Source of the DNA: Allomuricauda sp. NBRC 101325
GTDB taxonomy: Bacteria; Bacteroidota; Bacteroidia; Flavobacteriales; Flavobacteriaceae
Reading direction: 5' to 3'
Assembly (NCBI RefSeq): GCF_030268205.1
Contig: NZ_BSQF01000004.1
Location: forward strand, 124,001-188,000
DNA: 64,000 nt
Notes under the pieces: model-generated
Seen by the model: the letters and a program-made list of their open reading frames with translations, nothing else
Database searches by the model: none
What the model was told of the DNA's origin: nothing
Shown: in pieces, positions 1-64,000 of the stretch
How positions within the stretch are numbered: position 1 is the stretch's first letter
Layout of the letters: each line of letters opens with the position of its first letter
Made by a program: the position numbers and the translations under genes

Positions 1-93
1 TGGAGGTTGGTTTCTCTAAAGATATGGTTTTTATGTGATTAGACTGAATGGTTGAACTATAGGAAAGTTTCAGTAAAGAGAATGCCAATCGTT

Positions 94-387
94 TTATTGA
101 ACTTGTATTATTTCATTCTTAATGTTTTCTGGAACATTTATCCAAACAGTTTCATTGGTTAGACTAAGCTCGCAGAAGCATTCTTCAAGGACAACTTTAA
201 TTATGTGATTATACCAATCAACATATGTCCAATCCGTTGGTTTGGGAGAATAAAGAGTTTGGTTTTGAGTGTCCCAATGAACTTGTGTTGCAGTCCTATA
301 TATCTGGGTAAACTTTTGCTCTTCTGGACTAACATTAAGACGGCCTAGTGCATCAATCTCTACTTTCTTTATTACATCTCTCTTCAA
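94..387 (-). CDS. hypothetical protein, 97 aa
   Basis: I do not recognise a family. The 97-residue product has no signal peptide or membrane segment. It has a tryptophan- and tyrosine-rich centre (W-T-Y-V-D-W-Y) followed by an E-C-F-C cysteine pair and a hydrophobic C-terminal half, which suggests a small globular cytoplasmic protein. The ATG at 387 is followed by a lysine-rich start (MKRDVIKK). A copy of the recurring motif described elsewhere lies 9 nt upstream, read in the opposite sense. It is separated from the SHOCT gene by more than 100 bp, so it probably has its own promoter. Coding is supported by amino-acid composition only. Confidence 0.5.
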   Translation of the reverse strand: MKRDVIKKVEIDALGRLNVSPEEQKFTQIYRTATQVHWDTQNQTLYSPKPTDWTYVDWYNHIIKVVLEECFCELSLTNETVWINVPENIKNEIIQVQ

Positions 388-395
388 CTTTTTGA

Positions 396-413
396 ATCGT
401 TTATTTGAACTTT
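396..413 (+). repeat. recurring intergenic motif, copy 1
   Basis: Exact match to ATCGTTTATTTGAACTTT. It lies between two minus-strand genes, upstream of the 97-aa gene. The other copies are at 9297, 13716, 19201, 36431 and 37655, all in the same orientation on the plus strand. Confidence 0.6.
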
Positions 414-514
414 ATAAATCTAAAAAAATCCCGTTGCTCCTATAAAAACTGAGTGATGGATTGAACTTGGAATTTTAATTCATACCAACATCTTTAACGG
501 ATTGCTTAATTCTG

Positions 515-739
515 TTATTCTTCTTCCAATATTTTTTTCCTTCTTTCATATTCTTGTGTGGAAATCTCTCCGTTGGCATATCTTCTTTTAAGAACTTCGA
601 GAGGCGATTCATTGCCTTGTTCGGAAAATCCCTTATTGTTGGATAGCCATAGCAAATACCATGCGGCAATGATGATTATCGGAATCCAAATGAGCCACAT
701 CATGACCGAGCCCCAATTATGCCAGTTCCAATCGTGCAT
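515..739 (-). CDS. SHOCT domain-containing small membrane protein
   Basis: The 74-aa protein starts with a tryptophan-rich segment, then one transmembrane helix (about residues 13-32, with a run of isoleucines), then a short soluble tail. The tail matches the SHOCT pattern: P-L-E-V-L-K-R-R-Y-A-N-G-E-I, then a conserved EY and a basic-acidic helix (about residues 46-72). SHOCT tails are short C-terminal modules thought to mediate oligomerisation. The gene lies 50 bp downstream of the methionine-rich lipoprotein on the same strand, so the two may be co-transcribed. In flavobacteria, SHOCT membrane proteins often sit in copper or heavy-metal resistance islands, which fits this neighbour. The specific role is unknown. 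Confidence 0.8.
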   Translation of the reverse strand: MHDWNWHNWGSVMMWLIWIPIIIIAAWYLLWLSNNKGFSEQGNESPLEVLKRRYANGEISTQEYERRKKILEEE

Positions 740-789
740 TGTAATCGTGTTTTAGCGTAATTCTTCATGCTTTGGAATTTGGTGTGCGA

Positions 790-1215
790 TCAATTCATCC
801 CGCCCTTTTGTTGCATCATGCTCATCATGTGCTGGTTTCCCATCATCATGTTTGTCATTCTGTTACCAAATGTGGAATCTTGCTCCATCATTTTGAGCAT
901 GTTTCCCATCATCATATTGGAAATTGTACTGTCCTGCATCATCATGTTCATCATGGCTTGCCTGTTTCCCATCATTGAATGCATCATTTCCTGATTTCCC
1001 ATAATCATTTGCATGGCGTGATAATTGTCCATCATGTGTCCCATCATGTTCATCATCATTTGATGGTCATTGCTGATGTTTTCCATAATGGCATCCCGCA
1101 TCGTGGGATCCATCAAAACTTCGTCGACACTTTGTTTTTTTGCCTGAGAGCACCCCACTAGCATTAAAGTGAGTGCCATAATCTTTAGTGAATAAAATTT
1201 TAAGTCCATAATCAT
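790..1215 (-). CDS. methionine-rich lipoprotein, probable copper/metal-binding
   Basis: 141 aa with a type II signal peptide: hydrophobic stretch, then lipobox L-V-G-C with the lipidated Cys near residue 22. The mature part is extraordinarily rich in methionine, about 41 Met in the whole protein, arranged as repeated MM and MMM clusters spaced by G-N, Q and H, with some histidines. Clustered methionines with histidine are typical of periplasmic Cu(I)/Ag(I)-binding proteins, so copper sequestration at the cell envelope is a reasonable inference, but no catalytic motif is present. The annotated ATG has a second in-frame ATG two codons later (MDLKF) that may be the true start. It lies just upstream of the SHOCT gene. 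Confidence 0.8.
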   Translation of the reverse strand: MIMDLKFYSLKIMALTLMLVGCSQAKKQSVDEVLMDPTMRDAIMENISNDHQMMMNMMGHMMDNYHAMQMIMGNQEMMHSMMGNRQAMMNMMMQDSTISNMMMGNMLKMMEQDSTFGNRMTNMMMGNQHMMSMMQQKGGMN

Positions 1216-1335
1216 TTGATTTTATATCAAAATCTCAATCTTATTAAAGTTACTAATAATCAAAAGGTTGATGAAATTTTGAGTGCAATAAATCAATTCT
1301 TGAAATTGTCTGTTGGGCAATTTATTTGATCAAAA

Positions 1336-1373
1336 AATAAGGGCTGGAAATCAAATCGTTTCCAGCCCTTTAA
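1336..1373 (-). terminator. rho-independent terminator of the haloperoxidase operon
   Basis: Perfect 12-bp inverted repeat (AAGGGCTGGAAA at 1339-1350 and its complement at 1359-1370) with an 8-nt loop. On the minus strand the stem is followed by a T-rich run. It lies about 45 bp past the stop codon of the PAP2/haloperoxidase gene. Confidence 0.8.
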
Positions 1374-1414
1374 AATTTTAAAATGTTTATTAGTCGTTAG
1401 CAACAACAAATCAT

Positions 1415-2965
1415 CTATTGCTCAGCTCCATCAGCTTTGGCCCTATCAATGGTGTATTGGGCCACATTACGACCTTGCGCTGTTCCGACCGTAGCATCAA
1501 AACTCCAATGTATGCCACCATAAACACGGGAGATGGCCGCTTCTTCGGCCCAAGCCCGTACCATTGCGGCTTCATCAGGGAAAATATACGCCAACACCTC
1601 CGAAGCTGCTGCGGAAAACACACTATGTCCCGATGTATAGCTTGGGAAATTTGGCGTTCCGGCAATGGTTTCAAAACCTTCTATCATTTGAATGGGTCTT
1701 GGGTAATGGTAATAGTATTTGGCATCCCAACAACTGATACCGGAGTCCATAATGGCCATGTTCATATAAGCCAACGTTCTGGTGGTCTGTAAAGGATTGA
1801 GTTTATATTCCACAATCATCTCATTGGCAATGCGGTTCCAATGCCCAGGTGGGGTATAGGTGCCCAATCCATCTTGCCAGAAGTTGGCAATCCTTCTTTT
1901 TTCATCGGTCATGTTTTTGGCGTAGTCCTTTAATACTTCCACATCATCCAAAAATTCTTGTGAATCCAACTGTGGTGGGGGAATTGGGCGAACACTTTCC
2001 ACATCATCTATGCTCCACATGGTTACTTGGCTAAATAATGGGGTCAATCCCACCGGACGTTCAGGAATCTCCAAATTGTCCCAAGCCCATCCAAAACGGT
2101 CGTAGGCCGCTTGCTTAATGGAATCTGATACTGCTTTTGGTGTTTGGGCATTCTTCATTCCATCGCCAGCAGCTCTGGTCAGTGCAGTTTCGGATACGGC
2201 ATCGCCAATTTCCAATCCCGCAGTGATGTCGCTCATTACATTTCCACCAGAAAGCAATAAGCTTTCCAAATGTTCATCTTCCATTTGTTGGAGGTATTCC
2301 ACTTCCAAAGGAAACATGGCACTAAGAATATTTTTGGATGCCCTTGTCACAACTGCTCCATCCGAAGGGTAGGAAGGCATATTGTTGTCTTCGTATGCAT
2401 ATGCAATAGTTTCATCCTGTTGAAAAGGTGCCGCTCTGTTATATTCATATTTGTAATGCCAAGCTGAAATAAGTCCATCAAATTGTGCAACGGACATATA
2501 GGCCAATGCCCTACAGGCATATGGCGGGTGTGCAAAAGGAAATGCGGGCGGCCCTTCGGGATTGGAAGGATTTGGCAGTGTATATGTGCCATCCGTATTC
2601 GGACCAGGAATTATATTGTATTTGGCAATGAGTTCCAATGCAATTTCATTCCAACGAACAGCCGGATTATTGGTCCAATATTTTATCGCTTTCTTTTGAT
2701 TGGAATTCATATTTGCCATGGCTTCTTTCACATCCTCTAGCTCATTGAGGTATTCCTGTGAATCGCTGGCGGAAGGAGCACTAATTTCTATAGCGTCCCC
2801 AGATGATTGTAGCACCGGTGTCCACGTTCCTCCATTTGTGGTAAGTTCGGAGTAGGTGTATCCTTCATAGGGGAGGTATTGAGGAGTATCCTTCTCACAG
2901 GAAATTAGACTTATGACCAATACGGTCAAAAGCATTACAGTTATATTATTGCGCATTTTCTTCAT
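1415..2965 (-). CDS. PAP2-superfamily / vanadium haloperoxidase-like lipoprotein
   Basis: 516 aa with an SPII signal (LVISLISC, Cys 23). The C-terminal half carries all parts of the PAP2/haloperoxidase active site: a KYYYHYPRP segment (K-x6-RP), P-S-Y-T-S-G-H-S and S-R-V-Y-G-G-I-H-W-S-F-D. In vanadium chloroperoxidases and acid phosphatases these bind vanadate or phosphate. The N-terminal half looks like a degenerate repeat of the same fold: it has PSYPSDGAVVTRAS where the active half has PSYTSGHSVFSAAA, so Gly-His is lost. The product is an envelope-anchored phosphatase or haloperoxidase; sequence alone does not separate the two. Its start overlaps the end of the upstream barrel gene by 20 bp, so the two are translationally linked. 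Confidence 0.82.
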   Translation of the reverse strand: MKKMRNNITVMLLTVLVISLISCEKDTPQYLPYEGYTYSELTTNGGTWTPVLQSSGDAIEISAPSASDSQEYLNELEDVKEAMANMNSNQKKAIKYWTNNPAVRWNEIALELIAKYNIIPGPNTDGTYTLPNPSNPEGPPAFPFAHPPYACRALAYMSVAQFDGLISAWHYKYEYNRAAPFQQDETIAYAYEDNNMPSYPSDGAVVTRASKNILSAMFPLEVEYLQQMEDEHLESLLLSGGNVMSDITAGLEIGDAVSETALTRAAGDGMKNAQTPKAVSDSIKQAAYDRFGWAWDNLEIPERPVGLTPLFSQVTMWSIDDVESVRPIPPPQLDSQEFLDDVEVLKDYAKNMTDEKRRIANFWQDGLGTYTPPGHWNRIANEMIVEYKLNPLQTTRTLAYMNMAIMDSGISCWDAKYYYHYPRPIQMIEGFETIAGTPNFPSYTSGHSVFSAAASEVLAYIFPDEAAMVRAWAEEAAISRVYGGIHWSFDATVGTAQGRNVAQYTIDRAKADGAEQ

Positions 2966-3953
2966 CAGTTTGTTTTTTGATTACGTTGAATTGGTAGGTC
3001 AGTCCAAACCCAGTGTTGCTCATTTTTGGTGTGTTTCTTCCATTGATCACTCGATTGTGATAGGCCACAACGCCCAAACCTTTTATGGATTTAAAATAGT
3101 ATTGTGCAGAGAAACCTAGTCTGTCAACTTCTACTTTATTGGTCGGTTGTGCCGCATTATAGGCCCTAATGTCATCGCCACTTGTCGAGGTAAGGTTTGA
3201 GTAGCTCAATTCCAGTTTCAAGGTGGTGTTGAACAACCATTTTCCAAGAATGGTCTCAAAGGTCCAAGCATTGGGAACATCCATCCAAGCTGTATAATAG
3301 CTGCCATTATTATAATAATAGTCACGTTCCGCTTCGGTATATCCCCGCCAAAGGTGTGCCGCTGAAGCACGGAAGTAAAGCTGGTTGTTCAATTCATACT
3401 GACCTATGGCCCTAATCGAAAATTCAGGTGCGCCTGAGCCAATGCTGTAGGGTCGATAATCGGAAAGATAATTGGTAAGCGGTGTTGAAAATCCAGCCGT
3501 TGCCAAAAATGAAATCCTTCCGGGGCCCAATTCCGTTCGAATGGGTCTGTATTTTAAGGCAAAACCAATATCTTGAAATCCCCTTGCACCAGTGAATCTT
3601 CCTCCATTGGGTTCTGAGGATTCCGTGCTTATATAAGGGAGGCTCACATAAAAGTTGAGATTGTCCAAAATGCCTATCGCGGCCATAGGTAGTACCATAT
3701 TTCGGTCGACCGTAGCAATGGTTTCGTTGGAACGCAGATACGAACCTTCCCAGTAACGGTCAAAAGTTCCCATGTCATAGGAGAACAGAACACAGATGTT
3801 TTTGGAGGGCATCATTAGCCCATCGGATGGAGTTTGTGCTTGAATGGAATTTGATGGATAGATGAATGCCACGATTCCGAAAAGCAGTGTAACCTTTCCC
3901 AATTTTTTGTACCAGATGGGAGTTAAGGCATGCATTCGTTGTTTTAATTTCAT
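2946..3953 (-). CDS. outer-membrane beta-barrel protein (transporter-like)
   Basis: 335 aa with an N-terminal hydrophobic segment ending in SNSIQAQ, consistent with SPI cleavage. The rest alternates aromatic/hydrophobic and polar residues, with many tyrosines and short turns typical of an outer-membrane barrel. The C-terminal part reads F-G-L-T-Y-Q-F, a barrel-strand signature, followed by a short tail. It resembles the phenol-degradation MetA-type (FadL-like) barrel group, but I cannot name a substrate. It is the first gene of the two-gene unit with the haloperoxidase-like lipoprotein, suggesting that a periplasmic or surface reaction is coupled to passage of its substrate or product. Confidence 0.7.
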   Translation of the reverse strand: MKLKQRMHALTPIWYKKLGKVTLLFGIVAFIYPSNSIQAQTPSDGLMMPSKNICVLFSYDMGTFDRYWEGSYLRSNETIATVDRNMVLPMAAIGILDNLNFYVSLPYISTESSEPNGGRFTGARGFQDIGFALKYRPIRTELGPGRISFLATAGFSTPLTNYLSDYRPYSIGSGAPEFSIRAIGQYELNNQLYFRASAAHLWRGYTEAERDYYYNNGSYYTAWMDVPNAWTFETILGKWLFNTTLKLELSYSNLTSTSGDDIRAYNAAQPTNKVEVDRLGFSAQYYFKSIKGLGVVAYHNRVINGRNTPKMSNTGFGLTYQFNVIKKQTDEENAQ

Positions 3954-4976
3954 AATTTAATTTGGATGGATTGCTAGATGTGCAATACAGGTTGTGATTG
4001 ATAATAGTTTGTGTTGGGCTAAAATAGAATTATGGATAAATGCTTGGGATTAAGCAAATTCCAAAATAAATTATGAAAAGGGTAATACGATTGTGGAAAG
4101 ATTAATTTGGGTTAATCAAATGTAAATTACCTTTGTTTTTTTATGAGTGTTGTCATATTATTGGCTACGATAAGACCATGATAAAATGGAATAAGGAGTC
4201 TAAATAAAAATATCCATGTGATATAACTCACTGAAAAACCATCAATGCAATCTATTTAATGCTGCCTAATGTAAAAAACACGTTCGTAGGGCAGTTAGCT
4301 CTTATTGGTCTGGATATGGCCCAATACTACATTTTCCTACTCTCTATAATTTATCTGAACTGTTCGGTGACCATGATTCAACTTTGAAAAATTAAGGATA
4401 AAATAGGGACGGCAATTAAAATCAAATGAACAACCTATCGATTTAATATATTTTAAGCATTAGGCATGCCTTTAATTAAACACAGATTAGCAGCTGTTTA
4501 GAGGAGTGATAATGCAATTGTTAAAAGGTTGAATAGCCTCATTTGGAATTTCAATTTTAGTTAAATGGAAAAAATATGCAAGCGAAAAAGGAAGTACAAC
4601 ACCCCAATAGCAATTAGGAAAGGTAGGGCAATCACAATTCTAAGAATTCGACTAGTGCCACTCCCAGTTTTATTCAACTTAAGAACTAAAATTACCACGG
4701 AACCAGTTGCTTGTAGGTTGACCAAATCAATAGAAATATTCTCCTTAATAGGTTATGAATCATTGCCAAGTTACCTTGAGCGATTTTTGTACTTGGGCTG
4801 ATTATCTTATAGCTACAAATATGAACTTTGTATGATCGGTTTGTCAACCATGGGACATTGGATATTTTTTTGGGTAATGATAATGGTCAACATTGGTGGC
4901 AAGGGCTGGGGGGAGCATTTTTGTACCCTCACAAAAGTGGTAAATGTTCTTCGCCGGGAATTGCTATACATTCCAT
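3954..4976. other. gene-poor stretch, about 1 kb
   Basis: AT-rich sequence between two minus-strand genes. The left part probably contains the promoter of the barrel/haloperoxidase unit. A 78-codon frame at 4565-4801 (+) has a basic composition without a recognisable domain or neighbours, and I do not count it as a gene. I see no RNA gene or clear repeat. Confidence 0.5.
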
Positions 4977-5591
4977 TTAATTGTAAAGTGCTCTGTGCAC
5001 CAAATCCAGACCCTTTTCCGAATAGGGAAGGAGCAAGGCGACTCTTTGACCCTTATCGGACATTTTTTTCCAAGTTTTCCTCAAAATTGTAATGATCTTG
5101 TCCTCATCGTGTTTTAAAAGGAAAGGGTCGAAATAATATTTTAAGAACACCAAACAGATTACATCTTCCAATATTTGGGTTTCTATGTCCTTTTTGAGTT
5201 GTTTTTTGAGCATTAAAAAACAAACTCTTTCTATGGTCTTTTGGTTGTATCCCACACTTTGTAATATGGTGCTTGCTTTTTCCATATGGAATGATTGGAG
5301 TTCTTGCCGCCACTTTAGATAGCCCGCTCGATTCATTTCATAGGTTTCCCTCGGAATCTCCCATCTGCAGATATGCTGGCAACGGACGGCGAGTTGTAAG
5401 GCCTCCGACACTTTATGCTCAAAGGTATTCAGGATATGCGTCATACGTTTTGCATACAATAGTTCTTTTGGATATTCCCTACCCTCAATGAATTCCTTGT
5501 TGGGATCCTTGGCATTGGCGGTGTCAAATGCTTTGAAGGCTGTCAAGAGTTTGTCGGATTTGCCCATAATTTGTGGTTTTCCAAATACCAT
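4977..5591 (-). CDS. DUF4202 family protein
   Basis: 204 aa (196 if translation starts at the second Met, 5567, which gives the usual family N-terminus MGKSDKLLTAF). The family hallmarks are present: a FDTANAKDPN motif near the N-terminus, then an RMTHIL helix, an AVRCQHICRWEIPR core with Cys and His residues, and a late helix with F-L-K-Y-Y-F. DUF4202 proteins are all-helical and widespread in Bacteroidota and Proteobacteria; a biochemical role is not established. The R-C-Q-H and D residues could bind a metal in an HD-like manner, but this is inference. It is monocistronic. Confidence 0.85.
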   Translation of the reverse strand: MVFGKPQIMGKSDKLLTAFKAFDTANAKDPNKEFIEGREYPKELLYAKRMTHILNTFEHKVSEALQLAVRCQHICRWEIPRETYEMNRAGYLKWRQELQSFHMEKASTILQSVGYNQKTIERVCFLMLKKQLKKDIETQILEDVICLVFLKYYFDPFLLKHDEDKIITILRKTWKKMSDKGQRVALLLPYSEKGLDLVHRALYN

Positions 5592-5800
5592 TCAGATATA
5601 TCAATATACGCAAAACCTTGATTTTTATCAAATTAGAAGGGCTATTTGACCTGTTCCAATATTTTCAAGGAGGCATTGGTTATCGTTTAATCGAACATTA
5701 CTAAATAAAAATCTAACTCTTAAGACCGTTTAAGCAAACTTGTACATTATTACATTGATTTTTTTAACTTTAATACATAAACACTTAAAAATCAATGTAA

Positions 5801-6631
5801 ATGAAATCATTAACTTTAATTTTCTGTACACTTTCATTGCTATTTGTAAGTACAGTTGTTAACTCCCAAGAAGCCGTTGACAAAGTTCATATGCTCAATG
5901 GAGATATTAACGAAGGAACTGTTAAGGGTATTACCGAACAATCCATTACCTTTATTTATAAAGGGGAGAGTCTAGAGTACACTTTTGAGAAGACCAAAGT
6001 CAATAAGATTGTTTTTGGAAGTGGGAGAACACAAGTGATAAACCATGTTGAGCAAGTTAGTGCTGCCCAAGTGGCTTCGTTCAATTCAAAAAATAAACTG
6101 GCCGTAATCCCTTTTGTGGTAATATCCAATGAAGGTTCCTTGACCACCCAGGCCATGGGTGAGGAGGTGCAACACACCACCTACGATGCTTTTACTAAAA
6201 ATACCAGAGGAGTGGAAGTTTTAGATCCAATGACGACCAATGCGTTGCTCTTAAAACATAATTTGAATGCGAATTCCATTAAGGCAATGATGCCACAAGA
6301 AGTAGCCCAGGCAATCGGGGTAGAGTATGTGGTTTACGGTTCAGCAAACATTAATTACGAAGGTTCACAATCCTTTGGAAGCACCACTACAAGATACAAG
6401 GATAAAGAAGAAAGAGACAAAGGAGAAAGAAAAAGTTCAGGAAAGGAATTCAGTAGTTCCACTACTTCAACCACAGAGAAATACGACACGACCATTGAAA
6501 TGAACATTTTTAATGATCAAGGTCAAAATGTGTACAATGTCAAACGTAACGGATTCGGAAATTCGTTGGACCAATACAAGGCCACCATAAACTACATTGT
6601 TAAGCGCTGCCCTTGGGGAGATAAACGCTAG
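5801..6631 (+). CDS. secreted CsgG-like domain protein
   Basis: 276 aa with an SPI signal peptide (residues 1-22, ending in VNSQ). Residues 28-75 form a small beta-rich module (HMLNGDINEGTVKGI...) seen at the N-terminus of many Bacteroidota secreted proteins. It is followed by a CsgG/LpoB-like core beginning K-L-A-V-I-P-F and containing GVEYVVYGSANI, the typical strand-turn of periplasmic CsgG-type proteins. A polar, serine- and threonine-rich linker (residues about 197-225) interrupts the core. No Cys lipobox is present, so it is probably a soluble periplasmic or surface protein. The partner is unknown. It precedes the DUF4421 gene by 150 bp, separated by a hexanucleotide repeat. Confidence 0.65.
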   Translation: MKSLTLIFCTLSLLFVSTVVNSQEAVDKVHMLNGDINEGTVKGITEQSITFIYKGESLEYTFEKTKVNKIVFGSGRTQVINHVEQVSAAQVASFNSKNKLAVIPFVVISNEGSLTTQAMGEEVQHTTYDAFTKNTRGVEVLDPMTTNALLLKHNLNANSIKAMMPQEVAQAIGVEYVVYGSANINYEGSQSFGSTTTRYKDKEERDKGERKSSGKEFSSSTTSTTEKYDTTIEMNIFNDQGQNVYNVKRNGFGNSLDQYKATINYIVKRCPWGDKR

Positions 6632-6716
6632 TAGCACAACAGGAAGCCAACCCTTTGCATATTTTTTAATCATTTGTTGCTTTAAATAGGCGGTAATAAG
6701 CCTATAATTTACCTTT

Positions 6717-6766
6717 CAACCACAACCACAACCACAACCACAACCACAACCACAACCACAACCACA
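6717..6766. repeat. hexanucleotide tandem repeat (CAACCA)n
   Basis: About eight uninterrupted copies of CAACCA between two plus-strand genes, ending about 15 bp before the ATG of the DUF4421 gene. Its position in the 5' untranslated or promoter region means that slippage would change spacing, not reading frame. Confidence 0.9.
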
Positions 6767-6781
6767 TTAATATCCCAAACA

Positions 6782-7174
6782 ATGATAAATTTCAACCGCA
6801 ATTACAACTGTACGCTCTTAAAGCTATCTATTATCCTTCTTATTCTGGTCTCCTCTGAACATTGCTATGGTCAACAAGATGATGGCCAAACTATATCGTA
6901 TGTGGATAAACTGGCATATGGTATTGATTTTAGTTCTGATTTCTCTGAATTTTTAGTCCATAACAACGATATGGATTTTCATTTGATTACCAATAATGAT
7001 GTGAAGATGACACTGCGGATGAATTATAAATTTTTGAACTTAAGTTATGGGTTTGCCGCCGGGTTTTTGCCGGGCAATGATGATGATGACTTAAAGGGGG
7101 AAAGCAAGTTTACAGAATACAAGGTGAACATGTTTCTCGGGCAGTTTGTACAAAACCTGTTTTTTGACGAATGA
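6782..7174 (+). pseudogene. DUF4421 family protein, N-terminal part (frameshifted)
   Basis: 130 codons with a signal peptide (hydrophobic 14-30, ending CYGQ) and the start of a DUF4421 barrel: a VKMTLRMNYKFLNLSYGF strand followed by a GFLPGNDDDDLKG turn. The frame ends abruptly at TGA (7172-7174), inside a region where the family continues directly into a KGFYVEN motif. That motif is found in the next frame, whose ATG overlaps this stop as ATGA. One extra base just before GAATG would restore a single protein. Either this is a recent single-base deletion, a sequencing error, or a coupled two-part protein. Confidence 0.75.
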
Positions 7175-7776
7175 AGGGGTTTTACGTGGAAAACACGGAG
7201 GATTTTATTCCATTATGGCAGGAGGGTACCGACCCTTATTTTCAATTTTCAGATTTAAAAAGTATTGAGTGGGGCGGTTATTCAGGTTTTGTGCTCAATA
7301 AGGATTTTTCACTACGCGCATTGCTCAACCGTCAAGAATGGCAATTGGAAAGTAGTGGTAGTTTTGTACCTGCACTTCGTTACGACTTTACCAAGTTGAC
7401 AAATCCTTTCGATGATGGTTCATATGGAAAGGAAAATCAAATAGATCTTCGTGCCGATCTTGGCTATCATTATAATTGGGTCATCACTCCAAAAGTGAAC
7501 TTTGCACCCTATGTAAGAGCCGGAATTGGTCCAAAATTCTCCAAATATACGTTGGATGGGATGGTGGAAAAAAACAACTATTTTGTTTTGGACAATGGTG
7601 CCGGGATTCAGATAGGATACAATACCGACAAGCTTTATTTAGGGGCAAGGGGAACCTATAATGGATATTCATATAAAAGCAATGAAGATAATGATATCAC
7701 CAACAATTTATGGCATGGTCTTTTTTATATAGGATATAGGTTTGAGGCACCAGAAAACTTAAAAAAGCTCGTTTAA
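7171..7776 (+). pseudogene. DUF4421 family protein, C-terminal part (frameshifted)
   Basis: 201 codons starting MKGFYVENTEDFIP, which matches the middle of the DUF4421 family, then WQEGTDPYFQFSDLKS, many aromatic barrel strands, and a final strand F-Y-I-G-Y-R-F near the end. It has no export signal of its own, so it could only function if fused to the upstream half by frameshifting or if the break is an artefact. DUF4421 proteins are predicted outer-membrane barrels of Bacteroidota without an assigned function. The sequence downstream of the shift is intact and shows no other stops, which argues that the lesion is recent or not real. Confidence 0.75.
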
Positions 7777-7869
7777 TTAGTATCCCCACCTTATATAATA
7801 AAGGCAATATGGTATAGAGGAGAAATCTAGCTGTAAAGTATATCTTTAAATTTTGAAAATCCAAAAAAG

Positions 7870-7909
7870 AGAAGAGTCCCTTAGATTTTGATGACCAAGA
7901 GACTCTTCT
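7870..7909 (+). terminator. hairpin terminator candidate after DUF4421
   Basis: The 13-nt arms AGAAGAGTCCCTT (7870-7882) and its near-complement at 7897-7909 pair with one wobble-type mismatch around a 14-nt loop. No long T-run follows, so it may be a terminator of the weaker Bacteroidota kind or an RNA-stabilising hairpin. The rest of 7777-8297 shows no gene I can support. Confidence 0.5.
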
Positions 7910-8419
7910 ACAAGAACACTTTATGAAAATGAAAATTACTTGCTGAATTTATTTCAAATGTAAATTTATAGGTAGTGTATCCTTAAATGAAATTATTGTT
8001 GTGAATGGTCCGTAAATTGTTGTAAATGAAAATATAGGACCAATTCAACTGTTAAAATCGCCTTTAATCGATAAGATTTAGGGGCACAAAGCCAATTATC
8101 ATCTTTTCGTTTGTTATATACCTTTTGGAAAGTCATACCATTTTGCTGCCAACCATATTGACCCAGACCGAACCGCATTGGACTTGTTGTTTGTTTGAAC
8201 TTCAGTAAACCAAAAGTTCCAACAATAATTATATTGCAAAGGAATGTTTTTTGTAGAAAACCTGTCTTAAAGATCGGTATATCTACATAATTAGCCAGAG
8301 AAGGAAATTCTAAAAGATATAGTTCGGCAAACAGTATTGGATACTTTACTGGTATTTTAATCGTTCCTAAATAGACCAATTCTTAACCCCATCTAAATAA
8401 ACCAATCAAATAGTCAATA

Positions 8420-9268
8420 ATGAAGCAGCTTTCGATTACCCTTTTTCTTGTTTTAAGTTCAATTTTACATGCACAAGAAACCAAAACCTATTACGATACT
8501 GGTCAGTTGAAGGAAGTTGGAATGATAAAGAATGGCAAGCATGTAGGACTTTGGAAAGCTTATCATAAAAATGGTCAATTGGCTGTAATGGTCAATGTTG
8601 TAGATGACAAACCAGACGGCGAAATGAAGTCATATCATGAAAACGGGCGATTGGCAGAAATAAAAGATCACGTGCATGGGGAGCAACATGGAATTTTTGT
8701 TAGATACGATGAAACTGGTCAAATGTTGGAAGAGGGGAATTATGCAAACGGAAGAGAGCATGGCAATTGGAAAAAATTCTACGAAACGGGACAGTTGAAA
8801 GAAGTTGGAACTTACCATAATGGAAAAAAGATAGGAGAATGGAAGATCTTTTATGAAAATGGACAGCAACATGAGTTGGAAACCTATGTTGATGATGTTA
8901 GGGAAGGTCTATACAAAGAGTATAACATGAATGGTGGTTTAATTTCGACGGGGAACTTTAAAGATGCATATGAGTCTGGAGAATGGAAGTTCTTTTATGA
9001 AGACGGAAAATTACAAGCCAAGGGTAACACATTAACGGGCGGCAGGCATGGAGAATGGGAGTATTATCATGAAAATGGTCAATTATCCATGGTAAAGTTA
9101 TTTTATAGGGAAAGGCTTATGGAGGTGATTTCCTGTTTTGACGGAAAGGGAAATCCCATGAAAAAAGGAACCTTGATCAATGGAAATGGAACTGTGTATT
9201 ATTATGATATTGAGGGTAATTTAACTGGTGATGAAGAATACATGGAAGGGGAATTGTTAACTTTTTAA
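8420..9268 (+). CDS. MORN_2 repeat protein, YwqK-like, copy A
   Basis: 282 aa with an SPI signal peptide (residues 1-19, ending LHAQ). The rest is a tandem array of about ten MORN_2 units of roughly 20-23 residues with the pattern Y-x-x-N/T-G-Q-L-x-x-x-G-x-y-x-x-G-x-x-x-G-x-W-K. Automated pipelines often call this family YwqK antitoxins, but no toxin partner is adjacent and the protein is exported, so that label is doubtful; a role in binding at the envelope is more likely. It is almost identical to the copy at 35554: I count six amino-acid differences. A hairpin (GACCATAC...GTGTGGTC, 9270-9293) follows the stop and probably ends transcription. Confidence 0.85.
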   Translation: MKQLSITLFLVLSSILHAQETKTYYDTGQLKEVGMIKNGKHVGLWKAYHKNGQLAVMVNVVDDKPDGEMKSYHENGRLAEIKDHVHGEQHGIFVRYDETGQMLEEGNYANGREHGNWKKFYETGQLKEVGTYHNGKKIGEWKIFYENGQQHELETYVDDVREGLYKEYNMNGGLISTGNFKDAYESGEWKFFYEDGKLQAKGNTLTGGRHGEWEYYHENGQLSMVKLFYRERLMEVISCFDGKGNPMKKGTLINGNGTVYYYDIEGNLTGDEEYMEGELLTF

Positions 9269-9296
9269 TGACCATACTTTTTATGGTGTGGTCCTT

Positions 9297-9314
9297 ATCG
9301 TTTATTTGAACTTT
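9297..9314 (+). repeat. recurring intergenic motif, copy 2
   Basis: Exact ATCGTTTATTTGAACTTT, 29 bp after the MORN stop codon and directly after a hairpin. A partial copy (GTTTATTTGAA) lies at 9500-9510 in the same 390-bp gap, which otherwise shows no gene. Confidence 0.6.
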
Positions 9315-9614
9315 AATATTTGTCCAATGAATAATTTTTGAGAAACCTAATGGACCATCAAACCATTAATGGTCAATAATATCTTCTCCTTTTTAAGCAA
9401 TACATTGACTTGTAAAGTATTTCCAAGAAAAATTTTCAAGTGCCATTACCGGATTTCTTTCTAATGAATTGAAAACATTTTAAGGGTCCGATAACTGTTG
9501 TTTATTTGAAGCGCATACATCCAATTTCCTGAACTTTCCCGAAGAAATATTCGACGTAATTTACTATTTTAGTGTAGGGATGAATGTGAAAAAACATATC
9601 GATATACTAAACAA

Positions 9615-9629
9615 TTGACCGTAGGTCAA
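9615..9629. promoter_or_regulatory. palindromic operator candidate upstream of aqpZ
   Basis: TTGACC-GTA-GGTCAA, perfect 6-bp arms with a 3-nt centre, ends 33 bp before the aquaporin start. Position and symmetry suit a dimeric regulator; which one is unknown. Confidence 0.4.
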
Positions 9630-9662
9630 AAAACATGTACCATTAACTTCATATAACAAACA

Positions 9663-10358
9663 ATGAAAAAATTAGTAGCTGAATTTATCGGGACTCTTTG
9701 GTTGGTTCTAGGAGGGTGTGGCAGTGCGGTATTGGCCGCGGCATTTCCTGAATTGGGCATTGGATTTGCGGGTGTAGCCATAGCCTTTGGCTTAACGGTT
9801 GTGACCATGGCCTATGCCATTGGCCATATATCCGGATGTCACCTGAACCCAGCGGTCTCAATTGGCTTATGGGCCGGTGGGCGTTTTGATAAAAAGGAAC
9901 TGATTCCCTACATAGGAGCCCAAGTCTTGGGTGGTATCGCCGGAGCTGGCATTCTATACTTGATTGCGAGTGGTAAACCAGGTTTCGAAATCGGTGGCTT
10001 TGCGGCCAATGGGTATGGAGATCATTCCCCTGGTGGCTACGGACTGTTGGCCGCTTTGGTCACTGAGATGGTTATGACTTTTATGTTTCTGTTCATTATC
10101 TTGGGAGCAACACATTCAAGCGCCATCCAAGGATTTGCCGGCCTGGTCATAGGACTGGGATTGGCCCTGATACATTTGATAAGCATACCCGTAACCAATA
10201 CTTCGGTCAATCCAGCAAGAAGTACCAGTCAGGCCTTGTTTGTTGGAGATTGGGCATTGGGTCAACTATGGTTGTTCTGGGTTGCACCCATCATAGGTGC
10301 AGTATTGGCAGGTGTTGTTTATAAAGCAATTGCCCCGGAAAAAAAGGTTGGTCAATAA
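9663..10358 (+). CDS. aqpZ: aquaporin Z, water channel
   Basis: 231 aa, the usual length for AqpZ, with six membrane helices and two half-helices. Both NPA boxes are intact (N62-P63-A64 and N183-P184-A185). The selectivity residues seen are Phe43, a His in ALIHLISIP, a Thr in [10 protein letters not shown] and Arg186. This F/H/T/R set is that of water-specific aquaporins, not glycerol facilitators. The protein provides rapid osmotic water flow across the inner membrane. It is monocistronic, with a palindromic candidate operator about 35 bp upstream. The start [15 protein letters not shown] is the standard family start. Confidence 0.96.
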
Positions 10359-10932
10359 GAAGGATATGAATCCTGTTATGGGTCGCCTTTGAAGTGAAGT
10401 CTTATGGAAAACACCTAGTTTATGGGATAACAGAACTTTAACTGTCATTGCAGTAGTGGTTGTAAAATTAAATGGCGAACCGAACAAGTATCCATCTAAA
10501 CGAAAATCCATGAAGTTGTACAGTGGTGGGGGTAGGATTAGTATTTGTAAAGGGTCCATTATGGTGTCGGTATGTATTCCCTAAAACTCATGTACTAAGG
10601 GTCTAGCACTAACGGTATCATATATTATTTTTAAGGTGTGTTATATTGCTTTCAGCGTCAAGTTCCAAAATATTCACCACATCAAATGTGACAATTTCCT
10701 TGCGTTTCAAAGTCCGCTTCGAGTATGCAAACTGTAATACTTTTCTAATCACCTCAATTGTTTTTGGAAACAAACTACCCATAAATATTATGTAATCCAT
10801 TTTATGCTGATGGATTTTTCGGGTACATGGTGTTAAAACAAAGGTTGTAAGTTTTGTTCCGTTCGAAACATGAAGTTCAATATAGTTTGGTAAGGTAAAT
10901 AGAGTATTGATGTTTCCAATATATTATTTTCA
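10359..10932. other. intergenic region after aqpZ
   Basis: About 570 bp. A 60-codon minus-strand frame (10618-10800) with a basic, helical product is the only candidate; it lacks a recognisable family or good neighbours and I rate it below 0.2. No RNA gene or repeat is seen. Confidence 0.4.
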
Positions 10933-11337
10933 TTGATTAACATTTTTTTAATAGATGAAAAACGGACTAATGTTATTTTTGTTGAAAATAATTCAAACTA
11001 TACTGCATTTTTCAATAGAAAATTGAAGATTTTCATTAGTTATATAGTATCAGCAATTTTGGCCTTCGTCTTTGTTTTGGGCCCTTCACAATTCATTCAG
11101 ATGAATAGTGATGATGATACTATGATGGTATCCGATATGGACAATCAGGACAGTCAGGATGATTCGGATTCTTCCGTTGATGAAGATGTGACCGATTTCG
11201 ATTTCATATCCGGCCCAGAGTCTTTAACGGCAGCTATTGCCCATCAAAAATTGTCAACAACTATTCACTATCTTTTTTTGAATGCCCCAACTTTGAACAG
11301 GCTGCAGCCGACACCTCCCCCTGAAAAGTTGACTTGA
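10933..11337 (+). CDS. small membrane-anchored acidic protein upstream of sulP
   Basis: No family recognised. The frame has no ATG near its start. The first possible codon is TTG at 10933; a TTG at 11023 would give a clean 104-aa protein beginning K-I-F-I-S-Y-I-V-S-A-I-L-A-F. That segment is a single membrane helix or signal anchor. It is followed by an acidic, Asp/Ser-rich stretch (DSQDDSDSSVDEDVTDFD) and a C-terminal tail ending in P-T-P-P-P-E-K. The gene ends 120 bp before SulP in the same direction, so it may share its promoter. The composition suggests a periplasmic acidic tail, but the function is unknown and the start is uncertain. Confidence 0.5.
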   Translation: MINIFLIDEKRTNVIFVENNSNYTAFFNRKLKIFISYIVSAILAFVFVLGPSQFIQMNSDDDTMMVSDMDNQDSQDDSDSSVDEDVTDFDFISGPESLTAAIAHQKLSTTIHYLFLNAPTLNRLQPTPPPEKLT

Positions 11338-11457
11338 TTTACAAAGCTGATTTACTGGAATCCTAAATGATAGGGATTCAGATTTTCATTTGAGGTCCAA
11401 TCCTATTTAACTTATTTGTCGGACCTTTTTAATTACATACTTTTAATTCATTGTTTC

Positions 11458-13017
11458 ATGCATTTATTTAAACATTGGAAAAAAGACTTGCCAGCAAGTC
11501 TCGTCGTTTTCTTTGTAGCACTTCCCCTATGTCTTGGCATTGCTCTTGCCAGTGGTGCTCCGCCCTTTGCAGGCCTTATTGCGGGATTGGTCGGGGGCAT
11601 TTTAGTGGGCTATCTTTCAGGTTCACATATTGGGGTGAGTGGACCCGCTGCCGGTCTCGTGGTCATTGTGCTCAATGCCATAACCGACTTGGGAAGTTAT
11701 GAGCTCTTCCTTACCTCGGTGATTTTGGCAGGAATCATCCAAATTCTTTTGGGTGTCTTTCGGGCCGGGGTCATTGGTTATTATTTTCCTTCAGCCGTAA
11801 TCAAGGGGATGCTCTGTGCTATTGGGATCATGATCTTTATCCAACAGATACCCTTGGCATTGGGATTCAGTGGTCAAGTGAACACCGATAGGATCGATCT
11901 GGGCAATCTCCATGATCATATTACCCCTGGGGCCATTATGATCACCTTGGTTTCCTTGGCTATTTTATTGCTATGGGATGGTGTATTGACGAAAAAAAAT
12001 AAACTATTCAAATTGGTGCCAGCCCCACTTATTGCCGTTATTGTTGGTATCATTATTTATTTAATCGTGGGAAGTTCAGGAGTTTTAGCGCTGCATGAAA
12101 GCCAATTGGTCAATGTGCCCATTCCCAAGGATGTTTCCTCATTTTTTGGACAGTTTACCTTACCCGATTTTTCATCCTTGACCAACAGTTCGGTATATGT
12201 TACCGCTTTTACCATTGCCATTGTGGCCAGTTTAGAGACTTTGTTGAGTGTGGAGGCCACGGACAAGTTGGACCCCCTAAAGCGACAGACTCCAACAAAT
12301 AGGGAGCTTATTGCACAGGGCATTGGGAACAGTGTCGCGGGTTTGATAGGAGGGATTCCGGTTACACAGGTCATTGTCCGTAGTTCGGCCAATGTGATGA
12401 GTGGAGGCGTGAGTAAACTATCCGCCATTTTGCATGGTTTGTTTTTGCTTTTGAGCGTAATCGCAATACCCACCTTGCTCAACCTGATTCCACAGGCTGT
12501 ATTGGCCAGTGTTCTTTTGGTGATAGGATATAAGTTGGCCAATCCCAAATCCTTTGTCCAAATGTACAAACTGGGTAGGGCGCAGTTCATTCCATTTATC
12601 GTTACCGTTATCGGTATCGTTGCCACCGACCTGTTAAAGGGTATTGTTATCGGGCTTACAGTGGGATTGATCGTGGTACTGTTGAAATCCTACTACAATT
12701 CCCACCATATGCTCATTAAGGAGTTTAATGGGAAGAAAAACCTTTTCCATATCAATTTTGCCGAAGAGGTCACCTTTATCAACAAAGGCCCCATCATGAA
12801 AGAGCTCAATGCCCTGGAGGGTGATTCTTTTTTGGAACTGGACTTTAGGAAAACCAAGGTGTTGGACTATGATATCTTGGAATATCTGGATGAATTTTCC
12901 ATAAAGGCCAAGAACAACAACATCAACATCAAATTGATTGCAGAGAAAGAGACTTTGGAAAACCCTGATAGTTTTCGAAAGTATTTTGGTCACCAAGTAT
13001 TTCAATTGGAGCATTAA
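11458..13017 (+). CDS. SulP-family inorganic anion (probably bicarbonate) transporter
   Basis: 519 aa from the ATG at 11458; a TTG at 11416 would add 14 poorly conserved residues. It starts MHLFKHWKKDLPASLVVFFVALPLC, the usual SulP entry helix, and has about 11-12 membrane spans. The typical loops are present: GLVGGILVGYLSGSHIGVSGPAAG, and SVEATDKLDPLKRQTPTNRELIAQGIGN. A short cytoplasmic STAS-like domain follows (about residues 435-515, with VLDYDILEYL). SulP proteins carry sulfate, bicarbonate or other anions. The 17-bp gap to a beta-carbonic anhydrase on the same strand points to bicarbonate as the physiological substrate; this is inference from context. Confidence 0.92.
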   Translation: MHLFKHWKKDLPASLVVFFVALPLCLGIALASGAPPFAGLIAGLVGGILVGYLSGSHIGVSGPAAGLVVIVLNAITDLGSYELFLTSVILAGIIQILLGVFRAGVIGYYFPSAVIKGMLCAIGIMIFIQQIPLALGFSGQVNTDRIDLGNLHDHITPGAIMITLVSLAILLLWDGVLTKKNKLFKLVPAPLIAVIVGIIIYLIVGSSGVLALHESQLVNVPIPKDVSSFFGQFTLPDFSSLTNSSVYVTAFTIAIVASLETLLSVEATDKLDPLKRQTPTNRELIAQGIGNSVAGLIGGIPVTQVIVRSSANVMSGGVSKLSAILHGLFLLLSVIAIPTLLNLIPQAVLASVLLVIGYKLANPKSFVQMYKLGRAQFIPFIVTVIGIVATDLLKGIVIGLTVGLIVVLLKSYYNSHHMLIKEFNGKKNLFHINFAEEVTFINKGPIMKELNALEGDSFLELDFRKTKVLDYDILEYLDEFSIKAKNNNINIKLIAEKETLENPDSFRKYFGHQVFQLEH

Positions 13018-13034
13018 ACCTTAAGGAACATACT

Positions 13035-13673
13035 ATGACATCGGATTTTTATAAAAGTTTGATAGCGAACAATAAAAAGTGGGTGCAATCCAAGTTGGAG
13101 AAAGATCCTGAATTTTTCAAAAAACTGGAGGAAGGGCAACAACCTCCCATTTTGTGGATTGGCTGTTCGGACAGCCGTGTACCGGCCAACGAGATCATTG
13201 GTGCAAATCCCGGGGAGGTATTTGTGCACAGGAACATTGCCAATATGGTTGTGCATTCCGATTTGAATATGCTCAGTGTCCTGGATTATGCAGTGAATAT
13301 CCTAAGGATCAGGCATGTGATTGTTTGTGGGCACTATGGCTGTGGTGGGGTCAAAGCAGCCATGGGGAACAAATCCCATGGTCTGGTGGATAACTGGATC
13401 AGGCATATCAGGGATGTGTATAGGCACCATCATGTGGAACTTGATGGAATCAAGAATGTCGAGCATCGGTTCGACACTTTTGTGGAACTTAATATCAAGG
13501 AACAAGTCTATGATTTAGCCAAAACTTCCATAGTACAGGATGCCTGGAAACGTGGGCAAGACCTTTATCTGCATGGATGGGTTTATGGTGTTGGGACAGG
13601 TATTGTAAAAGATTTAAATGTAAACTTCAGTTGCAATGCGCAATTGGAAGAATTTTATAAGCTTGAGAGTTAA
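13035..13673 (+). CDS. can: beta-carbonic anhydrase (SulP-linked)
   Basis: 212 aa, cytoplasmic. It interconverts CO2 and bicarbonate using zinc. The zinc ligands are Cys44 (with the Asp46-Arg48 dyad in C-S-D-S-R), His100 and Cys103 (C-G-H-Y-G-C-G-G). The fold and length match type II beta-carbonic anhydrases such as E. coli Can. It is 17 bp downstream of the SulP transporter, a partnership known in several bacterial lineages, where the enzyme traps or hydrates incoming inorganic carbon. A close paralog lies at 44427 without a transporter. The recurring motif lies 42 bp after the stop. Confidence 0.95.
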   Translation: MTSDFYKSLIANNKKWVQSKLEKDPEFFKKLEEGQQPPILWIGCSDSRVPANEIIGANPGEVFVHRNIANMVVHSDLNMLSVLDYAVNILRIRHVIVCGHYGCGGVKAAMGNKSHGLVDNWIRHIRDVYRHHHVELDGIKNVEHRFDTFVELNIKEQVYDLAKTSIVQDAWKRGQDLYLHGWVYGVGTGIVKDLNVNFSCNAQLEEFYKLES

Positions 13674-13715
13674 GTATTCGTTAATATCATTTTTAGATTT
13701 TAATCTTCTTTTTGG

Positions 13716-13733
13716 ATCGTTTATTTGAACTTC
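13716..13733 (+). repeat. recurring intergenic motif, copy 3
   Basis: ATCGTTTATTTGAACTTC, one mismatch to the consensus at the last base, downstream of the carbonic anhydrase gene. Confidence 0.55.
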
Positions 13734-13862
13734 CAAAAGAGAAATAAATAAAGAGATTTAACTCTGCTGAAGAGGACAATTTGCATTTAAACTATTTTAG
13801 GATGTCAACACCATTATCCTTTTTCAACGTATTCAAGTTATCACCATTAAAATAAAAATAGT

Positions 13863-14085
13863 GGCTCTGTCTCCTTTATTCATTGCAATACTATGAAACC
13901 AATCGAATTTTTAGATTAAGCCGCCATGGCACAAAATGTTTTAAACACGGTTGATTTAGCATCTAAATTTGCCGTCTCATGATCATGTTGACCACTTCAA
14001 TACCCGCCAATGTCCGTTGAGCCTAAAACCACAACCAATGAAGAAACTTCGTTCAATGGTACGGTGGACCTGCTCCACTATACTA
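13863..14085 (-). pseudogene. IS6-family transposase relic (C-terminal end)
   Basis: On the minus strand, 14078 to about 14025 encodes V-E-Q-V-H-R-T-I-E-R..., and a second frame ending in TAG at 13963-13965 encodes R-T-L-A-G-I-E-V-V-N-M-I-M-R-R-Q-I. These are the conserved EQDHR...GF and the terminal R-TLAGIEVV-MI segments of IS6/IS26-type DDE transposases. They are joined by at least one frameshift and an in-frame stop, so the element is dead. About 100 bp further, GGCTCTGT at 13863-13870 resembles the start of an IS6 terminal inverted repeat. The rest of the transposase is missing. Confidence 0.6.
13893..13914 (+). repeat. direct repeat A (pair with 14921)
   Basis: ATGAAACCAATCGAATTTTTAG-type 22-nt sequence; a 21-nt near copy (one substitution, one T fewer) lies at 14921-14941 in the same orientation, with the AraC gene between them. 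Confidence 0.6.
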
Positions 14086-14154
14086 TTCTTCTACTTTATA
14101 AATTCAGTGATGTCCTAAAATGGATAAGGCTACAATAATTTGTTTTCAAAACAA

Positions 14155-14715
14155 TCAGAGATCCTCTAGGTTTTTAAGGCGTTTCTTTTTCAGTTTTTTA
14201 TAATAGGATGGCGTCAGTCCCGTTATTTTTTTAAACTGATATGATAAATGTGAGACACTACTGTAATGAAGCAAATAGGATATTTCGGTCATGTTCAACT
14301 CGTCATAGAACATAAGCTCCTTTACCCTTTCAATTTTGTTCATGATTATATATTGCTGAATGGTGATTCCCTTTACCTCTGAAAACATATTCGCCAAATA
14401 GGTATAGTCATAGCCCAATTTTTCGCTGATGTGGTCAGAGTAGTTCACTTTTGGTAGTTCATCTGAATAATGGATCATTTCTATGATCACCGACTTGATT
14501 TTTTCAATGATGATCTTCCTGTTGTCATCAAGTAGTTGGAGACCATATTTCATTAAACTTTCACGTAACTGCTCTTTTTGGAAATTGGTAATGTCTTCCA
14601 GAATTTCTATTGATCCAAGATCTACATTAACATAATTGAGACCAAGTTTTCTTAGTTCTTCCTTAACTACCATTTTACAGCGCAGGCTTACCATGTATTT
14701 TATATAAAGCAACAT
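14155..14715 (-). CDS. AraC-family regulator with HMA-like N-terminus
   Basis: 187 aa from the ATG at 14715, which gives the family start MLLYIKYMVSLRCKMVV; a longer frame begins at 14805. Residues 1-65 resemble the ferredoxin-like heavy-metal-associated domain found at the start of a group of flavobacterial AraC proteins. In that group a CxxC is usual, but here the first Cys is Ser (S-L-R-C). The C-terminal 90 residues form a standard AraC double helix-turn-helix (YLANMFSEVKGITIQQYI and EISYLLHYSSVSHLSYQFKKITGLTPS). It is expected to bind DNA and respond to a metal or another signal; its target is unknown. It stands alone beside an IS6 relic and between the two direct repeats, so it may have been brought by a mobile element. 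Confidence 0.8.
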   Translation of the reverse strand: MLLYIKYMVSLRCKMVVKEELRKLGLNYVNVDLGSIEILEDITNFQKEQLRESLMKYGLQLLDDNRKIIIEKIKSVIIEMIHYSDELPKVNYSDHISEKLGYDYTYLANMFSEVKGITIQQYIIMNKIERVKELMFYDELNMTEISYLLHYSSVSHLSYQFKKITGLTPSYYKKLKKKRLKNLEDL

Positions 14716-14920
14716 TGTGTTCCGTTTTTTAGTTCTATGGTATGTTAAGCAATTTGTTTGATACTGTTTGACTGTTAAAAATCTGGGGACAGTAAATAAG
14801 GCCATGTAAAATGAAGAAACAGAAAATCAACTTTAAATTAAGATTTTTGACCTGGCCCTTTTTCCAAATGGAGTTTTTAGAAAGATACGATATCTTAATG
14901 GAAACACCATTTTTTTGCTA

Positions 14921-14941
14921 ATGAAACCAACCGAATTTTAG
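14921..14941 (+). repeat. direct repeat B (pair with 13893)
   Basis: Near-identical second copy of the sequence at 13893-13914, about 1.03 kb away, flanking the AraC gene. Possibly a remnant of an IS end or target duplication. Confidence 0.6.
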
Positions 14942-15451
14942 AAAAGGAATCTATGGATATTTTATTGTGCCAGAAACAAATCTCCTGATTTTCGAATAGG
15001 CCATTAAAGGGACTTGAATCCTATGGGCTCTGATTACTGAATTTTGCAAAATATTATTCCATAAACCGCCAACCTAGGATATATGTAACATTTAAATAGA
15101 TTTCTGTTGTGAACTTAGCAAATGTAACACCACCTTTGTTAGGTTCGTTCACTATCAATATATCATACAGCACCTATTTTATACTATGAAAAAGAGGAAT
15201 TTTGCACTGGTAACCCTTGCAGGGACAAGACGTTACTTAAACCACGTGTTTTTATTATGGGAAAAGCATACAAGCCAAGGAAGTACAAAAAAGGGAAAAG
15301 GAATTTCTATAGTTAATATAATGCCGAAGTGGACTGAAGGGGCAATAGGTGAATGGAAAACTTTGAGTTCAACTAACGGTACTTAATTAACCGGACAAAC
15401 AGTATTTATTTAACCAGTATGTAATTGCTTCTGATTTTTTTCGGAGGCTCA

Positions 15452-15486
15452 AAAAAGGGCAGGAACTAAAAAACACTGCCCTTTTT
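15452..15486 (+). terminator. rho-independent terminator
   Basis: Perfect 11-bp stem AAAAAGGGCAG / CTGCCCTTTTT around a 13-nt loop, with a T-run inside the descending arm. No intact gene lies directly upstream, so it may be left from a lost gene. Confidence 0.7.
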
Positions 15487-15790
15487 AAACCTAAGTCTGG
15501 GATCTTAGCCCAGTATGGTGATCAACAAGTAAATCAACACCCTTGTGAGAAATTCTTATCCTATTCATCCTCTACATGGCAATCCTTTTTCTGATTGCCG
15601 TACAATACTAATTGAATTCCATATCGACTATAAATATAACCCATGTCAAAAGAAAAATAGGGAAAGAAACAGTCAGGAAAAAATATACCACAAAAACACC
15701 TAAGGAGAAAAGGGCAGCAAAAAAGGCCAAGAGGAATGCCAAAAATAGATCGGAATAGGAGGGAAGCTATTAATCTTATATTTTTTGATA

Positions 15791-16132
15791 ATGGAAAAGG
15801 GTGAATTTGAGGAGTCGATAAAGTTTAACCTTTCGGATATACTGGAATTTAATTCCAATGCCATCGTAGTAAAGAACATATGTATCCAGAATCATTGTGT
15901 CATACAAGCTTATACTTTTGATTTTGGTAAGGTATTGTCTCTAAGTGAATCTCCTTTTATTAGATTCATCCATATCATTGAAGGTAAGGCCGAGGTTGTT
16001 ATAAATGGTAATTCCACATTTATGCAGCAAGGGGATTCCATACTTATCCCGGCCAGTAATTCCAGTTCGATTGAAGCAAACCATAAGTTCAAAATGATTT
16101 GCACCACTATTAAAAGTGAAACAATACTTTGA
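15791..16132 (+). CDS. cupin-fold small protein
   Basis: 113 aa from the ATG at 15791 (two further codons from a TTG are possible but unlikely). The C-terminal two thirds form a single cupin barrel: FIRFIHIIEGKAEVVINGNSTFMQQGDSILIPASNSSSIEA matches the second half of cupin motif 1 and motif 2. The usual metal-binding histidines are mostly absent, so it may bind a ligand without catalysis. The stop TGA overlaps the ATG of the next gene (TGATG), so the two are translationally coupled. The function is unknown. Confidence 0.7.
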   Translation: MEKGEFEESIKFNLSDILEFNSNAIVVKNICIQNHCVIQAYTFDFGKVLSLSESPFIRFIHIIEGKAEVVINGNSTFMQQGDSILIPASNSSSIEANHKFKMICTTIKSETIL

Positions 16133-16383
16133 TGAATTTGAAAATTAAAAGGCAATTGAATCCAAGTAAGGCAGCTATGAAAAATAGATACAAGGAAGGT
16201 GATTTCGTTATTGCTAAAGTTAGACCCAGTGTCATACTTGTAATACAAGTAGACATCCGAAATGTCTATTACTGTGCTATCCTTGACAACAACACTGCGA
16301 AGGAACTGGTTTATTTGAATAGTGAACTTAGACCGTATTTAGGTCATCTGTTTCCGAGTAAATGGAATCGAATGATTTTGTGA
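16132..16383 (+). CDS. hypothetical protein coupled to cupin gene, 83 aa
   Basis: It starts at the ATG that overlaps the cupin stop codon. The core Y-K-E-G-D-F-V-I-A-K-V-R-P-S-V-I-L-V-I-Q with Y-Y-C-A-I-L and K-E-L-V-Y-L-N-S-E-L resembles a small beta-barrel family of flavobacterial hypothetical proteins; I know no function for it. There is no signal peptide or membrane segment. The next small gene starts inside its last 22 bases in another frame, giving a three-gene overlapping set. Confidence 0.6.
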   Translation: MNLKIKRQLNPSKAAMKNRYKEGDFVIAKVRPSVILVIQVDIRNVYYCAILDNNTAKELVYLNSELRPYLGHLFPSKWNRMIL

Positions 16384-16511
16384 AACAGGGCGGGTTGGTT
16401 TATTGCCAAAATGAATTTGTAATCATCTTGGATAAATTTGCGATAGGTTTAGTCGAAGTTATGAACAACGGCCATTTTTCCAAGAAGAACCATTTTCCAT
16501 CCATAAGTTAA
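16362..16511 (+). CDS. small protein, 49 aa, overlapping gene
   Basis: An ATG at 16362, inside the end of the 83-aa gene, opens a 49-codon frame (MESNDFVKQGGLVYCQNEF... ending F-P-S-I-S). The hydrophobic-acidic alternation (EFVIILDKFAIGLVEVM) and the tight overlap on the same strand support a real small gene that is translationally coupled to its neighbour. No family is recognised. It could instead be the displaced C-terminus of the upstream protein after a frameshift. Confidence 0.45.
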   Translation: MESNDFVKQGGLVYCQNEFVIILDKFAIGLVEVMNNGHFSKKNHFPSIS

Positions 16512-17331
16512 GGTCACAATCCTATGGGAATCGCTCTTGAATGCCATTCCTTTTGAAGGTTTTGAGGGCTTTTCAATATTAATTTATACTTATTTAACAT
16601 GAACATATGATATGGGCCACGATTGTTAAGTTCATCTTGATTCACTTTTTTATGGGTGTTATCAGAAGGTTTTACAGATATCCAATGATTGAAAGATACC
16701 ATTACAATTATTATGACCAATCCATAAAACTTGGAGGCAGATTGATTAATAACTGGTTATATTGTACTATCAATTCAACTACTCTTATCATTTCAGTTTT
16801 CTTGACATTTATTGTATTTTTTGTTCTTTAGTTTGATTACCCAAAACTCGATCAATACCTATATTGCTCTAAAATGTAGATACCCCGATTTTAAGGACAG
16901 GTCTTCTCCGAATCTTTATTTAAGATATTGTGGAAGGGGAATTATATCCTTTTAATAATAATTTCCCCCTATACCTTGGGTGGAGATTTCTTTCAATTTA
17001 AAAGATACTTGGAATAGAGATAAGTACAATAAGTTACTGGATTTTAAACGGCTGAAATCCAATTTAAATGCGTTCCTTTACATCACATTAAAATTATGGA
17101 CGAAAATTATACCTGTCCTTAAATAAAAAAGACTGCCCAACATATCACCACATTACTTAAAGGGCCACTTCTTAATTATTTTTCGCTTGTACCAATATTC
17201 AAATTTCGTGGGCCTTTGCACCTATTAGCGAAATTATAGTTGTTATCCACTTTAAAGTGCCTACCCTATACTGCACTCTTTTTTGCTATCAGCTTCATCA
17301 TGATTTGTACATCACTTATAAAATAAACCAT
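16512..17331. other. AT-rich intergenic region before rpsU paralog
   Basis: About 820 bp. A 74-codon frame (16607-16831, +) would encode a hydrophobic, tyrosine-rich peptide, but its composition simply mirrors the AT-rich DNA and I do not count it as a gene. I see no RNA gene. The promoter of the S21/NYN/sigma operon should lie in the right-hand part. Confidence 0.45.
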
Positions 17332-17526
17332 ATGCTTAAAATTAAAATCGTACCTGGGGAGAATATTGATCGGGCACTGAAGAGATATCGCAATAAAGTT
17401 CGCAGCACCAAACAGTTGACTCAAATTAGAAACAATAAGGAGTTCACAAAAAAGTCCACAGCGAAGCGGGAACAGATGGCAAAGGCCGTTTACCTAAATG
17501 AATATAAGCTAAAGATGGAAGAATAG
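17332..17526 (+). CDS. rpsU: ribosomal protein bS21 paralog
   Basis: 64 aa from the ATG at 17332, exactly the length of flavobacterial bS21; an in-frame codon at 17257 would add 25 unrelated residues. The start L-K-I-K-I-V-P-G-E-N-I-D-R-A-L-K-R-Y-R-N-K-V matches the family, and the rest is basic and helical. bS21 binds the 30S platform near the 3' end of 16S rRNA, and in Bacteroidota it has been linked to masking of the anti-Shine-Dalgarno sequence. The context (an RNase and a sigma factor, not the usual chromosomal site) and the divergent middle suggest a second copy. It is followed after 4 bp by the NYN gene. Confidence 0.85.
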   Translation: MLKIKIVPGENIDRALKRYRNKVRSTKQLTQIRNNKEFTKKSTAKREQMAKAVYLNEYKLKMEE

Positions 17527-17530
17527 ATTT

Positions 17531-18265
17531 ATGGAGAAGGATCTAAACTTGGCTGTCTTGATCGATGGAGACAACATTCCTTCAAAGTATGTGAAGGAAA
17601 TGCTGGAGGAAATTGCAAAATATGGGAATCCAAGCATCAAAAGGATCTATGGAGAATGGACAAAGCCAAGTCTTGTAAAATGGAAGGATGTACTGCTTAA
17701 AAATGCCATTACACCAATCCAACAATACGGATATACAACGGGCAAAAATTCCACCGACAGTGCCATGATCATTGATGCAATGGACATACTTTATTCGGGT
17801 AAAGTAAATGGTTTTTCCCTGGTGTCAAGCGATAGTGACTTTACTCGATTGGCCATTCGATTAAGAGAGGCAGGAATGACCGTATTTGGAATTGGTGAGC
17901 GAAAGACCCCCGACCCCTTTATTGTATCTTGTGATAAGTTCATATATCTTGAAATTCTACACAAAACCAGTACGGAGGAATCACAGTCAATTAAAAAGGA
18001 TAAAATAAATCCTGTTGACAAAATCACCCCGAAGGTCATCCAGTTAATCCTTTCCACAATTGCAGATTTAGAGGATGAAGATGGCTGGGCTTTCTTAGGA
18101 GAGGTTGGGGCATTACTTCAAAAAAAACAACCCAATTTCGATGCTAGGAATTTTGGATTTCGAAAACTCACACCGCTTGTTAAGTCCATTAATCAAATTG
18201 AAACTGAGTCCCGAAAAAACCCCAAAGGCAGTGGAAACCTAATTTATGTTAGGTCAACTACTTAA
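17531..18265 (+). CDS. NYN-domain ribonuclease with C-terminal LOTUS (OST-HTH) domain
   Basis: 244 aa, cytoplasmic. Residues 5-145 form a NYN/PIN-like nuclease domain with acidic residues Asp12 (LIDGDN, Asn15), Asp76, Asp82 (STDSAMIID), Asp101 and Asp103 (SSDSDF), the expected metal-binding set for RNA cleavage. Residues about 165-242 (ITPKVIQLILSTI... through LIYVRS) match the OST-HTH/LOTUS winged helix, which binds RNA. This DUF88-like NYN-LOTUS architecture is common in bacteria, but targets are mostly unknown. It lies between a bS21 paralog (4 bp gap) and an RpoD paralog (9 bp gap), so a role in RNA or ribosome quality control under the conditions that express the operon is plausible. Confidence 0.9.
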   Translation: MEKDLNLAVLIDGDNIPSKYVKEMLEEIAKYGNPSIKRIYGEWTKPSLVKWKDVLLKNAITPIQQYGYTTGKNSTDSAMIIDAMDILYSGKVNGFSLVSSDSDFTRLAIRLREAGMTVFGIGERKTPDPFIVSCDKFIYLEILHKTSTEESQSIKKDKINPVDKITPKVIQLILSTIADLEDEDGWAFLGEVGALLQKKQPNFDARNFGFRKLTPLVKSINQIETESRKNPKGSGNLIYVRSTT

Positions 18266-18274
18266 AATTAAGTT

Positions 18275-19141
18275 ATGCGATCACTTACCATATCCAAGCA
18301 GATTACCAATAGGGAAAACCCCGCTCTTTCAAAATATTTGAACGATATAAGCCGCATTCCAATGATAACAGCGGAGGAAGAGGTAGAACTGGCCATTCGA
18401 ATTAGAAATGGTGATGCTGAGGCATTGGAAAAACTGATCGTTTCCAACTTAAGATTTGTGGTATCCGTTGCCAAACAATATCAGTCGAGGGGGCTAAACT
18501 TACATGATTTGATCAATGAAGGCAATCTCGGACTGGTCAAGGCGGTATCCAAATTTGATGAGACCAGAGGTTTCAAGTTTATCTCTTATGCGGTTTGGTG
18601 GATTCGCCAAGGGATTATCCAGGCAGTTTCCGAGAAATCAAGAATAGTTCGATTGCCTTTGAACAAAATAAATGTAATCAATAAAATTAATGGTGTAACG
18701 GCAAAGTTTGAGCAATCTCATCAAAGACCTCCTACTGCAGATGAAATGTCGGAACTGATTGATTTTTCAATTTCTGAAATTCAACTTTGTTTAGAACATA
18801 CTTCTTGGTCAATTTCTATGGATAAGTCCCTAAGACCAGAAGAGGAGGGGTTTAGTTTACATGATCTTATTGAATCTGAAAGCTTTAATAGCCCTGAACA
18901 TGATTTGATAAATAGATCACTACAAATAGAAATTGAAGGTGTTATGGATTTACTTTCCAATAGAGAGGCCTATGTAATTAAAATGCTTTATGGAATAGGC
19001 GGAGGAGACCCGTTGGGAATGGAACAAATTGCAAATGATTTGGATATTACCACAGAGAGGGTTAGACAGCTAAAAACAAAAGCATTGACTAAATTACGTG
19101 AGTCTTCAAAAGCAAATTTTCTTAGGGAATTTATAAATTGA
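18275..19141 (+). CDS. RpoD-like sigma factor (second copy)
   Basis: 288 aa, the length of the short Bacteroidota RpoD. Region 1.2 (NPALSKYLNDISRIPMITAEEEV), region 2 (LRFVVSVAKQYQSRGLNLHDLINEGNLGLVKA, FISYAVWWIRQGI), region 3 and region 4 (MEQIANDLDITTERVRQLKTKAL) are all present. Region 2.4 is almost as in the housekeeping factor, but the linker and the region 4.2 recognition helix differ from the usual L-T-R-E-R-V-R-Q-I, so the -35-type (-33) specificity may be altered. It is the last gene of the S21/NYN/sigma operon. The recurring motif lies 60 bp after its stop. I take it as a group 2-type accessory sigma factor. Confidence 0.88.
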   Translation: MRSLTISKQITNRENPALSKYLNDISRIPMITAEEEVELAIRIRNGDAEALEKLIVSNLRFVVSVAKQYQSRGLNLHDLINEGNLGLVKAVSKFDETRGFKFISYAVWWIRQGIIQAVSEKSRIVRLPLNKINVINKINGVTAKFEQSHQRPPTADEMSELIDFSISEIQLCLEHTSWSISMDKSLRPEEEGFSLHDLIESESFNSPEHDLINRSLQIEIEGVMDLLSNREAYVIKMLYGIGGGDPLGMEQIANDLDITTERVRQLKTKALTKLRESSKANFLREFIN

Positions 19142-19200
19142 GCATCCAATCAAGTTAGATTACGCTTTCCCATGGAATAGTTGTATTGAAGAGAAAGGCA

Positions 19201-19218
19201 ATCGTTTATTTGAACTTT
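19201..19218 (+). repeat. recurring intergenic motif, copy 4
   Basis: Exact ATCGTTTATTTGAACTTT, 60 bp downstream of the sigma-factor gene. The following 500 bp hold no gene I can support. Confidence 0.6.
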
Positions 19219-19726
19219 AGCCATTGTATTGACTAAATATAATTTTTCAATTTACGAGATTTATAGTATTCTATCCATGACTTAATTCTACGTACGAAAA
19301 TTTTCAAAATCGTTTACGGTCAAGAATACATTTGATCAATCAAATCTTTGTGCTTGTAAACCAAGATACACTGTAAAATTGAAGAACCATCTTAGGGACT
19401 TAATTTAGGATTCTCTTTTTAGGTTCTCCTGTTTTCTGATAGATACTTAGAAAATTTTCAACTTTGTATGAATATACCTATTTGGCTGGTTCTATTTGAA
19501 ACAAATAGATAAAGAAAAGCCAATATCTTAAAACAAAAATCAATTTCCACAATAGTAAAAAACCGTCCTTTAAATTTAAAACAAGTCTGCTCCATTTTTA
19601 GTTGAGGAGTTACCATAACAATTTAAGGATCTTAAGGTCAAAAATTTAATGAACACCGATTTAATGCAAATCATATGCTAGAATAAGGTTGTCGTTTTTA
19701 TCCAATTTCTCCGAAATCCTACCATC

Positions 19727-19734
19727 TAGTTTTG
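19727..19734 (+). promoter_or_regulatory. candidate -7 box (TAnnTTTG) of the biosynthetic operon
   Basis: TAGTTTTG fits the Bacteroidota -7 consensus. TTTC at 19706-19709 could serve as a weak -33 element with a 17-bp spacer, shorter than usual. The position would give a leader of about 15-20 nt before the methyltransferase start. Confidence 0.3.
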
Positions 19735-19753
19735 TCCCATAATTAAAAAATAT

Positions 19754-20839
19754 ATGGGAATGGAGAATTCAACAAAATTAGGAACAGCATTTGATTTGGA
19801 AAGGATACAGGCTTTTTCCGGACAGGTTGTCAATGATCTTTCTGCCGGTATGTCCGGGGTACTGGTCCAAATCGGGGAAGAGTTGGGGCTGTATAGGGCC
19901 ATGCGGAAACTAGGCCCCACCAATGCCAAAATACTAGCTGAAGAGACTGGAACTTTTGAACGATATGTCCAAGAATGGCTCAACAATCAGGCAGCTGGGG
20001 GTTACATTACCTATAATGTAGAACTTCAAACTTACCATTTGCCGGAAGAGCATGCCCTGGTCTTGGCCGATGGGAATAGTCCTTTTTTTATGGCCCCTGG
20101 ATTTCAAGTAGTCTCAAGTCTTTGGTATGATAAGGATAAAATAGTTAAGGACTTCAAAGAAGGGAAGGGCATTGGTTGGCACCAACACCATCATAATCTT
20201 TTTTTTGGAACCGAAGCCTTTTTCCGATCTGGGTATCGTGCCAATTTGGTCAGCGAGTGGATTCCAGACTTGGAAGGGATTGAAGATAAATTGATAAAAG
20301 GAGGAAAAGTAGCCGATATCGGATGTGGACACGGGGCTTCAACGATTTTAATGGCCACCAAATACCCAAATTCTACCTTTTATGGATTTGACTACCACGC
20401 GGAATCCATTGAGACAGCAAAGCTCAGGGCAAAGGAAGTAGGGTTATCGAATATAGTTTTTAAGGTGGCATCAGCCATGGATTTCAAAGATTTTGGATTC
20501 GATCTTATTTGTTATATGGATGCCTTCCATGATTTTGGGAACCCCTTGGAAGCCCTCCAATATGCAAAGAACAAATTAAACGAAAATGGAAGTATTATGT
20601 TGGTCGAACCAGCCTCCTTTGACGAACTGGAAAAAAATTTCAATCCTATAGGAAGAATGTTCTATGCCGCTTCCACCACTCTTTGTGTCCCTCACGCCCA
20701 TTCACAAGATGGAGGTTATTGCCTCGGTGCACAAGCCGGGCCTGAACGGGTTCGACGTATAGTGGAAGAAGCAGGGTACAACGCATTTAAAATTGCACAG
20801 CGTACCCCAGTAAACCTTATTTATGAAATCAGAAAGTAA
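19754..20839 (+). CDS. SAM-dependent methyltransferase with winged-helix N-terminus
   Basis: 361 aa; a second in-frame ATG two codons on may be the real start. Residues about 20-95 resemble the winged-helix dimerisation domain of small-molecule O-methyltransferases. A class I Rossmann domain follows, with motif I V-A-D-I-G-C-G-H-G (about residue 195), an acidic FYGFDYH after strand 2, and D-L-I-C-Y-M-D-A-F-H-D at motif IV. It transfers a methyl group from SAM, probably to an O or N atom of a small metabolite. It is the first gene of the run 19754-27516, next to a LysE exporter, an acyltransferase, PhzF and a PLP decarboxylase, which suggests secondary metabolism. The substrate is unknown. Confidence 0.88.
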   Translation: MGMENSTKLGTAFDLERIQAFSGQVVNDLSAGMSGVLVQIGEELGLYRAMRKLGPTNAKILAEETGTFERYVQEWLNNQAAGGYITYNVELQTYHLPEEHALVLADGNSPFFMAPGFQVVSSLWYDKDKIVKDFKEGKGIGWHQHHHNLFFGTEAFFRSGYRANLVSEWIPDLEGIEDKLIKGGKVADIGCGHGASTILMATKYPNSTFYGFDYHAESIETAKLRAKEVGLSNIVFKVASAMDFKDFGFDLICYMDAFHDFGNPLEALQYAKNKLNENGSIMLVEPASFDELEKNFNPIGRMFYAASTTLCVPHAHSQDGGYCLGAQAGPERVRRIVEEAGYNAFKIAQRTPVNLIYEIRK

Positions 20840-21037
20840 ATGAATATGAAGAAATGGAAAACAAGATTAAAAGGCTATCGTCAAATAATCTGGACAGCCT
20901 TGGTCTCGATGGATTGGGAAGGTCCTTCGCGACTAAAATGAATGTCACTTCTACCAGAAGGAATTATAGGCAACAAAAGAATCACCCGCTCTTTAGAGGA
21001 ATTTACTTGAACAATAAGAGCTTTTAAAAAAAATACG

Positions 21038-21667
21038 ATGTCACAAATTCAAAATATAACACTTTTTATGGCCTTGGTGTGGGTTTTGATCCTTACCCCT
21101 GGGCCCGATTTGTTCTTTGTACTCTCCAAGGGAATAGCACAAGGAAAAAAGGCAGGTTTGCTTTCTGCCTTGGGTATTACCTTAGGTATTATGGCACACA
21201 CATTAATGGCTGCAGTAGGACTATCCGAAATACTTCGGACATCGGCAATGGCGTTTACCCTCGTGAAAATCCTTGGTGCCTGTTACCTGATATATATTGG
21301 GGTTAAAATGATAGGCTCTAAACCAAGCCCCATACCGAATAAAGTTGTACAAGTCCCTCATGGAAAAATAATGTTACAAGGGTTTCTTTCCAATACATTA
21401 AATCCAAAGGTGGCATTGTTCTTTTTGGCCTTTATACCCCAGTTCATCGATAGTGGGGCGGGTGAGGTTTCGCCGTTTCCTTTTTTGATCCTTGGAAGCC
21501 TTTTCGCACTATCATCCATGTTGTTCTTGCTAATACTGGGATATTTTTCCGGTAGTATGGGACACTATTTGGAAACCAAACGAAGAACAATGGCCTGGAC
21601 CACAAAAATTTCAGGCTGCCTCATGGTTCTGCTCGGAATTAAATTGGTATGTACCCATCCATCCTAA
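21038..21667 (+). CDS. LysE/RhtB-family exporter
   Basis: 209 aa with about six membrane helices. The family signature is present: M-A-L-V-W-V-L-I-L-T-P-G-P-D-L-F-F-V at the start, GKKAGLLSALGITLG, and G-F-L-S-N-T-L-N-P-K-V-A-L-F-F-L. These inner-membrane carriers export amino acids or related amines using the proton gradient. It lies 200 bp after the methyltransferase gene and 175 bp before the Dabb gene, all on one strand. In this setting it may export an amino-acid-derived product of the decarboxylase. The substrate cannot be told from sequence. Confidence 0.9.
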   Translation: MSQIQNITLFMALVWVLILTPGPDLFFVLSKGIAQGKKAGLLSALGITLGIMAHTLMAAVGLSEILRTSAMAFTLVKILGACYLIYIGVKMIGSKPSPIPNKVVQVPHGKIMLQGFLSNTLNPKVALFFLAFIPQFIDSGAGEVSPFPFLILGSLFALSSMLFLLILGYFSGSMGHYLETKRRTMAWTTKISGCLMVLLGIKLVCTHPS

Positions 21668-21842
21668 TAGTGTGTGTGCCGTAACATGGAATGGTTCCAT
21701 CGTACTTCATGCCAAGGGCACGGATTGCATCAAAGTTGTCACTCAACGCTCTTCAAACGGCATATCGATTGAACTGGACATTGGTACCTTATCATTTCAG
21801 CCCGAAGCAGGTACCCCATTTATAATTAATAACAAAAAACAA

Positions 21843-22226
21843 ATGAAACACATAAAAACAATTACCACGATACTATGGGTCACAATCAATTTGTTGGTTT
21901 CCCATCAAGGTTATTCACAGCATGAAATGCAAATAGGCCAAGAAGGGCCAATGACCAAAATGCTACTGTTCAAATGGAACGAACAGATTACTGAGGAACA
22001 AAAAAACCAATTGGTCGACCTATTTGAGGACTTGGTGCAGGTTGTTGATGGCTTTGATTTTTTCGAAGTCATGGAAATAACCTACTCCAAAAGGTTTGAA
22101 ATGGCGTTTGTCCTAAAATTCAGATCTGAATCGGCAGAAAAAATATATCAAGAGCATCCCAAGCACCAACAAATTGCACAATTGGGTCCCTTGTTGGTCA
22201 AGGATTTCCAAGAACTAAAATTCTAA
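21843..22226 (+). CDS. exported Dabb-domain protein
   Basis: 127 aa from the ATG at 21843 (MKHIKTITTILWVTINLLVSHQG...), which gives an SPI signal peptide ending GYSQ; the frame upstream has no sensible start. The mature part (about residues 38-125) matches the Dabb (stress-responsive alpha-beta barrel) fold: MTKMLLFKWNEQITEEQKNQLVDLFEDL and a late EKIYQEHPKHQQI helix. Dabb proteins are dimeric barrels; some are cyclases or aldolases of polyketide-type products and others have no known reaction. It lies 7 bp before the acyltransferase gene, so it is clearly part of the operon. Confidence 0.75.
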   Translation: MKHIKTITTILWVTINLLVSHQGYSQHEMQIGQEGPMTKMLLFKWNEQITEEQKNQLVDLFEDLVQVVDGFDFFEVMEITYSKRFEMAFVLKFRSESAEKIYQEHPKHQQIAQLGPLLVKDFQELKF

Positions 22227-22232
22227 TTCATC

Positions 22233-23360
22233 ATGAAGGATTCGTTATATATTGATACCCTTACCCCTCTTAGGGGAATTGCCGCCATTTGGGTGGTGCT
22301 CTATCATTACGATCAGTTGACCACATTTACGGGATTGGAACATTTGGTGTCCAAAGATACCACGATGTTCTTGGCAAAAGGATATCTCTTCGTAGATTTC
22401 TTTTTTATTTTGAGTGGCTTTATTCTGGCCCATGTGTATGGAAAACGGTTTCATAAAGCCATACCATTTAAAAGCGCGTGTGATTATCTTTGGGCTCGCT
22501 TCAGTAGGTTGTATCCCTTACATATTTTTTGTTTGTTGACCCATGTGGTGGTAGCAGTGTTCTTGGTTCTTGGTTTCCCGGGCGTGTGGGAAAGATTCAA
22601 CCATATGTATGCAATTTCAGGTATTCCAGTGCATTTGCTCCTTGGACAGGCTTGGGGTTCTGAGTATTGGCTCACTTGGAATGTTCCTTCTTGGTCCATC
22701 AGTGCCGAATGGGCCATCTATGTGATCTCACCACTACTTTTTTTTGTCTTTTTCAAAAGGAAAGGCATAGGACCATGGATAATGGCTGCAATTTCCTTCA
22801 CTATTTTAAGTATGATCGTTCATTTTAATGTGAAGCATTCCTTGGACACTACTTATGATTGGGGCATTTTCAGATGTTTTGCAGAATTCACCCTGGGTAT
22901 ACTATTGTATAATCTGTACGAAAAGGGCTATCTTAAAAATTGGTTGAAAAAGGATTGGGCCTTTTTGGCAGCAGTTCTTGTGACCCTTTTTGCACTTCAT
23001 AGCAAAGTAAACGATGTTTTGGTCATACCATGTTTTGCCTTCATCATAGGGTCCGCTTCCCATAACCAAGGGAAGGTGCACAGTGCTTTGAAAAGGCCAT
23101 TTCCCCAATACCTTGGGGAAATTTCCTATTCCATTTATATGATGCAGGGTCTTTGGTTGAGTTTGTATTGGATGGGCTTGGACAATTGGCTTGTGGATAG
23201 ACAGGGAATCGTCCCCGATACCTTGGCTTTGGTTGCCCTGGTGTTGTCCCTACTGTTCGTAAACCTTGTATCTGCGGCCTGGACCTACCATAACATAGAG
23301 ATCCCTCTCCAACAAAAACTGAGAAGAATCAAACTCAAACGTCTATTAAATTTTCAATAA
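22233..23360 (+). CDS. acyltransferase 3 family membrane protein
   Basis: 375 aa with about ten membrane helices. The family motifs are visible: LTPLRGIAAIWVVLYHY (the R and H expected for acyl transfer), F-F-I-L-S-G-F in helix 2, R-F-S-R-L-Y-P-L-H, and W-S-I-S-A-E-W. Members such as OafA transfer O-acyl groups to sugars or lipids, and several act on antibiotics and other secondary metabolites. It lies 7 bp after the Dabb gene and 8 bp before phzF-like, so all three are co-translated from one message. The acceptor here is unknown. Confidence 0.9.
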   Translation: MKDSLYIDTLTPLRGIAAIWVVLYHYDQLTTFTGLEHLVSKDTTMFLAKGYLFVDFFFILSGFILAHVYGKRFHKAIPFKSACDYLWARFSRLYPLHIFCLLTHVVVAVFLVLGFPGVWERFNHMYAISGIPVHLLLGQAWGSEYWLTWNVPSWSISAEWAIYVISPLLFFVFFKRKGIGPWIMAAISFTILSMIVHFNVKHSLDTTYDWGIFRCFAEFTLGILLYNLYEKGYLKNWLKKDWAFLAAVLVTLFALHSKVNDVLVIPCFAFIIGSASHNQGKVHSALKRPFPQYLGEISYSIYMMQGLWLSLYWMGLDNWLVDRQGIVPDTLALVALVLSLLFVNLVSAAWTYHNIEIPLQQKLRRIKLKRLLNFQ

Positions 23361-23367
23361 AAGACCT

Positions 23368-24237
23368 ATGGAACAAATCACGGTACACATAGTACATGCA
23401 TTCGATATAAATGGTACTGGAGGAAATCCCGCAGGGGTTGTCCTTAACGATGATACCTTTTCAGCTAAAGAAAAACAGCATATTGCCCGCAAGGTAGGAT
23501 TGTCGGAAACCACATTTATTTCCAAATCCCCAATCTCGGACTTTAAGCTGGAATTCTTTACTCCGAACAAACAAATTGCCCACTGCGGACATGCTACCGT
23601 TGCTTCCTTTTCCCTGTTGCGAGAAAAGGGATTGATCGGAGATGACCGATCCTCAAAGGAAACCATCGATGGTACGCGAAACATCCATTTTGATGGCGAT
23701 AAGGTCTTTATGGAGCAGGCACAACCTGTATTTACCCGTTTGGAAATCATTGAGGACAGGGTGTTCGATGCCTTGGGGATTACGCGGAAAGACCTTGCAA
23801 CAAATCTAAGGCCTATGAAGGTAAGTACCGGTAATGCCTTTGTAGTGGTTCCACTAAAATCGGTTGATCTTTTGGCTAGTCTCACTCCAGATAGCAATGC
23901 CATTATTGAACTGTCCAAACATCTTGGGTTGGTAGGTCTTTATCCCTTTGTTCTTGGAGATGATGGGAGAGTTGATGCACAAGCTAGAATGTTCGCGCCC
24001 CTTTATGGAATACCGGAAGAAGCGGCCACGGGTATGGCAGCCGGGCCATTGGCTTGCTATCTGCATAGCCAAGTCCAACCCAAGGACCAATTTGTAATCA
24101 AACAAGGGGAATTCATGGAAGTTCCTTCTCCAAGTTTGATCTATGTCCAATTGAACCTGGTGGATGGTGACATTAACAACCTTTTTGCGGGGGGAACCGC
24201 CTATACTGCGAAACAATTGGATTGGTTGCCAAAATAG
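23368..24237 (+). CDS. PhzF-family isomerase/epimerase
   Basis: 289 aa, standard length. The two-lobed PhzF fold is supported by H-A-F-D-x-N-G-T-G-G-N-P-A-G-V-V, the catalytic Glu47 in G-L-S-E-T-T-F, NKQIAHCGHATVA, and a late G-x-x-x-E-A-A-T-G-M-A-A-G-P-L. PhzF itself isomerises a dihydro-hydroxyanthranilate in phenazine formation; most family members are epimerases or isomerases of unknown substrate. No other phz genes are present, so phenazine synthesis is not implied. The tight gene spacing (8 bp before, 30 bp after) makes it part of the operon with the PLP decarboxylase. Confidence 0.92.
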   Translation: MEQITVHIVHAFDINGTGGNPAGVVLNDDTFSAKEKQHIARKVGLSETTFISKSPISDFKLEFFTPNKQIAHCGHATVASFSLLREKGLIGDDRSSKETIDGTRNIHFDGDKVFMEQAQPVFTRLEIIEDRVFDALGITRKDLATNLRPMKVSTGNAFVVVPLKSVDLLASLTPDSNAIIELSKHLGLVGLYPFVLGDDGRVDAQARMFAPLYGIPEEAATGMAAGPLACYLHSQVQPKDQFVIKQGEFMEVPSPSLIYVQLNLVDGDINNLFAGGTAYTAKQLDWLPK

Positions 24238-24266
24238 TAACTTTAGAAGTATTCAAACAGCACGCG

Positions 24267-25664
24267 ATGAACACCATACTGAAAAAAGATCTGGAAGAGA
24301 TCGATGAAATTCTGGAAGGGGCCAAGACCACGGCCCTGTCCTATTTAGATGACCTTAATGAAGCTGCCCCGAACCTTGGGGTATCCAACATGTCCAAAGA
24401 AACTTGGAACATTGAAACAGGCCTTGGGGCCAAAAAAGCCTTGGAGCTTTTCAACTCCCATTATGCACCGTATATTTCCGCTACCGCGGGTCCCAATTTT
24501 TATGGCTATGTAACGGGAGGGTCCACCCCGGCAGCGCTGTTGGGTGATTGGTTGACCTCTACATACGACCAAGTAAGTTCCGTGACACCCATCACGGCAA
24601 AGCATGAATCGGATACCATTGCCCTATATCGGGAGCTTTTTGGACTGTCCTCCGACTTTTTTGGGAGTTTTGTCACCGGAGGTACCACTTCGAATATGGT
24701 CAACTTGGCCGGGGCTAGGCAATGGGCCTATCAGCAAATGGGCCAAGATGGCTCCAAGAATGGATTGGATACCCTTTCAGGTATCCTAAAGGTATTAGCG
24801 GCCACACCCCATTCCAGCACCTATAAATCTCTTTCCATTTTGGGAATTGGACGTGATAACCTGGAACTGGTCAACCGACTTCCCGATCGGGAGGCCATGG
24901 ATATTGCCGATTTGGAAAAACGACTATCCATCCACCCGGAAAGACCTTGTATCGTAGTGGCTAGTGCCGGAACGGTCAATACAGGTGATTTTGATGATTT
25001 TATCGCATTAGGAAATCTTAAGAAAAAGTATAAGTTCTGGTTGCACATTGATGGTGCCTTTGGTGGTTTTGCTGCTGTCGCCAAAGATTATACATATTTG
25101 GTCAATGGATGGGAATCCGCGGATTCCATTGCCATCGATGCGCATAAATGGCTCAATGTTCCCTATGATGCCGCTTTCCAGTATACCAAACACCCAACTT
25201 TGCAAAGACAGGTCTTCCAGAATGGAAATGTCCCTTATTTGGAAGGCGATGGTGCCACCCAGGATTTCATGAACTACGTTCCAGAAAATAGTAGGCGTTG
25301 GAGATCCCTTCCAGCCTGGTTCACGCTTTTGGCCTATGGGAAAGAGGGATACGCTGAGATTGTGGGCCGAAACTGCCATTTGGCCCAAGAATTGGGAAAT
25401 CGAATCAAGGAGCATGCTCAATTGGACCTCCTTGGCGAGGTACGACTCAATATCGTTTGTTTTGCCACAAAAATCGACTCTGGAATCGACACCAAGGCCC
25501 TTTTGGAAAAGATCAACGGGAGCAACAAGGTCTTTTTGACTCCTACGGTATACAAGAACCGATTTGCCATTCGGGTGGCGGTTTCCAATTGGCGGACCGG
25601 TCAAAAGGAAATGGATACCCTATTCCAGATCATTGTAAATGCAACGCAATCCCTCTCCAAGTAA
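24267..25664 (+). CDS. PLP-dependent group II amino-acid decarboxylase
   Basis: 465 aa from the ATG at 24267; a TTG at 24222 that overlaps phzF is less likely. The family marks are YISATAGPNFYGYVTGGSTPAALLGDWL (substrate loop), FVTGGTTSNMVNLAGAR (PLP phosphate binding), VASAGTVNTGDFD, HIDGAFGGFAA (the Asp that contacts the pyridine) and the lysine that holds PLP in A-I-D-A-H-K-W-L-N-V-P-Y-D. It resembles the aromatic amino-acid and glutamate decarboxylase superfamily and should form an amine from an amino acid or act on a related substrate. Together with an exporter, methyltransferase and acyltransferase it probably supplies the core of a small product. Confidence 0.9.
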   Translation: MNTILKKDLEEIDEILEGAKTTALSYLDDLNEAAPNLGVSNMSKETWNIETGLGAKKALELFNSHYAPYISATAGPNFYGYVTGGSTPAALLGDWLTSTYDQVSSVTPITAKHESDTIALYRELFGLSSDFFGSFVTGGTTSNMVNLAGARQWAYQQMGQDGSKNGLDTLSGILKVLAATPHSSTYKSLSILGIGRDNLELVNRLPDREAMDIADLEKRLSIHPERPCIVVASAGTVNTGDFDDFIALGNLKKKYKFWLHIDGAFGGFAAVAKDYTYLVNGWESADSIAIDAHKWLNVPYDAAFQYTKHPTLQRQVFQNGNVPYLEGDGATQDFMNYVPENSRRWRSLPAWFTLLAYGKEGYAEIVGRNCHLAQELGNRIKEHAQLDLLGEVRLNIVCFATKIDSGIDTKALLEKINGSNKVFLTPTVYKNRFAIRVAVSNWRTGQKEMDTLFQIIVNATQSLSK

Positions 25665-25747
25665 ATAATGAAACTCAAAGTCGTTTTTTTACAATTGTAG
25701 CGAACAGTGCCAGCCTAATTTTGTCCTATCATTTTAAACGAAAAATA

Positions 25748-26191
25748 ATGGAAAATACATTGGAAAAAACAGATTTGGCCCTATTGTTCGAGGAACAGGT
25801 AACGCTTTCAGATTTCGTGGAATACGGATTCAGCATGCAGGACTTGGTCAATGGGGAACGTATCCCAGAGGAAGGGGCTCATTTTGATATCTATTTTGAA
25901 GGGAACCTCATCGGGGAAAAGATCAACGGAAAGATCAGTGGGGTCGATTATCTGGAAGTAAGGGCAGATGGTAGGTTCTTCCTTGACCTCCATGCCAATA
26001 TCCTGACGGATGACGGGGCACAGATCCAGGTCACCGAAACGGGAATCAATGACAACGGAACGCTGAAGCTCAACATAGAGTTCCACACCAACGACAAAAG
26101 GTATAGCTGGTTGAACCGGACACAGGTATTGGGGTTGGGAACCGTGGACTTCAACACGGGCCAAGCGATTGTAAAAGGATATTCACTTTAA
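25748..26191 (+). CDS. DUF3237 family protein
   Basis: 147 aa from the ATG at 25748 (MENTLEKTDLALLFEEQV). The frame continues upstream but only as out-of-phase overlap with the decarboxylase gene. DUF3237 proteins are small lipocalin-like beta-barrels. The marks here are G-x-R-I-P-E-E-G-A-H-F-D-I-Y-F-E-G, L-E-V-R-A-D-G-R-F-F-L-D-L-H and a C-terminal GLGTVDFNTGQAIVKGYSL. A clear enzymatic role is not known. It lies 84 bp after the decarboxylase and 10 bp before a cupin gene. Confidence 0.85.
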   Translation: MENTLEKTDLALLFEEQVTLSDFVEYGFSMQDLVNGERIPEEGAHFDIYFEGNLIGEKINGKISGVDYLEVRADGRFFLDLHANILTDDGAQIQVTETGINDNGTLKLNIEFHTNDKRYSWLNRTQVLGLGTVDFNTGQAIVKGYSL

Positions 26192-26200
26192 TATTTAACC

Positions 26201-26623
26201 ATGACAACAGTAAACATAAACGAAATCGAATTGAACGAATTCATTGGAAAGGAAGACAAAAAACAACATTGCAAGGCCACATTTCCCCTTATAGGGGCAC
26301 ATGGATCCAAGCAATTGGCTACGGTGTATTTCGAATTGGAACCCGGGGATAATCTGGGCCGTCATACCGATAGTGCCGAGGAATTGTTGATCGTATTGGA
26401 AGGTAAGGTGGAAGCGACCGTGGGTTCGGAGACCAAAACGGCCACAAGTGGTGGATTGGTCTTGGTACCTGAGCTGGTTCCCCATGATCTAAAAAATACC
26501 GGAACTACCACGGCCAAGGTATTGGGAGTTTTTGGGGGCGCCAATAACATCGTTGCCACCTTTGACAAGGCCATGTTGCCCACAGCATCCAATATTGTGG
26601 ACACTTCTCTTCTTTTTAATTGA
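26201..26623 (+). CDS. single-domain cupin protein
   Basis: 140 aa, cytoplasmic. The cupin barrel is clear: ELEPGDNLGRHTDSAEELLIVLEGKVEATVG (motif 1, with one His and a Glu retained) and S-G-G-L-V-L-V-P-E-L-V-P-H-D-L-K-N-T (motif 2, with its His). These residues could bind a metal, so it may be an isomerase or dioxygenase-type enzyme, or merely a binding protein. It is the last structural gene of the operon before the AraC regulator, and all neighbours are on the same strand. Confidence 0.85.
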   Translation: MTTVNINEIELNEFIGKEDKKQHCKATFPLIGAHGSKQLATVYFELEPGDNLGRHTDSAEELLIVLEGKVEATVGSETKTATSGGLVLVPELVPHDLKNTGTTTAKVLGVFGGANNIVATFDKAMLPTASNIVDTSLLFN

Positions 26624-26691
26624 TTATTAGATGATTATAGTTAATTTAGCTTCGATTTGACAGCTTATTCAATACTAAAATACAGGTAACC

Positions 26692-27516
26692 ATGAATGTC
26701 AAGTTTTCAGAATACAGGCCATCCTTTGCATTGAGCCCTTTTGTACAGGCGTACTATACAGGAGATTTCAACCTGTATTCTGAAGACAATTTTGTACAAT
26801 CGGTGGTGCCCAATGGCTGCATCGAAATGATCATTCATTTAACACATGATCATTGTGAACTCATCAAGAGTGAAACTTGGGGTAAATCCCCTGAATTTAC
26901 ATTGATCGGTCTACAGACCAAACCTTATGAGGTCAAGTTTCACGATATGGTCCAAATCTTTGGGATACGGTTCAACCCAGAGGGCATTTACACTATTTTT
27001 GGAGTTCCCCCTTCTCTGTTCACGGAAACCTTTGAGGATAGTTCCGATGTACTTGGTATAGCCTTTAAAGATTATTGTTCATGGCTTAGGGAGTCGAAAA
27101 GTATCCAACAAAAGATAAGGTTAACAGAGGATTTTCTGTTAAAGAAAATGGCCGCTAACACCAAAGACTTTGATTATGTGCGCTTGGCCACGGAAACCAT
27201 TCGAAAACATCAAGGCATGTTGACCCTAGAGGAGCTTGTACAAAATGTACCCATCAGTCCTAGACAGCTCCAAAGGGAATTCAAAAGGAGGTTCGGAATT
27301 ACGGCCAAGGAGTATATGCGTCTTTCAAGGCTCAATGCCATTCAACACTACATGCAGGGTTCCGAAATGGTCAATCTTACGGAACTTTCCTATCATGCCG
27401 GTTTTGCGGACCAGTCCCACTTTATTCGCGAATTCAGGCAATTGGCAGGAACCAATCCAAGGAACTTTTTGAAACATCGAGATCATTTCCTAACCCTGCC
27501 AGTACACAAGGATTAA
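26692..27516 (+). CDS. AraC-family transcriptional regulator
   Basis: 274 aa. The N-terminal 160 residues match the ligand-binding part seen in AraC proteins with a DUF6597-type domain (Y-R-P-S-F-A-L-S-P-F-V-Q-A-Y-Y, V-P-N-G-C-I-E-M-I). The last 100 residues hold the two helix-turn-helix motifs (LTLEELVQNVPISPRQLQREFKRRFGITAKEY and LTELSYHAGFADQSHFIREFRQLAGTNPRNF). It lies 69 bp after the cupin gene on the same strand. It is the probable pathway regulator of the 19754-26623 operon, though it could also control other genes. No operator was identified. Confidence 0.9.
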   Translation: MNVKFSEYRPSFALSPFVQAYYTGDFNLYSEDNFVQSVVPNGCIEMIIHLTHDHCELIKSETWGKSPEFTLIGLQTKPYEVKFHDMVQIFGIRFNPEGIYTIFGVPPSLFTETFEDSSDVLGIAFKDYCSWLRESKSIQQKIRLTEDFLLKKMAANTKDFDYVRLATETIRKHQGMLTLEELVQNVPISPRQLQREFKRRFGITAKEYMRLSRLNAIQHYMQGSEMVNLTELSYHAGFADQSHFIREFRQLAGTNPRNFLKHRDHFLTLPVHKD

Positions 27517-27535
27517 ACTGATTAAAGATTTACTT

Positions 27536-28120
27536 ATGAATCAAATTCTATTTAAAGACAAAATGGGACAGGATCCTTTTGACGTACAGAAAAAGGATTT
27601 GCAACACAAAACCAAGAAAGGCATTGATTTTATTACTGCGGCCACTTTTATATGGTTATTGATCTATGGTATTTGGAACCTGGATAGTCCAGCTTTTAGC
27701 AAAAGCATCTACACCTTCATGGCTGGAGGCATTTTACTCCCTTTGGCATTCGCATTCTCCAAATTGTTCAAGACCCAATGGAAAATTAAAGAAAACCCAT
27801 TACAACCCCTAGGTCTTTGGCTCAATTTTGCCCAATTGATCTATTTTCCATTTCTATTTTTTCTATTGTACAGGAATCCTGATTACTTTATAATGGGATA
27901 TGCCATCATTACCGGGGCCCATCTTTTCCCTTATGCTTGGCTTTATGATGAAATAGGTTATGCAGTGGCCTCACCAATAATTGCTTTGGGAGCTTTGATT
28001 ATTGCGTTCCAATGGAATTATGAGGGGATAACCATTATACCCCTCTTTACCGCGGTCATCCTTTTAATGCTCGCCGTATACCTATTTTACAAAAATCAAC
28101 GACTTGTAAAATATCAATAG
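27536..28120 (+). CDS. multi-pass membrane protein (DUF7010-like)
   Basis: 194 aa with a charged N-terminus (residues 1-30) and about five to six membrane helices: 35-47, 60-78, 93-112, 122-140, 147-163 and 170-188. The pattern F-I-W-L-L-I-Y-G-I-W-N-L, followed by a L-L-P-L-A-F-A-F-S-K-L-F loop, resembles the DUF7010 family of small integral membrane proteins, whose function is unknown. It starts 20 bp after the AraC gene and may be read through from it. Confidence 0.65.
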   Translation: MNQILFKDKMGQDPFDVQKKDLQHKTKKGIDFITAATFIWLLIYGIWNLDSPAFSKSIYTFMAGGILLPLAFAFSKLFKTQWKIKENPLQPLGLWLNFAQLIYFPFLFFLLYRNPDYFIMGYAIITGAHLFPYAWLYDEIGYAVASPIIALGALIIAFQWNYEGITIIPLFTAVILLMLAVYLFYKNQRLVKYQ

Positions 28121-28270
28121 TGCAAGGTTCCTATCAAAAACTATGTTTTGGCGCCTTTGAAATGGGGGTGTATCAGACTCTTTTTAACGATAAAGGATGT
28201 ATAATCGGCAACCCATGGGATAAAATGTCTTTAAATCCTTACTTATAATCGTAGACTACAAATAAGAATT

Positions 28271-29161
28271 ATGGCTTTAACTACAATATCATTTAAAGAA
28301 AATTCCATGAAACGGTGGGCACAAGGTATGTCCCTTCTCTTGTTTGCCTTTGCGCCCACATATATAACTATGGCTCAAGAATTGAATCATGGTTTCAAAA
28401 AGCAAATTTTGATCATAGGTACCTTTCATTATCATAATCCTGGTAGTGATGTTTCCAAAACCTTGACTTTTGATGTATTGAACAAACAATCACAACAGGA
28501 TTTGAAACGCATAACTGCGGCTATTAAGGAATTTGGGCCCAATAAGATTTTTGTGGAGTGGCCCTTTGATCAACAACAGGAACTGGATTCCTTATATCAA
28601 GCGTTCGAACAGAGAAGGTTCTGGGATAGTGAACTTTTGACGGATTTTTATAAAAAAAATGAAATTTTTCAATTGGGGTTTAGGGCCGCTATTGCAAGTG
28701 ATTTACCTGGAGTTATCGGAATCGATTATTTGGAGACCCAATTTCCTTTTGACAGTTTAATGAACATTATACATACCAATGGTCAATCAAGACTTAAAAG
28801 AGATTTAGAGCAGATCATTGCGTCGTTCACCACTGAATTCAATGCAAAAATGCAAACTGGAACTTCATTGTTGGATTTGACCTATTTTTTAAATACCAAA
28901 ACCTTAAGGGATAAAAGTAATCGACTTCATGCAGAGCTACCATTGCTCGCAGGGGATATTCACAATTTTGTGGGACCTTTTTTAACCGCAGAATGGCACA
29001 GAAGAAATTTATATATGTGGTCACTGATTCAAAAACAGACCCAACCCTCCGACAGGAAAGTAGTGGTGTTACTTGGTGCAAGTCATATCGCAATGCTCAA
29101 AACTTATATCGACCAAAATGAGGCATGGGAAGCAGTGGAGCTCATTGACCTTCTCAAATAG
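28271..29161 (+). CDS. DUF5694 family exported protein
   Basis: 296 aa, or 284 if translation starts at 28307 (MKRWAQGMSLLLFAF...), which gives a normal signal peptide ending in MAQ. The family signature is present: I-L-I-I-G-T-F-H-Y-H-N-P-G-S-D near residue 45, then N-K-I-F-V-E-W-P. The end of the protein holds V-V-V-L-L-G-A-S-H-I-A. The early and late GTFH/GxSH elements resemble TraB/TIKI-type hydrolases, where such residues bind metal; whether this protein has hydrolase activity is not known. It is a single gene. Confidence 0.8.
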   Translation: MALTTISFKENSMKRWAQGMSLLLFAFAPTYITMAQELNHGFKKQILIIGTFHYHNPGSDVSKTLTFDVLNKQSQQDLKRITAAIKEFGPNKIFVEWPFDQQQELDSLYQAFEQRRFWDSELLTDFYKKNEIFQLGFRAAIASDLPGVIGIDYLETQFPFDSLMNIIHTNGQSRLKRDLEQIIASFTTEFNAKMQTGTSLLDLTYFLNTKTLRDKSNRLHAELPLLAGDIHNFVGPFLTAEWHRRNLYMWSLIQKQTQPSDRKVVVLLGASHIAMLKTYIDQNEAWEAVELIDLLK

Positions 29162-29227
29162 TATTTTATGTTTAATTATGATTTTTTATCCTTTTTCTTT
29201 TAAAAGCCCATTAAAACTCAAAGTATT

Positions 29228-29650
29228 ATGAAACGAATGGCTCCAGATGGGATGTTTGATGAATTGAAACGGATTGATGATTTCATACATCGGTCAAGTT
29301 TGGATCTTCAACTATTGGAACTAATGAGATTACGGGTAGCACAATTGAACGATTGTGCTTTTTGTGTACAAATGCACACGAAGGAATTAATTAAAATTGG
29401 TGAGTCAGAAAAACGGGTTACCTTCTTAAGTTCATGGTGTGAGACCGTTCTTTTTACAGAAAAAGAAAGAGCAACCTTAAAATTTGCGGAAAGTTTGACC
29501 AACTTATCCGAAAAGTCAATCAATAAAGCAAACATCAATTTGTTAAGTGATTATTTCACCATAGATGAAATTTGGTATCTGACTCTGGCCATTTGCCAAA
29601 TCAATACTTGGACACGGGTCATGAAAGTATTTCCCCTGTTAGTTGAATAA
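29228..29650 (+). CDS. carboxymuconolactone decarboxylase-family (AhpD-like) protein
   Basis: 140 aa, all-helical. The redox pair is Cys-Ala-Phe-Cys in L-N-D-C-A-F-C-V-Q-M-H-T-K-E, with the following His typical of AhpD-like alkylhydroperoxidases; the family start is L-L-E-L-M-R-L-R-V-A. Such proteins reduce peroxides or relay electrons as a trimer. It begins 66 bp after the DUF5694 gene, so co-transcription is possible. Confidence 0.9.
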   Translation: MKRMAPDGMFDELKRIDDFIHRSSLDLQLLELMRLRVAQLNDCAFCVQMHTKELIKIGESEKRVTFLSSWCETVLFTEKERATLKFAESLTNLSEKSINKANINLLSDYFTIDEIWYLTLAICQINTWTRVMKVFPLLVE

Positions 29651-29799
29651 TTAATGATAGATTTCATTTAAAATGGCCCAAAAAGTAATGTGTTTAGTGG
29701 AGGCAAAAAATATTAACCCGTTTGATGGAGCCTTTATGATTTCTTAAATTTTATTTGGCCCAAGACCAGTCAAACGGATATCAACAACAGAGTACTTAG

Positions 29800-30276
29800 A
29801 TGAAATTGAACATAAGAAAGACGAAACAGGGAGATTTAGAAGAATTGCAACAACTCTTTGTGGGTTCTATAGCAACAGTTTGTAAGCTGGATTATAATCC
29901 TGAACAAATCAAGGTATGGACTTCTAGTGTTGCAGATCATGAGCGTTGGTCCAAGATAATTTCGAATCAAATAGTCCTAGTAGCCATGGGCCATAATAGA
30001 ATCGTTGGTTTCGTAACACTAAAAAATGGAAATCATATTGATCTATTTTATGTCCACAAGGATTATCAACGGCAAGGTATCGCCTATGAATTACATCAAC
30101 AGGTAGAAATGCATGCAAGGGAAAATGACCACAGGGACCTCACATCAGATGTGAGTATTACGGCTAGACCATTTTTTGAGCGTATGGGCTACAAGATTCT
30201 GAAGGAACAAACTGTATTTAGGCAAGGAATGGAGTTTGTTAATTTCAAAATGAAGAAAAAACTAAACAATGAATAA
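29800..30276 (+). CDS. GNAT-family N-acetyltransferase
   Basis: 158 aa. The GNAT core is recognised by I-V-G-F-V-T-L-K-N-G-N-H-I-D-L-F-Y-V-H-K-D-Y-Q-R-Q-G-I: strands 3-4 followed by the acetyl-CoA pyrophosphate loop Q-R-Q-G-I-A. A final F-F-E-R-M-G-Y-K-I helix-strand follows, as usual. The acceptor is unknown. It is monocistronic, with a 540-bp gap before the HipB-like gene. Confidence 0.9.
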   Translation: MKLNIRKTKQGDLEELQQLFVGSIATVCKLDYNPEQIKVWTSSVADHERWSKIISNQIVLVAMGHNRIVGFVTLKNGNHIDLFYVHKDYQRQGIAYELHQQVEMHARENDHRDLTSDVSITARPFFERMGYKILKEQTVFRQGMEFVNFKMKKKLNNE

Positions 30277-30655
30277 AGAAATTTAAAAGATAAGGCATAA
30301 CGAAAAAATACTTTAGTGGAATTAAGAAATTAGATCCTTTTCGTTTGGGCATTTTAAAAACCTTAGTTGGCACTTCAGAAGAACCCTTTGTAGGCTTTAA
30401 ACAAACAAATAAATATTCAAAGCTATATACATTTGAATGATTATACATCCATATGAATATATGTATTTGGAGTGCGTGAAATTTCTATAAATCTTTGTGG
30501 AAAGGGGGAAAGAAGACTACAATCAAGGTTTGTCCGAGTGTTAGCGTAAACTGAATTCTTTTTCTCCCTAACCATATCTCTACGGTAGTTGCCAAAAACA
30601 TTGGGTTTATGGAATTGCAATGGATTAATTCGTAGAAAATGTTTTTGATATGGTA
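30277..30655. other. intergenic region left of the Hip locus
   Basis: AT-rich, about 380 bp, with no gene I can support. Short minus-strand frames here have no recognisable content. Confidence 0.5.
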
Positions 30656-30820
30656 TTTTACCGTTATAACAGTAAAATATATCATTTAGATATTTAATAT
30701 TGATTAATGATTAAAAAGACAATTACAATTACTGTTATAACGGTAAAAACGTATTGTTTTTATCTTTTTGGTACTATTTGTAATAGTAAATTACATATAT
30801 TTACTGCTTAAACGGTAAAA
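30656..30820 (+). promoter_or_regulatory. HipB operator array and promoter region
   Basis: Three related palindromes: TTTTACCGTTATAACAG... at 30656-30677, its inverted near copy at 30728-30748 (TTACTGTTATAACGGTAAAA), and TTACTGCTTAAACGGTAAAA at 30801-30820, which abuts the ATG. A fourth, looser palindrome TACTATT-TGT-AATAGTA lies at 30772-30788. The spacing of about 72 bp between the first two and the inclusion of the start codon region suit cooperative autorepression by the HipB-like protein. Confidence 0.75.
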
Positions 30821-31030
30821 ATGGATAATTTTAATTTAGGTTCTATGGTAAGGGACCACCGTAAAAAGGCAGGGCTTACACAGCTTGAATTGGCTAATTT
30901 GGCTGGAGTCGGAAAGACCACTGTTTTTGATATTGAAAAAAATAAGGAGACAGTGCGTTGGAACAATCTTCTGGCTGTGCTCGAGGTTTTGAATATAAAA
31001 GTTGAATTTACAAGTCCGTTGACTAAATAA
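30821..31030 (+). CDS. hipB: HipB-like antitoxin (XRE family)
   Basis: 69 aa, a single Cro/C1-type helix-turn-helix (G-S-M-V-R-D-H-R-K-K-A-G-L-T-Q-L-E-L-A-N with V-G-K-T-T-V-F-D-I-E-K-N). The C-terminal strand LNIKVEFTSP is typical of HipB-like proteins. It should bind the palindromes directly upstream and, with HipT, repress the locus. The gene is 2 bp from the next one. The length and order match the hipB of hipBST and hipBA loci. Confidence 0.88.
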   Translation: MDNFNLGSMVRDHRKKAGLTQLELANLAGVGKTTVFDIEKNKETVRWNNLLAVLEVLNIKVEFTSPLTK

Positions 31031-31032
31031 GT

Positions 31033-31347
31033 ATGAGGAAGGCAATTGTATATGTCCACGGTAACAGGGCAGGGGTATTGAAGGAAATTTCTCAAAGTGA
31101 ATATTACTTTGAATATGATGAAGGCTATGATGGAGACGCTATCTCATTAACAATGCCAATTGGCCGTAAAAAGTACAGTTTTAAATCATTTCCTCCTTTT
31201 TTTGAAGGCTTGTTGCCTGAGGGTGTAATGTTGCAGGGGTTATTGAGGATTGCTAAAATTGACCAAAAGGATTATTTCTCGCAATTAATGGCAACAGGTA
31301 CGGATCTGGTGGGAGCAATAACCGTAAAGCCAATGGAAGATGAATAG
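31033..31347 (+). CDS. hipS: HipS-like protein (HipA N-subdomain 1)
   Basis: 104 aa. It matches only the N-terminal subdomain of HipA: R-K-A-I-V-Y-V-H-G-N-R-A-G-V-L, F-E-Y-D-E-G-Y, I-S-L-T-M-P and F-P-P-F-F-E-G-L-L-P-E-G. In canonical HipA this is fused to the kinase, but here it ends at TAG after ATGDLVGAITVKPMEDE. In E. coli O127 HipBST, HipS is the separate protein that neutralises HipT. Its last 8 bases overlap the start of the kinase gene (ATGAATAG), so they are coupled. Confidence 0.85.
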   Translation: MRKAIVYVHGNRAGVLKEISQSEYYFEYDEGYDGDAISLTMPIGRKKYSFKSFPPFFEGLLPEGVMLQGLLRIAKIDQKDYFSQLMATGTDLVGAITVKPMEDE

Positions 31348-32263
31348 GTGCCCAATCACATACGAACTTTGCGGAAAGGCGAAATACAGTGAAAGAGGAT
31401 TAAAAATGATCGCTCCCAAATTATCCGATTTGAAGGATTTGCCCTATTCTGCAGCCGAATTGAGACGGGAATCGGCAAATAGAGCCAAGAAACTATCCAT
31501 CCAAGGGGTACAACCTAAATTAAGTGCAACTGTTTCCGTGGTTGACCAAGAACTTAAAATTGTAGATCAATTTGGGACCTACATTATAAAACCGCAAAAT
31601 GATTTATTTCCCCAATTGCCCGAAAATGAAGACCTAACGATGCATATGGCACAGGCCTATGGCTTAAATGTTCCTTTTCATGGGATGGTATACGCCAAAG
31701 ATGGTAGTCTCTCGTATTTTGTAAAACGTTTCGATCGCTATAGCAGGGGAAAAAAATATGCAGTGGAAGATTTTGCACAATTAACCGGAAATACAAGGGA
31801 TACCAAATACCGCTTTACCATGGAAAGAATGGTTCCGGTTATAGAGGAGTTTTGCTCTTTTCCAGTTGTTGAAAAGGCCGATTTTTTCAAAAGGATAATG
31901 TTCTGCTTTGTAACGGGAAATGAAGACATGCATTTAAAAAATTTTTCACTGATCACAAAAAATGGAAAGACAACCTTGACGCCAGCATATGACCTCTTAA
32001 ACTCTTCAATTGCGATAAAGAATCCAGATGAGGAAATTGCATTGGCATTAAAAGGCAAGAAAAGTAATTTAAAAGCGGCGGATTTTATAGATTATTATGC
32101 GAAAGAGCGATTGCAATTGAATGATAGAGTTATAGAAGTGATTCTTGGAGACATGAATAAGATATCGCCAAAATGGAAGGAGCTGATAGAAATCTCATTT
32201 CTATCAAATGATATGAAGGAGAGATATCTCAATCTATTAGATCTGAGATTGAAATTGTTTTGA
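31340..32263 (+). CDS. hipT: HipT-like Ser/Thr kinase toxin
   Basis: 307 aa, the HipA kinase core without N-subdomain 1. It starts with a zinc-ribbon-like segment (CPITYELCG, one Cys pair). The Gly-rich loop is S53-I-Q-G-V-Q-P-K-L-S, then Lys84 (YIIKP). The catalytic loop is G-N-E-D196-M-H-L-K-N201, and the metal-binding Asp218 is in P-A-Y-D-L-L. All are needed for kinase activity. Known HipT phosphorylates tryptophanyl-tRNA synthetase; the target here is not established. Ser53 fits the first autophosphorylation position, while the second is Gln. Three genes in the order B-S-T are as in hipBST. Confidence 0.85.
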   Translation: MNRCPITYELCGKAKYSERGLKMIAPKLSDLKDLPYSAAELRRESANRAKKLSIQGVQPKLSATVSVVDQELKIVDQFGTYIIKPQNDLFPQLPENEDLTMHMAQAYGLNVPFHGMVYAKDGSLSYFVKRFDRYSRGKKYAVEDFAQLTGNTRDTKYRFTMERMVPVIEEFCSFPVVEKADFFKRIMFCFVTGNEDMHLKNFSLITKNGKTTLTPAYDLLNSSIAIKNPDEEIALALKGKKSNLKAADFIDYYAKERLQLNDRVIEVILGDMNKISPKWKELIEISFLSNDMKERYLNLLDLRLKLF

Positions 32264-32700
32264 AGCAGAGATTCAGGCAAGGCAGTAATGTTGGAACCAG
32301 GGTTCCCGAGTATATATTTTAGTGTTTTATTATTTAACTGTGCATTTTGATATAAAATATAATGTTTGTCCAGTTAGGTAAGTGTTGAAAAATGGCACCA
32401 CTGCAAGACTTGGAATCTGTTAGTTTAAATGGGATTATTGAAACTTTCACAAAGTTTATTGGGATAGCTGATCAGTGAAGGGATGAAAGGGGCATTGGTT
32501 GCAATAATCTTACCTTATCAAAGGTAGATTTTCTTTAAGTACCCATTCAACATTTTTTTAGTACTTTAAACAAATCAAAGGAGGTCAAATTATATCCTCC
32601 AAAGCTCTTTTTTGTTTTTGTTGTACAATTAGGTGTGCAAAATTTCGAAAATGTAATTTAAGTGACTGGAAAACAGTGCGTTGTGGTTAAGTCTTTAGGT
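32264..32700. other. noncoding region after the Hip locus
   Basis: About 440 bp. An AAAGGAGGT with a downstream CCTCC (32577-32602) could pair as a weak hairpin, but no start codon follows. I see no gene. Confidence 0.4.
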
Positions 32701-32715
32701 CTGCCACCCCGACTA
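32701..32715 (+). other. probable tRNA-Pro 3' end fragment (attachment-site remnant)
   Basis: CTGCCACCCCGACTA resembles the T-stem 3' strand plus acceptor strand and discriminator of a bacterial tRNA-Pro. No tRNA body lies upstream. Such a piece, followed directly by a terminator, is what an integrase using a tRNA leaves at the distal end of an element. The match is short and judged from memory. Confidence 0.4.
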
Positions 32716-32722
32716 AAAAATA

Positions 32723-32746
32723 ATCTCATTTGATATCAAATGAGAT
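32723..32746. repeat. perfect 24-bp palindrome
   Basis: A 12-bp half-site ATCTCATTTGAT followed immediately by its exact complement, with no spacer. It could be a terminator stem or a protein-binding site. It lies just after the tRNA-like fragment. Confidence 0.6.
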
Positions 32747-32756
32747 AATAAATGAT

Positions 32757-32792
32757 TAAAAACCAGAAAATTAATATTTTCTGGTTTTTTTT
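32757..32792 (+). terminator. rho-independent terminator
   Basis: AAAACCAGAAAAT with its complement around a 4-nt loop, followed by a run of eight Ts (TGGTTTTTTTTG). Probably the original terminator of the tRNA gene suggested by the fragment, or of the Hip transcript. Confidence 0.8.
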
Positions 32793-33127
32793 GTACCCAA
32801 ATTTAAATGGGATAAAGATTTCTTATTTAGTGTCCTGTTTTTATCCAATATCTCCAAACCTTCTGTCAATACTGGGATTCAGAGTTTAAGTTCTAGTCAA
32901 GTCAGTAAGAAATTTGCTGTTAATTTAATCCTATATTCAAATAGGTTGTGAAAACAATCATTAGGTTTTCCTTAGTCAATTGGTTGTCTTATCTCCAATA
33001 TCATGATGCAGAAGTCCTATATTGTAAGTAATATAGGTAAGAACATCCGTAACTTGGGTACTACTGATGGGATAATCTTTTGTTATTTTTGATAAGCACA
33101 ACAAACTAAACTGACAAAATCAATTTA

Positions 33128-35326
33128 ATGAAGAAATTCACCAAGAGTATATTGGCAATGTTAATTGGGATTAATGTTGTTGGTATCTATGGGCAGAATG
33201 TACCAAAAAAAATAACAGCAAAATTTATTACTGGTGAAATTAAATTGGATGGTGTTATGGATGAATCCGTTTGGGATATGGCCGAAACGGCAGCGGATTT
33301 TATGCAGTTTTTCCCCACAGACTCCAAATTAGCGGATTTTCAAACCGAAATGAAAATACTCTATTCCGAAACCGCACTTTATATTGGAATTAGAGCAGAA
33401 TCAGATAATGGAAATTATGTGGTATCATCCTTGAAAAGAGATTTTGGCGCTAGAACCAATGATAATGTAACGCTCCTTTTCGACACATTTAGTGATGGAA
33501 CCACAGCGTATTTTTTCGGTGTAACCCCTTATGGCGTACGTCGTGAGGGTTTGGTTTCAGATGGGGCAGATTTTAATAATACATGGGATGTAAAATGGAA
33601 AGCTGAAGCCAAAAATTACGATGATCATTTTGTAATCGAAATGGCCATTCCTTTCACTTCTGTAAAATTTGTGGAGGGTAGTTCTAAATGGCGCTTTAGA
33701 AGTTTTCGTTGGAACAACCAATCCAATGAGCAATCCACTTGGGTTAAAGTGCCCCAGCAACAGCGATTATCCAGTTTGGCCTATATGGGTGAATTACATT
33801 TTGAAAAACCTTTGGGGAAATCCCGTACCCCATTTACCCTCATACCTTATGTAAATGCGCTCACGGACCATGATTTTGAGGTGGATGAATCCACTACCGA
33901 ATTTAAGGTTGGGGGAGATGCAAAAGTGGCAATAGGAAATGGAATGAACTTGGATATTACCTTAAATCCCGATTTTTCCAATGTAGAGGTGGATGATATT
34001 TTTACCAATCTTACTCGGTTTGAGCTTCGCTTACCAGAAAAACGCCAGTTTTTTATAGACAATAGCGACCTTTTTGAAAATTTTGGAAACACTTTTAATG
34101 AAGCAAGACCTTTTTTCTCCAGAAGAATTGGATTGGCTAGGGATACCTTGGGGAATCTAATTCAAAACGATATCATCGGCGGGGTAAGATTGAGCGGAAA
34201 ATTGAACAAGGATTGGCGGCTTGGGGTGTTGAATATTCAAACAGCGAAGGACGAAGACAATAGGATTGCCTCCAACAATAATATGATGTTGGCCTTACAG
34301 CGAAAAATCGGCAGTCGTTCCAATATTGGTATATTTTGGGTAAATCGTCAAGCTATGGGCGAAAAGGATTTTATTGATCCCTCGGATGAATACAATCGTG
34401 TGATTGGAGCAGATTATAATTTGGCATCGTCCGATAATATTTGGAGAGGACGGTTTTATTTGCACCAATCGTTTCAACCAAACGATACAAAGGACAATTT
34501 TTCATCGCAGGCTACCATTACCTATAATCCGCGTAGGTGGGAAATTACCCAAGATTTGGTTTATGTAAATGAAGATTTTAGGGCCGACCTTGGTTTTGTG
34601 CCCCGTAGCGATATTGTTAAATGGGGAAGTGGTATTCAACATAACTTTTACCCAAATAAGGGTGTTTTTAATACTCACTCTGTACAATTGTTGACCATAA
34701 ATTATTGGCGCCCATCATTGGATTATAAAAAAACAGACCACAGGTATAACTTGTCATGGGAAACGGCATTTAAAAATCAAGCAACCGCTGAGTTGCGATT
34801 TACAAATAATTATATTTATCTCTTAGATCCTTTCGATCCTACCAGAACACAGGATGGCACCCCATTGCCTAGAGATCAGGGTTATCATTTTAATCAAGTG
34901 GAGTATTCTTATCAGTCCAATAATGCTTATTTGTTCACCTATCAAATTGAGGGAAGAATGGGGCGTTTTTTTAATGGTGACATTTTTTCAATGGGTGGAC
35001 GAGCAGCCTATCGAGTACAACCTTGGGCACAATTTACTCTTGGTGTCAATTATGATAAAATTGAACTACCTGAACCCTACGAAAGTGCCGATTTTTGGTT
35101 GGTAACACCACGAATCGATGTCACGTTCAGTAAAAAGTTGTTTTGGTCCACCTTGGTGCAATATTCCAATCAACGAGACAATTTGGGAATCAACTCTAGG
35201 TTGCAATGGCGTTTTGCACCCTTATCAGACCTGTATTTGGTATACAACGATAACTATTTCACGGAAACCTTTGCGCCACGTTTTAGGTCAATTAATCTTA
35301 AGCTGACCTATTGGTTGAATTTGTAA
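33128..35326 (+). CDS. DUF5916 / CBM9-like outer-membrane protein
   Basis: 732 aa with an SPI signal peptide (about residues 1-22, ending GIYGQ). Residues about 30-240 form a CBM9-type beta-sandwich (I-K-L-D-G-V-M-D-E-S-V-W, with EVDG-like turns and many aromatics). The rest, with N-P-D-F-S-N-V-E-V-D, L-P-E-K-R-Q-F-F and R-R-I-G-L, is the DUF5916 barrel. The protein ends in an aromatic strand, L-K-L-T-Y-W-L. The family is exported and widely found in Bacteroidota; it probably binds a polymer or glycoconjugate at the surface. A TATTTTTG (33084-33091) fits a -7 box but lacks a matching -33 element. It is monocistronic. Confidence 0.88.
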   Translation: MKKFTKSILAMLIGINVVGIYGQNVPKKITAKFITGEIKLDGVMDESVWDMAETAADFMQFFPTDSKLADFQTEMKILYSETALYIGIRAESDNGNYVVSSLKRDFGARTNDNVTLLFDTFSDGTTAYFFGVTPYGVRREGLVSDGADFNNTWDVKWKAEAKNYDDHFVIEMAIPFTSVKFVEGSSKWRFRSFRWNNQSNEQSTWVKVPQQQRLSSLAYMGELHFEKPLGKSRTPFTLIPYVNALTDHDFEVDESTTEFKVGGDAKVAIGNGMNLDITLNPDFSNVEVDDIFTNLTRFELRLPEKRQFFIDNSDLFENFGNTFNEARPFFSRRIGLARDTLGNLIQNDIIGGVRLSGKLNKDWRLGVLNIQTAKDEDNRIASNNNMMLALQRKIGSRSNIGIFWVNRQAMGEKDFIDPSDEYNRVIGADYNLASSDNIWRGRFYLHQSFQPNDTKDNFSSQATITYNPRRWEITQDLVYVNEDFRADLGFVPRSDIVKWGSGIQHNFYPNKGVFNTHSVQLLTINYWRPSLDYKKTDHRYNLSWETAFKNQATAELRFTNNYIYLLDPFDPTRTQDGTPLPRDQGYHFNQVEYSYQSNNAYLFTYQIEGRMGRFFNGDIFSMGGRAAYRVQPWAQFTLGVNYDKIELPEPYESADFWLVTPRIDVTFSKKLFWSTLVQYSNQRDNLGINSRLQWRFAPLSDLYLVYNDNYFTETFAPRFRSINLKLTYWLNL

Positions 35327-35553
35327 TAGCGAAAAATTCAATGTTTTACATATGGGTTGAACTATTGGAATAGTTGTGTTGAATTGATGGACAATCACGT
35401 TACGAATTTTAATAGTGAGATGTAACTAGACTGAGAAGGAAATTCTAAAATATATAGTTCGGCAAACAGTATTGAATACTTTACTGGTATTATAATCGTT
35501 CCTAAATAGACCAAATCTTAACCCCAGCTAAATAAACCAATCAAATAGTCATA

Positions 35554-36402
35554 ATGAAGCATCTTTCGATTACCCTTTTTCTTGTTTTAAGTTCAATTTT
35601 ACATGCACAAGAAACCAAAACCTATTACGATACTGGTGAATTGAAGGAAGTTGGAATGATAAAGAATGGCAAGCATGTAGGACTTTGGAAAGCTTATCAT
35701 AAAAATGGTCAATTGGCTGTAATGGTCAATGTTGTAGATGACAAACCAGACGGTGAAATGAAGTCATACCATGAAAACGGGCGATTGGCAGAAATAAAAG
35801 ATCACGTGCATGGGGAGCAACATGGAATTTTTGTTAGATATGATGAAACTGGTCAAATGTTGGAAGAGGGGAATTATGCAAACGGAAAAGAGCATGGCAA
35901 TTGGAAAAAATTCTACGAAACGGGACAGTTGAAAGAAGTTGGAACTTACCATAATGGAAAAAAGATAGGGGAATGGAAGACCTTTTATGAAAATGGACAG
36001 CAACATGAGTTGGAAACCTATGTTGATGATGTTAGGGAAGGTCTATACAAAGAATATAACATGAATGGAGGTTTAATTTCTACGGGGAACTTTAAAGATG
36101 CATATGAGTCGGGAGAATGGAAGTTCTTTTATGAAGACGGAAAATTACAAGCCAAGGGTAACACATTAACGGGCGGCAGGAATGGAGAATGGGAGTATTA
36201 TCATGAAAATGGTCAATTATCCATGGTCAAGTTATTTAATAGGGAAAGGCTTATGGAGGTGATTTCCTGTTTTGACGGAAAGGGGAATCCAATGAAAAAA
36301 GGAACCTTGATCAATGGAAATGGAACTGTTTATTATTATGATATTGAGGGTAATTTAACTGGTGATGAAGAATATATGGAAGGGGAATTATTAACTTTTT
36401 AA
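35554..36402 (+). CDS. MORN_2 repeat protein, YwqK-like, copy B
   Basis: 282 aa, almost identical to the protein at 8420: I count six substitutions (Gln4His, one Q-to-E, R-to-K, I-to-T, H-to-N, Y-to-N). It has the same signal peptide and repeat array. Both frames are fully open, so both copies are likely still expressed. The duplicated noncoding flanks show that the unit was copied as a cassette, not only the gene. The hairpin found after copy A is weaker here (changes in both arms). It sits between the DUF5916 gene and a minus-strand hydrolase. Confidence 0.85.
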   Translation: MKHLSITLFLVLSSILHAQETKTYYDTGELKEVGMIKNGKHVGLWKAYHKNGQLAVMVNVVDDKPDGEMKSYHENGRLAEIKDHVHGEQHGIFVRYDETGQMLEEGNYANGKEHGNWKKFYETGQLKEVGTYHNGKKIGEWKTFYENGQQHELETYVDDVREGLYKEYNMNGGLISTGNFKDAYESGEWKFFYEDGKLQAKGNTLTGGRNGEWEYYHENGQLSMVKLFNRERLMEVISCFDGKGNPMKKGTLINGNGTVYYYDIEGNLTGDEEYMEGELLTF

Positions 36403-36430
36403 TGATTTCACTTTTAATGGGATGGTCCTA

Positions 36431-36449
36431 ATCGTTTATTTTGAACTTT
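36431..36449 (+). repeat. recurring intergenic motif, copy 5
   Basis: ATCGTTTATTTTGAACTTT, consensus with one extra T, 29 bp after the stop of MORN copy B, the same distance as in copy A. Confidence 0.55.
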
Positions 36450-36582
36450 GATGACTACCCATATATAACAATTATAATATTTAATTACCAATATAGTAAA
36501 TAGATAAAATAAGGTGCTCGCTGTAATTTCCAAACGTAAACTGCAATACAGCTAACTTAATATAGTTATCGGGCTGCCAATT

Positions 36583-37524
36583 TTAGTTTCTATTCAAGAA
36601 GTCCATTACAGTCTTATCCACAGCTTCAGGTTGTTCAAAGAATAGACCATGGTTCATGTTTTCAAATCGGACAATTTCACTATTAGGCAATAGGCGATGC
36701 AATTCATTTGTTCCCTCTATAAGCAATACTGGTGAAATATCGCCCACCAACAGAAGTACAGGTACTTCCAATGTTTTTATGGCCACTTCATCCAATGTTG
36801 GAGTTAAGACCTCATTCATGGCCATCCCCCATAATTCTGGTAAATTGTCCAATCCACCTTGCTTATCTTCTTGAGGAACTTGGGACATCTGAAAGTCATC
36901 TCCCAATATCCATTGAATGAAATGTTCAAGTGCTGCTTCATTGTTACCAGCCTCGAATTCATTTTTAGCAGGTCTTAGGTGATTATCCAGTAAATCAGCA
37001 TAACCTTCCCGACCTTTTGCCGTGTTTTGAGCCAATGAGATCAAAGGGGGCTCTCCAAGCACCATTGAGTTTACTATTTCGGGATGCTCCATTGCCATCA
37101 ATAGGGCCGTAGAGGCCCCATAGGAATGTGCTACGATATTTACCTTTTTCAGATTAAGCTTTGTGATCAGTGAAAAGAGGTCATCGGCATGGATGCGAAC
37201 TGAATAATCAAGTGATTTATCAAAAACTTGTTTATTGGGAAAGGCATAACGCCGACTGTACGCGATAACGTGATAATCATTGGAATAGGTTTCCATATGT
37301 GAAATCCAAGCCCTATAATCTCCAGTGGTCCCATGAATGAAAATTAGAGGAGCACCCTTACCGTTTTCAATATAATGAAATTCCTCACCACGGATTTGGA
37401 GTGATTTGACCTGATCCACCCCTAAACTTTCATTTTGGCCCAGCGAAGTGTTTTTTGGAGCTTTACATGAAAAGATTCCTATGACCAAGACTAAGTTAAA
37501 AAGTATCTTTTTCAATTGTTTCAT
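36583..37524 (-). CDS. alpha/beta-hydrolase lipoprotein
   Basis: 313 aa with an SPII signal (V-I-G-I-F-S-C, Cys 20). The fold is shown by PLIFIHGTTGDYRAW (oxyanion loop), the nucleophile in V-N-I-V-A-H-S-Y-G-A-S-T (the S of A-H-S-Y-G), V-L-L-L-V-G-D-I-S-P-V and the catalytic His in N-M-N-H-G-L-F-F. It resembles haloperoxidase/bromoperoxidase- and esterase-like hydrolases; the substrate is unknown. It is anchored to the envelope and is a single gene on the minus strand. Confidence 0.88.
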   Translation of the reverse strand: MKQLKKILFNLVLVIGIFSCKAPKNTSLGQNESLGVDQVKSLQIRGEEFHYIENGKGAPLIFIHGTTGDYRAWISHMETYSNDYHVIAYSRRYAFPNKQVFDKSLDYSVRIHADDLFSLITKLNLKKVNIVAHSYGASTALLMAMEHPEIVNSMVLGEPPLISLAQNTAKGREGYADLLDNHLRPAKNEFEAGNNEAALEHFIQWILGDDFQMSQVPQEDKQGGLDNLPELWGMAMNEVLTPTLDEVAIKTLEVPVLLLVGDISPVLLIEGTNELHRLLPNSEIVRFENMNHGLFFEQPEAVDKTVMDFLNRN

Positions 37525-37654
37525 AATCTGTCTTTTGAAATCTATCCACTTGTGCTAAGTTAAGAAAAGTTCAAACTAACTTGATGCTAACTTGTTTAAA
37601 AATAGTGTGTTAAACAACTTTGTAATCTAATATAAGATAAATCGAATTTTAAAA

Positions 37655-37672
37655 ATCGTTTATTTAAACTTT
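37655..37672 (+). repeat. recurring intergenic motif, copy 6
   Basis: ATCGTTTATTTAAACTTT, one mismatch (G to A). Here it lies upstream of a gene (Crp-like, 76 bp) with no plus-strand gene before it, so it is not strictly a 3' element. Confidence 0.5.
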
Positions 37673-37747
37673 GTTTTTTGTCTCTTTTTGTCTCTTAATA
37701 AATGGATATTTTATTCATTGTATTTTTATTTTCAAGTATCTTAATTT

Positions 37748-38311
37748 ATGGAAAAATTTCTAGAACTTTTAAATGAACAGTATCAGCTTAAGGATGAGCA
37801 AATCAGAGTTTTGTTGAATGCATTTGAAAAAGTGGAGATTCAAAAAAATGAATTTTTGTTACTAGCTGGCAATGTGGCCAGAAAAGTGTATTTGGTAGAT
37901 AAGGGCGTAATTCGGGTTTTTTCGGATGATGGGAATCAGGAATCCACAAGACGAATTGCATTTGAAAATGAGTTCGCAACCAGTTTTGATAGTTTTATAA
38001 ATCAGACGCCTTCTTCAGAGAGCATTCAGGCATTGGAAGATGGTATTTTATACGCACTGTCCTATATCAATTTTAGAAAGTTAAATGAAACTGTACCTGC
38101 TTGGCGTGCATTTTACATAAATCGCATTGAGCAGGCATTTACCTTACATTATGGTCGTATTGAAGCTTTTCAAAGTATGACGGCCAAAGAACGATATGAT
38201 GCATTAATTAGTCAAAGGCCTCAAATGATTGCGAGATTGTCCAATAAAGTGTTGGCCAGTTATTTAGGGATTACCCAAGAGAGTTTAAGTCGCATTAAAA
38301 GCAAAGTATAA
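37748..38311 (+). CDS. Crp/Fnr-family regulator
   Basis: 187 aa. The N-terminal 110 residues form a cyclic-nucleotide-type barrel (KNEFLLLAGNVARKVYLVDKGVIRVF), without the arginine-rich cAMP loop or the four cysteines of FNR, so another signal is sensed. The C-terminal winged helix ends in L-S-N-K-V-L-A-S-Y-L-G-I-T-Q-E-S-L-S-R-I, the usual recognition helix. The next gene, an amidohydrolase, follows 71 bp downstream on the same strand and may be a target. Confidence 0.88.
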   Translation: MEKFLELLNEQYQLKDEQIRVLLNAFEKVEIQKNEFLLLAGNVARKVYLVDKGVIRVFSDDGNQESTRRIAFENEFATSFDSFINQTPSSESIQALEDGILYALSYINFRKLNETVPAWRAFYINRIEQAFTLHYGRIEAFQSMTAKERYDALISQRPQMIARLSNKVLASYLGITQESLSRIKSKV

Positions 38312-38382
38312 TGCTTTTTTATCATTTGTCAATTTTTAAAACAAGACCACCTTATACTTTTGACATGCATTAAATCTTAGAT

Positions 38383-39396
38383 ATGTCAAAAACAAATTAT
38401 ACCCCCTTGATAGATATCCACCATCATATCATACCAGATGTATACAGGGAAGGATTGGCCGAAATTGGAATCACACATTCTGGCGGAAAATCCATCGACC
38501 CATGGAACGTTGGAATGAGTCTTGATTTTATGGATTCACTGCACATTGAAACAGCTTTCATGTCAATTTCAGAGCCTGCTCTTCGAGAAGTATATGTTCA
38601 ATCGCCAGAAAAGGCAAAAACATTGGCCAAAAAAACCAATGAGTTCATGGCCGGTGCCAAACAACAATACCCTGATCGTATCGGTGCATTTGCCGTCTTG
38701 CCCATGCCAGATGTAGCAGCAAGTATCGAAGAAGTAAAATATGCTTTGGATGTTCTAAAATTGGACGGTATTGGCCTACTTTCCAACTACGAAGAATCAT
38801 TTTTAGGGGATTCTTGTTTTGACGAACTTATGGATGTTCTGCAGCAATATAAGGCCGTGGTTTATGTTCACCCCAGTTCACCTGCAAGCTCAATTAAACG
38901 ACCTGAGTTTGTCCCCATTGATTTCATTACAGAATTTACTTTTAATACCACAAGAGCAGCTACAAACCTAATATATAGTGCTACCATGGAACGCTGCCCC
39001 AATGTGCAGTTCATCTTTTCACACATGGGGGGGACTTTGCCCTATTTACATTCGAGGGTTGAGTTTACTTTTCCAAGAATAGAACATGTACGTGAAGCCA
39101 TGCTTGTATCCAATAAAGTTAAAGATCGCTGGACCAAGGTTGAAAAAAGCATTTCATCCTATATAAAGCAGATGTGGTTTGATACCGCATTAAATGTAGA
39201 TTCCGATGTTCTAAGGCTAACGGATAAAATAGCAAAAGATCATATATTGTTTGGGTCGGATGCATTTTTCGCCCCAAGACCAGTTGTGGACAAATTACTA
39301 TTGGGGCTTACAACTAATCTTAGTTCTGAGGAATTTAATAAAATGGCCAATCAAAATATTAAAGCGCTTTTTCCAGATCGCAGGTTTACAGTTTAA
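38383..39396 (+). CDS. amidohydrolase-2 family protein (ACMSD-like)
   Basis: 337 aa, cytoplasmic. The metal site begins with H13-H14-H15 in D-I-H-H-H-I-I-P. Further ligands are probably the His in V-Y-V-H-P-S-S-P, the His in F-I-F-S-H-M-G-G-T-L-P and the Asp in I-L-F-G-S-D-A-F-F. This set is that of the ACMSD-type decarboxylase/hydrolase group, which acts on aromatic acids or lactones. The substrate cannot be named. The gene follows a Crp-like regulator. Confidence 0.88.
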   Translation: MSKTNYTPLIDIHHHIIPDVYREGLAEIGITHSGGKSIDPWNVGMSLDFMDSLHIETAFMSISEPALREVYVQSPEKAKTLAKKTNEFMAGAKQQYPDRIGAFAVLPMPDVAASIEEVKYALDVLKLDGIGLLSNYEESFLGDSCFDELMDVLQQYKAVVYVHPSSPASSIKRPEFVPIDFITEFTFNTTRAATNLIYSATMERCPNVQFIFSHMGGTLPYLHSRVEFTFPRIEHVREAMLVSNKVKDRWTKVEKSISSYIKQMWFDTALNVDSDVLRLTDKIAKDHILFGSDAFFAPRPVVDKLLLGLTTNLSSEEFNKMANQNIKALFPDRRFTV

Positions 39397-39771
39397 TAGA
39401 TTAAAATTTGATATTCAGTGAATTGGTCAGAACATTATATGAATTCAGATAACTACGGGAAGGAATTCATTTGTAGGTCCAAACTTTGTTCCATGGTACT
39501 TACCTGTGCATATCCATAAACCATAACCTGAAAGTTCAATAAAACGGTCCGAAAAAGAGAATATAATTTAACTGCTACTAATATGTTCTTTGAATGTGTA
39601 CATCGTAAAAATTATAATATGAATTCAATTGAAAAATAATGGTGTAGAAGTGGGAAGCTGAAAAGGCCAAGAAAACAAAAAGCAAGCAAGAGATCATCAA
39701 TGACCAGATCAAAAAAAGGCCAGTGCGCTGATTTTGGTTTCTCCACCAATGTCCAAAATGGGACAAACAAA
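39397..39771. other. intergenic region with possible gene remnant
   Basis: About 375 bp between two convergent genes. A short plus-strand frame (39654-39740), E-A-E-K-A-K-K-T-K-S-K-Q-E-I-I-N-D-Q-I-K-K-R-P-V-R then stop, looks coding-like but has no start. It could be the tail of a lost gene. No other feature is seen. Confidence 0.35.
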
Positions 39772-41262
39772 TCATCTGACGGTCAAAATGACCCTTTGAT
39801 AACGGGTCAAAGCGGGAAACCCAGCATCAGTACCTTCCACGATAATATGGTATTCCTCTCCTGATTTAGCTGATTCTGGAATATTTATGATAGCATTATT
39901 TGCTTTTAATTCAATTGCAGTAGCACCGTCCCCAGCCTCAACATAGGACCAAACCTTAAAATGAACAGGGTCTCCATCCACATCTTCACTGGATAGATTT
40001 AGGGTTATGCTTTGTCCAGCACTTGCATTGATGTAATTACCTTGAATTACGTTGATTTTTGGTGGATGGTTGGCATCTTCAAAGGATTTTACACACCAAT
40101 CCGCTCGTGCGGCAAAATCGAGTTGCATCGGTTTTATCCAACGGGTCTGTGGATAACTGGTATCCATTTCGCCAGTTTCTGGATTTATATCTGCCGCCAA
40201 TTCTCCATCCTCAAATCGAAAAGGATTTTCTTTGGATTGTTCGAACCTGCCGCTCCAACCACCTCGGGATGGGTCCTCATAATTGGCCAACCCTACATCC
40301 ACCAAATGTAAGAATGCAGGTGAATCCCCTTCGGAAATAAAATCATATTTGGAAAAACTACCGCGTTCCGTGTTTACAATTTTAGAAATATCCCCTTCAA
40401 AATGGTTGGGGTCACCATCCTGTTTTTGTCCATCACCGTAGGAGTAGTATTTTTCGAATAAGGGTCCATGGTTATTAATAATGTTGGCACCCATAAAACT
40501 TCCTTCCAAATAAGGTTGCTGACTTTTTGGAACAAACTGTTTCCAAGGATAGGCAAAGCACCAAAACTGGTTCGCATTATAAAAAACTCGAATCTCAGGC
40601 CAATTGGGGCCAATATATTTTTTGTAAGTGGCATCTTGGTCCATAATGGTATAGATTATGGCCTTTTTCGAAACCTTGGCCTTGATCTCCTTCCAATTCC
40701 GTTTTTTGGAATAATCCTCCTCAATGGATTTTAAGGCTCGTGCAATGGTATTTGTCCCACCCCAAGCTTGTAAAAAAATCTCCCTCGGATCATCATCCAA
40801 TAATTTTTCGGCAATCCATTTGGAACCCTCTGTGCGTTGGTCCATTTCACCTTCAAAATCGATGTTGCCCACTTTAACCAATTCCAGTAGAGCTTCGGCA
40901 GAGGGGTAGTTTTTGTCGTGCAGCAACAAATTGGGATGTACTTTTTTGTATTCAGCCAATAATTCCTGAATCCAGTTGGTTCCCGGCCATCGCAATTCGC
41001 TCCGTTCCCCATAAATGTTTCGCGTCATCTCCATCTCAGAGGTGAACTTGGTACCCTTGTCGTCTCCTTTCCAATGCCACATGGAGCTGGAATATACCAA
41101 ACCTTCCGTGTCGAATTCATTGGTGTACATTAGAAATCTTATAAAAGTGTCCACATCATCAATCTCGCCATCAGTAGTGACAATGGTTCGCTTGGCTTGG
41201 TTTTGTCCCATTAGATGGGTTAAACCAAAGATCAGGCAGAGTAATGTGATACAGTTTTTCAT
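39772..41262 (-). CDS. DUF1593 nucleoside-hydrolase-like exported protein
   Basis: 496 aa with an SPI signal peptide (1-19, ending LMGQ). Residues about 25-290 match DUF1593, whose fold is that of inosine-uridine nucleoside hydrolases: R-T-I-V-T-T-D-G-E-I-D-D-V-D-T-F near the start holds the metal-binding aspartates. W-A-E-L-type helices and L-Q-A-W-G-G-T-N-T-I-A follow. The C-terminal domain (about 405-496) is a beta-sandwich ending in Y-Q-R-V-I-L-T-V-R. It may act on sugar or ribosyl compounds outside the inner membrane. It is a single gene. Confidence 0.88.
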   Translation of the reverse strand: MKNCITLLCLIFGLTHLMGQNQAKRTIVTTDGEIDDVDTFIRFLMYTNEFDTEGLVYSSSMWHWKGDDKGTKFTSEMEMTRNIYGERSELRWPGTNWIQELLAEYKKVHPNLLLHDKNYPSAEALLELVKVGNIDFEGEMDQRTEGSKWIAEKLLDDDPREIFLQAWGGTNTIARALKSIEEDYSKKRNWKEIKAKVSKKAIIYTIMDQDATYKKYIGPNWPEIRVFYNANQFWCFAYPWKQFVPKSQQPYLEGSFMGANIINNHGPLFEKYYSYGDGQKQDGDPNHFEGDISKIVNTERGSFSKYDFISEGDSPAFLHLVDVGLANYEDPSRGGWSGRFEQSKENPFRFEDGELAADINPETGEMDTSYPQTRWIKPMQLDFAARADWCVKSFEDANHPPKINVIQGNYINASAGQSITLNLSSEDVDGDPVHFKVWSYVEAGDGATAIELKANNAIINIPESAKSGEEYHIIVEGTDAGFPALTRYQRVILTVR

Positions 41263-41674
41263 TTTACTATTTTATTTAAATAATTGAGAATGGATTACCC
41301 ATTTGGATACTGTTAATACAAGGTATGATTTTTGAATGGAATAACCTGTTAGAGTTTTTGACGGTTTTGGTGAAAATTGTGCTGGTAAACATCCCTAAAT
41401 ATTTCTGGACCATATCACGCTTTGAACATTGATAGGGACCTCGCTTATGGCTGTCTTGATTTTTATTTTTTAACGATGACATTATGTGCTTGTTTTTAAG
41501 TTGTATTGTTTTCATTGTAAAACTTTTCATTAAAGGAATATCATTTAATGCTCTACAATGTCATCAAGATGGTTTGGAATTTAGTGATCCTCATTTTAAA
41601 GTTGATGAATGGCAAGTTCGCAACCGTACCAAATTTGTTCTATTTCCGGGAATAGATCAATACTATTTGTTCGA
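41263..41674. other. intergenic region between DUF1593 and Kir genes
   Basis: About 410 bp, AT-rich. A 64-codon plus-strand frame (41484-41678) lacks a recognisable fold. It includes the promoter of the DUF1593 gene. Confidence 0.4.
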
Positions 41675-42610
41675 CTAATTCAAATCAGCTTTATAGGTTT
41701 CGTCTATGCCCCCAACATCAATGGAAACACCGGTACCGTGTCTTTTGGTCAAGTAGGTGAATTTTTCTCCCCATTTGATCTCATTGGCTTTGTAGGATGA
41801 TTTTGAATACACAGTTTGAGAAAAGGACTCATCAAATGCCTTTATGAAAACAAGAAATTCGGCATCCCTTTCCAACATTTCATCAGCTGATATTCCTTGC
41901 AGAGGACTATTTTCCCCTATGGGATGCACTATGGTCCACATGGTAGGAAAAAGGATCACTTTAGATCTTTCCAATTCCAAAAGATGAAATTCTCGTTGAT
42001 CGGATTTATCCTTTCGTTGCATGGAAAGGGTAACGGAAGCCTCTACTTCAATAAGTTGGTTGTATTTTGGGTTTACGACCCTGAACATAAAGCCGTTTAT
42101 ATCCAAATAAGGTGCAATAAGTCCAAAAGTGCTGTATTTGATGGAAGCATAGGGTTTGGAGAACCGACCGTACATTAATCCCGTGGCAAGGGCAAAGAGT
42201 AAAAGTCCCAATAAGGATTCGGTTGCTGCCACAATATTTGCGGGTAGGTTTAATGGAGCTACCTGGCCATATCCCAAAGTTGTAATGGTTTGGGCACTAA
42301 AGAAAAAGGAGTCCATAAATTTTTCCAGAGTCGTTGTCCCTCGAATTCCCGTTAAATGCTCAGTTCCAATGATCACATAAAGACTTGCAAAAAACAGGTT
42401 TATTCCAAAATAGACGGTAACCAAAATAGTAAAAAAGGAAGTCCAAGACATTGTCACCAATGAATGGAACATGTTGATGCGCTCAAAAAAAGGAACATTT
42501 TGTTTTCTTACATTGAAGGTGCCGTCTTTGTTTAATGCCCTATACCCACCATTTCCGGTTTTGGTATCCAAACCCAAGTCTTCAAACCTTGTCTTAAATC
42601 TTGACCTCAA
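41675..42610 (-). CDS. Kir-type inward-rectifier potassium channel
   Basis: 311 aa. There are two membrane helices (about 58-80 and 135-158) around the pore loop T-I-T-T-L-G-Y-G, the potassium selectivity filter. The soluble C-terminal domain (about 165-305) has the IRK cytoplasmic beta-sandwich, including F-M-F-R-V-V-N-P-K-Y-N-Q-L-I-E. The architecture is that of prokaryotic KirBac channels; it should pass K+ across the inner membrane as a tetramer. It is divergent from the DinB gene, with a symmetrical site between them. Confidence 0.93.
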   Translation of the reverse strand: MRSRFKTRFEDLGLDTKTGNGGYRALNKDGTFNVRKQNVPFFERINMFHSLVTMSWTSFFTILVTVYFGINLFFASLYVIIGTEHLTGIRGTTTLEKFMDSFFFSAQTITTLGYGQVAPLNLPANIVAATESLLGLLLFALATGLMYGRFSKPYASIKYSTFGLIAPYLDINGFMFRVVNPKYNQLIEVEASVTLSMQRKDKSDQREFHLLELERSKVILFPTMWTIVHPIGENSPLQGISADEMLERDAEFLVFIKAFDESFSQTVYSKSSYKANEIKWGEKFTYLTKRHGTGVSIDVGGIDETYKADLN

Positions 42611-42689
42611 TTTTTTCTGATGTTAAATTATATGGGACACTCTCAAAATTAGGATATTTTATAAGAATTGTGCTGCTTTGATTACCAAC

Positions 42690-42708
42690 CTTCTTCAATT
42701 TGAAGAAG
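42690..42708. promoter_or_regulatory. perfect 9+1+9 palindrome between divergent genes
   Basis: CTTCTTCAA-T-TTGAAGAAG lies 80 bp upstream of the Kir start and 170 bp upstream of the DinB start. Symmetry and position suggest a regulator binding site for either or both. Confidence 0.45.
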
Positions 42709-42878
42709 AACACTGTTCAATATTTCAAATGAAATGACAAGTAGATAAATATCCTACAAGGCCGATTATAGCTATTTTAAAAAATGTTGTTCTAAATTAC
42801 TGATTACGAGTTATCTTTAGTGATTGAATCTTCAATCACATAAATTAATCCCGGTTGGACCGGTTTAAAAACAAACGA

Positions 42879-43406
42879 ATGAAAACGATCAAAGCGCTAA
42901 TTACTTCAGCATTTTTTATTTTAATGATGAACATGGGTTATTCCCAAAACGTAAACGATATGGTTAAAGAATGGGAGCGGGCCAAAGCCTACACTTTGGA
43001 ATATTTGGATGTGATGCCCGCTGAAAATTTTGATTTGAAACCCACCCCTGAAATTCGCTCCTTTGCCCAACAAATGTTGCATATTACCGATGCCAATTAT
43101 GGATTTACAGCAGCTATTGCAGGTGTCGAAAGTCCTGTTGGGATGGGGGAATCAGAAAAAAGCACAGATACTTCCAAAGAGAGTGTAACAAAAATGGTTA
43201 CTGCTGGCTATGATTTTGTTATCGACGCGATCAAAGGCTTGAGCGATTCCGAACTTTCGGAGAACATTACATTGTTTGGGCAGTTTGAAATGACCAAGGC
43301 ACAAGCATTGGCCAAAATGTTCGAGCACCAAACCCATCACAGGGGTCAGTCGACCATTTATATTAGATTGGCCGGTGTGAAACCACCCAACGAAAAACTC
43401 TTTTAA
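42879..43406 (+). CDS. exported DinB-family protein
   Basis: 175 aa from the ATG at 42879 (a TTG at 42855 is possible). It has an SPI signal (MKTIKALITSAFFILMMNMGYSQ). The mature part is a four-helix DinB bundle: V-K-E-W-E-R-A-K-A-Y-T-L-E-Y-L, M-L-H-I-T-D-A-N-Y, and a terminal M-F-E-H-Q-T-H-H-R-G-Q. The three histidines expected for metal binding (one in LHIT, two in HQTHH) are present. DinB proteins are metal-dependent thiol transferases or lack a known role; here it is exported. It is a single gene. Confidence 0.88.
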   Translation: MKTIKALITSAFFILMMNMGYSQNVNDMVKEWERAKAYTLEYLDVMPAENFDLKPTPEIRSFAQQMLHITDANYGFTAAIAGVESPVGMGESEKSTDTSKESVTKMVTAGYDFVIDAIKGLSDSELSENITLFGQFEMTKAQALAKMFEHQTHHRGQSTIYIRLAGVKPPNEKLF

Positions 43407-43485
43407 ATTTTGGGAATCTATTGGATTCTATTGTAGGCATTACAACAATAGAAAAGGCTAATTCTTATTTTTTCTATTAAATAGC

Positions 43486-44382
43486 TTGGAAAAAATAGGA
43501 GTTGGCCTTTTCAAGTTTAATACCTTAGTCCTTTCAAAAAACACCTCATTGAAAAAGGCCATTTTGTTTATGCTGTTCAGTACGCTCTCGTTTACGGGCA
43601 TGAACTCCTTGGTCAAGCATCTAGTACATTTACCAACCTTTGAAATTGTGTTTTTTCGTTCCATTGGGTCAACCATTTTGGCCACTTGGTTATTGCTATC
43701 CAAGGGAATACCTCTGTTGGGAAACAGGCGAAAACTTTTGGCAATACGAGCTATTTTAGGTTTGGCTGCAATGAGCCTGTTTTTTATGAGTTTAAAGGAG
43801 TTGCCCGTGGGTACGGCTGTCTCTCTTCGCTATTTATCACCTATCATTGCTTCGATTTTGGCAATTTTTCTTTTAAAGGAATCATTAAGGGCCGTGCAAT
43901 TGTTATTGTTTGCCATTGCCTTTTCCGGCGTATTGATTTTAAAAGGGTTTGACGATAATTTGAGCATTATTGGTCTTGCGTTTGTGCTGAGCGCAGCCAT
44001 TTTTAGTGGCGCAGTGTATATTGTAATTCGGAAAATTGGAAAATCTGAGCACCCATTGGTCATTGTAAATTATTTTATGGTATTTGCTACCTTGATAGGG
44101 TTATTGTTGGCAATTCCTGTATGGGTTTGGCCAAAGGGCATCGAATGGGTTATTTTGTTGAGTTTGGGGATTTTTGGCTTTTTCGGCCAATTGTTCATGA
44201 CCAAGGCGTTTCAAATAGCCAGAACCAATCAGGTGGCACCGTTTAAATATCTGGAAGTTGTTTTTACCGTGTTGATCGGGATAACATGGTTCAATGATTT
44301 TTATGGTTTCTGGAGTTTTGTGGGATTGGCCATGATCGTAATTTCCCTTGTACTCAATTCATTTGTGAAAGCAAAGGCATAA
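43486..44382 (+). CDS. EamA/DMT-family transporter
   Basis: About 270-298 aa with ten membrane helices in two EamA halves: A-I-L-F-M-L-F-S-T-L-S-F-T-G-M-N-S-L-V-K-H-L opens the first and L-V-I-V-N-Y-F-M-V-F-A the second. The start is uncertain: the frame opens with TTG at 43486, and a TTG at 43549 or the ATG at 43570 would give a more usual N-terminus. DMT carriers export or import small metabolites. The carbonic anhydrase gene follows 45 bp downstream, so the two may be co-transcribed. Confidence 0.88.
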   Translation: MEKIGVGLFKFNTLVLSKNTSLKKAILFMLFSTLSFTGMNSLVKHLVHLPTFEIVFFRSIGSTILATWLLLSKGIPLLGNRRKLLAIRAILGLAAMSLFFMSLKELPVGTAVSLRYLSPIIASILAIFLLKESLRAVQLLLFAIAFSGVLILKGFDDNLSIIGLAFVLSAAIFSGAVYIVIRKIGKSEHPLVIVNYFMVFATLIGLLLAIPVWVWPKGIEWVILLSLGIFGFFGQLFMTKAFQIARTNQVAPFKYLEVVFTVLIGITWFNDFYGFWSFVGLAMIVISLVLNSFVKAKA

Positions 44383-44426
44383 AATTGGCAATCGGATTAA
44401 GTAAGTTGAATCTTTAAGAAAAATAT

Positions 44427-45065
44427 ATGTCATCGGATTTTTATAAAAGCTTGATTGAAAACAATAAAAAGTGGGTGCAATCCAAGTTGGATGAGGATGC
44501 CGAATTTTTTAAAAAATTAGAGAAGGGTCAACAGCCTCCCCTTCTATGGATAGGATGTTCCGACAGCCGCGTGCCTGCCAACGAAATAATTGGAGCGAAC
44601 CCAGGTGAAGTTTTTGTACATCGCAATATTGCCAATATGGTGGTGCATTCCGATATGAACATGCTCAGTGTATTGGATTATGCCGTGAACATTCTTAAGA
44701 TAAAACACATTATTGTTTGCGGTCATTATGGCTGTGGAGGTGTAAAGGCCGCAATGGGTAATCAATCCTATGGATTGGTGGACAATTGGATCAGACATAT
44801 CAGGGATGTTTACCGACACCATCAAAAGGAACTGGATAAAATTAAAGATGAAAAGATGCGGTTCGACAGTTTCGTGGAATTGAATACCAAAGAACAAGTC
44901 TATGATTTAGCCAAAACATCAATTGTTCAGGATGCTTGGACAAGAGGACATGATCTTTATCTACATGGATGGGTTTATGGGGTAGGTACAGGTATCGTAA
45001 AAGACTTGAACGTCAACTTCAACAGTAATTCTGAATTGGAAGAATTTTACAAGCTAGGGGTTTAA
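44427..45065 (+). CDS. can: beta-carbonic anhydrase (second copy)
   Basis: 212 aa, highly similar along its whole length to the enzyme at 13035. The zinc site is intact: Cys44 with Asp46-Arg48, His100 and Cys103. Codon differences throughout show an older duplication than that of the MORN cassette. It has no SulP partner; instead it follows a DMT exporter after 45 bp. Its last four bases overlap the end of a convergent Crp-like gene, so the two transcripts overlap. It could serve cytoplasmic CO2/bicarbonate balance under other conditions. Confidence 0.95.
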   Translation: MSSDFYKSLIENNKKWVQSKLDEDAEFFKKLEKGQQPPLLWIGCSDSRVPANEIIGANPGEVFVHRNIANMVVHSDMNMLSVLDYAVNILKIKHIIVCGHYGCGGVKAAMGNQSYGLVDNWIRHIRDVYRHHQKELDKIKDEKMRFDSFVELNTKEQVYDLAKTSIVQDAWTRGHDLYLHGWVYGVGTGIVKDLNVNFNSNSELEEFYKLGV

Positions 45066-45658
45066 TTTTTTTCCTTCATAAGCCTGGATAAAGTTTCTGG
45101 TCTAATGGCCAAATAAGAAGCGAGGTGTTTTTTGGGAATCCTGTCCAAAATTTGAGGTTTCATGTGTTGCACGAAAAATTCCAACCGCTTGCTTGCATTC
45201 GGAATTCTGGCCAAATACACCCGATGTTCCGCCATAATGTAATATTCCTCCATCATTATGCGATTTATATGTTGCATCTCCGGAAAATGTTCCAAGCAAT
45301 ATTGGAAATCATCATACTCCAGATAATCACAAAGCGTAATTTCCAAACTTTGAATATATTCCTCAGTTTTCTGGTTTCTAAAAAAACCAGTTATAGATGT
45401 GAAAAGCTCGTTTTCCGTATCAATCCAAGTTGTAATTTCTGTGGAATCACTGATGAAATAACCACGAACCATTCCTTTTTTGATCAAGTAAAGTCGATTG
45501 CAGATTTCACCAGATTTACTGATGATCTCGTTTTTCTCGAAAGAGCAGCTTTTTATTTTGTCAATTAAAAATGCTTCCAATTCAGGACTTAATGGATAAA
45601 TGGCGTTCAGGTATTGAAGAATAAATTGATTCGTTCTAGAGTTTGGCTTGTTGGTCAT
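45062..45658 (-). CDS. Crp/Fnr-family regulator
   Basis: 198 aa. The effector barrel carries K-S-G-E-I-C-N-R-L-Y-L-I-K-K-G-M-V-R-G-Y, without the FNR iron-sulfur cysteines. The DNA-binding end is R-I-P-K-K-H-L-A-S-Y-L-A-I-R-P-E-T-L-S-R-L. It belongs to the widespread Bacteroidota group with a barrel similar to cAMP receptors but an unknown ligand. It is convergent with the second carbonic anhydrase, with a 4-bp overlap of coding ends. Its target is not evident. Confidence 0.88.
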   Translation of the reverse strand: MTNKPNSRTNQFILQYLNAIYPLSPELEAFLIDKIKSCSFEKNEIISKSGEICNRLYLIKKGMVRGYFISDSTEITTWIDTENELFTSITGFFRNQKTEEYIQSLEITLCDYLEYDDFQYCLEHFPEMQHINRIMMEEYYIMAEHRVYLARIPNASKRLEFFVQHMKPQILDRIPKKHLASYLAIRPETLSRLMKEKN

Positions 45659-45821
45659 GTATAATCTGAAAAAACACCAAAATTATCAATTTTACTAAGG
45701 AAAATGATAAAAATCAAGTTGTTCTGGCTGAAAAATTAGAGGATCAGTACAAATTTTAGAATTCTGCTTTAGGTTGAGATTGTGTGTATAACCAAATCAA
45801 GAGTTTGAATTTAGATTTTTG

Positions 45822-45857
45822 ATCAATATATCCATACATTTGCATTTATCAATATAT
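45822..45857 (+). promoter_or_regulatory. ArsR operator candidate (direct repeat)
   Basis: ATCAATATAT occurs at 45822-45831 and again at 45848-45857, 26 bp apart (near two and a half turns), directly before the ArsR start. TACATTTG (45835-45842) between them fits the -7 box. This suggests autorepression. Confidence 0.5.
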
Positions 45858-45862
45858 AAAGT

Positions 45863-46132
45863 TTGGAATTAAAGAAAATTGAAAGGATATCCAAGGCGTT
45901 GGGCGATGTGAATCGGTTGAGGATCTTAAAGGCAGTGCAGGCCAGTGAATCCCGATTGGAATGTACTACAATAGTTTCCCTATTGGATCTATCACAACCT
46001 TCCATAAGCCATCACATTAAAAAATTGGTAGATGCCGATTTGTTACAACCGCAAAAGGAAGGACGTTTCTATTACTATTCGATTAATAAAGAAGTGATGG
46101 AGAATTACTTTAAGGCTTTACAGTCCTCTTAA
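45863..46132 (+). CDS. ArsR-family transcriptional regulator
   Basis: 89 aa, starting at TTG (45863); an in-frame stop just before it rules out a longer form. The winged-helix core R-I-S-K-A-L-G-D-V-N-R-L-R-I-L-K-A-V is followed by the recognition helix L-D-L-S-Q-P-S-I-S-H-H-I-K-K-L and a wing Q-K-E-G-R-F-Y-Y-Y. It lacks the usual Cys pair of metal sensors, apart from one Cys in R-L-E-C-T-T, so the signal may be non-metal. It is 36 bp upstream of the luciferase-like gene, a likely target. Confidence 0.88.
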   Translation: MELKKIERISKALGDVNRLRILKAVQASESRLECTTIVSLLDLSQPSISHHIKKLVDADLLQPQKEGRFYYYSINKEVMENYFKALQSS

Positions 46133-46168
46133 TTTTTATTTGCAAAACATATAGACACTTTTAAATAT

Positions 46169-47188
46169 ATGAATGAAAATAAAATTGCCTATTCCATTTT
46201 AGAATTGGCAACTGTGCCTAAAGGCAGTAGCCTGCAAGCCGTGTATCAGAATGCAGTGGCTTTGGCCCAAGCAGCTGAAGAAGCTGGCTATAATCGTATT
46301 TGGTTTGCAGAACACCACAATATGCCTGCAATTGCCAGTAGTGCCCCCCAAATTTTGATTGGGTATGTGGCTCAGGCTACTTCCAAGATCAGAGTTGGTT
46401 CTGGAGGTATCATGCTTCCCAATCATTCGCCATTTATTATTGCCGAACAATTCGGAACCTTGGGCAATTTATTTCCAAATAGAATTGATTTGGGGCTTGG
46501 ACGTGCCCCAGGAACTGATCCAGCGACCACCCAGGCCATAAAGTCAGGATTTATAGAGGCCACACATTCATTTCCACATGATATTGAGACCATTCAGAGG
46601 TATTTTTCCGAAGAAAACAGTTCTTCAAAGGTTCGTGTAACGGTGGCCGAAGGGGTCAATGTGCCGATCTATATTTTAGGTTCTAGCATCAGCAGTGCAC
46701 ATTTGGCAGCCCAAAAGGGATTGCCCTATGCTTTTGCCAGTCATTTTGCAACAGGGCAATTTTATGATGCCCTAAAGATTTATAAAAAACAATTTATGCC
46801 CTCTGATTTTTTGCTGCAACCCTATATGCTTGCAGGTGTAAATGTTTTTGTCGCCGATACTGATGAAGAGGCCGAACTTCTTTATACTTCCAATTTAAGG
46901 TTGGTAATAAATATTTTATCCGGAACCACTACCGAATACATCGATGAGCCCTTTGAAATGACGTCTGACCTGAGGGATGTGATGCAACATCCAAGAGTGC
47001 AACAAATGGTAAAACATACATTTATTGGAAGCAAGGAAACGGTAAAAAAACAACTTGAGGAATTTTTGGAAGAGACCCCGATAGATGAGCTCATGATTGT
47101 TTCCACTATTTATAATATTGATGATCGTATCAAATCGGTGCAACTGTTTGGAGAGATCATGACCGAAATTAATAGCATCTTAGTTTAA
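46169..47188 (+). CDS. LLM-class flavin-dependent oxidoreductase
   Basis: 339 aa. The luciferase-like barrel is recognised by A-G-Y-N-R-I-W-F-A-E-H-H-N-M-P near residue 40, V-G-S-G-G-I-M-L-P-N-H-S-P and R-I-D-L-G-L-G-R-A-P-G-T-D. The latter is the mark of the MsnO8-like LLM group, in which FMN or F420 is used. It probably oxidises or monooxygenates a small compound. It is co-transcribed with the ArsR gene and lies 34 bp before the BASS symporter gene. Confidence 0.92.
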   Translation: MNENKIAYSILELATVPKGSSLQAVYQNAVALAQAAEEAGYNRIWFAEHHNMPAIASSAPQILIGYVAQATSKIRVGSGGIMLPNHSPFIIAEQFGTLGNLFPNRIDLGLGRAPGTDPATTQAIKSGFIEATHSFPHDIETIQRYFSEENSSSKVRVTVAEGVNVPIYILGSSISSAHLAAQKGLPYAFASHFATGQFYDALKIYKKQFMPSDFLLQPYMLAGVNVFVADTDEEAELLYTSNLRLVINILSGTTTEYIDEPFEMTSDLRDVMQHPRVQQMVKHTFIGSKETVKKQLEEFLEETPIDELMIVSTIYNIDDRIKSVQLFGEIMTEINSILV

Positions 47189-47222
47189 TGCCCAAACGAT
47201 TAAATTACACCCTTTAACCTCT

Positions 47223-48233
47223 ATGGTGAAAAATTTATTATCCAAGATTAAACTCGACCGTTTTGTACTGGCCATCATTTTAGTTGTGGTGCTTGCCTAT
47301 TTTTTTCCAGATTTGGGAAGTAAGGATAGCAAGGTGCCATTGGGAACTATTTCGAGTGTGGGGATCTCCCTTATCTTTTTCTTTTATGGTTTAAAGCTCA
47401 GTCCCGAGAAAATAAAAACAGGATTAAAAAATTGGAAACTTCATATTTTGGTGCAAGTTTCTGTTTTTCTGTTTTTTCCATTGATCGTACTTGCCTTTTA
47501 CCCCACCTTTGGAACAGGCGAAACAGAAAATATTTGGTTGGCGTTCCTGTTCATGGCAGCACTTCCGTCAACGGTTTCTTCTTCTGTGGTAATGGTTTCG
47601 TTGGCCAAGGGAAATGTGCCTGCGGCAATTTTTAATGCAAGTATATCCGGTCTTATTGGAATCGTATTAACCCCACTATGGGTTGGAATCTTTTTGGAAC
47701 AGAAAGCTGGAGAATTCAGCCTGATGGATGTGTATGTAAAGCTGCTGACTGAAATATTGTTACCAGTAATTTTAGGATTGTTTTTAAACAGGTACCTTGG
47801 TAAATATGCGGCACGTTACAGTTCTTATTTAACCTTGTTCGACAAATCGGTCATTCTACTTATTATTTACAAAAGTTTTGTGCACTCATTCGAGGATAAG
47901 GTCTTTGTTTCCGTTGATTTAAAAGACATGTTTTTAATTTATATCGGGGTACTTGCCATCTTTTTCCTGATATATTTTACAATTGGTTTTATTTCGAACA
48001 AACTCGGTTTCGATAAAGAGGATAAGATAACGGCCCAATTTTGTGGAACCAAAAAGTCCTTGGTCCATGGTACGGTTTTTTCAAAGATTTTGTTTCCAGC
48101 TTCCATGCCCACAGGAATTATTTTGTTGCCGCTCATGCTCTTTCATGCCACACAGATTTTAATTATTAGTGTGCTGGCAACTCGAATGGGAAATGATACA
48201 GTGAAAAGATCGATTAAAAGTGAACTCGGTTAA
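47223..48233 (+). CDS. bile acid:sodium symporter (BASS) family transporter
   Basis: 336 aa with about ten membrane helices. It has the YfeH-like subgroup pattern: S-V-G-I-S-L-I-F-F-F-Y-G-L-K-L-S near residue 47, A-A-L-P-S-T-V-S-S-S-V-V-M-V-S-L-A-K-G-N (the crossing region with sodium-site residues) and Q-F-C-G-T-K-K-S-L. The substrate is probably an organic anion. It starts 34 bp after the LLM gene, forming a regulator-enzyme-transporter unit. Confidence 0.9.
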   Translation: MVKNLLSKIKLDRFVLAIILVVVLAYFFPDLGSKDSKVPLGTISSVGISLIFFFYGLKLSPEKIKTGLKNWKLHILVQVSVFLFFPLIVLAFYPTFGTGETENIWLAFLFMAALPSTVSSSVVMVSLAKGNVPAAIFNASISGLIGIVLTPLWVGIFLEQKAGEFSLMDVYVKLLTEILLPVILGLFLNRYLGKYAARYSSYLTLFDKSVILLIIYKSFVHSFEDKVFVSVDLKDMFLIYIGVLAIFFLIYFTIGFISNKLGFDKEDKITAQFCGTKKSLVHGTVFSKILFPASMPTGIILLPLMLFHATQILIISVLATRMGNDTVKRSIKSELG

Positions 48234-48243
48234 TTCAAATGTG

Positions 48244-48945
48244 TTAAAGTAAAGGCGCCAAAACCTCCCAAACATTTTCAGCAACAATTTTTTGTCCCTC
48301 AACTGTAGGGTGAATACCGTCCCCTTGGTTGAGTTCAGGAATACCGGCCACATTTTCCAACAAAAAGGGAATCAAAGCGATGTTTTCCGATTCCGCCAAT
48401 TTTGGAAATAGTTGCTTAAATGTAGAGGTGTATTCAGGCCCCATGTTCGGTGGGATTTGCATGCCTGCCAAAATAATTTTGGCATTGGGCGCCTCGCTTT
48501 GCACTTTGTCAACCATACTTTGAAGATTTGATTCGGTCTCCGTTAAAGGAATGCCGCGAAGACCATCATTGGCACCTAATTCAATAATAACAATCTCAAT
48601 GCCGTCTTCCAGAACCCAATCCAAGCGATTTTTACCACTGGCAGTGGTTTCACCACTCAAACCTGCATTGACTACCGAATAATCCAAGCCAAGGGAATCC
48701 AATCGCTGTTGGATCAAAGCGGGAAATGCTTGACCTACCTCAAGCCCATAACCAGCTGTTAGACTATCTCCGAAAAAGAGTATTTTTTTTGAGGAATCTG
48801 ATGTTTCTGTTGCTACGGATTCTTCTTCAGCAATTGGTTCTTTATTTTGAGTTTCTGTCTTTTTTTCTCCGCATCCCATTTGGAGCAACGAGAAAAAATA
48901 ACAAAACATTAACGACTTGTAAAAGCTTGGAGTTATCTTGGTCAT
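48244..48945 (-). CDS. TesA-like GDSL esterase lipoprotein
   Basis: 233 aa from the ATG at 48945 (a longer frame begins at 48978). SPII signal with lipobox L-Q-M-G-C. The SGNH blocks are F-F-G-D-S-L-T-A-G-Y-G-L (nucleophile Ser), A-G-L-S-G-E-T-T (Gly), E-L-G-A-N-D-G-L-R-G (Asn) and D-G-I-H-P-T (Asp, His). It corresponds to the multifunctional arylesterase/lysophospholipase TesA of Proteobacteria. It is divergent from the ABC genes, an arrangement found also for tesA-ybbA-ybbP. The ends of this gene and the BASS gene are 10 bp apart. Confidence 0.9.
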   Translation of the reverse strand: MTKITPSFYKSLMFCYFFSLLQMGCGEKKTETQNKEPIAEEESVATETSDSSKKILFFGDSLTAGYGLEVGQAFPALIQQRLDSLGLDYSVVNAGLSGETTASGKNRLDWVLEDGIEIVIIELGANDGLRGIPLTETESNLQSMVDKVQSEAPNAKIILAGMQIPPNMGPEYTSTFKQLFPKLAESENIALIPFLLENVAGIPELNQGDGIHPTVEGQKIVAENVWEVLAPLL

Positions 48946-48987
48946 GAGCAATTTTAGTATTTTGAGAGTTTCAACCAAAAACTAGTT

Positions 48988-49665
48988 ATGTCAAAGATAT
49001 TAAAAGTTCAAAACCTCTCTAAAACTTATCGGAGCGGCGAACATGACCTCCATGTACTCAACGATGTTTCTTTTGAAGTGGCCAGTGGCGAAACCTTTGC
49101 CATAGTTGGCCCATCAGGTAGTGGTAAAACAACTTTATTAGGACTTTGTGCAGGATTGGATACCACGGATTCTGGAGAAATATGGCTCTGTGATAAAAAC
49201 TTATATGCCTTGGATGAAGATGGAAGGGCACGCTTACGAAATGAAAATGTAGGTTTTGTTTTTCAAGATTTTCAATTGTTGCCCACCTTGACCGCCTTGG
49301 AAAATGTTATTGTTCCTTTGGAATTGAGAGGAGTGAAAAAAGCATCGGAACAAGGCAGGGAACTTTTATCCAAAGTGGGATTATTGGAAAGGGCAGGACA
49401 TTATCCATCCCAATTATCGGGCGGGGAACAACAGCGTGTGGCCCTGGCCCGTGCGTTTGCCAACAAACCCTCCATTCTTTTTGCCGATGAGCCTACGGGA
49501 AATCTGGACGATGAAACGGGAACAAAAATAGAATCCCTTCTTTTTGAACTCAACAAAGAACAAGGTACCGCATTGGTCATCGTGACCCACGATCTGGAGT
49601 TGGCCCAAAAAACAGATAAAAGTATCAGGTTAAGATCTGGTAAAATTGAAGAAACGGTAGGTTGA
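48988..49665 (+). CDS. ABC transporter ATP-binding protein, YbbA-like
   Basis: 225 aa. Walker A G-P-S-G-S-G-K-T-T, the signature L-S-G-G-E-Q-Q-R-V, Walker B I-L-F-A-D-E-P-T-G and the final switch His in V-T-H-D-L are all present. It groups with LolD/MacB-type ATPases that drive mechanotransmission, not substrate import. The stop overlaps the start of the permease gene (TTGATGATG), so they are made together. It is divergent from the TesA-like gene with a 42-bp intergenic space. Confidence 0.93.
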   Translation: MSKILKVQNLSKTYRSGEHDLHVLNDVSFEVASGETFAIVGPSGSGKTTLLGLCAGLDTTDSGEIWLCDKNLYALDEDGRARLRNENVGFVFQDFQLLPTLTALENVIVPLELRGVKKASEQGRELLSKVGLLERAGHYPSQLSGGEQQRVALARAFANKPSILFADEPTGNLDDETGTKIESLLFELNKEQGTALVIVTHDLELAQKTDKSIRLRSGKIEETVG

Positions 49666-52208
49666 TGATGGGCAACGCGAACAAAGCAGGATTTTCATGG
49701 TTGTTAAAAATGGCGTGGCGCGATGGAAAAGCGAGCTACGGTAAACTATTATTGTTTGTTTTCTCAATCACATTGGGAGTGTCCGCGGTGGTCAGTGTGC
49801 ATTCGTTCAGTCGATTATTGAAGGAGAATATTGCCTCCCAATCCAAGGCGCTTTTAGGTGCTGATTATGTAATTGACAGTGATAAACCCGTAAACGATAA
49901 AGTGATTGGAATAATGGATTCTTTGGGAGGAGCCGATGCACGTGAGGTCAATTTTACTTCCATGGCCGCTTTTCCAGGAAATGGAGGAACAAAGCTGGTC
50001 GAGGTCAGGGGAGTGGAAGGAGGATTTCCATTTTATGGAGATTTGGAAACTGAACCCGTTGCTGCGGCCCAAAGTTTTCGAAATGGTTCCGCATTGGTGG
50101 ATGCCACGACAATGCTTCAACTCAATTTAAAGGAGGGTGATAGTATAAAATTAGGTGCGGTGACACTGCCCATTGGCGGAGCATTGGAAAATGTACCGGG
50201 AAGCAATTCCATGTTCGGTGCCATTGCTCCTCCAGTACTGATTCCATATAAATTTATTGAGGCCTCTGGATTGGTGCAAACAGGCAGCAGAATAGATTAT
50301 AAATATTACTTCAAGGCCGATGAAAACCAAGATATGACCTTGCTGCGCGAGGCTTTATGGAAACCTTTGGATGCCGAGGATGTGGACTTGGATACGCATT
50401 TGTCGGAAGCAAGACGATTGGGTAGACGCTATGAGAATTTTGGGAAATTCCTTAATCTGGTCGGTTTCATAGCCTTGCTTTTGGGCTGTGTGGGTATAGC
50501 TAGTGGTATGGGAATTTATGTTCAAATGAAAATAAAATCCATAGCGGTGCTAAAATGTTTGGGAGCATCCAAACGGCAAAGCTATCTGATATTTTTCATA
50601 CAGATTGCCTGCATGGGAATTGTCGGGGGATTGTTCGGTACAGCCATTGGATATTTGCTTCAGCAATTATTCCCTGTATTGTTGGGCGATTTACTTCCGG
50701 TAGAAGTGGATGTTACTTTAAAATTCCAAAGTATTTTATTGGGCCTAACCTTGGGATTGGCGATGTCCATTTTGTTTGCCCTATATCCGTTAATGAAGAC
50801 ACTTTATGTGTCCCCTCTTCAAACCTTGCGAGTGGTTCAAGAACCTGAATCCCGTTCTAGGTGGGCAACAACGGCCGTAGGGTTGGGTATTGTATTGTTT
50901 GTGTTCTGCTTTTCGTTATGGTTGTTGGATGATGTGATGAGGGCATTGTTTTTTGTGATTGGACTGTTGGTGGTCTTTTTGATTCTGACAGGAATAGCCA
51001 AATTATTCATGATTTCGCTACAAAAGTTTTTTCCTCATTCTTGGGGATTTATTGCAAGACAAAGCCTTAAAAACCTATTTCGACCACAAAACCAGACCTT
51101 GGTATTGGTATTGGCCATAGGCATTGGAACTTTTTTGATAAGTACACTATATTTCACCAAGGATATGCTGTTGGAAAAGGCTGCCATTGAGGACAGGGCC
51201 AATAGTGCCAATATGATTTTGATGGATATACAAAGTCAACAAGTGGAACCGATTGCACAGACCATTCAGGCAGCAGATATGCCTGTAATTGACAAAATTC
51301 CGATTGTGACCATGCGTGTTGATGCGCTTAACGGTATTCATGTTGATGAAATTCGGAAGGATACTACCTCCCAAGTGGGTCGTTGGATTTTGAATCATGA
51401 ATTTAGAGTTACCTATCGTGATAGTTTGATTGGTTCCGAAAGATTGCTTTCTGGGAACTGGGTGAGCAAAGTGGATTCCGATGTTGATGTCCCCATTTCT
51501 GTAAGCAGTGATTTTGCCAATATGGCCAAGGTTTCTGTAGGGGATCCCGTGTCATTTAATGTACAGGGCAAAATAATGCAAACTGTGGTGCAGAGTATCC
51601 GTGAAGTGGATTGGAGCAGGTTACAACCCAATTTTTCCGTGGTGTTTCCATCAGGTGTACTCGAAAAAGCCCCGCAATTCGGAGTGATGACCACAAGGAC
51701 CAACGATGATTCGGGTTCTGCCAATTTACAAAAGCAGTTGGTAAGCAAATTCCCCAATGTTTCCATTTTGGACCTTAAACGGATTTTAAGTCTGTTGGAG
51801 GATATCTTGGGGAAAATCAGTTGGGTCATCAACTTTATGGCCTTCTTTAGCATTTTTGTTGGGGTGGCCGTACTTATGGGAGCGATTTATAGCAGCAAAC
51901 ATCAAAGGGTAAAACAAGGGGCATTGCTCAGAACCTTGGGTGCACAAGGCTCACAAATTCTTAAAATGATTGCGATCGAATATGCCGTATTAGGATTTTT
52001 GGGTGCTTTTATGGGCGTCGTCCTTGCCGTCTTGGGAAGTTCGTTATTGGCCTATATGCTATTTGAAACCACCTTCGCGCCATCTTGGGTGCCTTTTGCA
52101 ATAATTCTGCCTTCAATTACTTTTTTGGTTTTTGCATTGGGGGTTGGTAACAGTATTGGTATTGTTCGGAATTCTCCCCTTTCTGTTTTGAAAAAGGAGA
52201 AAGAGTAG
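49665..52208 (+). CDS. FtsX-like permease, YbbP-type
   Basis: 847 aa (847 or 846, depending on which of two adjacent ATGs is used). There is an N-terminal helix after L-K-M-A-W-R-D-G-K-A-S-Y-G-K-L-L, a large periplasmic domain, and two FtsX blocks (about residues 260-385 and 715-840: L-V-G-F-I-A-L-L-L-G-C-V-G-I-A-S-G and M-A-F-F-S-I-F-V-G-V-A-V-L-M-G) with the K-C-L-G-A-S and R-T-L-G-A-Q loops. Additional helices occur in the middle. It forms the membrane part of a putative lipid or lipoprotein-related ABC system with the preceding ATPase. Confidence 0.93.
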   Translation: MMGNANKAGFSWLLKMAWRDGKASYGKLLLFVFSITLGVSAVVSVHSFSRLLKENIASQSKALLGADYVIDSDKPVNDKVIGIMDSLGGADAREVNFTSMAAFPGNGGTKLVEVRGVEGGFPFYGDLETEPVAAAQSFRNGSALVDATTMLQLNLKEGDSIKLGAVTLPIGGALENVPGSNSMFGAIAPPVLIPYKFIEASGLVQTGSRIDYKYYFKADENQDMTLLREALWKPLDAEDVDLDTHLSEARRLGRRYENFGKFLNLVGFIALLLGCVGIASGMGIYVQMKIKSIAVLKCLGASKRQSYLIFFIQIACMGIVGGLFGTAIGYLLQQLFPVLLGDLLPVEVDVTLKFQSILLGLTLGLAMSILFALYPLMKTLYVSPLQTLRVVQEPESRSRWATTAVGLGIVLFVFCFSLWLLDDVMRALFFVIGLLVVFLILTGIAKLFMISLQKFFPHSWGFIARQSLKNLFRPQNQTLVLVLAIGIGTFLISTLYFTKDMLLEKAAIEDRANSANMILMDIQSQQVEPIAQTIQAADMPVIDKIPIVTMRVDALNGIHVDEIRKDTTSQVGRWILNHEFRVTYRDSLIGSERLLSGNWVSKVDSDVDVPISVSSDFANMAKVSVGDPVSFNVQGKIMQTVVQSIREVDWSRLQPNFSVVFPSGVLEKAPQFGVMTTRTNDDSGSANLQKQLVSKFPNVSILDLKRILSLLEDILGKISWVINFMAFFSIFVGVAVLMGAIYSSKHQRVKQGALLRTLGAQGSQILKMIAIEYAVLGFLGAFMGVVLAVLGSSLLAYMLFETTFAPSWVPFAIILPSITFLVFALGVGNSIGIVRNSPLSVLKKEKE

Positions 52209-52240
52209 CAATATGAAGAAAGATTTGTACCATACAATAA

Positions 52241-52270
52241 AAAAAGCCCCTTTAAAAAGGGGTTTTTTAT
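52241..52270. terminator. bidirectional rho-independent terminator
   Basis: AAAAAAGCCCCTTT, 4-nt loop, AGGGGTTTTTT: A-run and T-run on opposite sides serve both the ABC unit (+) and the dehydrogenase unit (-). Confidence 0.88.
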
Positions 52271-52294
52271 TTGAAATTATTTTTGGTTCAGGAC

Positions 52295-52948
52295 CTAAAT
52301 GGACCAAGCCTTACCGCCTGTCAATGTCTGTAGGTCACCACAACCGATGTACTCACTTGGTACTGGCAAATAGGCCAGAACTTCTTCGCCAACGTATTCC
52401 GATGACTTGTAGGCCCAAGTGGCCAGATCCCGCAATTCGGTCGCAAATGAAAAACGTGAGATTTCCTCGTCAAGGGTTGCCGATCCACCTTCCGTGATGG
52501 CCTGCATATAGCTCATGATGGCCTCGAAATGCAGTTTCTCTTCGTCGTCGGAACGTTTTCTGAGGTAGGTCTGCAAAGCAGGCTCAATGTCCGCAGCTTC
52601 GATGTCCATGAGCGATGACTTGCCGGAATCGGCAAGCACCTTGCCGTAGAAGGCATCCATCTTCATCATTACAAAGTCCCTTTGCTCCAACGGCATTACC
52701 TCGTCCAGATAGGCATCGATAAAGGTGTGCACGTTCATTTCGGTGGCAGAGGGCGTATCTGTTTTAGGAAGGATCATGTCCAGGGTCTGAGCCAGGGCAT
52801 ATCCTTTTTCCTTATCGAGGAAACTGGGGGTCCATTCCGCAAAGGCAGGTTTGTCCTTACAACTGTTGAGCAGTGACAACAGGGTTGGGGTTGCCACGGC
52901 GTACCCGAAGGCCATCCCCATATTTTTGAGTGCTGATCTTCTTTCCAT
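52295..52948 (-). CDS. gluconate 2-dehydrogenase subunit 3-like, Tat lipoprotein
   Basis: 217 aa. The N-terminus E-R-R-S-A-L-K-N-M-G resembles a Tat signal (twin Arg), and L-L-N-S-C gives a lipobox (Cys near 30). The core matches the small third subunit of gluconate-2-dehydrogenase-type enzymes (D-M-I-L-P-K-T-D-T-P-S-A, T-F-I-D-A-Y-L-D-E). It helps export or assembly of the flavoprotein. One base overlaps the upstream GMC gene, so the two form one operon. Confidence 0.9.
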   Translation of the reverse strand: MERRSALKNMGMAFGYAVATPTLLSLLNSCKDKPAFAEWTPSFLDKEKGYALAQTLDMILPKTDTPSATEMNVHTFIDAYLDEVMPLEQRDFVMMKMDAFYGKVLADSGKSSLMDIEAADIEPALQTYLRKRSDDEEKLHFEAIMSYMQAITEGGSATLDEEISRFSFATELRDLATWAYKSSEYVGEEVLAYLPVPSEYIGCGDLQTLTGGKAWSI

Positions 52949-54666
52949 TAGATGTTTCCTTTTTTAAGTTCTTGAACGGCATGGTTGGCGGCTCTGGCCG
53001 TAAATGCCATATAGGTCAATGAAGGGTTCACACAACTGGCGGAGGCCATAAATGCCCCATCGGTCACATAAACGTTCTTACAGGCGTGAACTTGGTTGTA
53101 ACCATTCACTACTGATGTCTTTGGATCACGACCCATACGGGCAGTTCCCATTTCGTGGATTCCCAGACCAAGAGCTCCAGGATTGTCGTAAGGTTGAACA
53201 TCCCTTAAACCTGCTTTTTCCAACATTTCAACAGCTTGCTGCTTCATGTCCTCACGCATTTTCCACTCGTTTTCTTTAAATTCTGCATCAAAGGTCACTG
53301 TAGGCAATCCCCATTTGTCCAACTTATCATAATCCATGGTCATTCGGTTGTCCTCATATGGAAGTACTTCTCCAAAACCACCCATTCCGAACGTCCAGCC
53401 ACCTGGTTTCAACATGGCATCTTTGTAGTCTTTACCAAAGGATAGTTCGGAAACTGTTTCTTCCCAATTGCCTCTACTGGCACCACCTTGATAACCATAT
53501 CCTCTGATAAAGTCTTTCATATTGGAGTCACCGCCCAAGTTTCTAAATCTTGGCACATAAACACCACTTGGTTTTCTACCCTTGTAATATTTGTCTTCGA
53601 ATCCATCAAACTTGCCAGAAGCGCCCACACCTAAATGGTGGTCCATGATGTTTCTTCCCAATTGGTCAGAATCGTTGCCCAAACCAGTTGGGAACCTGTC
53701 GGATCTTGATTGCATCAAAATGGAAGTGGAAGCCATGGAAGAGGCGCAAAGGAAAATTACCTTGGCCTTGAATTCAAATGCCTCCTTGGTTTCCCTGTCG
53801 ATAACCTTAACTCCAGTGGCCAATTTGGTATCTGGGTCATAAATTACTTCGTGAACAATGGAATCTGGTCTCAAAGTCAGGTTTCCAGTTCTTTCCGCGG
53901 TAGGAAGGGTAGAGGAAACACTACTGAAGTATCCACCAAAAGGACATCCCCTGATACATCTATTTCTAAATTGGCAACGCACACGGCCGTCACCTTCAAA
54001 TTTTTTGTCACTGGTAATGTGGGCGGTTCTTCCTGCGGTAACCACACGACCATTAAATTTGTCCGCAACTTGTTCGCGGAAATGTTGCTCCACACAATTC
54101 AATTCCATCATGGGCTCAAAAATCCCATCTGGAAGTTGTGGAAGCCCTAAATTTTCTCCTGAAACGCCAATAAAGCTTTCAACTTTATCGTACCATGGGG
54201 CAATGTCCTTATAGCGAACGGGCCAATCAACGGCAATTCCGTCATTTTTATTGGCTTCGAAGTCGATATCGCTCCAACGGTAACTTTGGCGTCCCCACAT
54301 AATGGAACGACCACCAACATGGTAACCGCGCATCCAGTCGAAACGTTTGGTCTCGTTATAAGGGTGTTCCAAATCGTTTACGAACCAATGTTTGGAAGCT
54401 GCACTGGTGGTATATCCCGTTCTGGATTGTTTTTCTTGTTGCTTGATGTCTTCGCGGGTAGTGCTACCTGCATGGGGGAAATCCCAATCGTCCATATTGG
54501 CCGTAGGGTAGTCTTCGCGGTGTCTTACCATTGGGCCACGCTCCAGAACCAAGGTCTTAAGACCATTTTCACAGAGTTCCTTAGCTGCCCAACCACCACT
54601 GATTCCTGTTCCTACCACAATGGCATCATAGGACTCTTGTTCTTGGTTGTAATAAAATTTGCTCAT
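52948..54666 (-). CDS. GMC-family oxidoreductase (sugar/alcohol dehydrogenase)
   Basis: 572 aa. It binds FAD by the Rossmann motif V-V-G-T-G-I-S-G-G-W-A-A-K-E near the start; G-R-S-I-M-W-G-R-Q is typical of GMC enzymes. The active-site His is expected in G-I-H-E-M-G-T-A-R-M-G. No signal peptide is seen, but the partner has a Tat signal, so the pair may cross the membrane as a folded complex. It oxidises an alcohol or sugar aldehyde, passing electrons to the envelope chain. It lies divergent from the fucosidase gene and might use released sugars. Confidence 0.92.
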   Translation of the reverse strand: MSKFYYNQEQESYDAIVVGTGISGGWAAKELCENGLKTLVLERGPMVRHREDYPTANMDDWDFPHAGSTTREDIKQQEKQSRTGYTTSAASKHWFVNDLEHPYNETKRFDWMRGYHVGGRSIMWGRQSYRWSDIDFEANKNDGIAVDWPVRYKDIAPWYDKVESFIGVSGENLGLPQLPDGIFEPMMELNCVEQHFREQVADKFNGRVVTAGRTAHITSDKKFEGDGRVRCQFRNRCIRGCPFGGYFSSVSSTLPTAERTGNLTLRPDSIVHEVIYDPDTKLATGVKVIDRETKEAFEFKAKVIFLCASSMASTSILMQSRSDRFPTGLGNDSDQLGRNIMDHHLGVGASGKFDGFEDKYYKGRKPSGVYVPRFRNLGGDSNMKDFIRGYGYQGGASRGNWEETVSELSFGKDYKDAMLKPGGWTFGMGGFGEVLPYEDNRMTMDYDKLDKWGLPTVTFDAEFKENEWKMREDMKQQAVEMLEKAGLRDVQPYDNPGALGLGIHEMGTARMGRDPKTSVVNGYNQVHACKNVYVTDGAFMASASCVNPSLTYMAFTARAANHAVQELKKGNI

Positions 54667-54864
54667 TAGTTTAGTTATTAAAGGTGTAATATATCAATTT
54701 CTCAACGGTTTTTTTCAATTCTCCGAGGCATTAACATTATCCTTTTTGATGAATTTTGAGTTGAAGCAATGAGATGGGGATGGTTTAAAAACTTAATTTA
54801 TAAACCAGTAAGGTGGTAGTGCAAGGATTATTTTTATCTTGATGCAATTATAACTGAACTCAAA

Positions 54865-56322
54865 GTGATTAGAAATTTTAACAGAACCCTAGCCCTTTTT
54901 GCGATTTTAATCGCATTTTCTTGTCAAAAAAAAGAGAAAGTAAGCCCACCTGAACCTTTTGGGGCCTTGCCTTCACAAGAACAGTTGGATTGGTACAAAA
55001 TGGAAATGAATGCCTTTATCCATTTTACCATCAACACCTTTACAGACAAAGAATGGGGGTATGGAGATGAATCCCCTGAACTATTTAATCCTACCGCTTT
55101 TGACGCCAATCAATGGATGCAAACATTAAAAGAAGCCGGATTTAAAGGTGTAGTGTTAACTGCTAAACACCACGATGGATTTGCACTTTGGCCATCTGAA
55201 TATACTGAGCATTCCATTAAAAACAGTCCGTTTGAATCAGGAAATGGGGATATTGTAAGGTCCGTTTCCGAAGCAGCGGCAGAACAAGGTCTTAAATTTG
55301 GCGTTTATCTCTCTCCCTGGGATAGAAATAGAGCGGATTATGGACAGTCCTCCTACATTACATATTATAGAAATCAGTTAAAGGAGTTGTTCACTGGTTA
55401 TGGACCCGTATTTGAAATGTGGTTTGATGGTGCTAACGGTGGCGATGGGTATTATGGAGGTGCCAACGAAGAACGAACCATTGATAGACAAACCTATTAC
55501 GATTGGCCAACTACTTTAAAGATGGTCGATTCCATGCAACCGCCCGTCTTGTTTTTTAGTGATGCAGGCCCTGATCTGCGTTGGGTTGGAAATGAAAAAG
55601 GAATCGGAGGAACTACCCACTGGAATACCATAACTCCAGATACTTTGTTTGCGGGTAAATTCGGAATTGAAGACTTGTTGCAGCATGGCACTCCTGGAGG
55701 GACCGATTGGATTCCAGCAGAGGTAAATGTTTCCATTCGTCCAGGCTGGTTTTATCATGAATCGCAGGATAGTTTGGTTCGCACTCCAGAAAATTTGTTT
55801 GAACGTTATCTAACATCTGTTGGAAGAGGTTCTACGTGGTTGCTCAATATTCCTCCAGACAAGCGCGGACTTTTTCATAAGAACGATGTAAAGGCTCTAA
55901 AAGGATTCAAAAAGATTTTGGATAGTGTTTTTAAAGTTGATTTGGCCCAAAACACATCGGTAACATCTAGTTCTTTTAGAGGAAACAGCCCAGCATATGC
56001 ACCCGAAAATCTAATTGATGGTAATGATCAAACCTACTGGGCAACAGATGATGCAATTACCCAAGCTTCCTTTGAATTGGAATGGGATGAGGAAAAAGAA
56101 ATCAACTATTTGGTGTTTCAGGAACATATAGCACTCGGGCAACGCGTGGCAAAGTTCGATGTTTATGCTTGGAACAATGAGCAATGGGAAAAGATAGCTT
56201 CTGAAACCACCATTGGCAATAAACGCATATTGCCCTTGAATGGCATTTCAACCTCAAAATTAAAGGTTGAGATCACTGATGCTTTGGCTTGCCCCTTGAT
56301 TTCGAATGTGGAAGTCTTTTAA
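54865..56322 (+). CDS. alpha-L-fucosidase (GH29) lipoprotein with C-terminal F5/8 C domain
   Basis: 485 aa, starting at GTG (54865). SPII signal (L-I-A-F-S-C). The GH29 barrel spans about residues 38-345; F-I-H-F-T-I-N-T-F and V-V-L-T-A-K-H-H-D-G-F-A-L-W are diagnostic. The nucleophile should be Asp188 in E-M-W-F-D-G-A. The C-terminal 115 residues (A-P-E-N-L-I-D-G-N-D-Q-T-Y-W) form an F5/8-type carbohydrate-binding domain. It removes fucose from glycans at the cell surface. It is followed after 250 bp by the sulfatases, so together they would attack a fucose- and sulfate-containing polysaccharide such as fucoidan (inferred). Confidence 0.93.
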   Translation: MIRNFNRTLALFAILIAFSCQKKEKVSPPEPFGALPSQEQLDWYKMEMNAFIHFTINTFTDKEWGYGDESPELFNPTAFDANQWMQTLKEAGFKGVVLTAKHHDGFALWPSEYTEHSIKNSPFESGNGDIVRSVSEAAAEQGLKFGVYLSPWDRNRADYGQSSYITYYRNQLKELFTGYGPVFEMWFDGANGGDGYYGGANEERTIDRQTYYDWPTTLKMVDSMQPPVLFFSDAGPDLRWVGNEKGIGGTTHWNTITPDTLFAGKFGIEDLLQHGTPGGTDWIPAEVNVSIRPGWFYHESQDSLVRTPENLFERYLTSVGRGSTWLLNIPPDKRGLFHKNDVKALKGFKKILDSVFKVDLAQNTSVTSSSFRGNSPAYAPENLIDGNDQTYWATDDAITQASFELEWDEEKEINYLVFQEHIALGQRVAKFDVYAWNNEQWEKIASETTIGNKRILPLNGISTSKLKVEITDALACPLISNVEVF

Positions 56323-56573
56323 GTTACTTTTCTTGGTTAATTAATCTTGGTGATTTCAATTAATGACATCAAGAATACCCTAATTATCATTTTGGGACAT
56401 TTGTATAAATTTTGACATTTTTAATCATAATATGTTGGTTATTTAACATTAAGTGTTGGTTAATCAGCAATAATTTCCTACATTCATAATAATTACGCTT
56501 CCCCCGATAGCTGTGTTTTATAGGGCCAACTGATTGGTCTCCATATAGAAACCTTAATATTTAATGCACTATC

Positions 56574-58136
56574 ATGAAGTCAAAGATTACCTTTTTAATG
56601 ATTCTAGTGGGGGGAATTATATTTGCCTCTGCCCAAGACAAACCCAACATTTTAGTAATAATGGTCGATGATGTAGCGCCAAATTCACTTGGGGCTTACA
56701 CTATGGGAATGCAATATCCCACACCAAACATCGATCGTATTGCCAAGGAAGGGGCCTTGTTTACCGATCACTATTCCCAACCCAGTTGTACAGCGGGAAG
56801 GGCAGCATTTATTACGGGACAAAAGCCTGTAAGAACGGGATTGACCACCGTAGGGCAGCCAGGTAATCCACTCGGATTGAAAAAGGAAGATCCTACATTG
56901 GCCGAATTGTTGAAACCACTAGGGTATATGACAGGTCAATTTGGTAAAAACCACTTGGGTGACCGTAACGAGCATTTGCCCACCGTTCATGGCTTCGATG
57001 AATTTTTTGGAAATCTATACCATTTAAATGTCTCAGAAGAAGAGGAGCAAGCCGATTACCCAAAAAGTAAAGAGTTTTATGAAAAATACGGTCCACGTGG
57101 CATTATTAAATCTTATGCTTCCGACACCTATGATGCTACCGAAGATCCAAGGTTTGGTGTTATTGGAAAACAAAAAGTGACTGATATTGGCAAATTGACT
57201 TCCAAGCGAATGGAAACCTTCGATGATGAATTGGTTGCCTTATCAAAAGACTTCATGAAACGTGCCAAGGATGCCAACAAACCCTTTTTTATATGGCATG
57301 CCACTAGCCGAATGCATGTGTATACCCATTTAAAAGAAGAATCCAGAAACTTGGCGACTCCGATAAGTACCGACATGGACCTTTTTGGGTCTGGTTTAAT
57401 GGAACATGATGGACAAGTTGGTGAGTTGTTGGATTATTTGGAGGAATTGGGAGTTGATGACAATACCATCGTAATCTATACCACAGACAACGGTCCAGAG
57501 CAAAGTACTTTTCCACATGCGGGAGTAACCATGTTTCGAGGTGAAAAAATGACCACTTACGAAGGAGGGGTGCGTTCCCCATTTTTGGTGAGATGGCCAG
57601 ATAAAATACCTGCAGGATTGGTAAGAAATGGTATTTCGGCCCACGAAGACGTGCTACCTACCCTAATGGCGGCAGTAGGTAATTCAAGTATTAAAGATGA
57701 GTTGAAAAAAGGCAAAAAAATCGGGGACATGACCTATAAGGTCTATATTGATGGGTTTGATAACTTGGATTATTGGACTGGAAAAGCAGATAAATCGGCC
57801 AGAAATTATTTCTTCTATTACTATGAATCTGGTTTAACAGCCATGAGAGTAGGACCATGGAAAATGCACTTTGCCACCAAGGAGCGCTATTTTGATGATA
57901 TGGTTTCCCATACCATGCCGCAATTGTTCAATTTGCGCAAGGACCCATTTGAAAAATATGATGACATTACCGGTTTTCATTTGATTATGGAAAAATCTTG
58001 GGTAATGCAGCCAGCCATTGGTTTGTTGAACGAACACCTATCCACTTTTAAAGACTTCCCCCCACGTCAAGCAGCGGCATCTTTGGACATCAATAAAGCC
58101 ATTGAGGCCATATTGAAATCGGATACAAGAAAGTAA
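56574..58136 (+). CDS. S1-family sulfatase 1
   Basis: 520 aa with an SPI signal (1-20, ending FASAQ). The formylglycine site is Cys72 in P-S-C-T-A-G-R-A. Metal residues are D32-D33 (V-D-D) and D-N-G-P (T-T-D-N-G-P-E-Q). It hydrolyses sulfate esters, probably on polysaccharides, in the periplasm. It is about half identical to the next gene; both have K-N-H-L-G-D and the V-H-G-F-D-E-F-F-G-N-L-Y loop, the latter typical of one arylsulfatase subfamily. The 43-bp spacing makes a two-gene unit. Maturation needs an FGE, found at 62115. Confidence 0.93.
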   Translation: MKSKITFLMILVGGIIFASAQDKPNILVIMVDDVAPNSLGAYTMGMQYPTPNIDRIAKEGALFTDHYSQPSCTAGRAAFITGQKPVRTGLTTVGQPGNPLGLKKEDPTLAELLKPLGYMTGQFGKNHLGDRNEHLPTVHGFDEFFGNLYHLNVSEEEEQADYPKSKEFYEKYGPRGIIKSYASDTYDATEDPRFGVIGKQKVTDIGKLTSKRMETFDDELVALSKDFMKRAKDANKPFFIWHATSRMHVYTHLKEESRNLATPISTDMDLFGSGLMEHDGQVGELLDYLEELGVDDNTIVIYTTDNGPEQSTFPHAGVTMFRGEKMTTYEGGVRSPFLVRWPDKIPAGLVRNGISAHEDVLPTLMAAVGNSSIKDELKKGKKIGDMTYKVYIDGFDNLDYWTGKADKSARNYFFYYYESGLTAMRVGPWKMHFATKERYFDDMVSHTMPQLFNLRKDPFEKYDDITGFHLIMEKSWVMQPAIGLLNEHLSTFKDFPPRQAAASLDINKAIEAILKSDTRK

Positions 58137-58179
58137 ATACTAAAATTCTTAAATACTTTAATACTTTAATTTCAACCTT

Positions 58180-59724
58180 ATGAAAATGAAAATTTTACCT
58201 GTTTTGGCATTCCTGTCCATCGGAATAGCTTTTGCCCAAAACAAAGACAAACCCAACATTCTTATAATTTTCCCTGATGATGTAGGGTGGAGTAATGTAA
58301 GTGCGTATGGTAACGGAGTTATGGGATATACCACCCCGAACATAGACCGTATTGCAGAACAAGGGGTTAAGTTTACGGAGCATTATGCGCAGCCCAGTTG
58401 TACTGCAGGGCGTGCAGCATTGATTACAGGTCAATATCCCATTAGAAGTGGGATGACAACCGTAGGTAGACCTGGAGGACCGTTAGGCTTAAAAAAGGAA
58501 AGCCCAACCTTGGCTGAGGTGCTCAAAGAGCAAGGGTATGCTACAGGTCAATTTGGAAAAAACCATTTAGGAGACCTTAATTCACACCTTCCAACAGTAC
58601 ATGGTTTCGATGAGTTTTTTGGGAACCTTTATCACTTGAACACTCAAGAAGAATATCAACAAAAGGATTACCCCCAAGACCCTGAATTCTTTAAAAAGTA
58701 TGGAACCCGTGGTGTTTTGCATACCTATGCCACCAATACGGATGATACCACCGTAGATCCACGTTTTGGAAAAGTGGGCAAACAAAGAATTGAGGATACT
58801 GGTCAACTTTCAAAAGAAAGAATGGAAACCGTTGATGAAGAGTTTATGGCAGCTTCCATCGATTTTATAAAAAGAGCCCAAGATGATGACAAGCCATATT
58901 TTGTATGGTTTAATCCCAGCAGAATGCACATGTTTACCCATTTAAAACCTGAGAATCGTTATTTGGCTTTGCCCTATACCACAGAACACGATTTTTATGG
59001 CAGTGGTATGATGGAACACGATATGATGGTTGGGGAAATGCTTAAAAAACTTGAGGAAATGGGAGCGTTGGAAAATACCATTGTTATTTATTCAACAGAC
59101 AATGGTCCAGAGCACAGTGCTAGAACCCATGGTGGTACCACTCCTTTCCGTGGCGAAAAAATGACCACTTATGAAGGTGGGGTTCGGGTTCCGATGATTG
59201 TAATGTGGAAAGACAAGATTCCAGCAGGTAAAACCCTTAGAGGTATACAATCACACATGGATATTTTTACCACCTTGGCAGCAGCTGCGGGTGTGCCCAA
59301 TGTTGCCGATAAAATGATGAAAGAAAGAAAGCAATACATCGATGGTGTTAACAACCTTGATTATTGGTTGGGCAAATCAGATGAAAGTAATCGAGATAAT
59401 TATATTTATTATCATGAATCGGATATTCGGGCAATTAGGGTAAGGCAGTGGAAATTGAATTTCCAGACCAGTGAGGATTATTATGCTCCATACATAAAGC
59501 ACAAATTCCCTATCATGTACAATTTACATTTTGACCCGTATGAAAGTTTCGAGAGCACAACGGATAGATCGGATATTATCCAAAGGAAACAGTTCCTAAA
59601 CGAACCTGTTCAAGAAATTCTTGGAGAGCATATTAAAACGCTACAAGATTATCCGCCTGTACAAAAAGCAGCTACTCTTGACTTTTCGGAGTTGGTAAAA
59701 CAATTACAGGCTGGCAAGCAGTAA
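58180..59724 (+). CDS. S1-family sulfatase 2
   Basis: 514 aa with a signal peptide (1-19, ending AFAQ). The C-T-A-G-R signature has the modified Cys at 74, metal residues D33-D34 and D-N-G-P-E-H, and the same K-N-H-L-G-D as sulfatase 1. Different surface loops suggest another position or sugar. A clean terminator (59738-59769) closes the unit. I infer joint action with the fucosidase on a marine sulfated glycan; no SusC/SusD pair is in the window. Confidence 0.93.
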   Translation: MKMKILPVLAFLSIGIAFAQNKDKPNILIIFPDDVGWSNVSAYGNGVMGYTTPNIDRIAEQGVKFTEHYAQPSCTAGRAALITGQYPIRSGMTTVGRPGGPLGLKKESPTLAEVLKEQGYATGQFGKNHLGDLNSHLPTVHGFDEFFGNLYHLNTQEEYQQKDYPQDPEFFKKYGTRGVLHTYATNTDDTTVDPRFGKVGKQRIEDTGQLSKERMETVDEEFMAASIDFIKRAQDDDKPYFVWFNPSRMHMFTHLKPENRYLALPYTTEHDFYGSGMMEHDMMVGEMLKKLEEMGALENTIVIYSTDNGPEHSARTHGGTTPFRGEKMTTYEGGVRVPMIVMWKDKIPAGKTLRGIQSHMDIFTTLAAAAGVPNVADKMMKERKQYIDGVNNLDYWLGKSDESNRDNYIYYHESDIRAIRVRQWKLNFQTSEDYYAPYIKHKFPIMYNLHFDPYESFESTTDRSDIIQRKQFLNEPVQEILGEHIKTLQDYPPVQKAATLDFSELVKQLQAGKQ

Positions 59725-59737
59725 AATAAAAATTTAG

Positions 59738-59773
59738 AATGGCTTTTGGTAAACTTGCCAAAAGCCATTTTTA
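59738..59773 (+). terminator. rho-independent terminator after sulfatase 2
   Basis: Perfect 12-bp stem AATGGCTTTTGG / CCAAAAGCCATT with an 8-nt loop and a following run of Ts. Confidence 0.88.
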
Positions 59774-59824
59774 AATGTATATGTAAGCAAATTTTATGTT
59801 CTATGATATGATGATTTTAATGAG

Positions 59825-60385
59825 ATGCCTACTGTAGATGTAAAGAAAACCTTCGTGCCATTTTTTGTTTTGATCTTGATGGCTACTCTTGCTTTTGGCC
59901 AAAAAGATATCGAAAGTGAAGTGATGGAAGCGTTCAATCGCCATGAAATTGGTGCCTTGCTTTCCCATACCCATATGAGGGCAGGTGAAGTGGAAGGTGA
60001 ATCAAGAAAAAGGTTGTCCTTGCCTTCATTTTCAATTTTTTACAACTTTCATATCGATCCTAAATGGTCCGTTGGTTTGCATACCGATTTTGTGGCGGAA
60101 CAATTTGTTGCCCAATCTTTGGGCGGTGGAAAATCCATTGAAAGGGAACGCCCGATCGCACCTGCCCTAATGGTCGGGTTCAAACCTGGAGAGCATTTTA
60201 CGTTTTTGGTGGGTGGTGGAGCAGATATAGACCCAGAAGAAACCTTGGGACTCATCCGAATCGATTCCGAATATGGTTTGGAACTGGGTAACGAATGGGA
60301 GTTTATAGTGGCCTTGGGTTACGATATTCGAATAGATGCCTTCGATTCATTTCAATTGGGTCTTGGTGTGTCCAAAAGATTTTAA
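59825..60385 (+). CDS. exported beta-barrel-like protein, 186 aa
   Basis: Signal peptide at about residues 10-25 (ends AFGQ). Then a barrel-like array: FSIFYNFHIDPKWSVGLHTDFVAEQFV, A-L-M-V-G-F-K-P-G-E-H-F-T-F-L-V-G-G-G-A-D-I and a C-terminal F-Q-L-G-L-G-V-S-K-R-F ending in Phe, as expected for an outer-membrane protein. I do not know its function. It is the first gene of a unit with HAD, barrel and FGE genes (spaced 9, 17 and 26 bp). Confidence 0.7.
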   Translation: MPTVDVKKTFVPFFVLILMATLAFGQKDIESEVMEAFNRHEIGALLSHTHMRAGEVEGESRKRLSLPSFSIFYNFHIDPKWSVGLHTDFVAEQFVAQSLGGGKSIERERPIAPALMVGFKPGEHFTFLVGGGADIDPEETLGLIRIDSEYGLELGNEWEFIVALGYDIRIDAFDSFQLGLGVSKRF

Positions 60386-60394
60386 TCCTATCCT

Positions 60395-61390
60395 ATGAAT
60401 TTGAAAATTACACTTGCATGTTTTGTATCAGGAGTTTTAATGCTTTCATGCAAAGAAGGTTACACCGAAAAAACTATTGACCCGTTACCCACTTTTAACG
60501 AGGCAAAGTCTAAAAGCGAAATTATTGCTTTTGTTTCATCGGTTACCGACCCTTCAAATCCCAATTTTGTGGAGCCCAAGGACAGAATAGTTTGTTTTGA
60601 TAATGATGGGACCTTATGGGCAGAACAACCGTTGCCATCCCAAATATTCTTTGTGTTCGATAAAGTGAAAGAATTGGCGCAAACCAATCCAAAATTCATA
60701 ACAGAAAGTCCATACAAAGAAGTATTGGCCAATGATATTGAAGGCATTTTAAAAGTGGATAAGGCAAAAACCATTGCCATGATCGGTAAAGTGGATTCAT
60801 TGTATCACACAGATTATGACACAACCGTTGATAGTTGGCTTAAAAATGCCAAACATCCCTATCTAAAACGACCTTATGATAAAACAATTTATCAACCCAT
60901 GATGGAGTTGTTGGACTATTTACGGGAAAATGAATTTACCATCTATATTGTTTCAGGCGGTGGAACCAATTTTATGCGCGCATGGCAGCCTGAGTTGTAC
61001 AACATTGATAAAAACTACATTGTAGGCTCCACTTTTAAAACAGAAACGGTTCAACAGGAAGATTCCATAGCGGTGCTACCCACTTCCGAGTTCGATTTTT
61101 ACGATGACCATATGGGAAAAGTGATCAGCATTCAAAAAATTATTGGGAAAAAACCTATTATGGTCGTAGGCAATTCCGATGGGGATTTGGAGATGATGGA
61201 ATTTGCCGATACCGATAACCCCCATGCAACCTTGATGGTATATGTACTTCATTCAGATGGGGAAAGAGAGTTCTTGTATAATGAAAAAACGCCCATGGGA
61301 CGTTTGGAAAAGGGATGGGAAGTCGCTCAACGCAAAGGGTGGACTATTATTGATATGAAAAAGGACTGGAAAGAAGTCTTTGTGGAATAG
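60395..61390 (+). CDS. HAD-superfamily phosphatase lipoprotein
   Basis: 331 aa with SPII (V-L-M-L-S-C, Cys 19). HAD motif I is F-D-N-D-G-T-L-W-A-E-Q-P (nucleophile Asp); motif II is S-G-G-G-T-N-F; the later loop V-V-G-N-S-D-G-D-L-E-M holds the metal Asp. It is a phosphoserine-phosphatase-like member with an alpha-helical cap, acting outside the inner membrane. In marine Bacteroidota, such HAD lipoproteins recur next to sulfatases and FGE-like genes. The 9-bp and 17-bp gaps place it firmly in the operon. Confidence 0.88.
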   Translation: MNLKITLACFVSGVLMLSCKEGYTEKTIDPLPTFNEAKSKSEIIAFVSSVTDPSNPNFVEPKDRIVCFDNDGTLWAEQPLPSQIFFVFDKVKELAQTNPKFITESPYKEVLANDIEGILKVDKAKTIAMIGKVDSLYHTDYDTTVDSWLKNAKHPYLKRPYDKTIYQPMMELLDYLRENEFTIYIVSGGGTNFMRAWQPELYNIDKNYIVGSTFKTETVQQEDSIAVLPTSEFDFYDDHMGKVISIQKIIGKKPIMVVGNSDGDLEMMEFADTDNPHATLMVYVLHSDGEREFLYNEKTPMGRLEKGWEVAQRKGWTIIDMKKDWKEVFVE

Positions 61391-61407
61391 CAAATTCATC
61401 GAACAAA

Positions 61408-62088
61408 ATGAACACTATGAAAAATTCAAAGAAAATTAAGTTGCTATTGGCGACCCTGTTTTTAAGTGCAGCAGGGGTATTTGCCCAAGAGAATTTTTTT
61501 GGGGATATAGGCGTCACAAAAAACCTGACCAGTTCAACGGAGTGGAATCAGTCTGTGTATGGTCACTTCAAACATTTTTTTTCAGAAGATGGATGGTACC
61601 GCTTCGGCGCCAGTTATACCCTGACCCGAAATGTGAAGAATTGGGGCATTCAAGCAGGATTGCTTACCGAACGCACCTTTGATGATAGCATAGACAACTA
61701 CTGGGAAATTAGGCCTTGGGTAGGCTTGACCCTTAGCAATGATATTTCTTCAAAATTGAAGTTCCAACAATTCTTTAAGTTCGAATGGCGTAATTTACTT
61801 TTTGCAGGCGACTTGGAAAATCAGAGTACTACAAGAACGAGGTATAAAATAATGCCTGTGTACGATGTGGGCAATAATTGGTCGGTGTATACCAGTTACG
61901 AATGGTATATCCAGCCCAATACCGATTTAGGGGCTCGATTTATTAATTCAAGGGAATGGAATCTTGGCTTTAACAAGAAAATGGAAAAATTTACCTTAAA
62001 TTTCAATTATACCAGGGAAAGGTTCAACGAGGTTGTATTGTCCGATGCCACCAAGGGAAATACCTTTTCGATCACCTTTATCTTTTGA
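61408..62088 (+). CDS. outer-membrane barrel, DUF2490-like
   Basis: 226 aa with a signal peptide (ending GVFAQ). Every second residue in many segments is aromatic or hydrophobic. W-Y-R-F-G-A-S-Y-T-L-T-R-N, R-P-W-V-G-L-T and a terminal S-I-T-F-I-F (Phe at the end) are typical of a ten- to twelve-stranded barrel of the DUF2490 kind. It may be a porin or an assembly factor for oligosaccharides. It lies between the HAD and the FGE genes. Confidence 0.75.
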   Translation: MNTMKNSKKIKLLLATLFLSAAGVFAQENFFGDIGVTKNLTSSTEWNQSVYGHFKHFFSEDGWYRFGASYTLTRNVKNWGIQAGLLTERTFDDSIDNYWEIRPWVGLTLSNDISSKLKFQQFFKFEWRNLLFAGDLENQSTTRTRYKIMPVYDVGNNWSVYTSYEWYIQPNTDLGARFINSREWNLGFNKKMEKFTLNFNYTRERFNEVVLSDATKGNTFSITFIF

Positions 62089-62114
62089 AAAATTAAAACA
62101 TAAAATTTCACTTT

Positions 62115-63317
62115 TTGGATTTCAACAAACTATATAATAAAAGTATCCGATGTATTGGGTCGGTCGCTTTGGCCAGTACCTTGACCATGTGCAAAACCGA
62201 AAAAAAGGAAGCCGAGGCAGCATTGGTTTCGGCCAATCAGTATTGTTATGTGCCCTCAGATTCACTCATCGGCAAACAATTTTTGGATGTGAGTGCCTTG
62301 GCAGGAATCGGCAGCATTACAACCGACAAAAACAGGATGAACGATACTTCGGGCATGGTGCTTATTAAAGGAGGCACTTTTGACATGGGAGGGGATGTTC
62401 CCTTGAATTCTGGAGGAATGCCTGCGACGGCATTGCCTCAACCCGATGAATTTCCAAAACATAGTGTTCAGGTTTCCGATTTTTATATGGACGAACATGA
62501 AGTTACCGTACGCCAGTTTTTGGAATTTGTGGAAGCCACTGGATACAAAACCATAGCGGAATACGATGTGGACTGGGAAGAATTGAAAAAGCAAGTACCT
62601 CCGGGTACACCAAAACCCGATGAAGAAATGCTGAAGGCGGGAGCGCTGGTTTTTGAATATGTGCCCAAAGGAACCCCGAAGGACAATTTAGCGAATTGGT
62701 GGTCTTTTCAAACTGGAGTGAATTGGAAAAATCCAGATGGCAGCAATCCTGAATTGGAATCTATTTTGGACCTACCCGTAACCCAAGTGTCTTGGTACGA
62801 TGCCATGGCCTACGCCAAATGGGCCAATAAACGATTACCTACAGAAGCGGAATATGAATATGCCATGCGAGCTGGAGCAAACAACACCATGTACCCTTGG
62901 GGCAATGAAGTGGTAAATGATACCGACCAGCGAGGGAACTTTTTACAGGGTGATTTTCCCTATGATAATACGGTCGAAGATGGTTTTGAATCCGTTGCCC
63001 CTGTAAAGTCATTTCCGCCAAATGCGTATGGTTTGTACGATATTTCAGGGAACGTTTGGGAATGGACATTGGATTGGTATGGAGCAGACTATTACGATGT
63101 GCTCAAAAGCCAAGGGGGAACAGCAGTAAACCCTCAAGGACCGGATGAAACCAGAGAGGTGTATAATCAACAAGCCACAAACAAAGTGGTACGTGGAGGT
63201 TCCTTTTTGTGTAACGATGATTGGTGTTCAGGGTTTAGAAACTCCAGAAGAATGCGACTGAGCCCAGATTCTGGAATGCAACACGTTGGTTTTAGATTGG
63301 TAAGGGAAGTGCTGTAG
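62115..63317 (+). CDS. formylglycine-generating enzyme family protein, lipoprotein form
   Basis: 400 aa from TTG (62115); the next in-frame ATG (62187) is inside the signal. SPII signal (T-L-T-M-C, lipidated Cys). The FGE-sulfatase domain runs from about residue 78 to the end (M-V-L-I-K-G-G-T-F-D-M-G-G..., W-Y-D-A-M-A-Y-A-K-W-A-N-K-R-L-P-T-E-A-E-Y-E). Near the C-terminus V-R-G-G-S-F-L-C-N-D-D-W-C keeps both catalytic cysteines at the spacing of true FGEs, so oxidation of sulfatase cysteine is likely. Being a lipoprotein, it would have to act on exported, unfolded sulfatases. It ends the unit that follows the sulfatases. Confidence 0.9.
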   Translation: MDFNKLYNKSIRCIGSVALASTLTMCKTEKKEAEAALVSANQYCYVPSDSLIGKQFLDVSALAGIGSITTDKNRMNDTSGMVLIKGGTFDMGGDVPLNSGGMPATALPQPDEFPKHSVQVSDFYMDEHEVTVRQFLEFVEATGYKTIAEYDVDWEELKKQVPPGTPKPDEEMLKAGALVFEYVPKGTPKDNLANWWSFQTGVNWKNPDGSNPELESILDLPVTQVSWYDAMAYAKWANKRLPTEAEYEYAMRAGANNTMYPWGNEVVNDTDQRGNFLQGDFPYDNTVEDGFESVAPVKSFPPNAYGLYDISGNVWEWTLDWYGADYYDVLKSQGGTAVNPQGPDETREVYNQQATNKVVRGGSFLCNDDWCSGFRNSRRMRLSPDSGMQHVGFRLVREVL

Positions 63318-63390
63318 GTGCTCATTTAAGTCTGGGTGATTTAAATGATAGATTAGGTTTTTATATAAATAACTTTAAATCCCATGTAAA

Positions 63391-63975
63391 ATGAGTTTTT
63401 TTAACCGTTCGACCAAAGCCATGGTGGTAGGAGGGCTCTTTTTGATCATCCCCTTGCTTTTGATATTTATTCTTCTTGGAAAAGCTTGGGCAATTCTTAA
63501 CCCAATAGTGAGTGGATTAGTAGATTTATTTGGGATACATTCCATTTTTGGGACGGCTACCATTACGGTATTTACGGTGCTGTTTTTTTTATTGATATGT
63601 TACCTCGGTGGCCTGCTTTTGAGAAAGGGTTTTGTAAAGGATTGGGGAGAGCATATGCAGGACCAACTTTTTCTGGTCTTGCCCAGCTTGCAAATGTTCA
63701 GGTATAAGATCATGGGCGATACTTCATCGCACAAAAACGTAAGCAATTGGAAGCCAATTCTCCTAATAGAAGATTCCTTTTATGATGTTGCCTTTATTAC
63801 CAAGGAACATGAAAATGGATTCCTTAGCATTTATATTCCCGATGCACCTAAAATGGATGCAGGGCAAGTTCGATTTATACAAAGTACAGCATGTGAATAT
63901 GTCGAGATTTCAATGAAAGACGCCATGCAAGCATTGAGCTCTTTTGGAAAACAAGCTCCGTCCAAATTAAATTGA
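63391..63975 (+). CDS. DUF502 family membrane protein
   Basis: 194 aa with two membrane helices (about 11-32 and 50-72) and a soluble beta-rich C-terminus (L-P-S-L-Q-M-F-R-Y-K, W-K-P-I-L-L-I, E-N-G-F-L-S-I-Y-I-P-D-A-P). The family is widespread but has no known function. The gap to FGE is 74 bp, so it may be read through from it. The window ends 25 bp after its stop. Confidence 0.85.
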   Translation: MSFFNRSTKAMVVGGLFLIIPLLLIFILLGKAWAILNPIVSGLVDLFGIHSIFGTATITVFTVLFFLLICYLGGLLLRKGFVKDWGEHMQDQLFLVLPSLQMFRYKIMGDTSSHKNVSNWKPILLIEDSFYDVAFITKEHENGFLSIYIPDAPKMDAGQVRFIQSTACEYVEISMKDAMQALSSFGKQAPSKLN

Positions 63976-64000
63976 TTACATCTTATTAAAACCATAAAAC

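Follow-up and report, generated by a model that had tools for sequence, protein, structure and literature searches.

The macromolecular synthesis operon rpsU-dnaG-rpoD holds the housekeeping rpsU and rpoD. The locus described here is like it in that an S21 gene comes first and an RpoD-type sigma factor gene belongs to the same operon, and unlike it in that there is no dnaG and no primase, a NYN-LOTUS gene occupies the middle position, the genes are accessory copies, and the unit is patchily distributed at varying sites. The likeness drawn between the two in the preliminary description of this DNA thus holds for two gene names but not for the housekeeping content. In F. johnsoniae, according to the available text of PMC9976891, bS21 holds the 16S tail with Tyr54 stacked on A1534, and a very strong extended Shine-Dalgarno (SD) sequence mediates the autoregulation of rpsU; the strong SD is common to the housekeeping rpsU genes examined here, whereas the rpsU2 gene of the module is without it. 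Paralogs of bS21 alter the proteome in Francisella, and an altered ribosome composition has been proposed for those of Francisella tularensis in the accessible part of PMC9578407. An extra bS21 gene is also what is found here but, unlike in Francisella tularensis, a sigma factor gene and an RNase gene of its own accompany the paralog, whose effect on translation is putative. Bacterial proteins that combine LK-nuclease (NYN) and OST-HTH domains have the same domain architecture as the module nuclease, and the portion of PMC2848206 available to us reports no conserved association of their genes with other known RNA-processing systems, whereas the module nuclease has a conserved neighbourhood. 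Several E. coli Csps reduce intrinsic termination, as stated with reference to Bae 2000 in the available excerpt of PMC9765468.

The window, which is the whole stretch of 64,000 nucleotides from Allomuricauda sp. NBRC 101325 that was analysed, contains the following features.

16937 to 19173, forward strand: cassette, given as the outer limits of the DNA common to other copies (BLASTN against 11 other loci).
17058 to 17196, forward strand: 5' leader, conserved among cassette copies (29 distinct ones aligned; sequence model).
17129 to 17183, forward strand: terminator-like hairpin inside the leader (folds, stem counts, exchanges on both sides in relatives).
17332 to 17526, forward strand: rpsU2, accessory bS21 gene of 64 aa with its ATG at 17332 (Pfam Ribosomal_S21), without a Shine-Dalgarno sequence (SD energies).
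17531 to 18265, forward strand: gene for a NYN (LK-nuclease) plus OST-HTH/LOTUS protein of 244 aa (Pfam; structure-model matches).
18275 to 19141, forward strand: gene for an accessory RpoD-like sigma factor of 288 aa with a diverged region 4.2 (Pfam, tree, region comparison).

The order rpsU, NYN-LOTUS, rpoD-like with gaps of 4 and 9 bp, as first read from the letters, is borne out by the open reading frames and by Pfam, all Pfam assignments of the trio being above the curated cut-offs. The rpsU2 product matches Pfam Ribosomal_S21 with an E-value of 5.3e-10 and 39.3 bits, which is above the cut-off of 27, and it scores 24.9 bits with the NCBIfam equivalog S21p, which is below the cut-off of 28.95. 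This sub-threshold score fits the status of a paralog, and by its profile scores the product is a bS21 paralog and not a standard bS21. The middle gene has both NYN (E 2.3e-37) and OST-HTH/LOTUS (E 2.3e-17) in one chain, and in the product of the third gene the sigma-70 regions 1.2, 2, 3 and 4 are all present.

The preliminary description took all three genes to be accessory, and copies in the window's own genome (3.69 Mb, 99.6% complete) agree with this. There are four places with an S21 gene, four with an RpoD-like gene and two with a NYN-LOTUS gene, both of the latter inside copies of the trio. The second whole trio lies at C3:355-2156, and its S21, nuclease and sigma factor are 98%, 95% and 90% identical, respectively, to those of the window. 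The separate rpsU and rpoD that were looked for besides the trio are there, two of each; the two remaining rpsU are 57% and 46% identical to the module S21 and the two remaining rpoD are 55% and 52% identical to the module sigma factor. With regions 1.2 to 4 and a separate primary sigma factor in the genome, the module sigma is of group 2 (RpoD-like, accessory) among the sigma-70 factors, as judged from Pfam, genome and tree. The S21 genes of the window and of genome G404 have zero differences, yet their nuclease genes differ with a dS of 0.48, which is a hint of recombination between copies.

In the genus (Flagellimonas/Muricauda group) the module sigma factor was found in 29 of 60 genomes with 57-98% identity and, when one locus of each of these 29 was read, the full trio was present in 26, with an S21 of 64 aa in every one. 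Judged by its sigma factor, the trio is missing from 31 of the 60 genomes. Genes are lacking at three loci: in G434 the nuclease is absent and leader and sigma are kept, in G400 a nuclease remnant accompanies leader and sigma, and in G433 rpsU2 and nuclease are gone and the leader is directly upstream of the lone sigma gene. The module sigma gene of G408 (L094 219-1011) aligns in two frames near its end and looks frameshifted; G408 is counted among the 26. The gap is -8 to 8 nt between S21 and nuclease and 5 to 20 nt between nuclease and sigma in all copies. A strong NYN match is present in 179 of 397 genomes of the family, and the loci of the best-scoring matches were read for the trio, which was found in four further genera (G098, G143, G378, G154). 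Two genomes of a fifth genus, G380 and G223, have S21 and nuclease with a csp gene, and there is no sigma gene in the 7-10 kb read. Among the best 80 named loci, 7 have the trio and carry Flagellimonas, Muricauda, Allomuricauda or Croceivirga labels, and 72 showed neither S21 nor sigma within the sequence retrieved. One uncultured Tenacibaculum (L250 5001-7570) shows the order nuclease, sigma, S21, csp on one strand, with a gap of 320 nt 3' of the nuclease. Outside the family, where 49 genomes gave a match, S21 or sigma was near NYN in none of 40 loci from 39 genomes, and csp in one of the 40. Apart from the trio, G154 and G098 have a second RpoD-like sigma gene that is directly followed by a different S21 paralog (L134 1501-2560; L123 1284-2358). 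The conserved linkage in relatives on which the preliminary description had staked its reading is thus found, and by its recurrence in 26 of the 29 sigma-bearing genomes of the genus and in four further genera the linkage of the trio is more than chance. No description of a module combining rpsU, a NYN nuclease and a sigma factor was found in the open PMC literature searched, which agrees with the earlier remark that no such composition was known. Within the scope of that search the locus is new to the literature, and on these genome comparisons it is a genuine module of conserved genes.

In 8 of the 11 loci compared by BLASTN, the DNA shared with the window starts at 16937-17060 and ends at 19087-19173, and in the remaining 3 part of the unit aligns. 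The cassette is about 2.1 kb in size, with the conserved unit starting about 270 nt upstream of rpsU2. More than 500 bp of flank is in common in 17 of 120 pairs of 16 genus loci, and since the flanks differ, the cassette by this comparison occupies many chromosomal sites. No transposase, integrase or terminal (inverted) repeat was seen at the cassette, and a clean empty site was not found, the matching place in G000 being 12.6 kb compared to 5.1 kb in G404 with the module. Upstream in the window (14155-16831) are genes for a regulator of AraC type, a protein of cupin type and two small proteins that belong to no assigned family, and varying subsets of these genes are found again next to complete or remnant trios in L106, L111, L112 and L113. 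There is also a gene cluster near the module in L104, L106, L109 and L111, of which the L104 member is a fatty acid desaturase, and csp adjoins this cluster in L104, L106 and L111. The dN/dS ratio was 0.00-0.17 for all three genes where computable in 14 pairs; by this measure all three are under purifying selection and, of the two longer proteins, the sigma factor changes fastest.

The leader is about 140 nt long, ends about 135 nt before rpsU2 and has a mean column identity of 77% over the 29 distinct copies. When its model was searched in 18 genomes, with 150 first-look candidates scored per genome, the leader was matched once for each module copy read in all 11 module genomes, with two matches in G000, and the best match in the 7 module-less genomes had an E-value of 0.017. 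A role of the leader as the motif of a wider regulon was rejected, as matches with E <0.01 were at modules only in these 18 genomes. A leader peptide was rejected as well; although many copies have a short ATGGAC..TAA frame, L078-L082 and others have lost its start codon. In the hairpin, AAGA..GCCC faces GGGC..TCTT, then follows TTATTTTT, giving a T-rich tail. Relatives have the stem exchanges GCTCT/AGAGC, ACCCT/AGGGT and GTCCT/AGGAC for GCCCT/AGGGC. The hairpin is weak, with a mean z-score of -0.6 and several copies that pair poorly, and the script that picked the best stem per sequence leans towards finding one. RNAalifold gave no pairs on the leader alignment made with MAFFT, in which the arms are offset. 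About 140 nt lie between the hairpin and rpsU2, which is room for a promoter. Rfam over 14800-19800 up to E 5 gave a single MIR8008 match far under the gathering score.

In three other genera (G098, G143, G380, G223), a cspA-family gene ends 58-72 nt before rpsU2, and the gap is filled by an intrinsic terminator that ends 18-28 nt before the start codon. When the gaps of these four loci were shuffled, 0 of 200 dinucleotide shuffles of each passed the terminator criteria. A promoter hardly fits between the terminator and the rpsU2 start, and this suggests read-through transcription into the csp-linked genes as the simplest reading. In neither the window nor the rest of its genus is the trio preceded by csp, and G378 and G154 have none upstream of it either; no terminator passed the criteria upstream of rpsU2 in G378, and G154 has a weaker one 49 nt upstream. 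The Csp-dependent antitermination of E. coli metY-rpsO (Bae 2000, as cited in the available excerpt of PMC9765468) is alike in that a cold-shock family gene and intrinsic terminators before expression-machinery genes are involved. It is unlike in that the csp gene here is immediately upstream of the genes concerned, and only in genera other than the window's, and in that antitermination is putative here.

With respect to translation, the housekeeping rpsU has a strong SD in 11 of 11 copies (-17.5 to -23.2 kcal/mol) and the module rpsU2 in 0 of 33 distinct copies, the strongest being -6.1 kcal/mol, where the energies were computed against an assumed 16S tail sequence. As it has no SD, rpsU2 should escape bS21 autoregulation. 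Other accessory S21 genes vary in SD, from about -1 in the third type of the genus to -9.8 in the sigma-adjacent one of G154. This third type (L003 1501-1698; L157-L159), also without SD, is conserved in the genus genomes looked at, and in the window's genome a predicted ORF of 182 aa precedes it. The module S21 is altered, as had been anticipated: all 28 module copies of the genus have other residues in place of P5, K7, G27, P41 and Q50, which do not vary among 11 housekeeping S21s, and Tyr54 is changed to His in 10 of the 28 and kept in the other 18 and in 6 of 6 module S21s of other genera. A canonical TAnnTTTG element lies 38-45 nt upstream in 11 of 11 housekeeping rpsU genes. Within the 500-600 nt examined upstream of rpsU2, 26 of 28 genus copies have no such element and the other two have it at a distance of more than 470 nt; this absence says little as a distinction of rpsU2, since 18 of 20 other rpoD genes are also without the element within 300 nt.

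The module sigma factor was compared to 21 housekeeping rows, two diverged paralogs being left out, and the identity was 0.82 in region 2.3-2.4 and 0.49 in region 4.2, so that the altered region 4.2 claimed earlier stands. The Arg of TRERVRQ, which we take to be the counterpart of E. coli R584 contacting the -35 element, gives way to Thr, Lys or Glu in 28 of the 30 module sigmas of the genus and is kept in the four from other genera. Since region 2.3-2.4 is close and region 4.2 with this Arg is diverged, we infer that in the genus the -10 use of the module sigma is similar and its -35 use changed. In the tree, a branch (99/98) separates 34 module sigmas from 24 others and, within the genus, the housekeeping branches differ little and the module branches are long. 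The AlphaFold model of the nuclease (12 sequences) has a mean pLDDT of 74.7 and a pTM of 0.54. Its best PDB match is the NYN domain of MARF1 (E 1.5e-6), and two LOTUS-type structures (2kpm/2kzv) come next among the six matches at E of 0.001 or lower. When the nuclease sequence was used to search the PDB, two LOTUS-domain structures alone were recovered. MARF1 is an endoribonuclease that also carries LOTUS domains. Asp12, Asp76, Asp101 and Asp103 are invariant in 12 sequences and are the predicted catalytic residues. The NYN tree groups 37 solo rows (89/99), but its outgroup L041 is very long, and the tree does not establish that the module NYNs arose once. A 385 kb viral contig (L040 4965-5726) encodes a NYN-LOTUS protein 62% identical to that of the window, and relatives occur in 370 plasmid records, mostly at <60% identity and many from Klebsiella, Rhizobium and Vibrio.

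Taken as a whole, the many-site cassette of leader, rpsU2, NYN-LOTUS nuclease and accessory sigma factor may act as a conditional gene-expression switch. This coordinated reading is plausible, and we favour it with slightly less than even confidence. In its favour are the linkage in the genus and in four further genera together with the permuted cluster of Tenacibaculum, the low dN/dS, the branch that sets the module sigmas apart, the terminators between csp and rpsU2, the lack of an SD on rpsU2, the diverged region 4.2, the Tyr54 exchanges and the nuclease-like fold. What speaks against it is that the genes can part, as in G433, G434 and G400 and in the sigma-less G380 and G223, that the window's genus has no csp before the trio and a weak leader hairpin with room for a promoter behind it, that csp is also missing upstream in G378 and G154 and a passing terminator in G378, and that Tyr54 is kept in most module S21s and the region 4.2 Arg in the four module sigmas of other genera. 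Some of these loci are what would be expected if only the sigma factor mattered, as a diverged group-2 sigma with its own regulon and with rpsU2 and nuclease as passengers or fine-tuners: the leader comes directly upstream of sigma in G433 after the loss of rpsU2 and nuclease, G434 and G400 also retain leader and sigma, and sigma changes faster than the nuclease, the other of the two longer proteins. However, rpsU2 and the nuclease are under purifying selection, and the two csp-linked loci of G380 and G223 have both of them without sigma, and we regard this explanation as rather unlikely. A takeover set derived from a phage or plasmid, kept as a selfish or domesticated cassette, is less probable still. 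Phages carry bS21 and sigma genes, the unit is at many sites with differing flanks (the 17 of 120 pairs above), NYN-LOTUS genes are on two viral contigs as well as in the 370 plasmid records, and phage bS21 as a translation redirector is proposed in the accessible sections of PMC9976891. On the other hand, phage sigmas match at about 40% identity at best, compared to 52-55% for the bacterium's own RpoDs, nothing resembling a transposase, integrase or terminal repeat is seen at the unit, and purifying selection is strong throughout the genus.

It is improbable that the module is a redundant reserve of ordinary S21 and RpoD which increases their dosage, next to a general RNase. The closeness of sigma regions 2.3-2.4 to housekeeping (0.82) and the Tyr54 kept in 18 of 28 genus module S21s would agree with it, but the five housekeeping-invariant residues are replaced in all 28, region 4.2 is diverged, and the regulatory start of rpsU2 differs in its SD. 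PIN-like nucleases occur in toxins, and together with the patchy distribution (29 of 60) this is what could be said for an anti-phage or toxin-antitoxin unit. PADLOC, however, was without a match for S21 or nuclease, and the module sigma matches the sigma part of MzaA only, with 224 bits against the NCBIfam cut-off of 800, and we give this explanation hardly any weight.

If the cassette is a conditional expression switch, the trio would be kept low because most transcripts would end at a terminator preceding rpsU2. Polymerase would read through this terminator once a CspA-family protein builds up, in cold or slow growth. Being without the strong SD of the housekeeping gene, rpsU2 would be translated by ordinary bS21-containing ribosomes and therefore bS21 feedback would not limit it. 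Its product would replace bS21 on new 30S subunits and thereby change start-site choice, the module sigma would send polymerase to promoters with a different -35 element, and the predicted nuclease would remove an RNA class recognised by its LOTUS domain and so help the new programme take over. More tentatively, this may be a mobile cassette in cellular bacteria by which promoter choice, start-site choice and RNA decay are changed at once, gated by intrinsic-terminator read-through (behind csp, or at the Flagellimonas leader) and with an SD-less S21 off autoregulation. If this is true, bacterial LOTUS nucleases gain a conserved functional context. The module gives these nucleases a gene neighbourhood, and csp read-through provides a regulatory logic open to testing. 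The existence of specialised ribosomes is described as open and debated in the available text of PMC9976891, and a natural operon in which a bS21 paralog is joined by a sigma factor gene and an RNase gene of its own would make this question directly testable.
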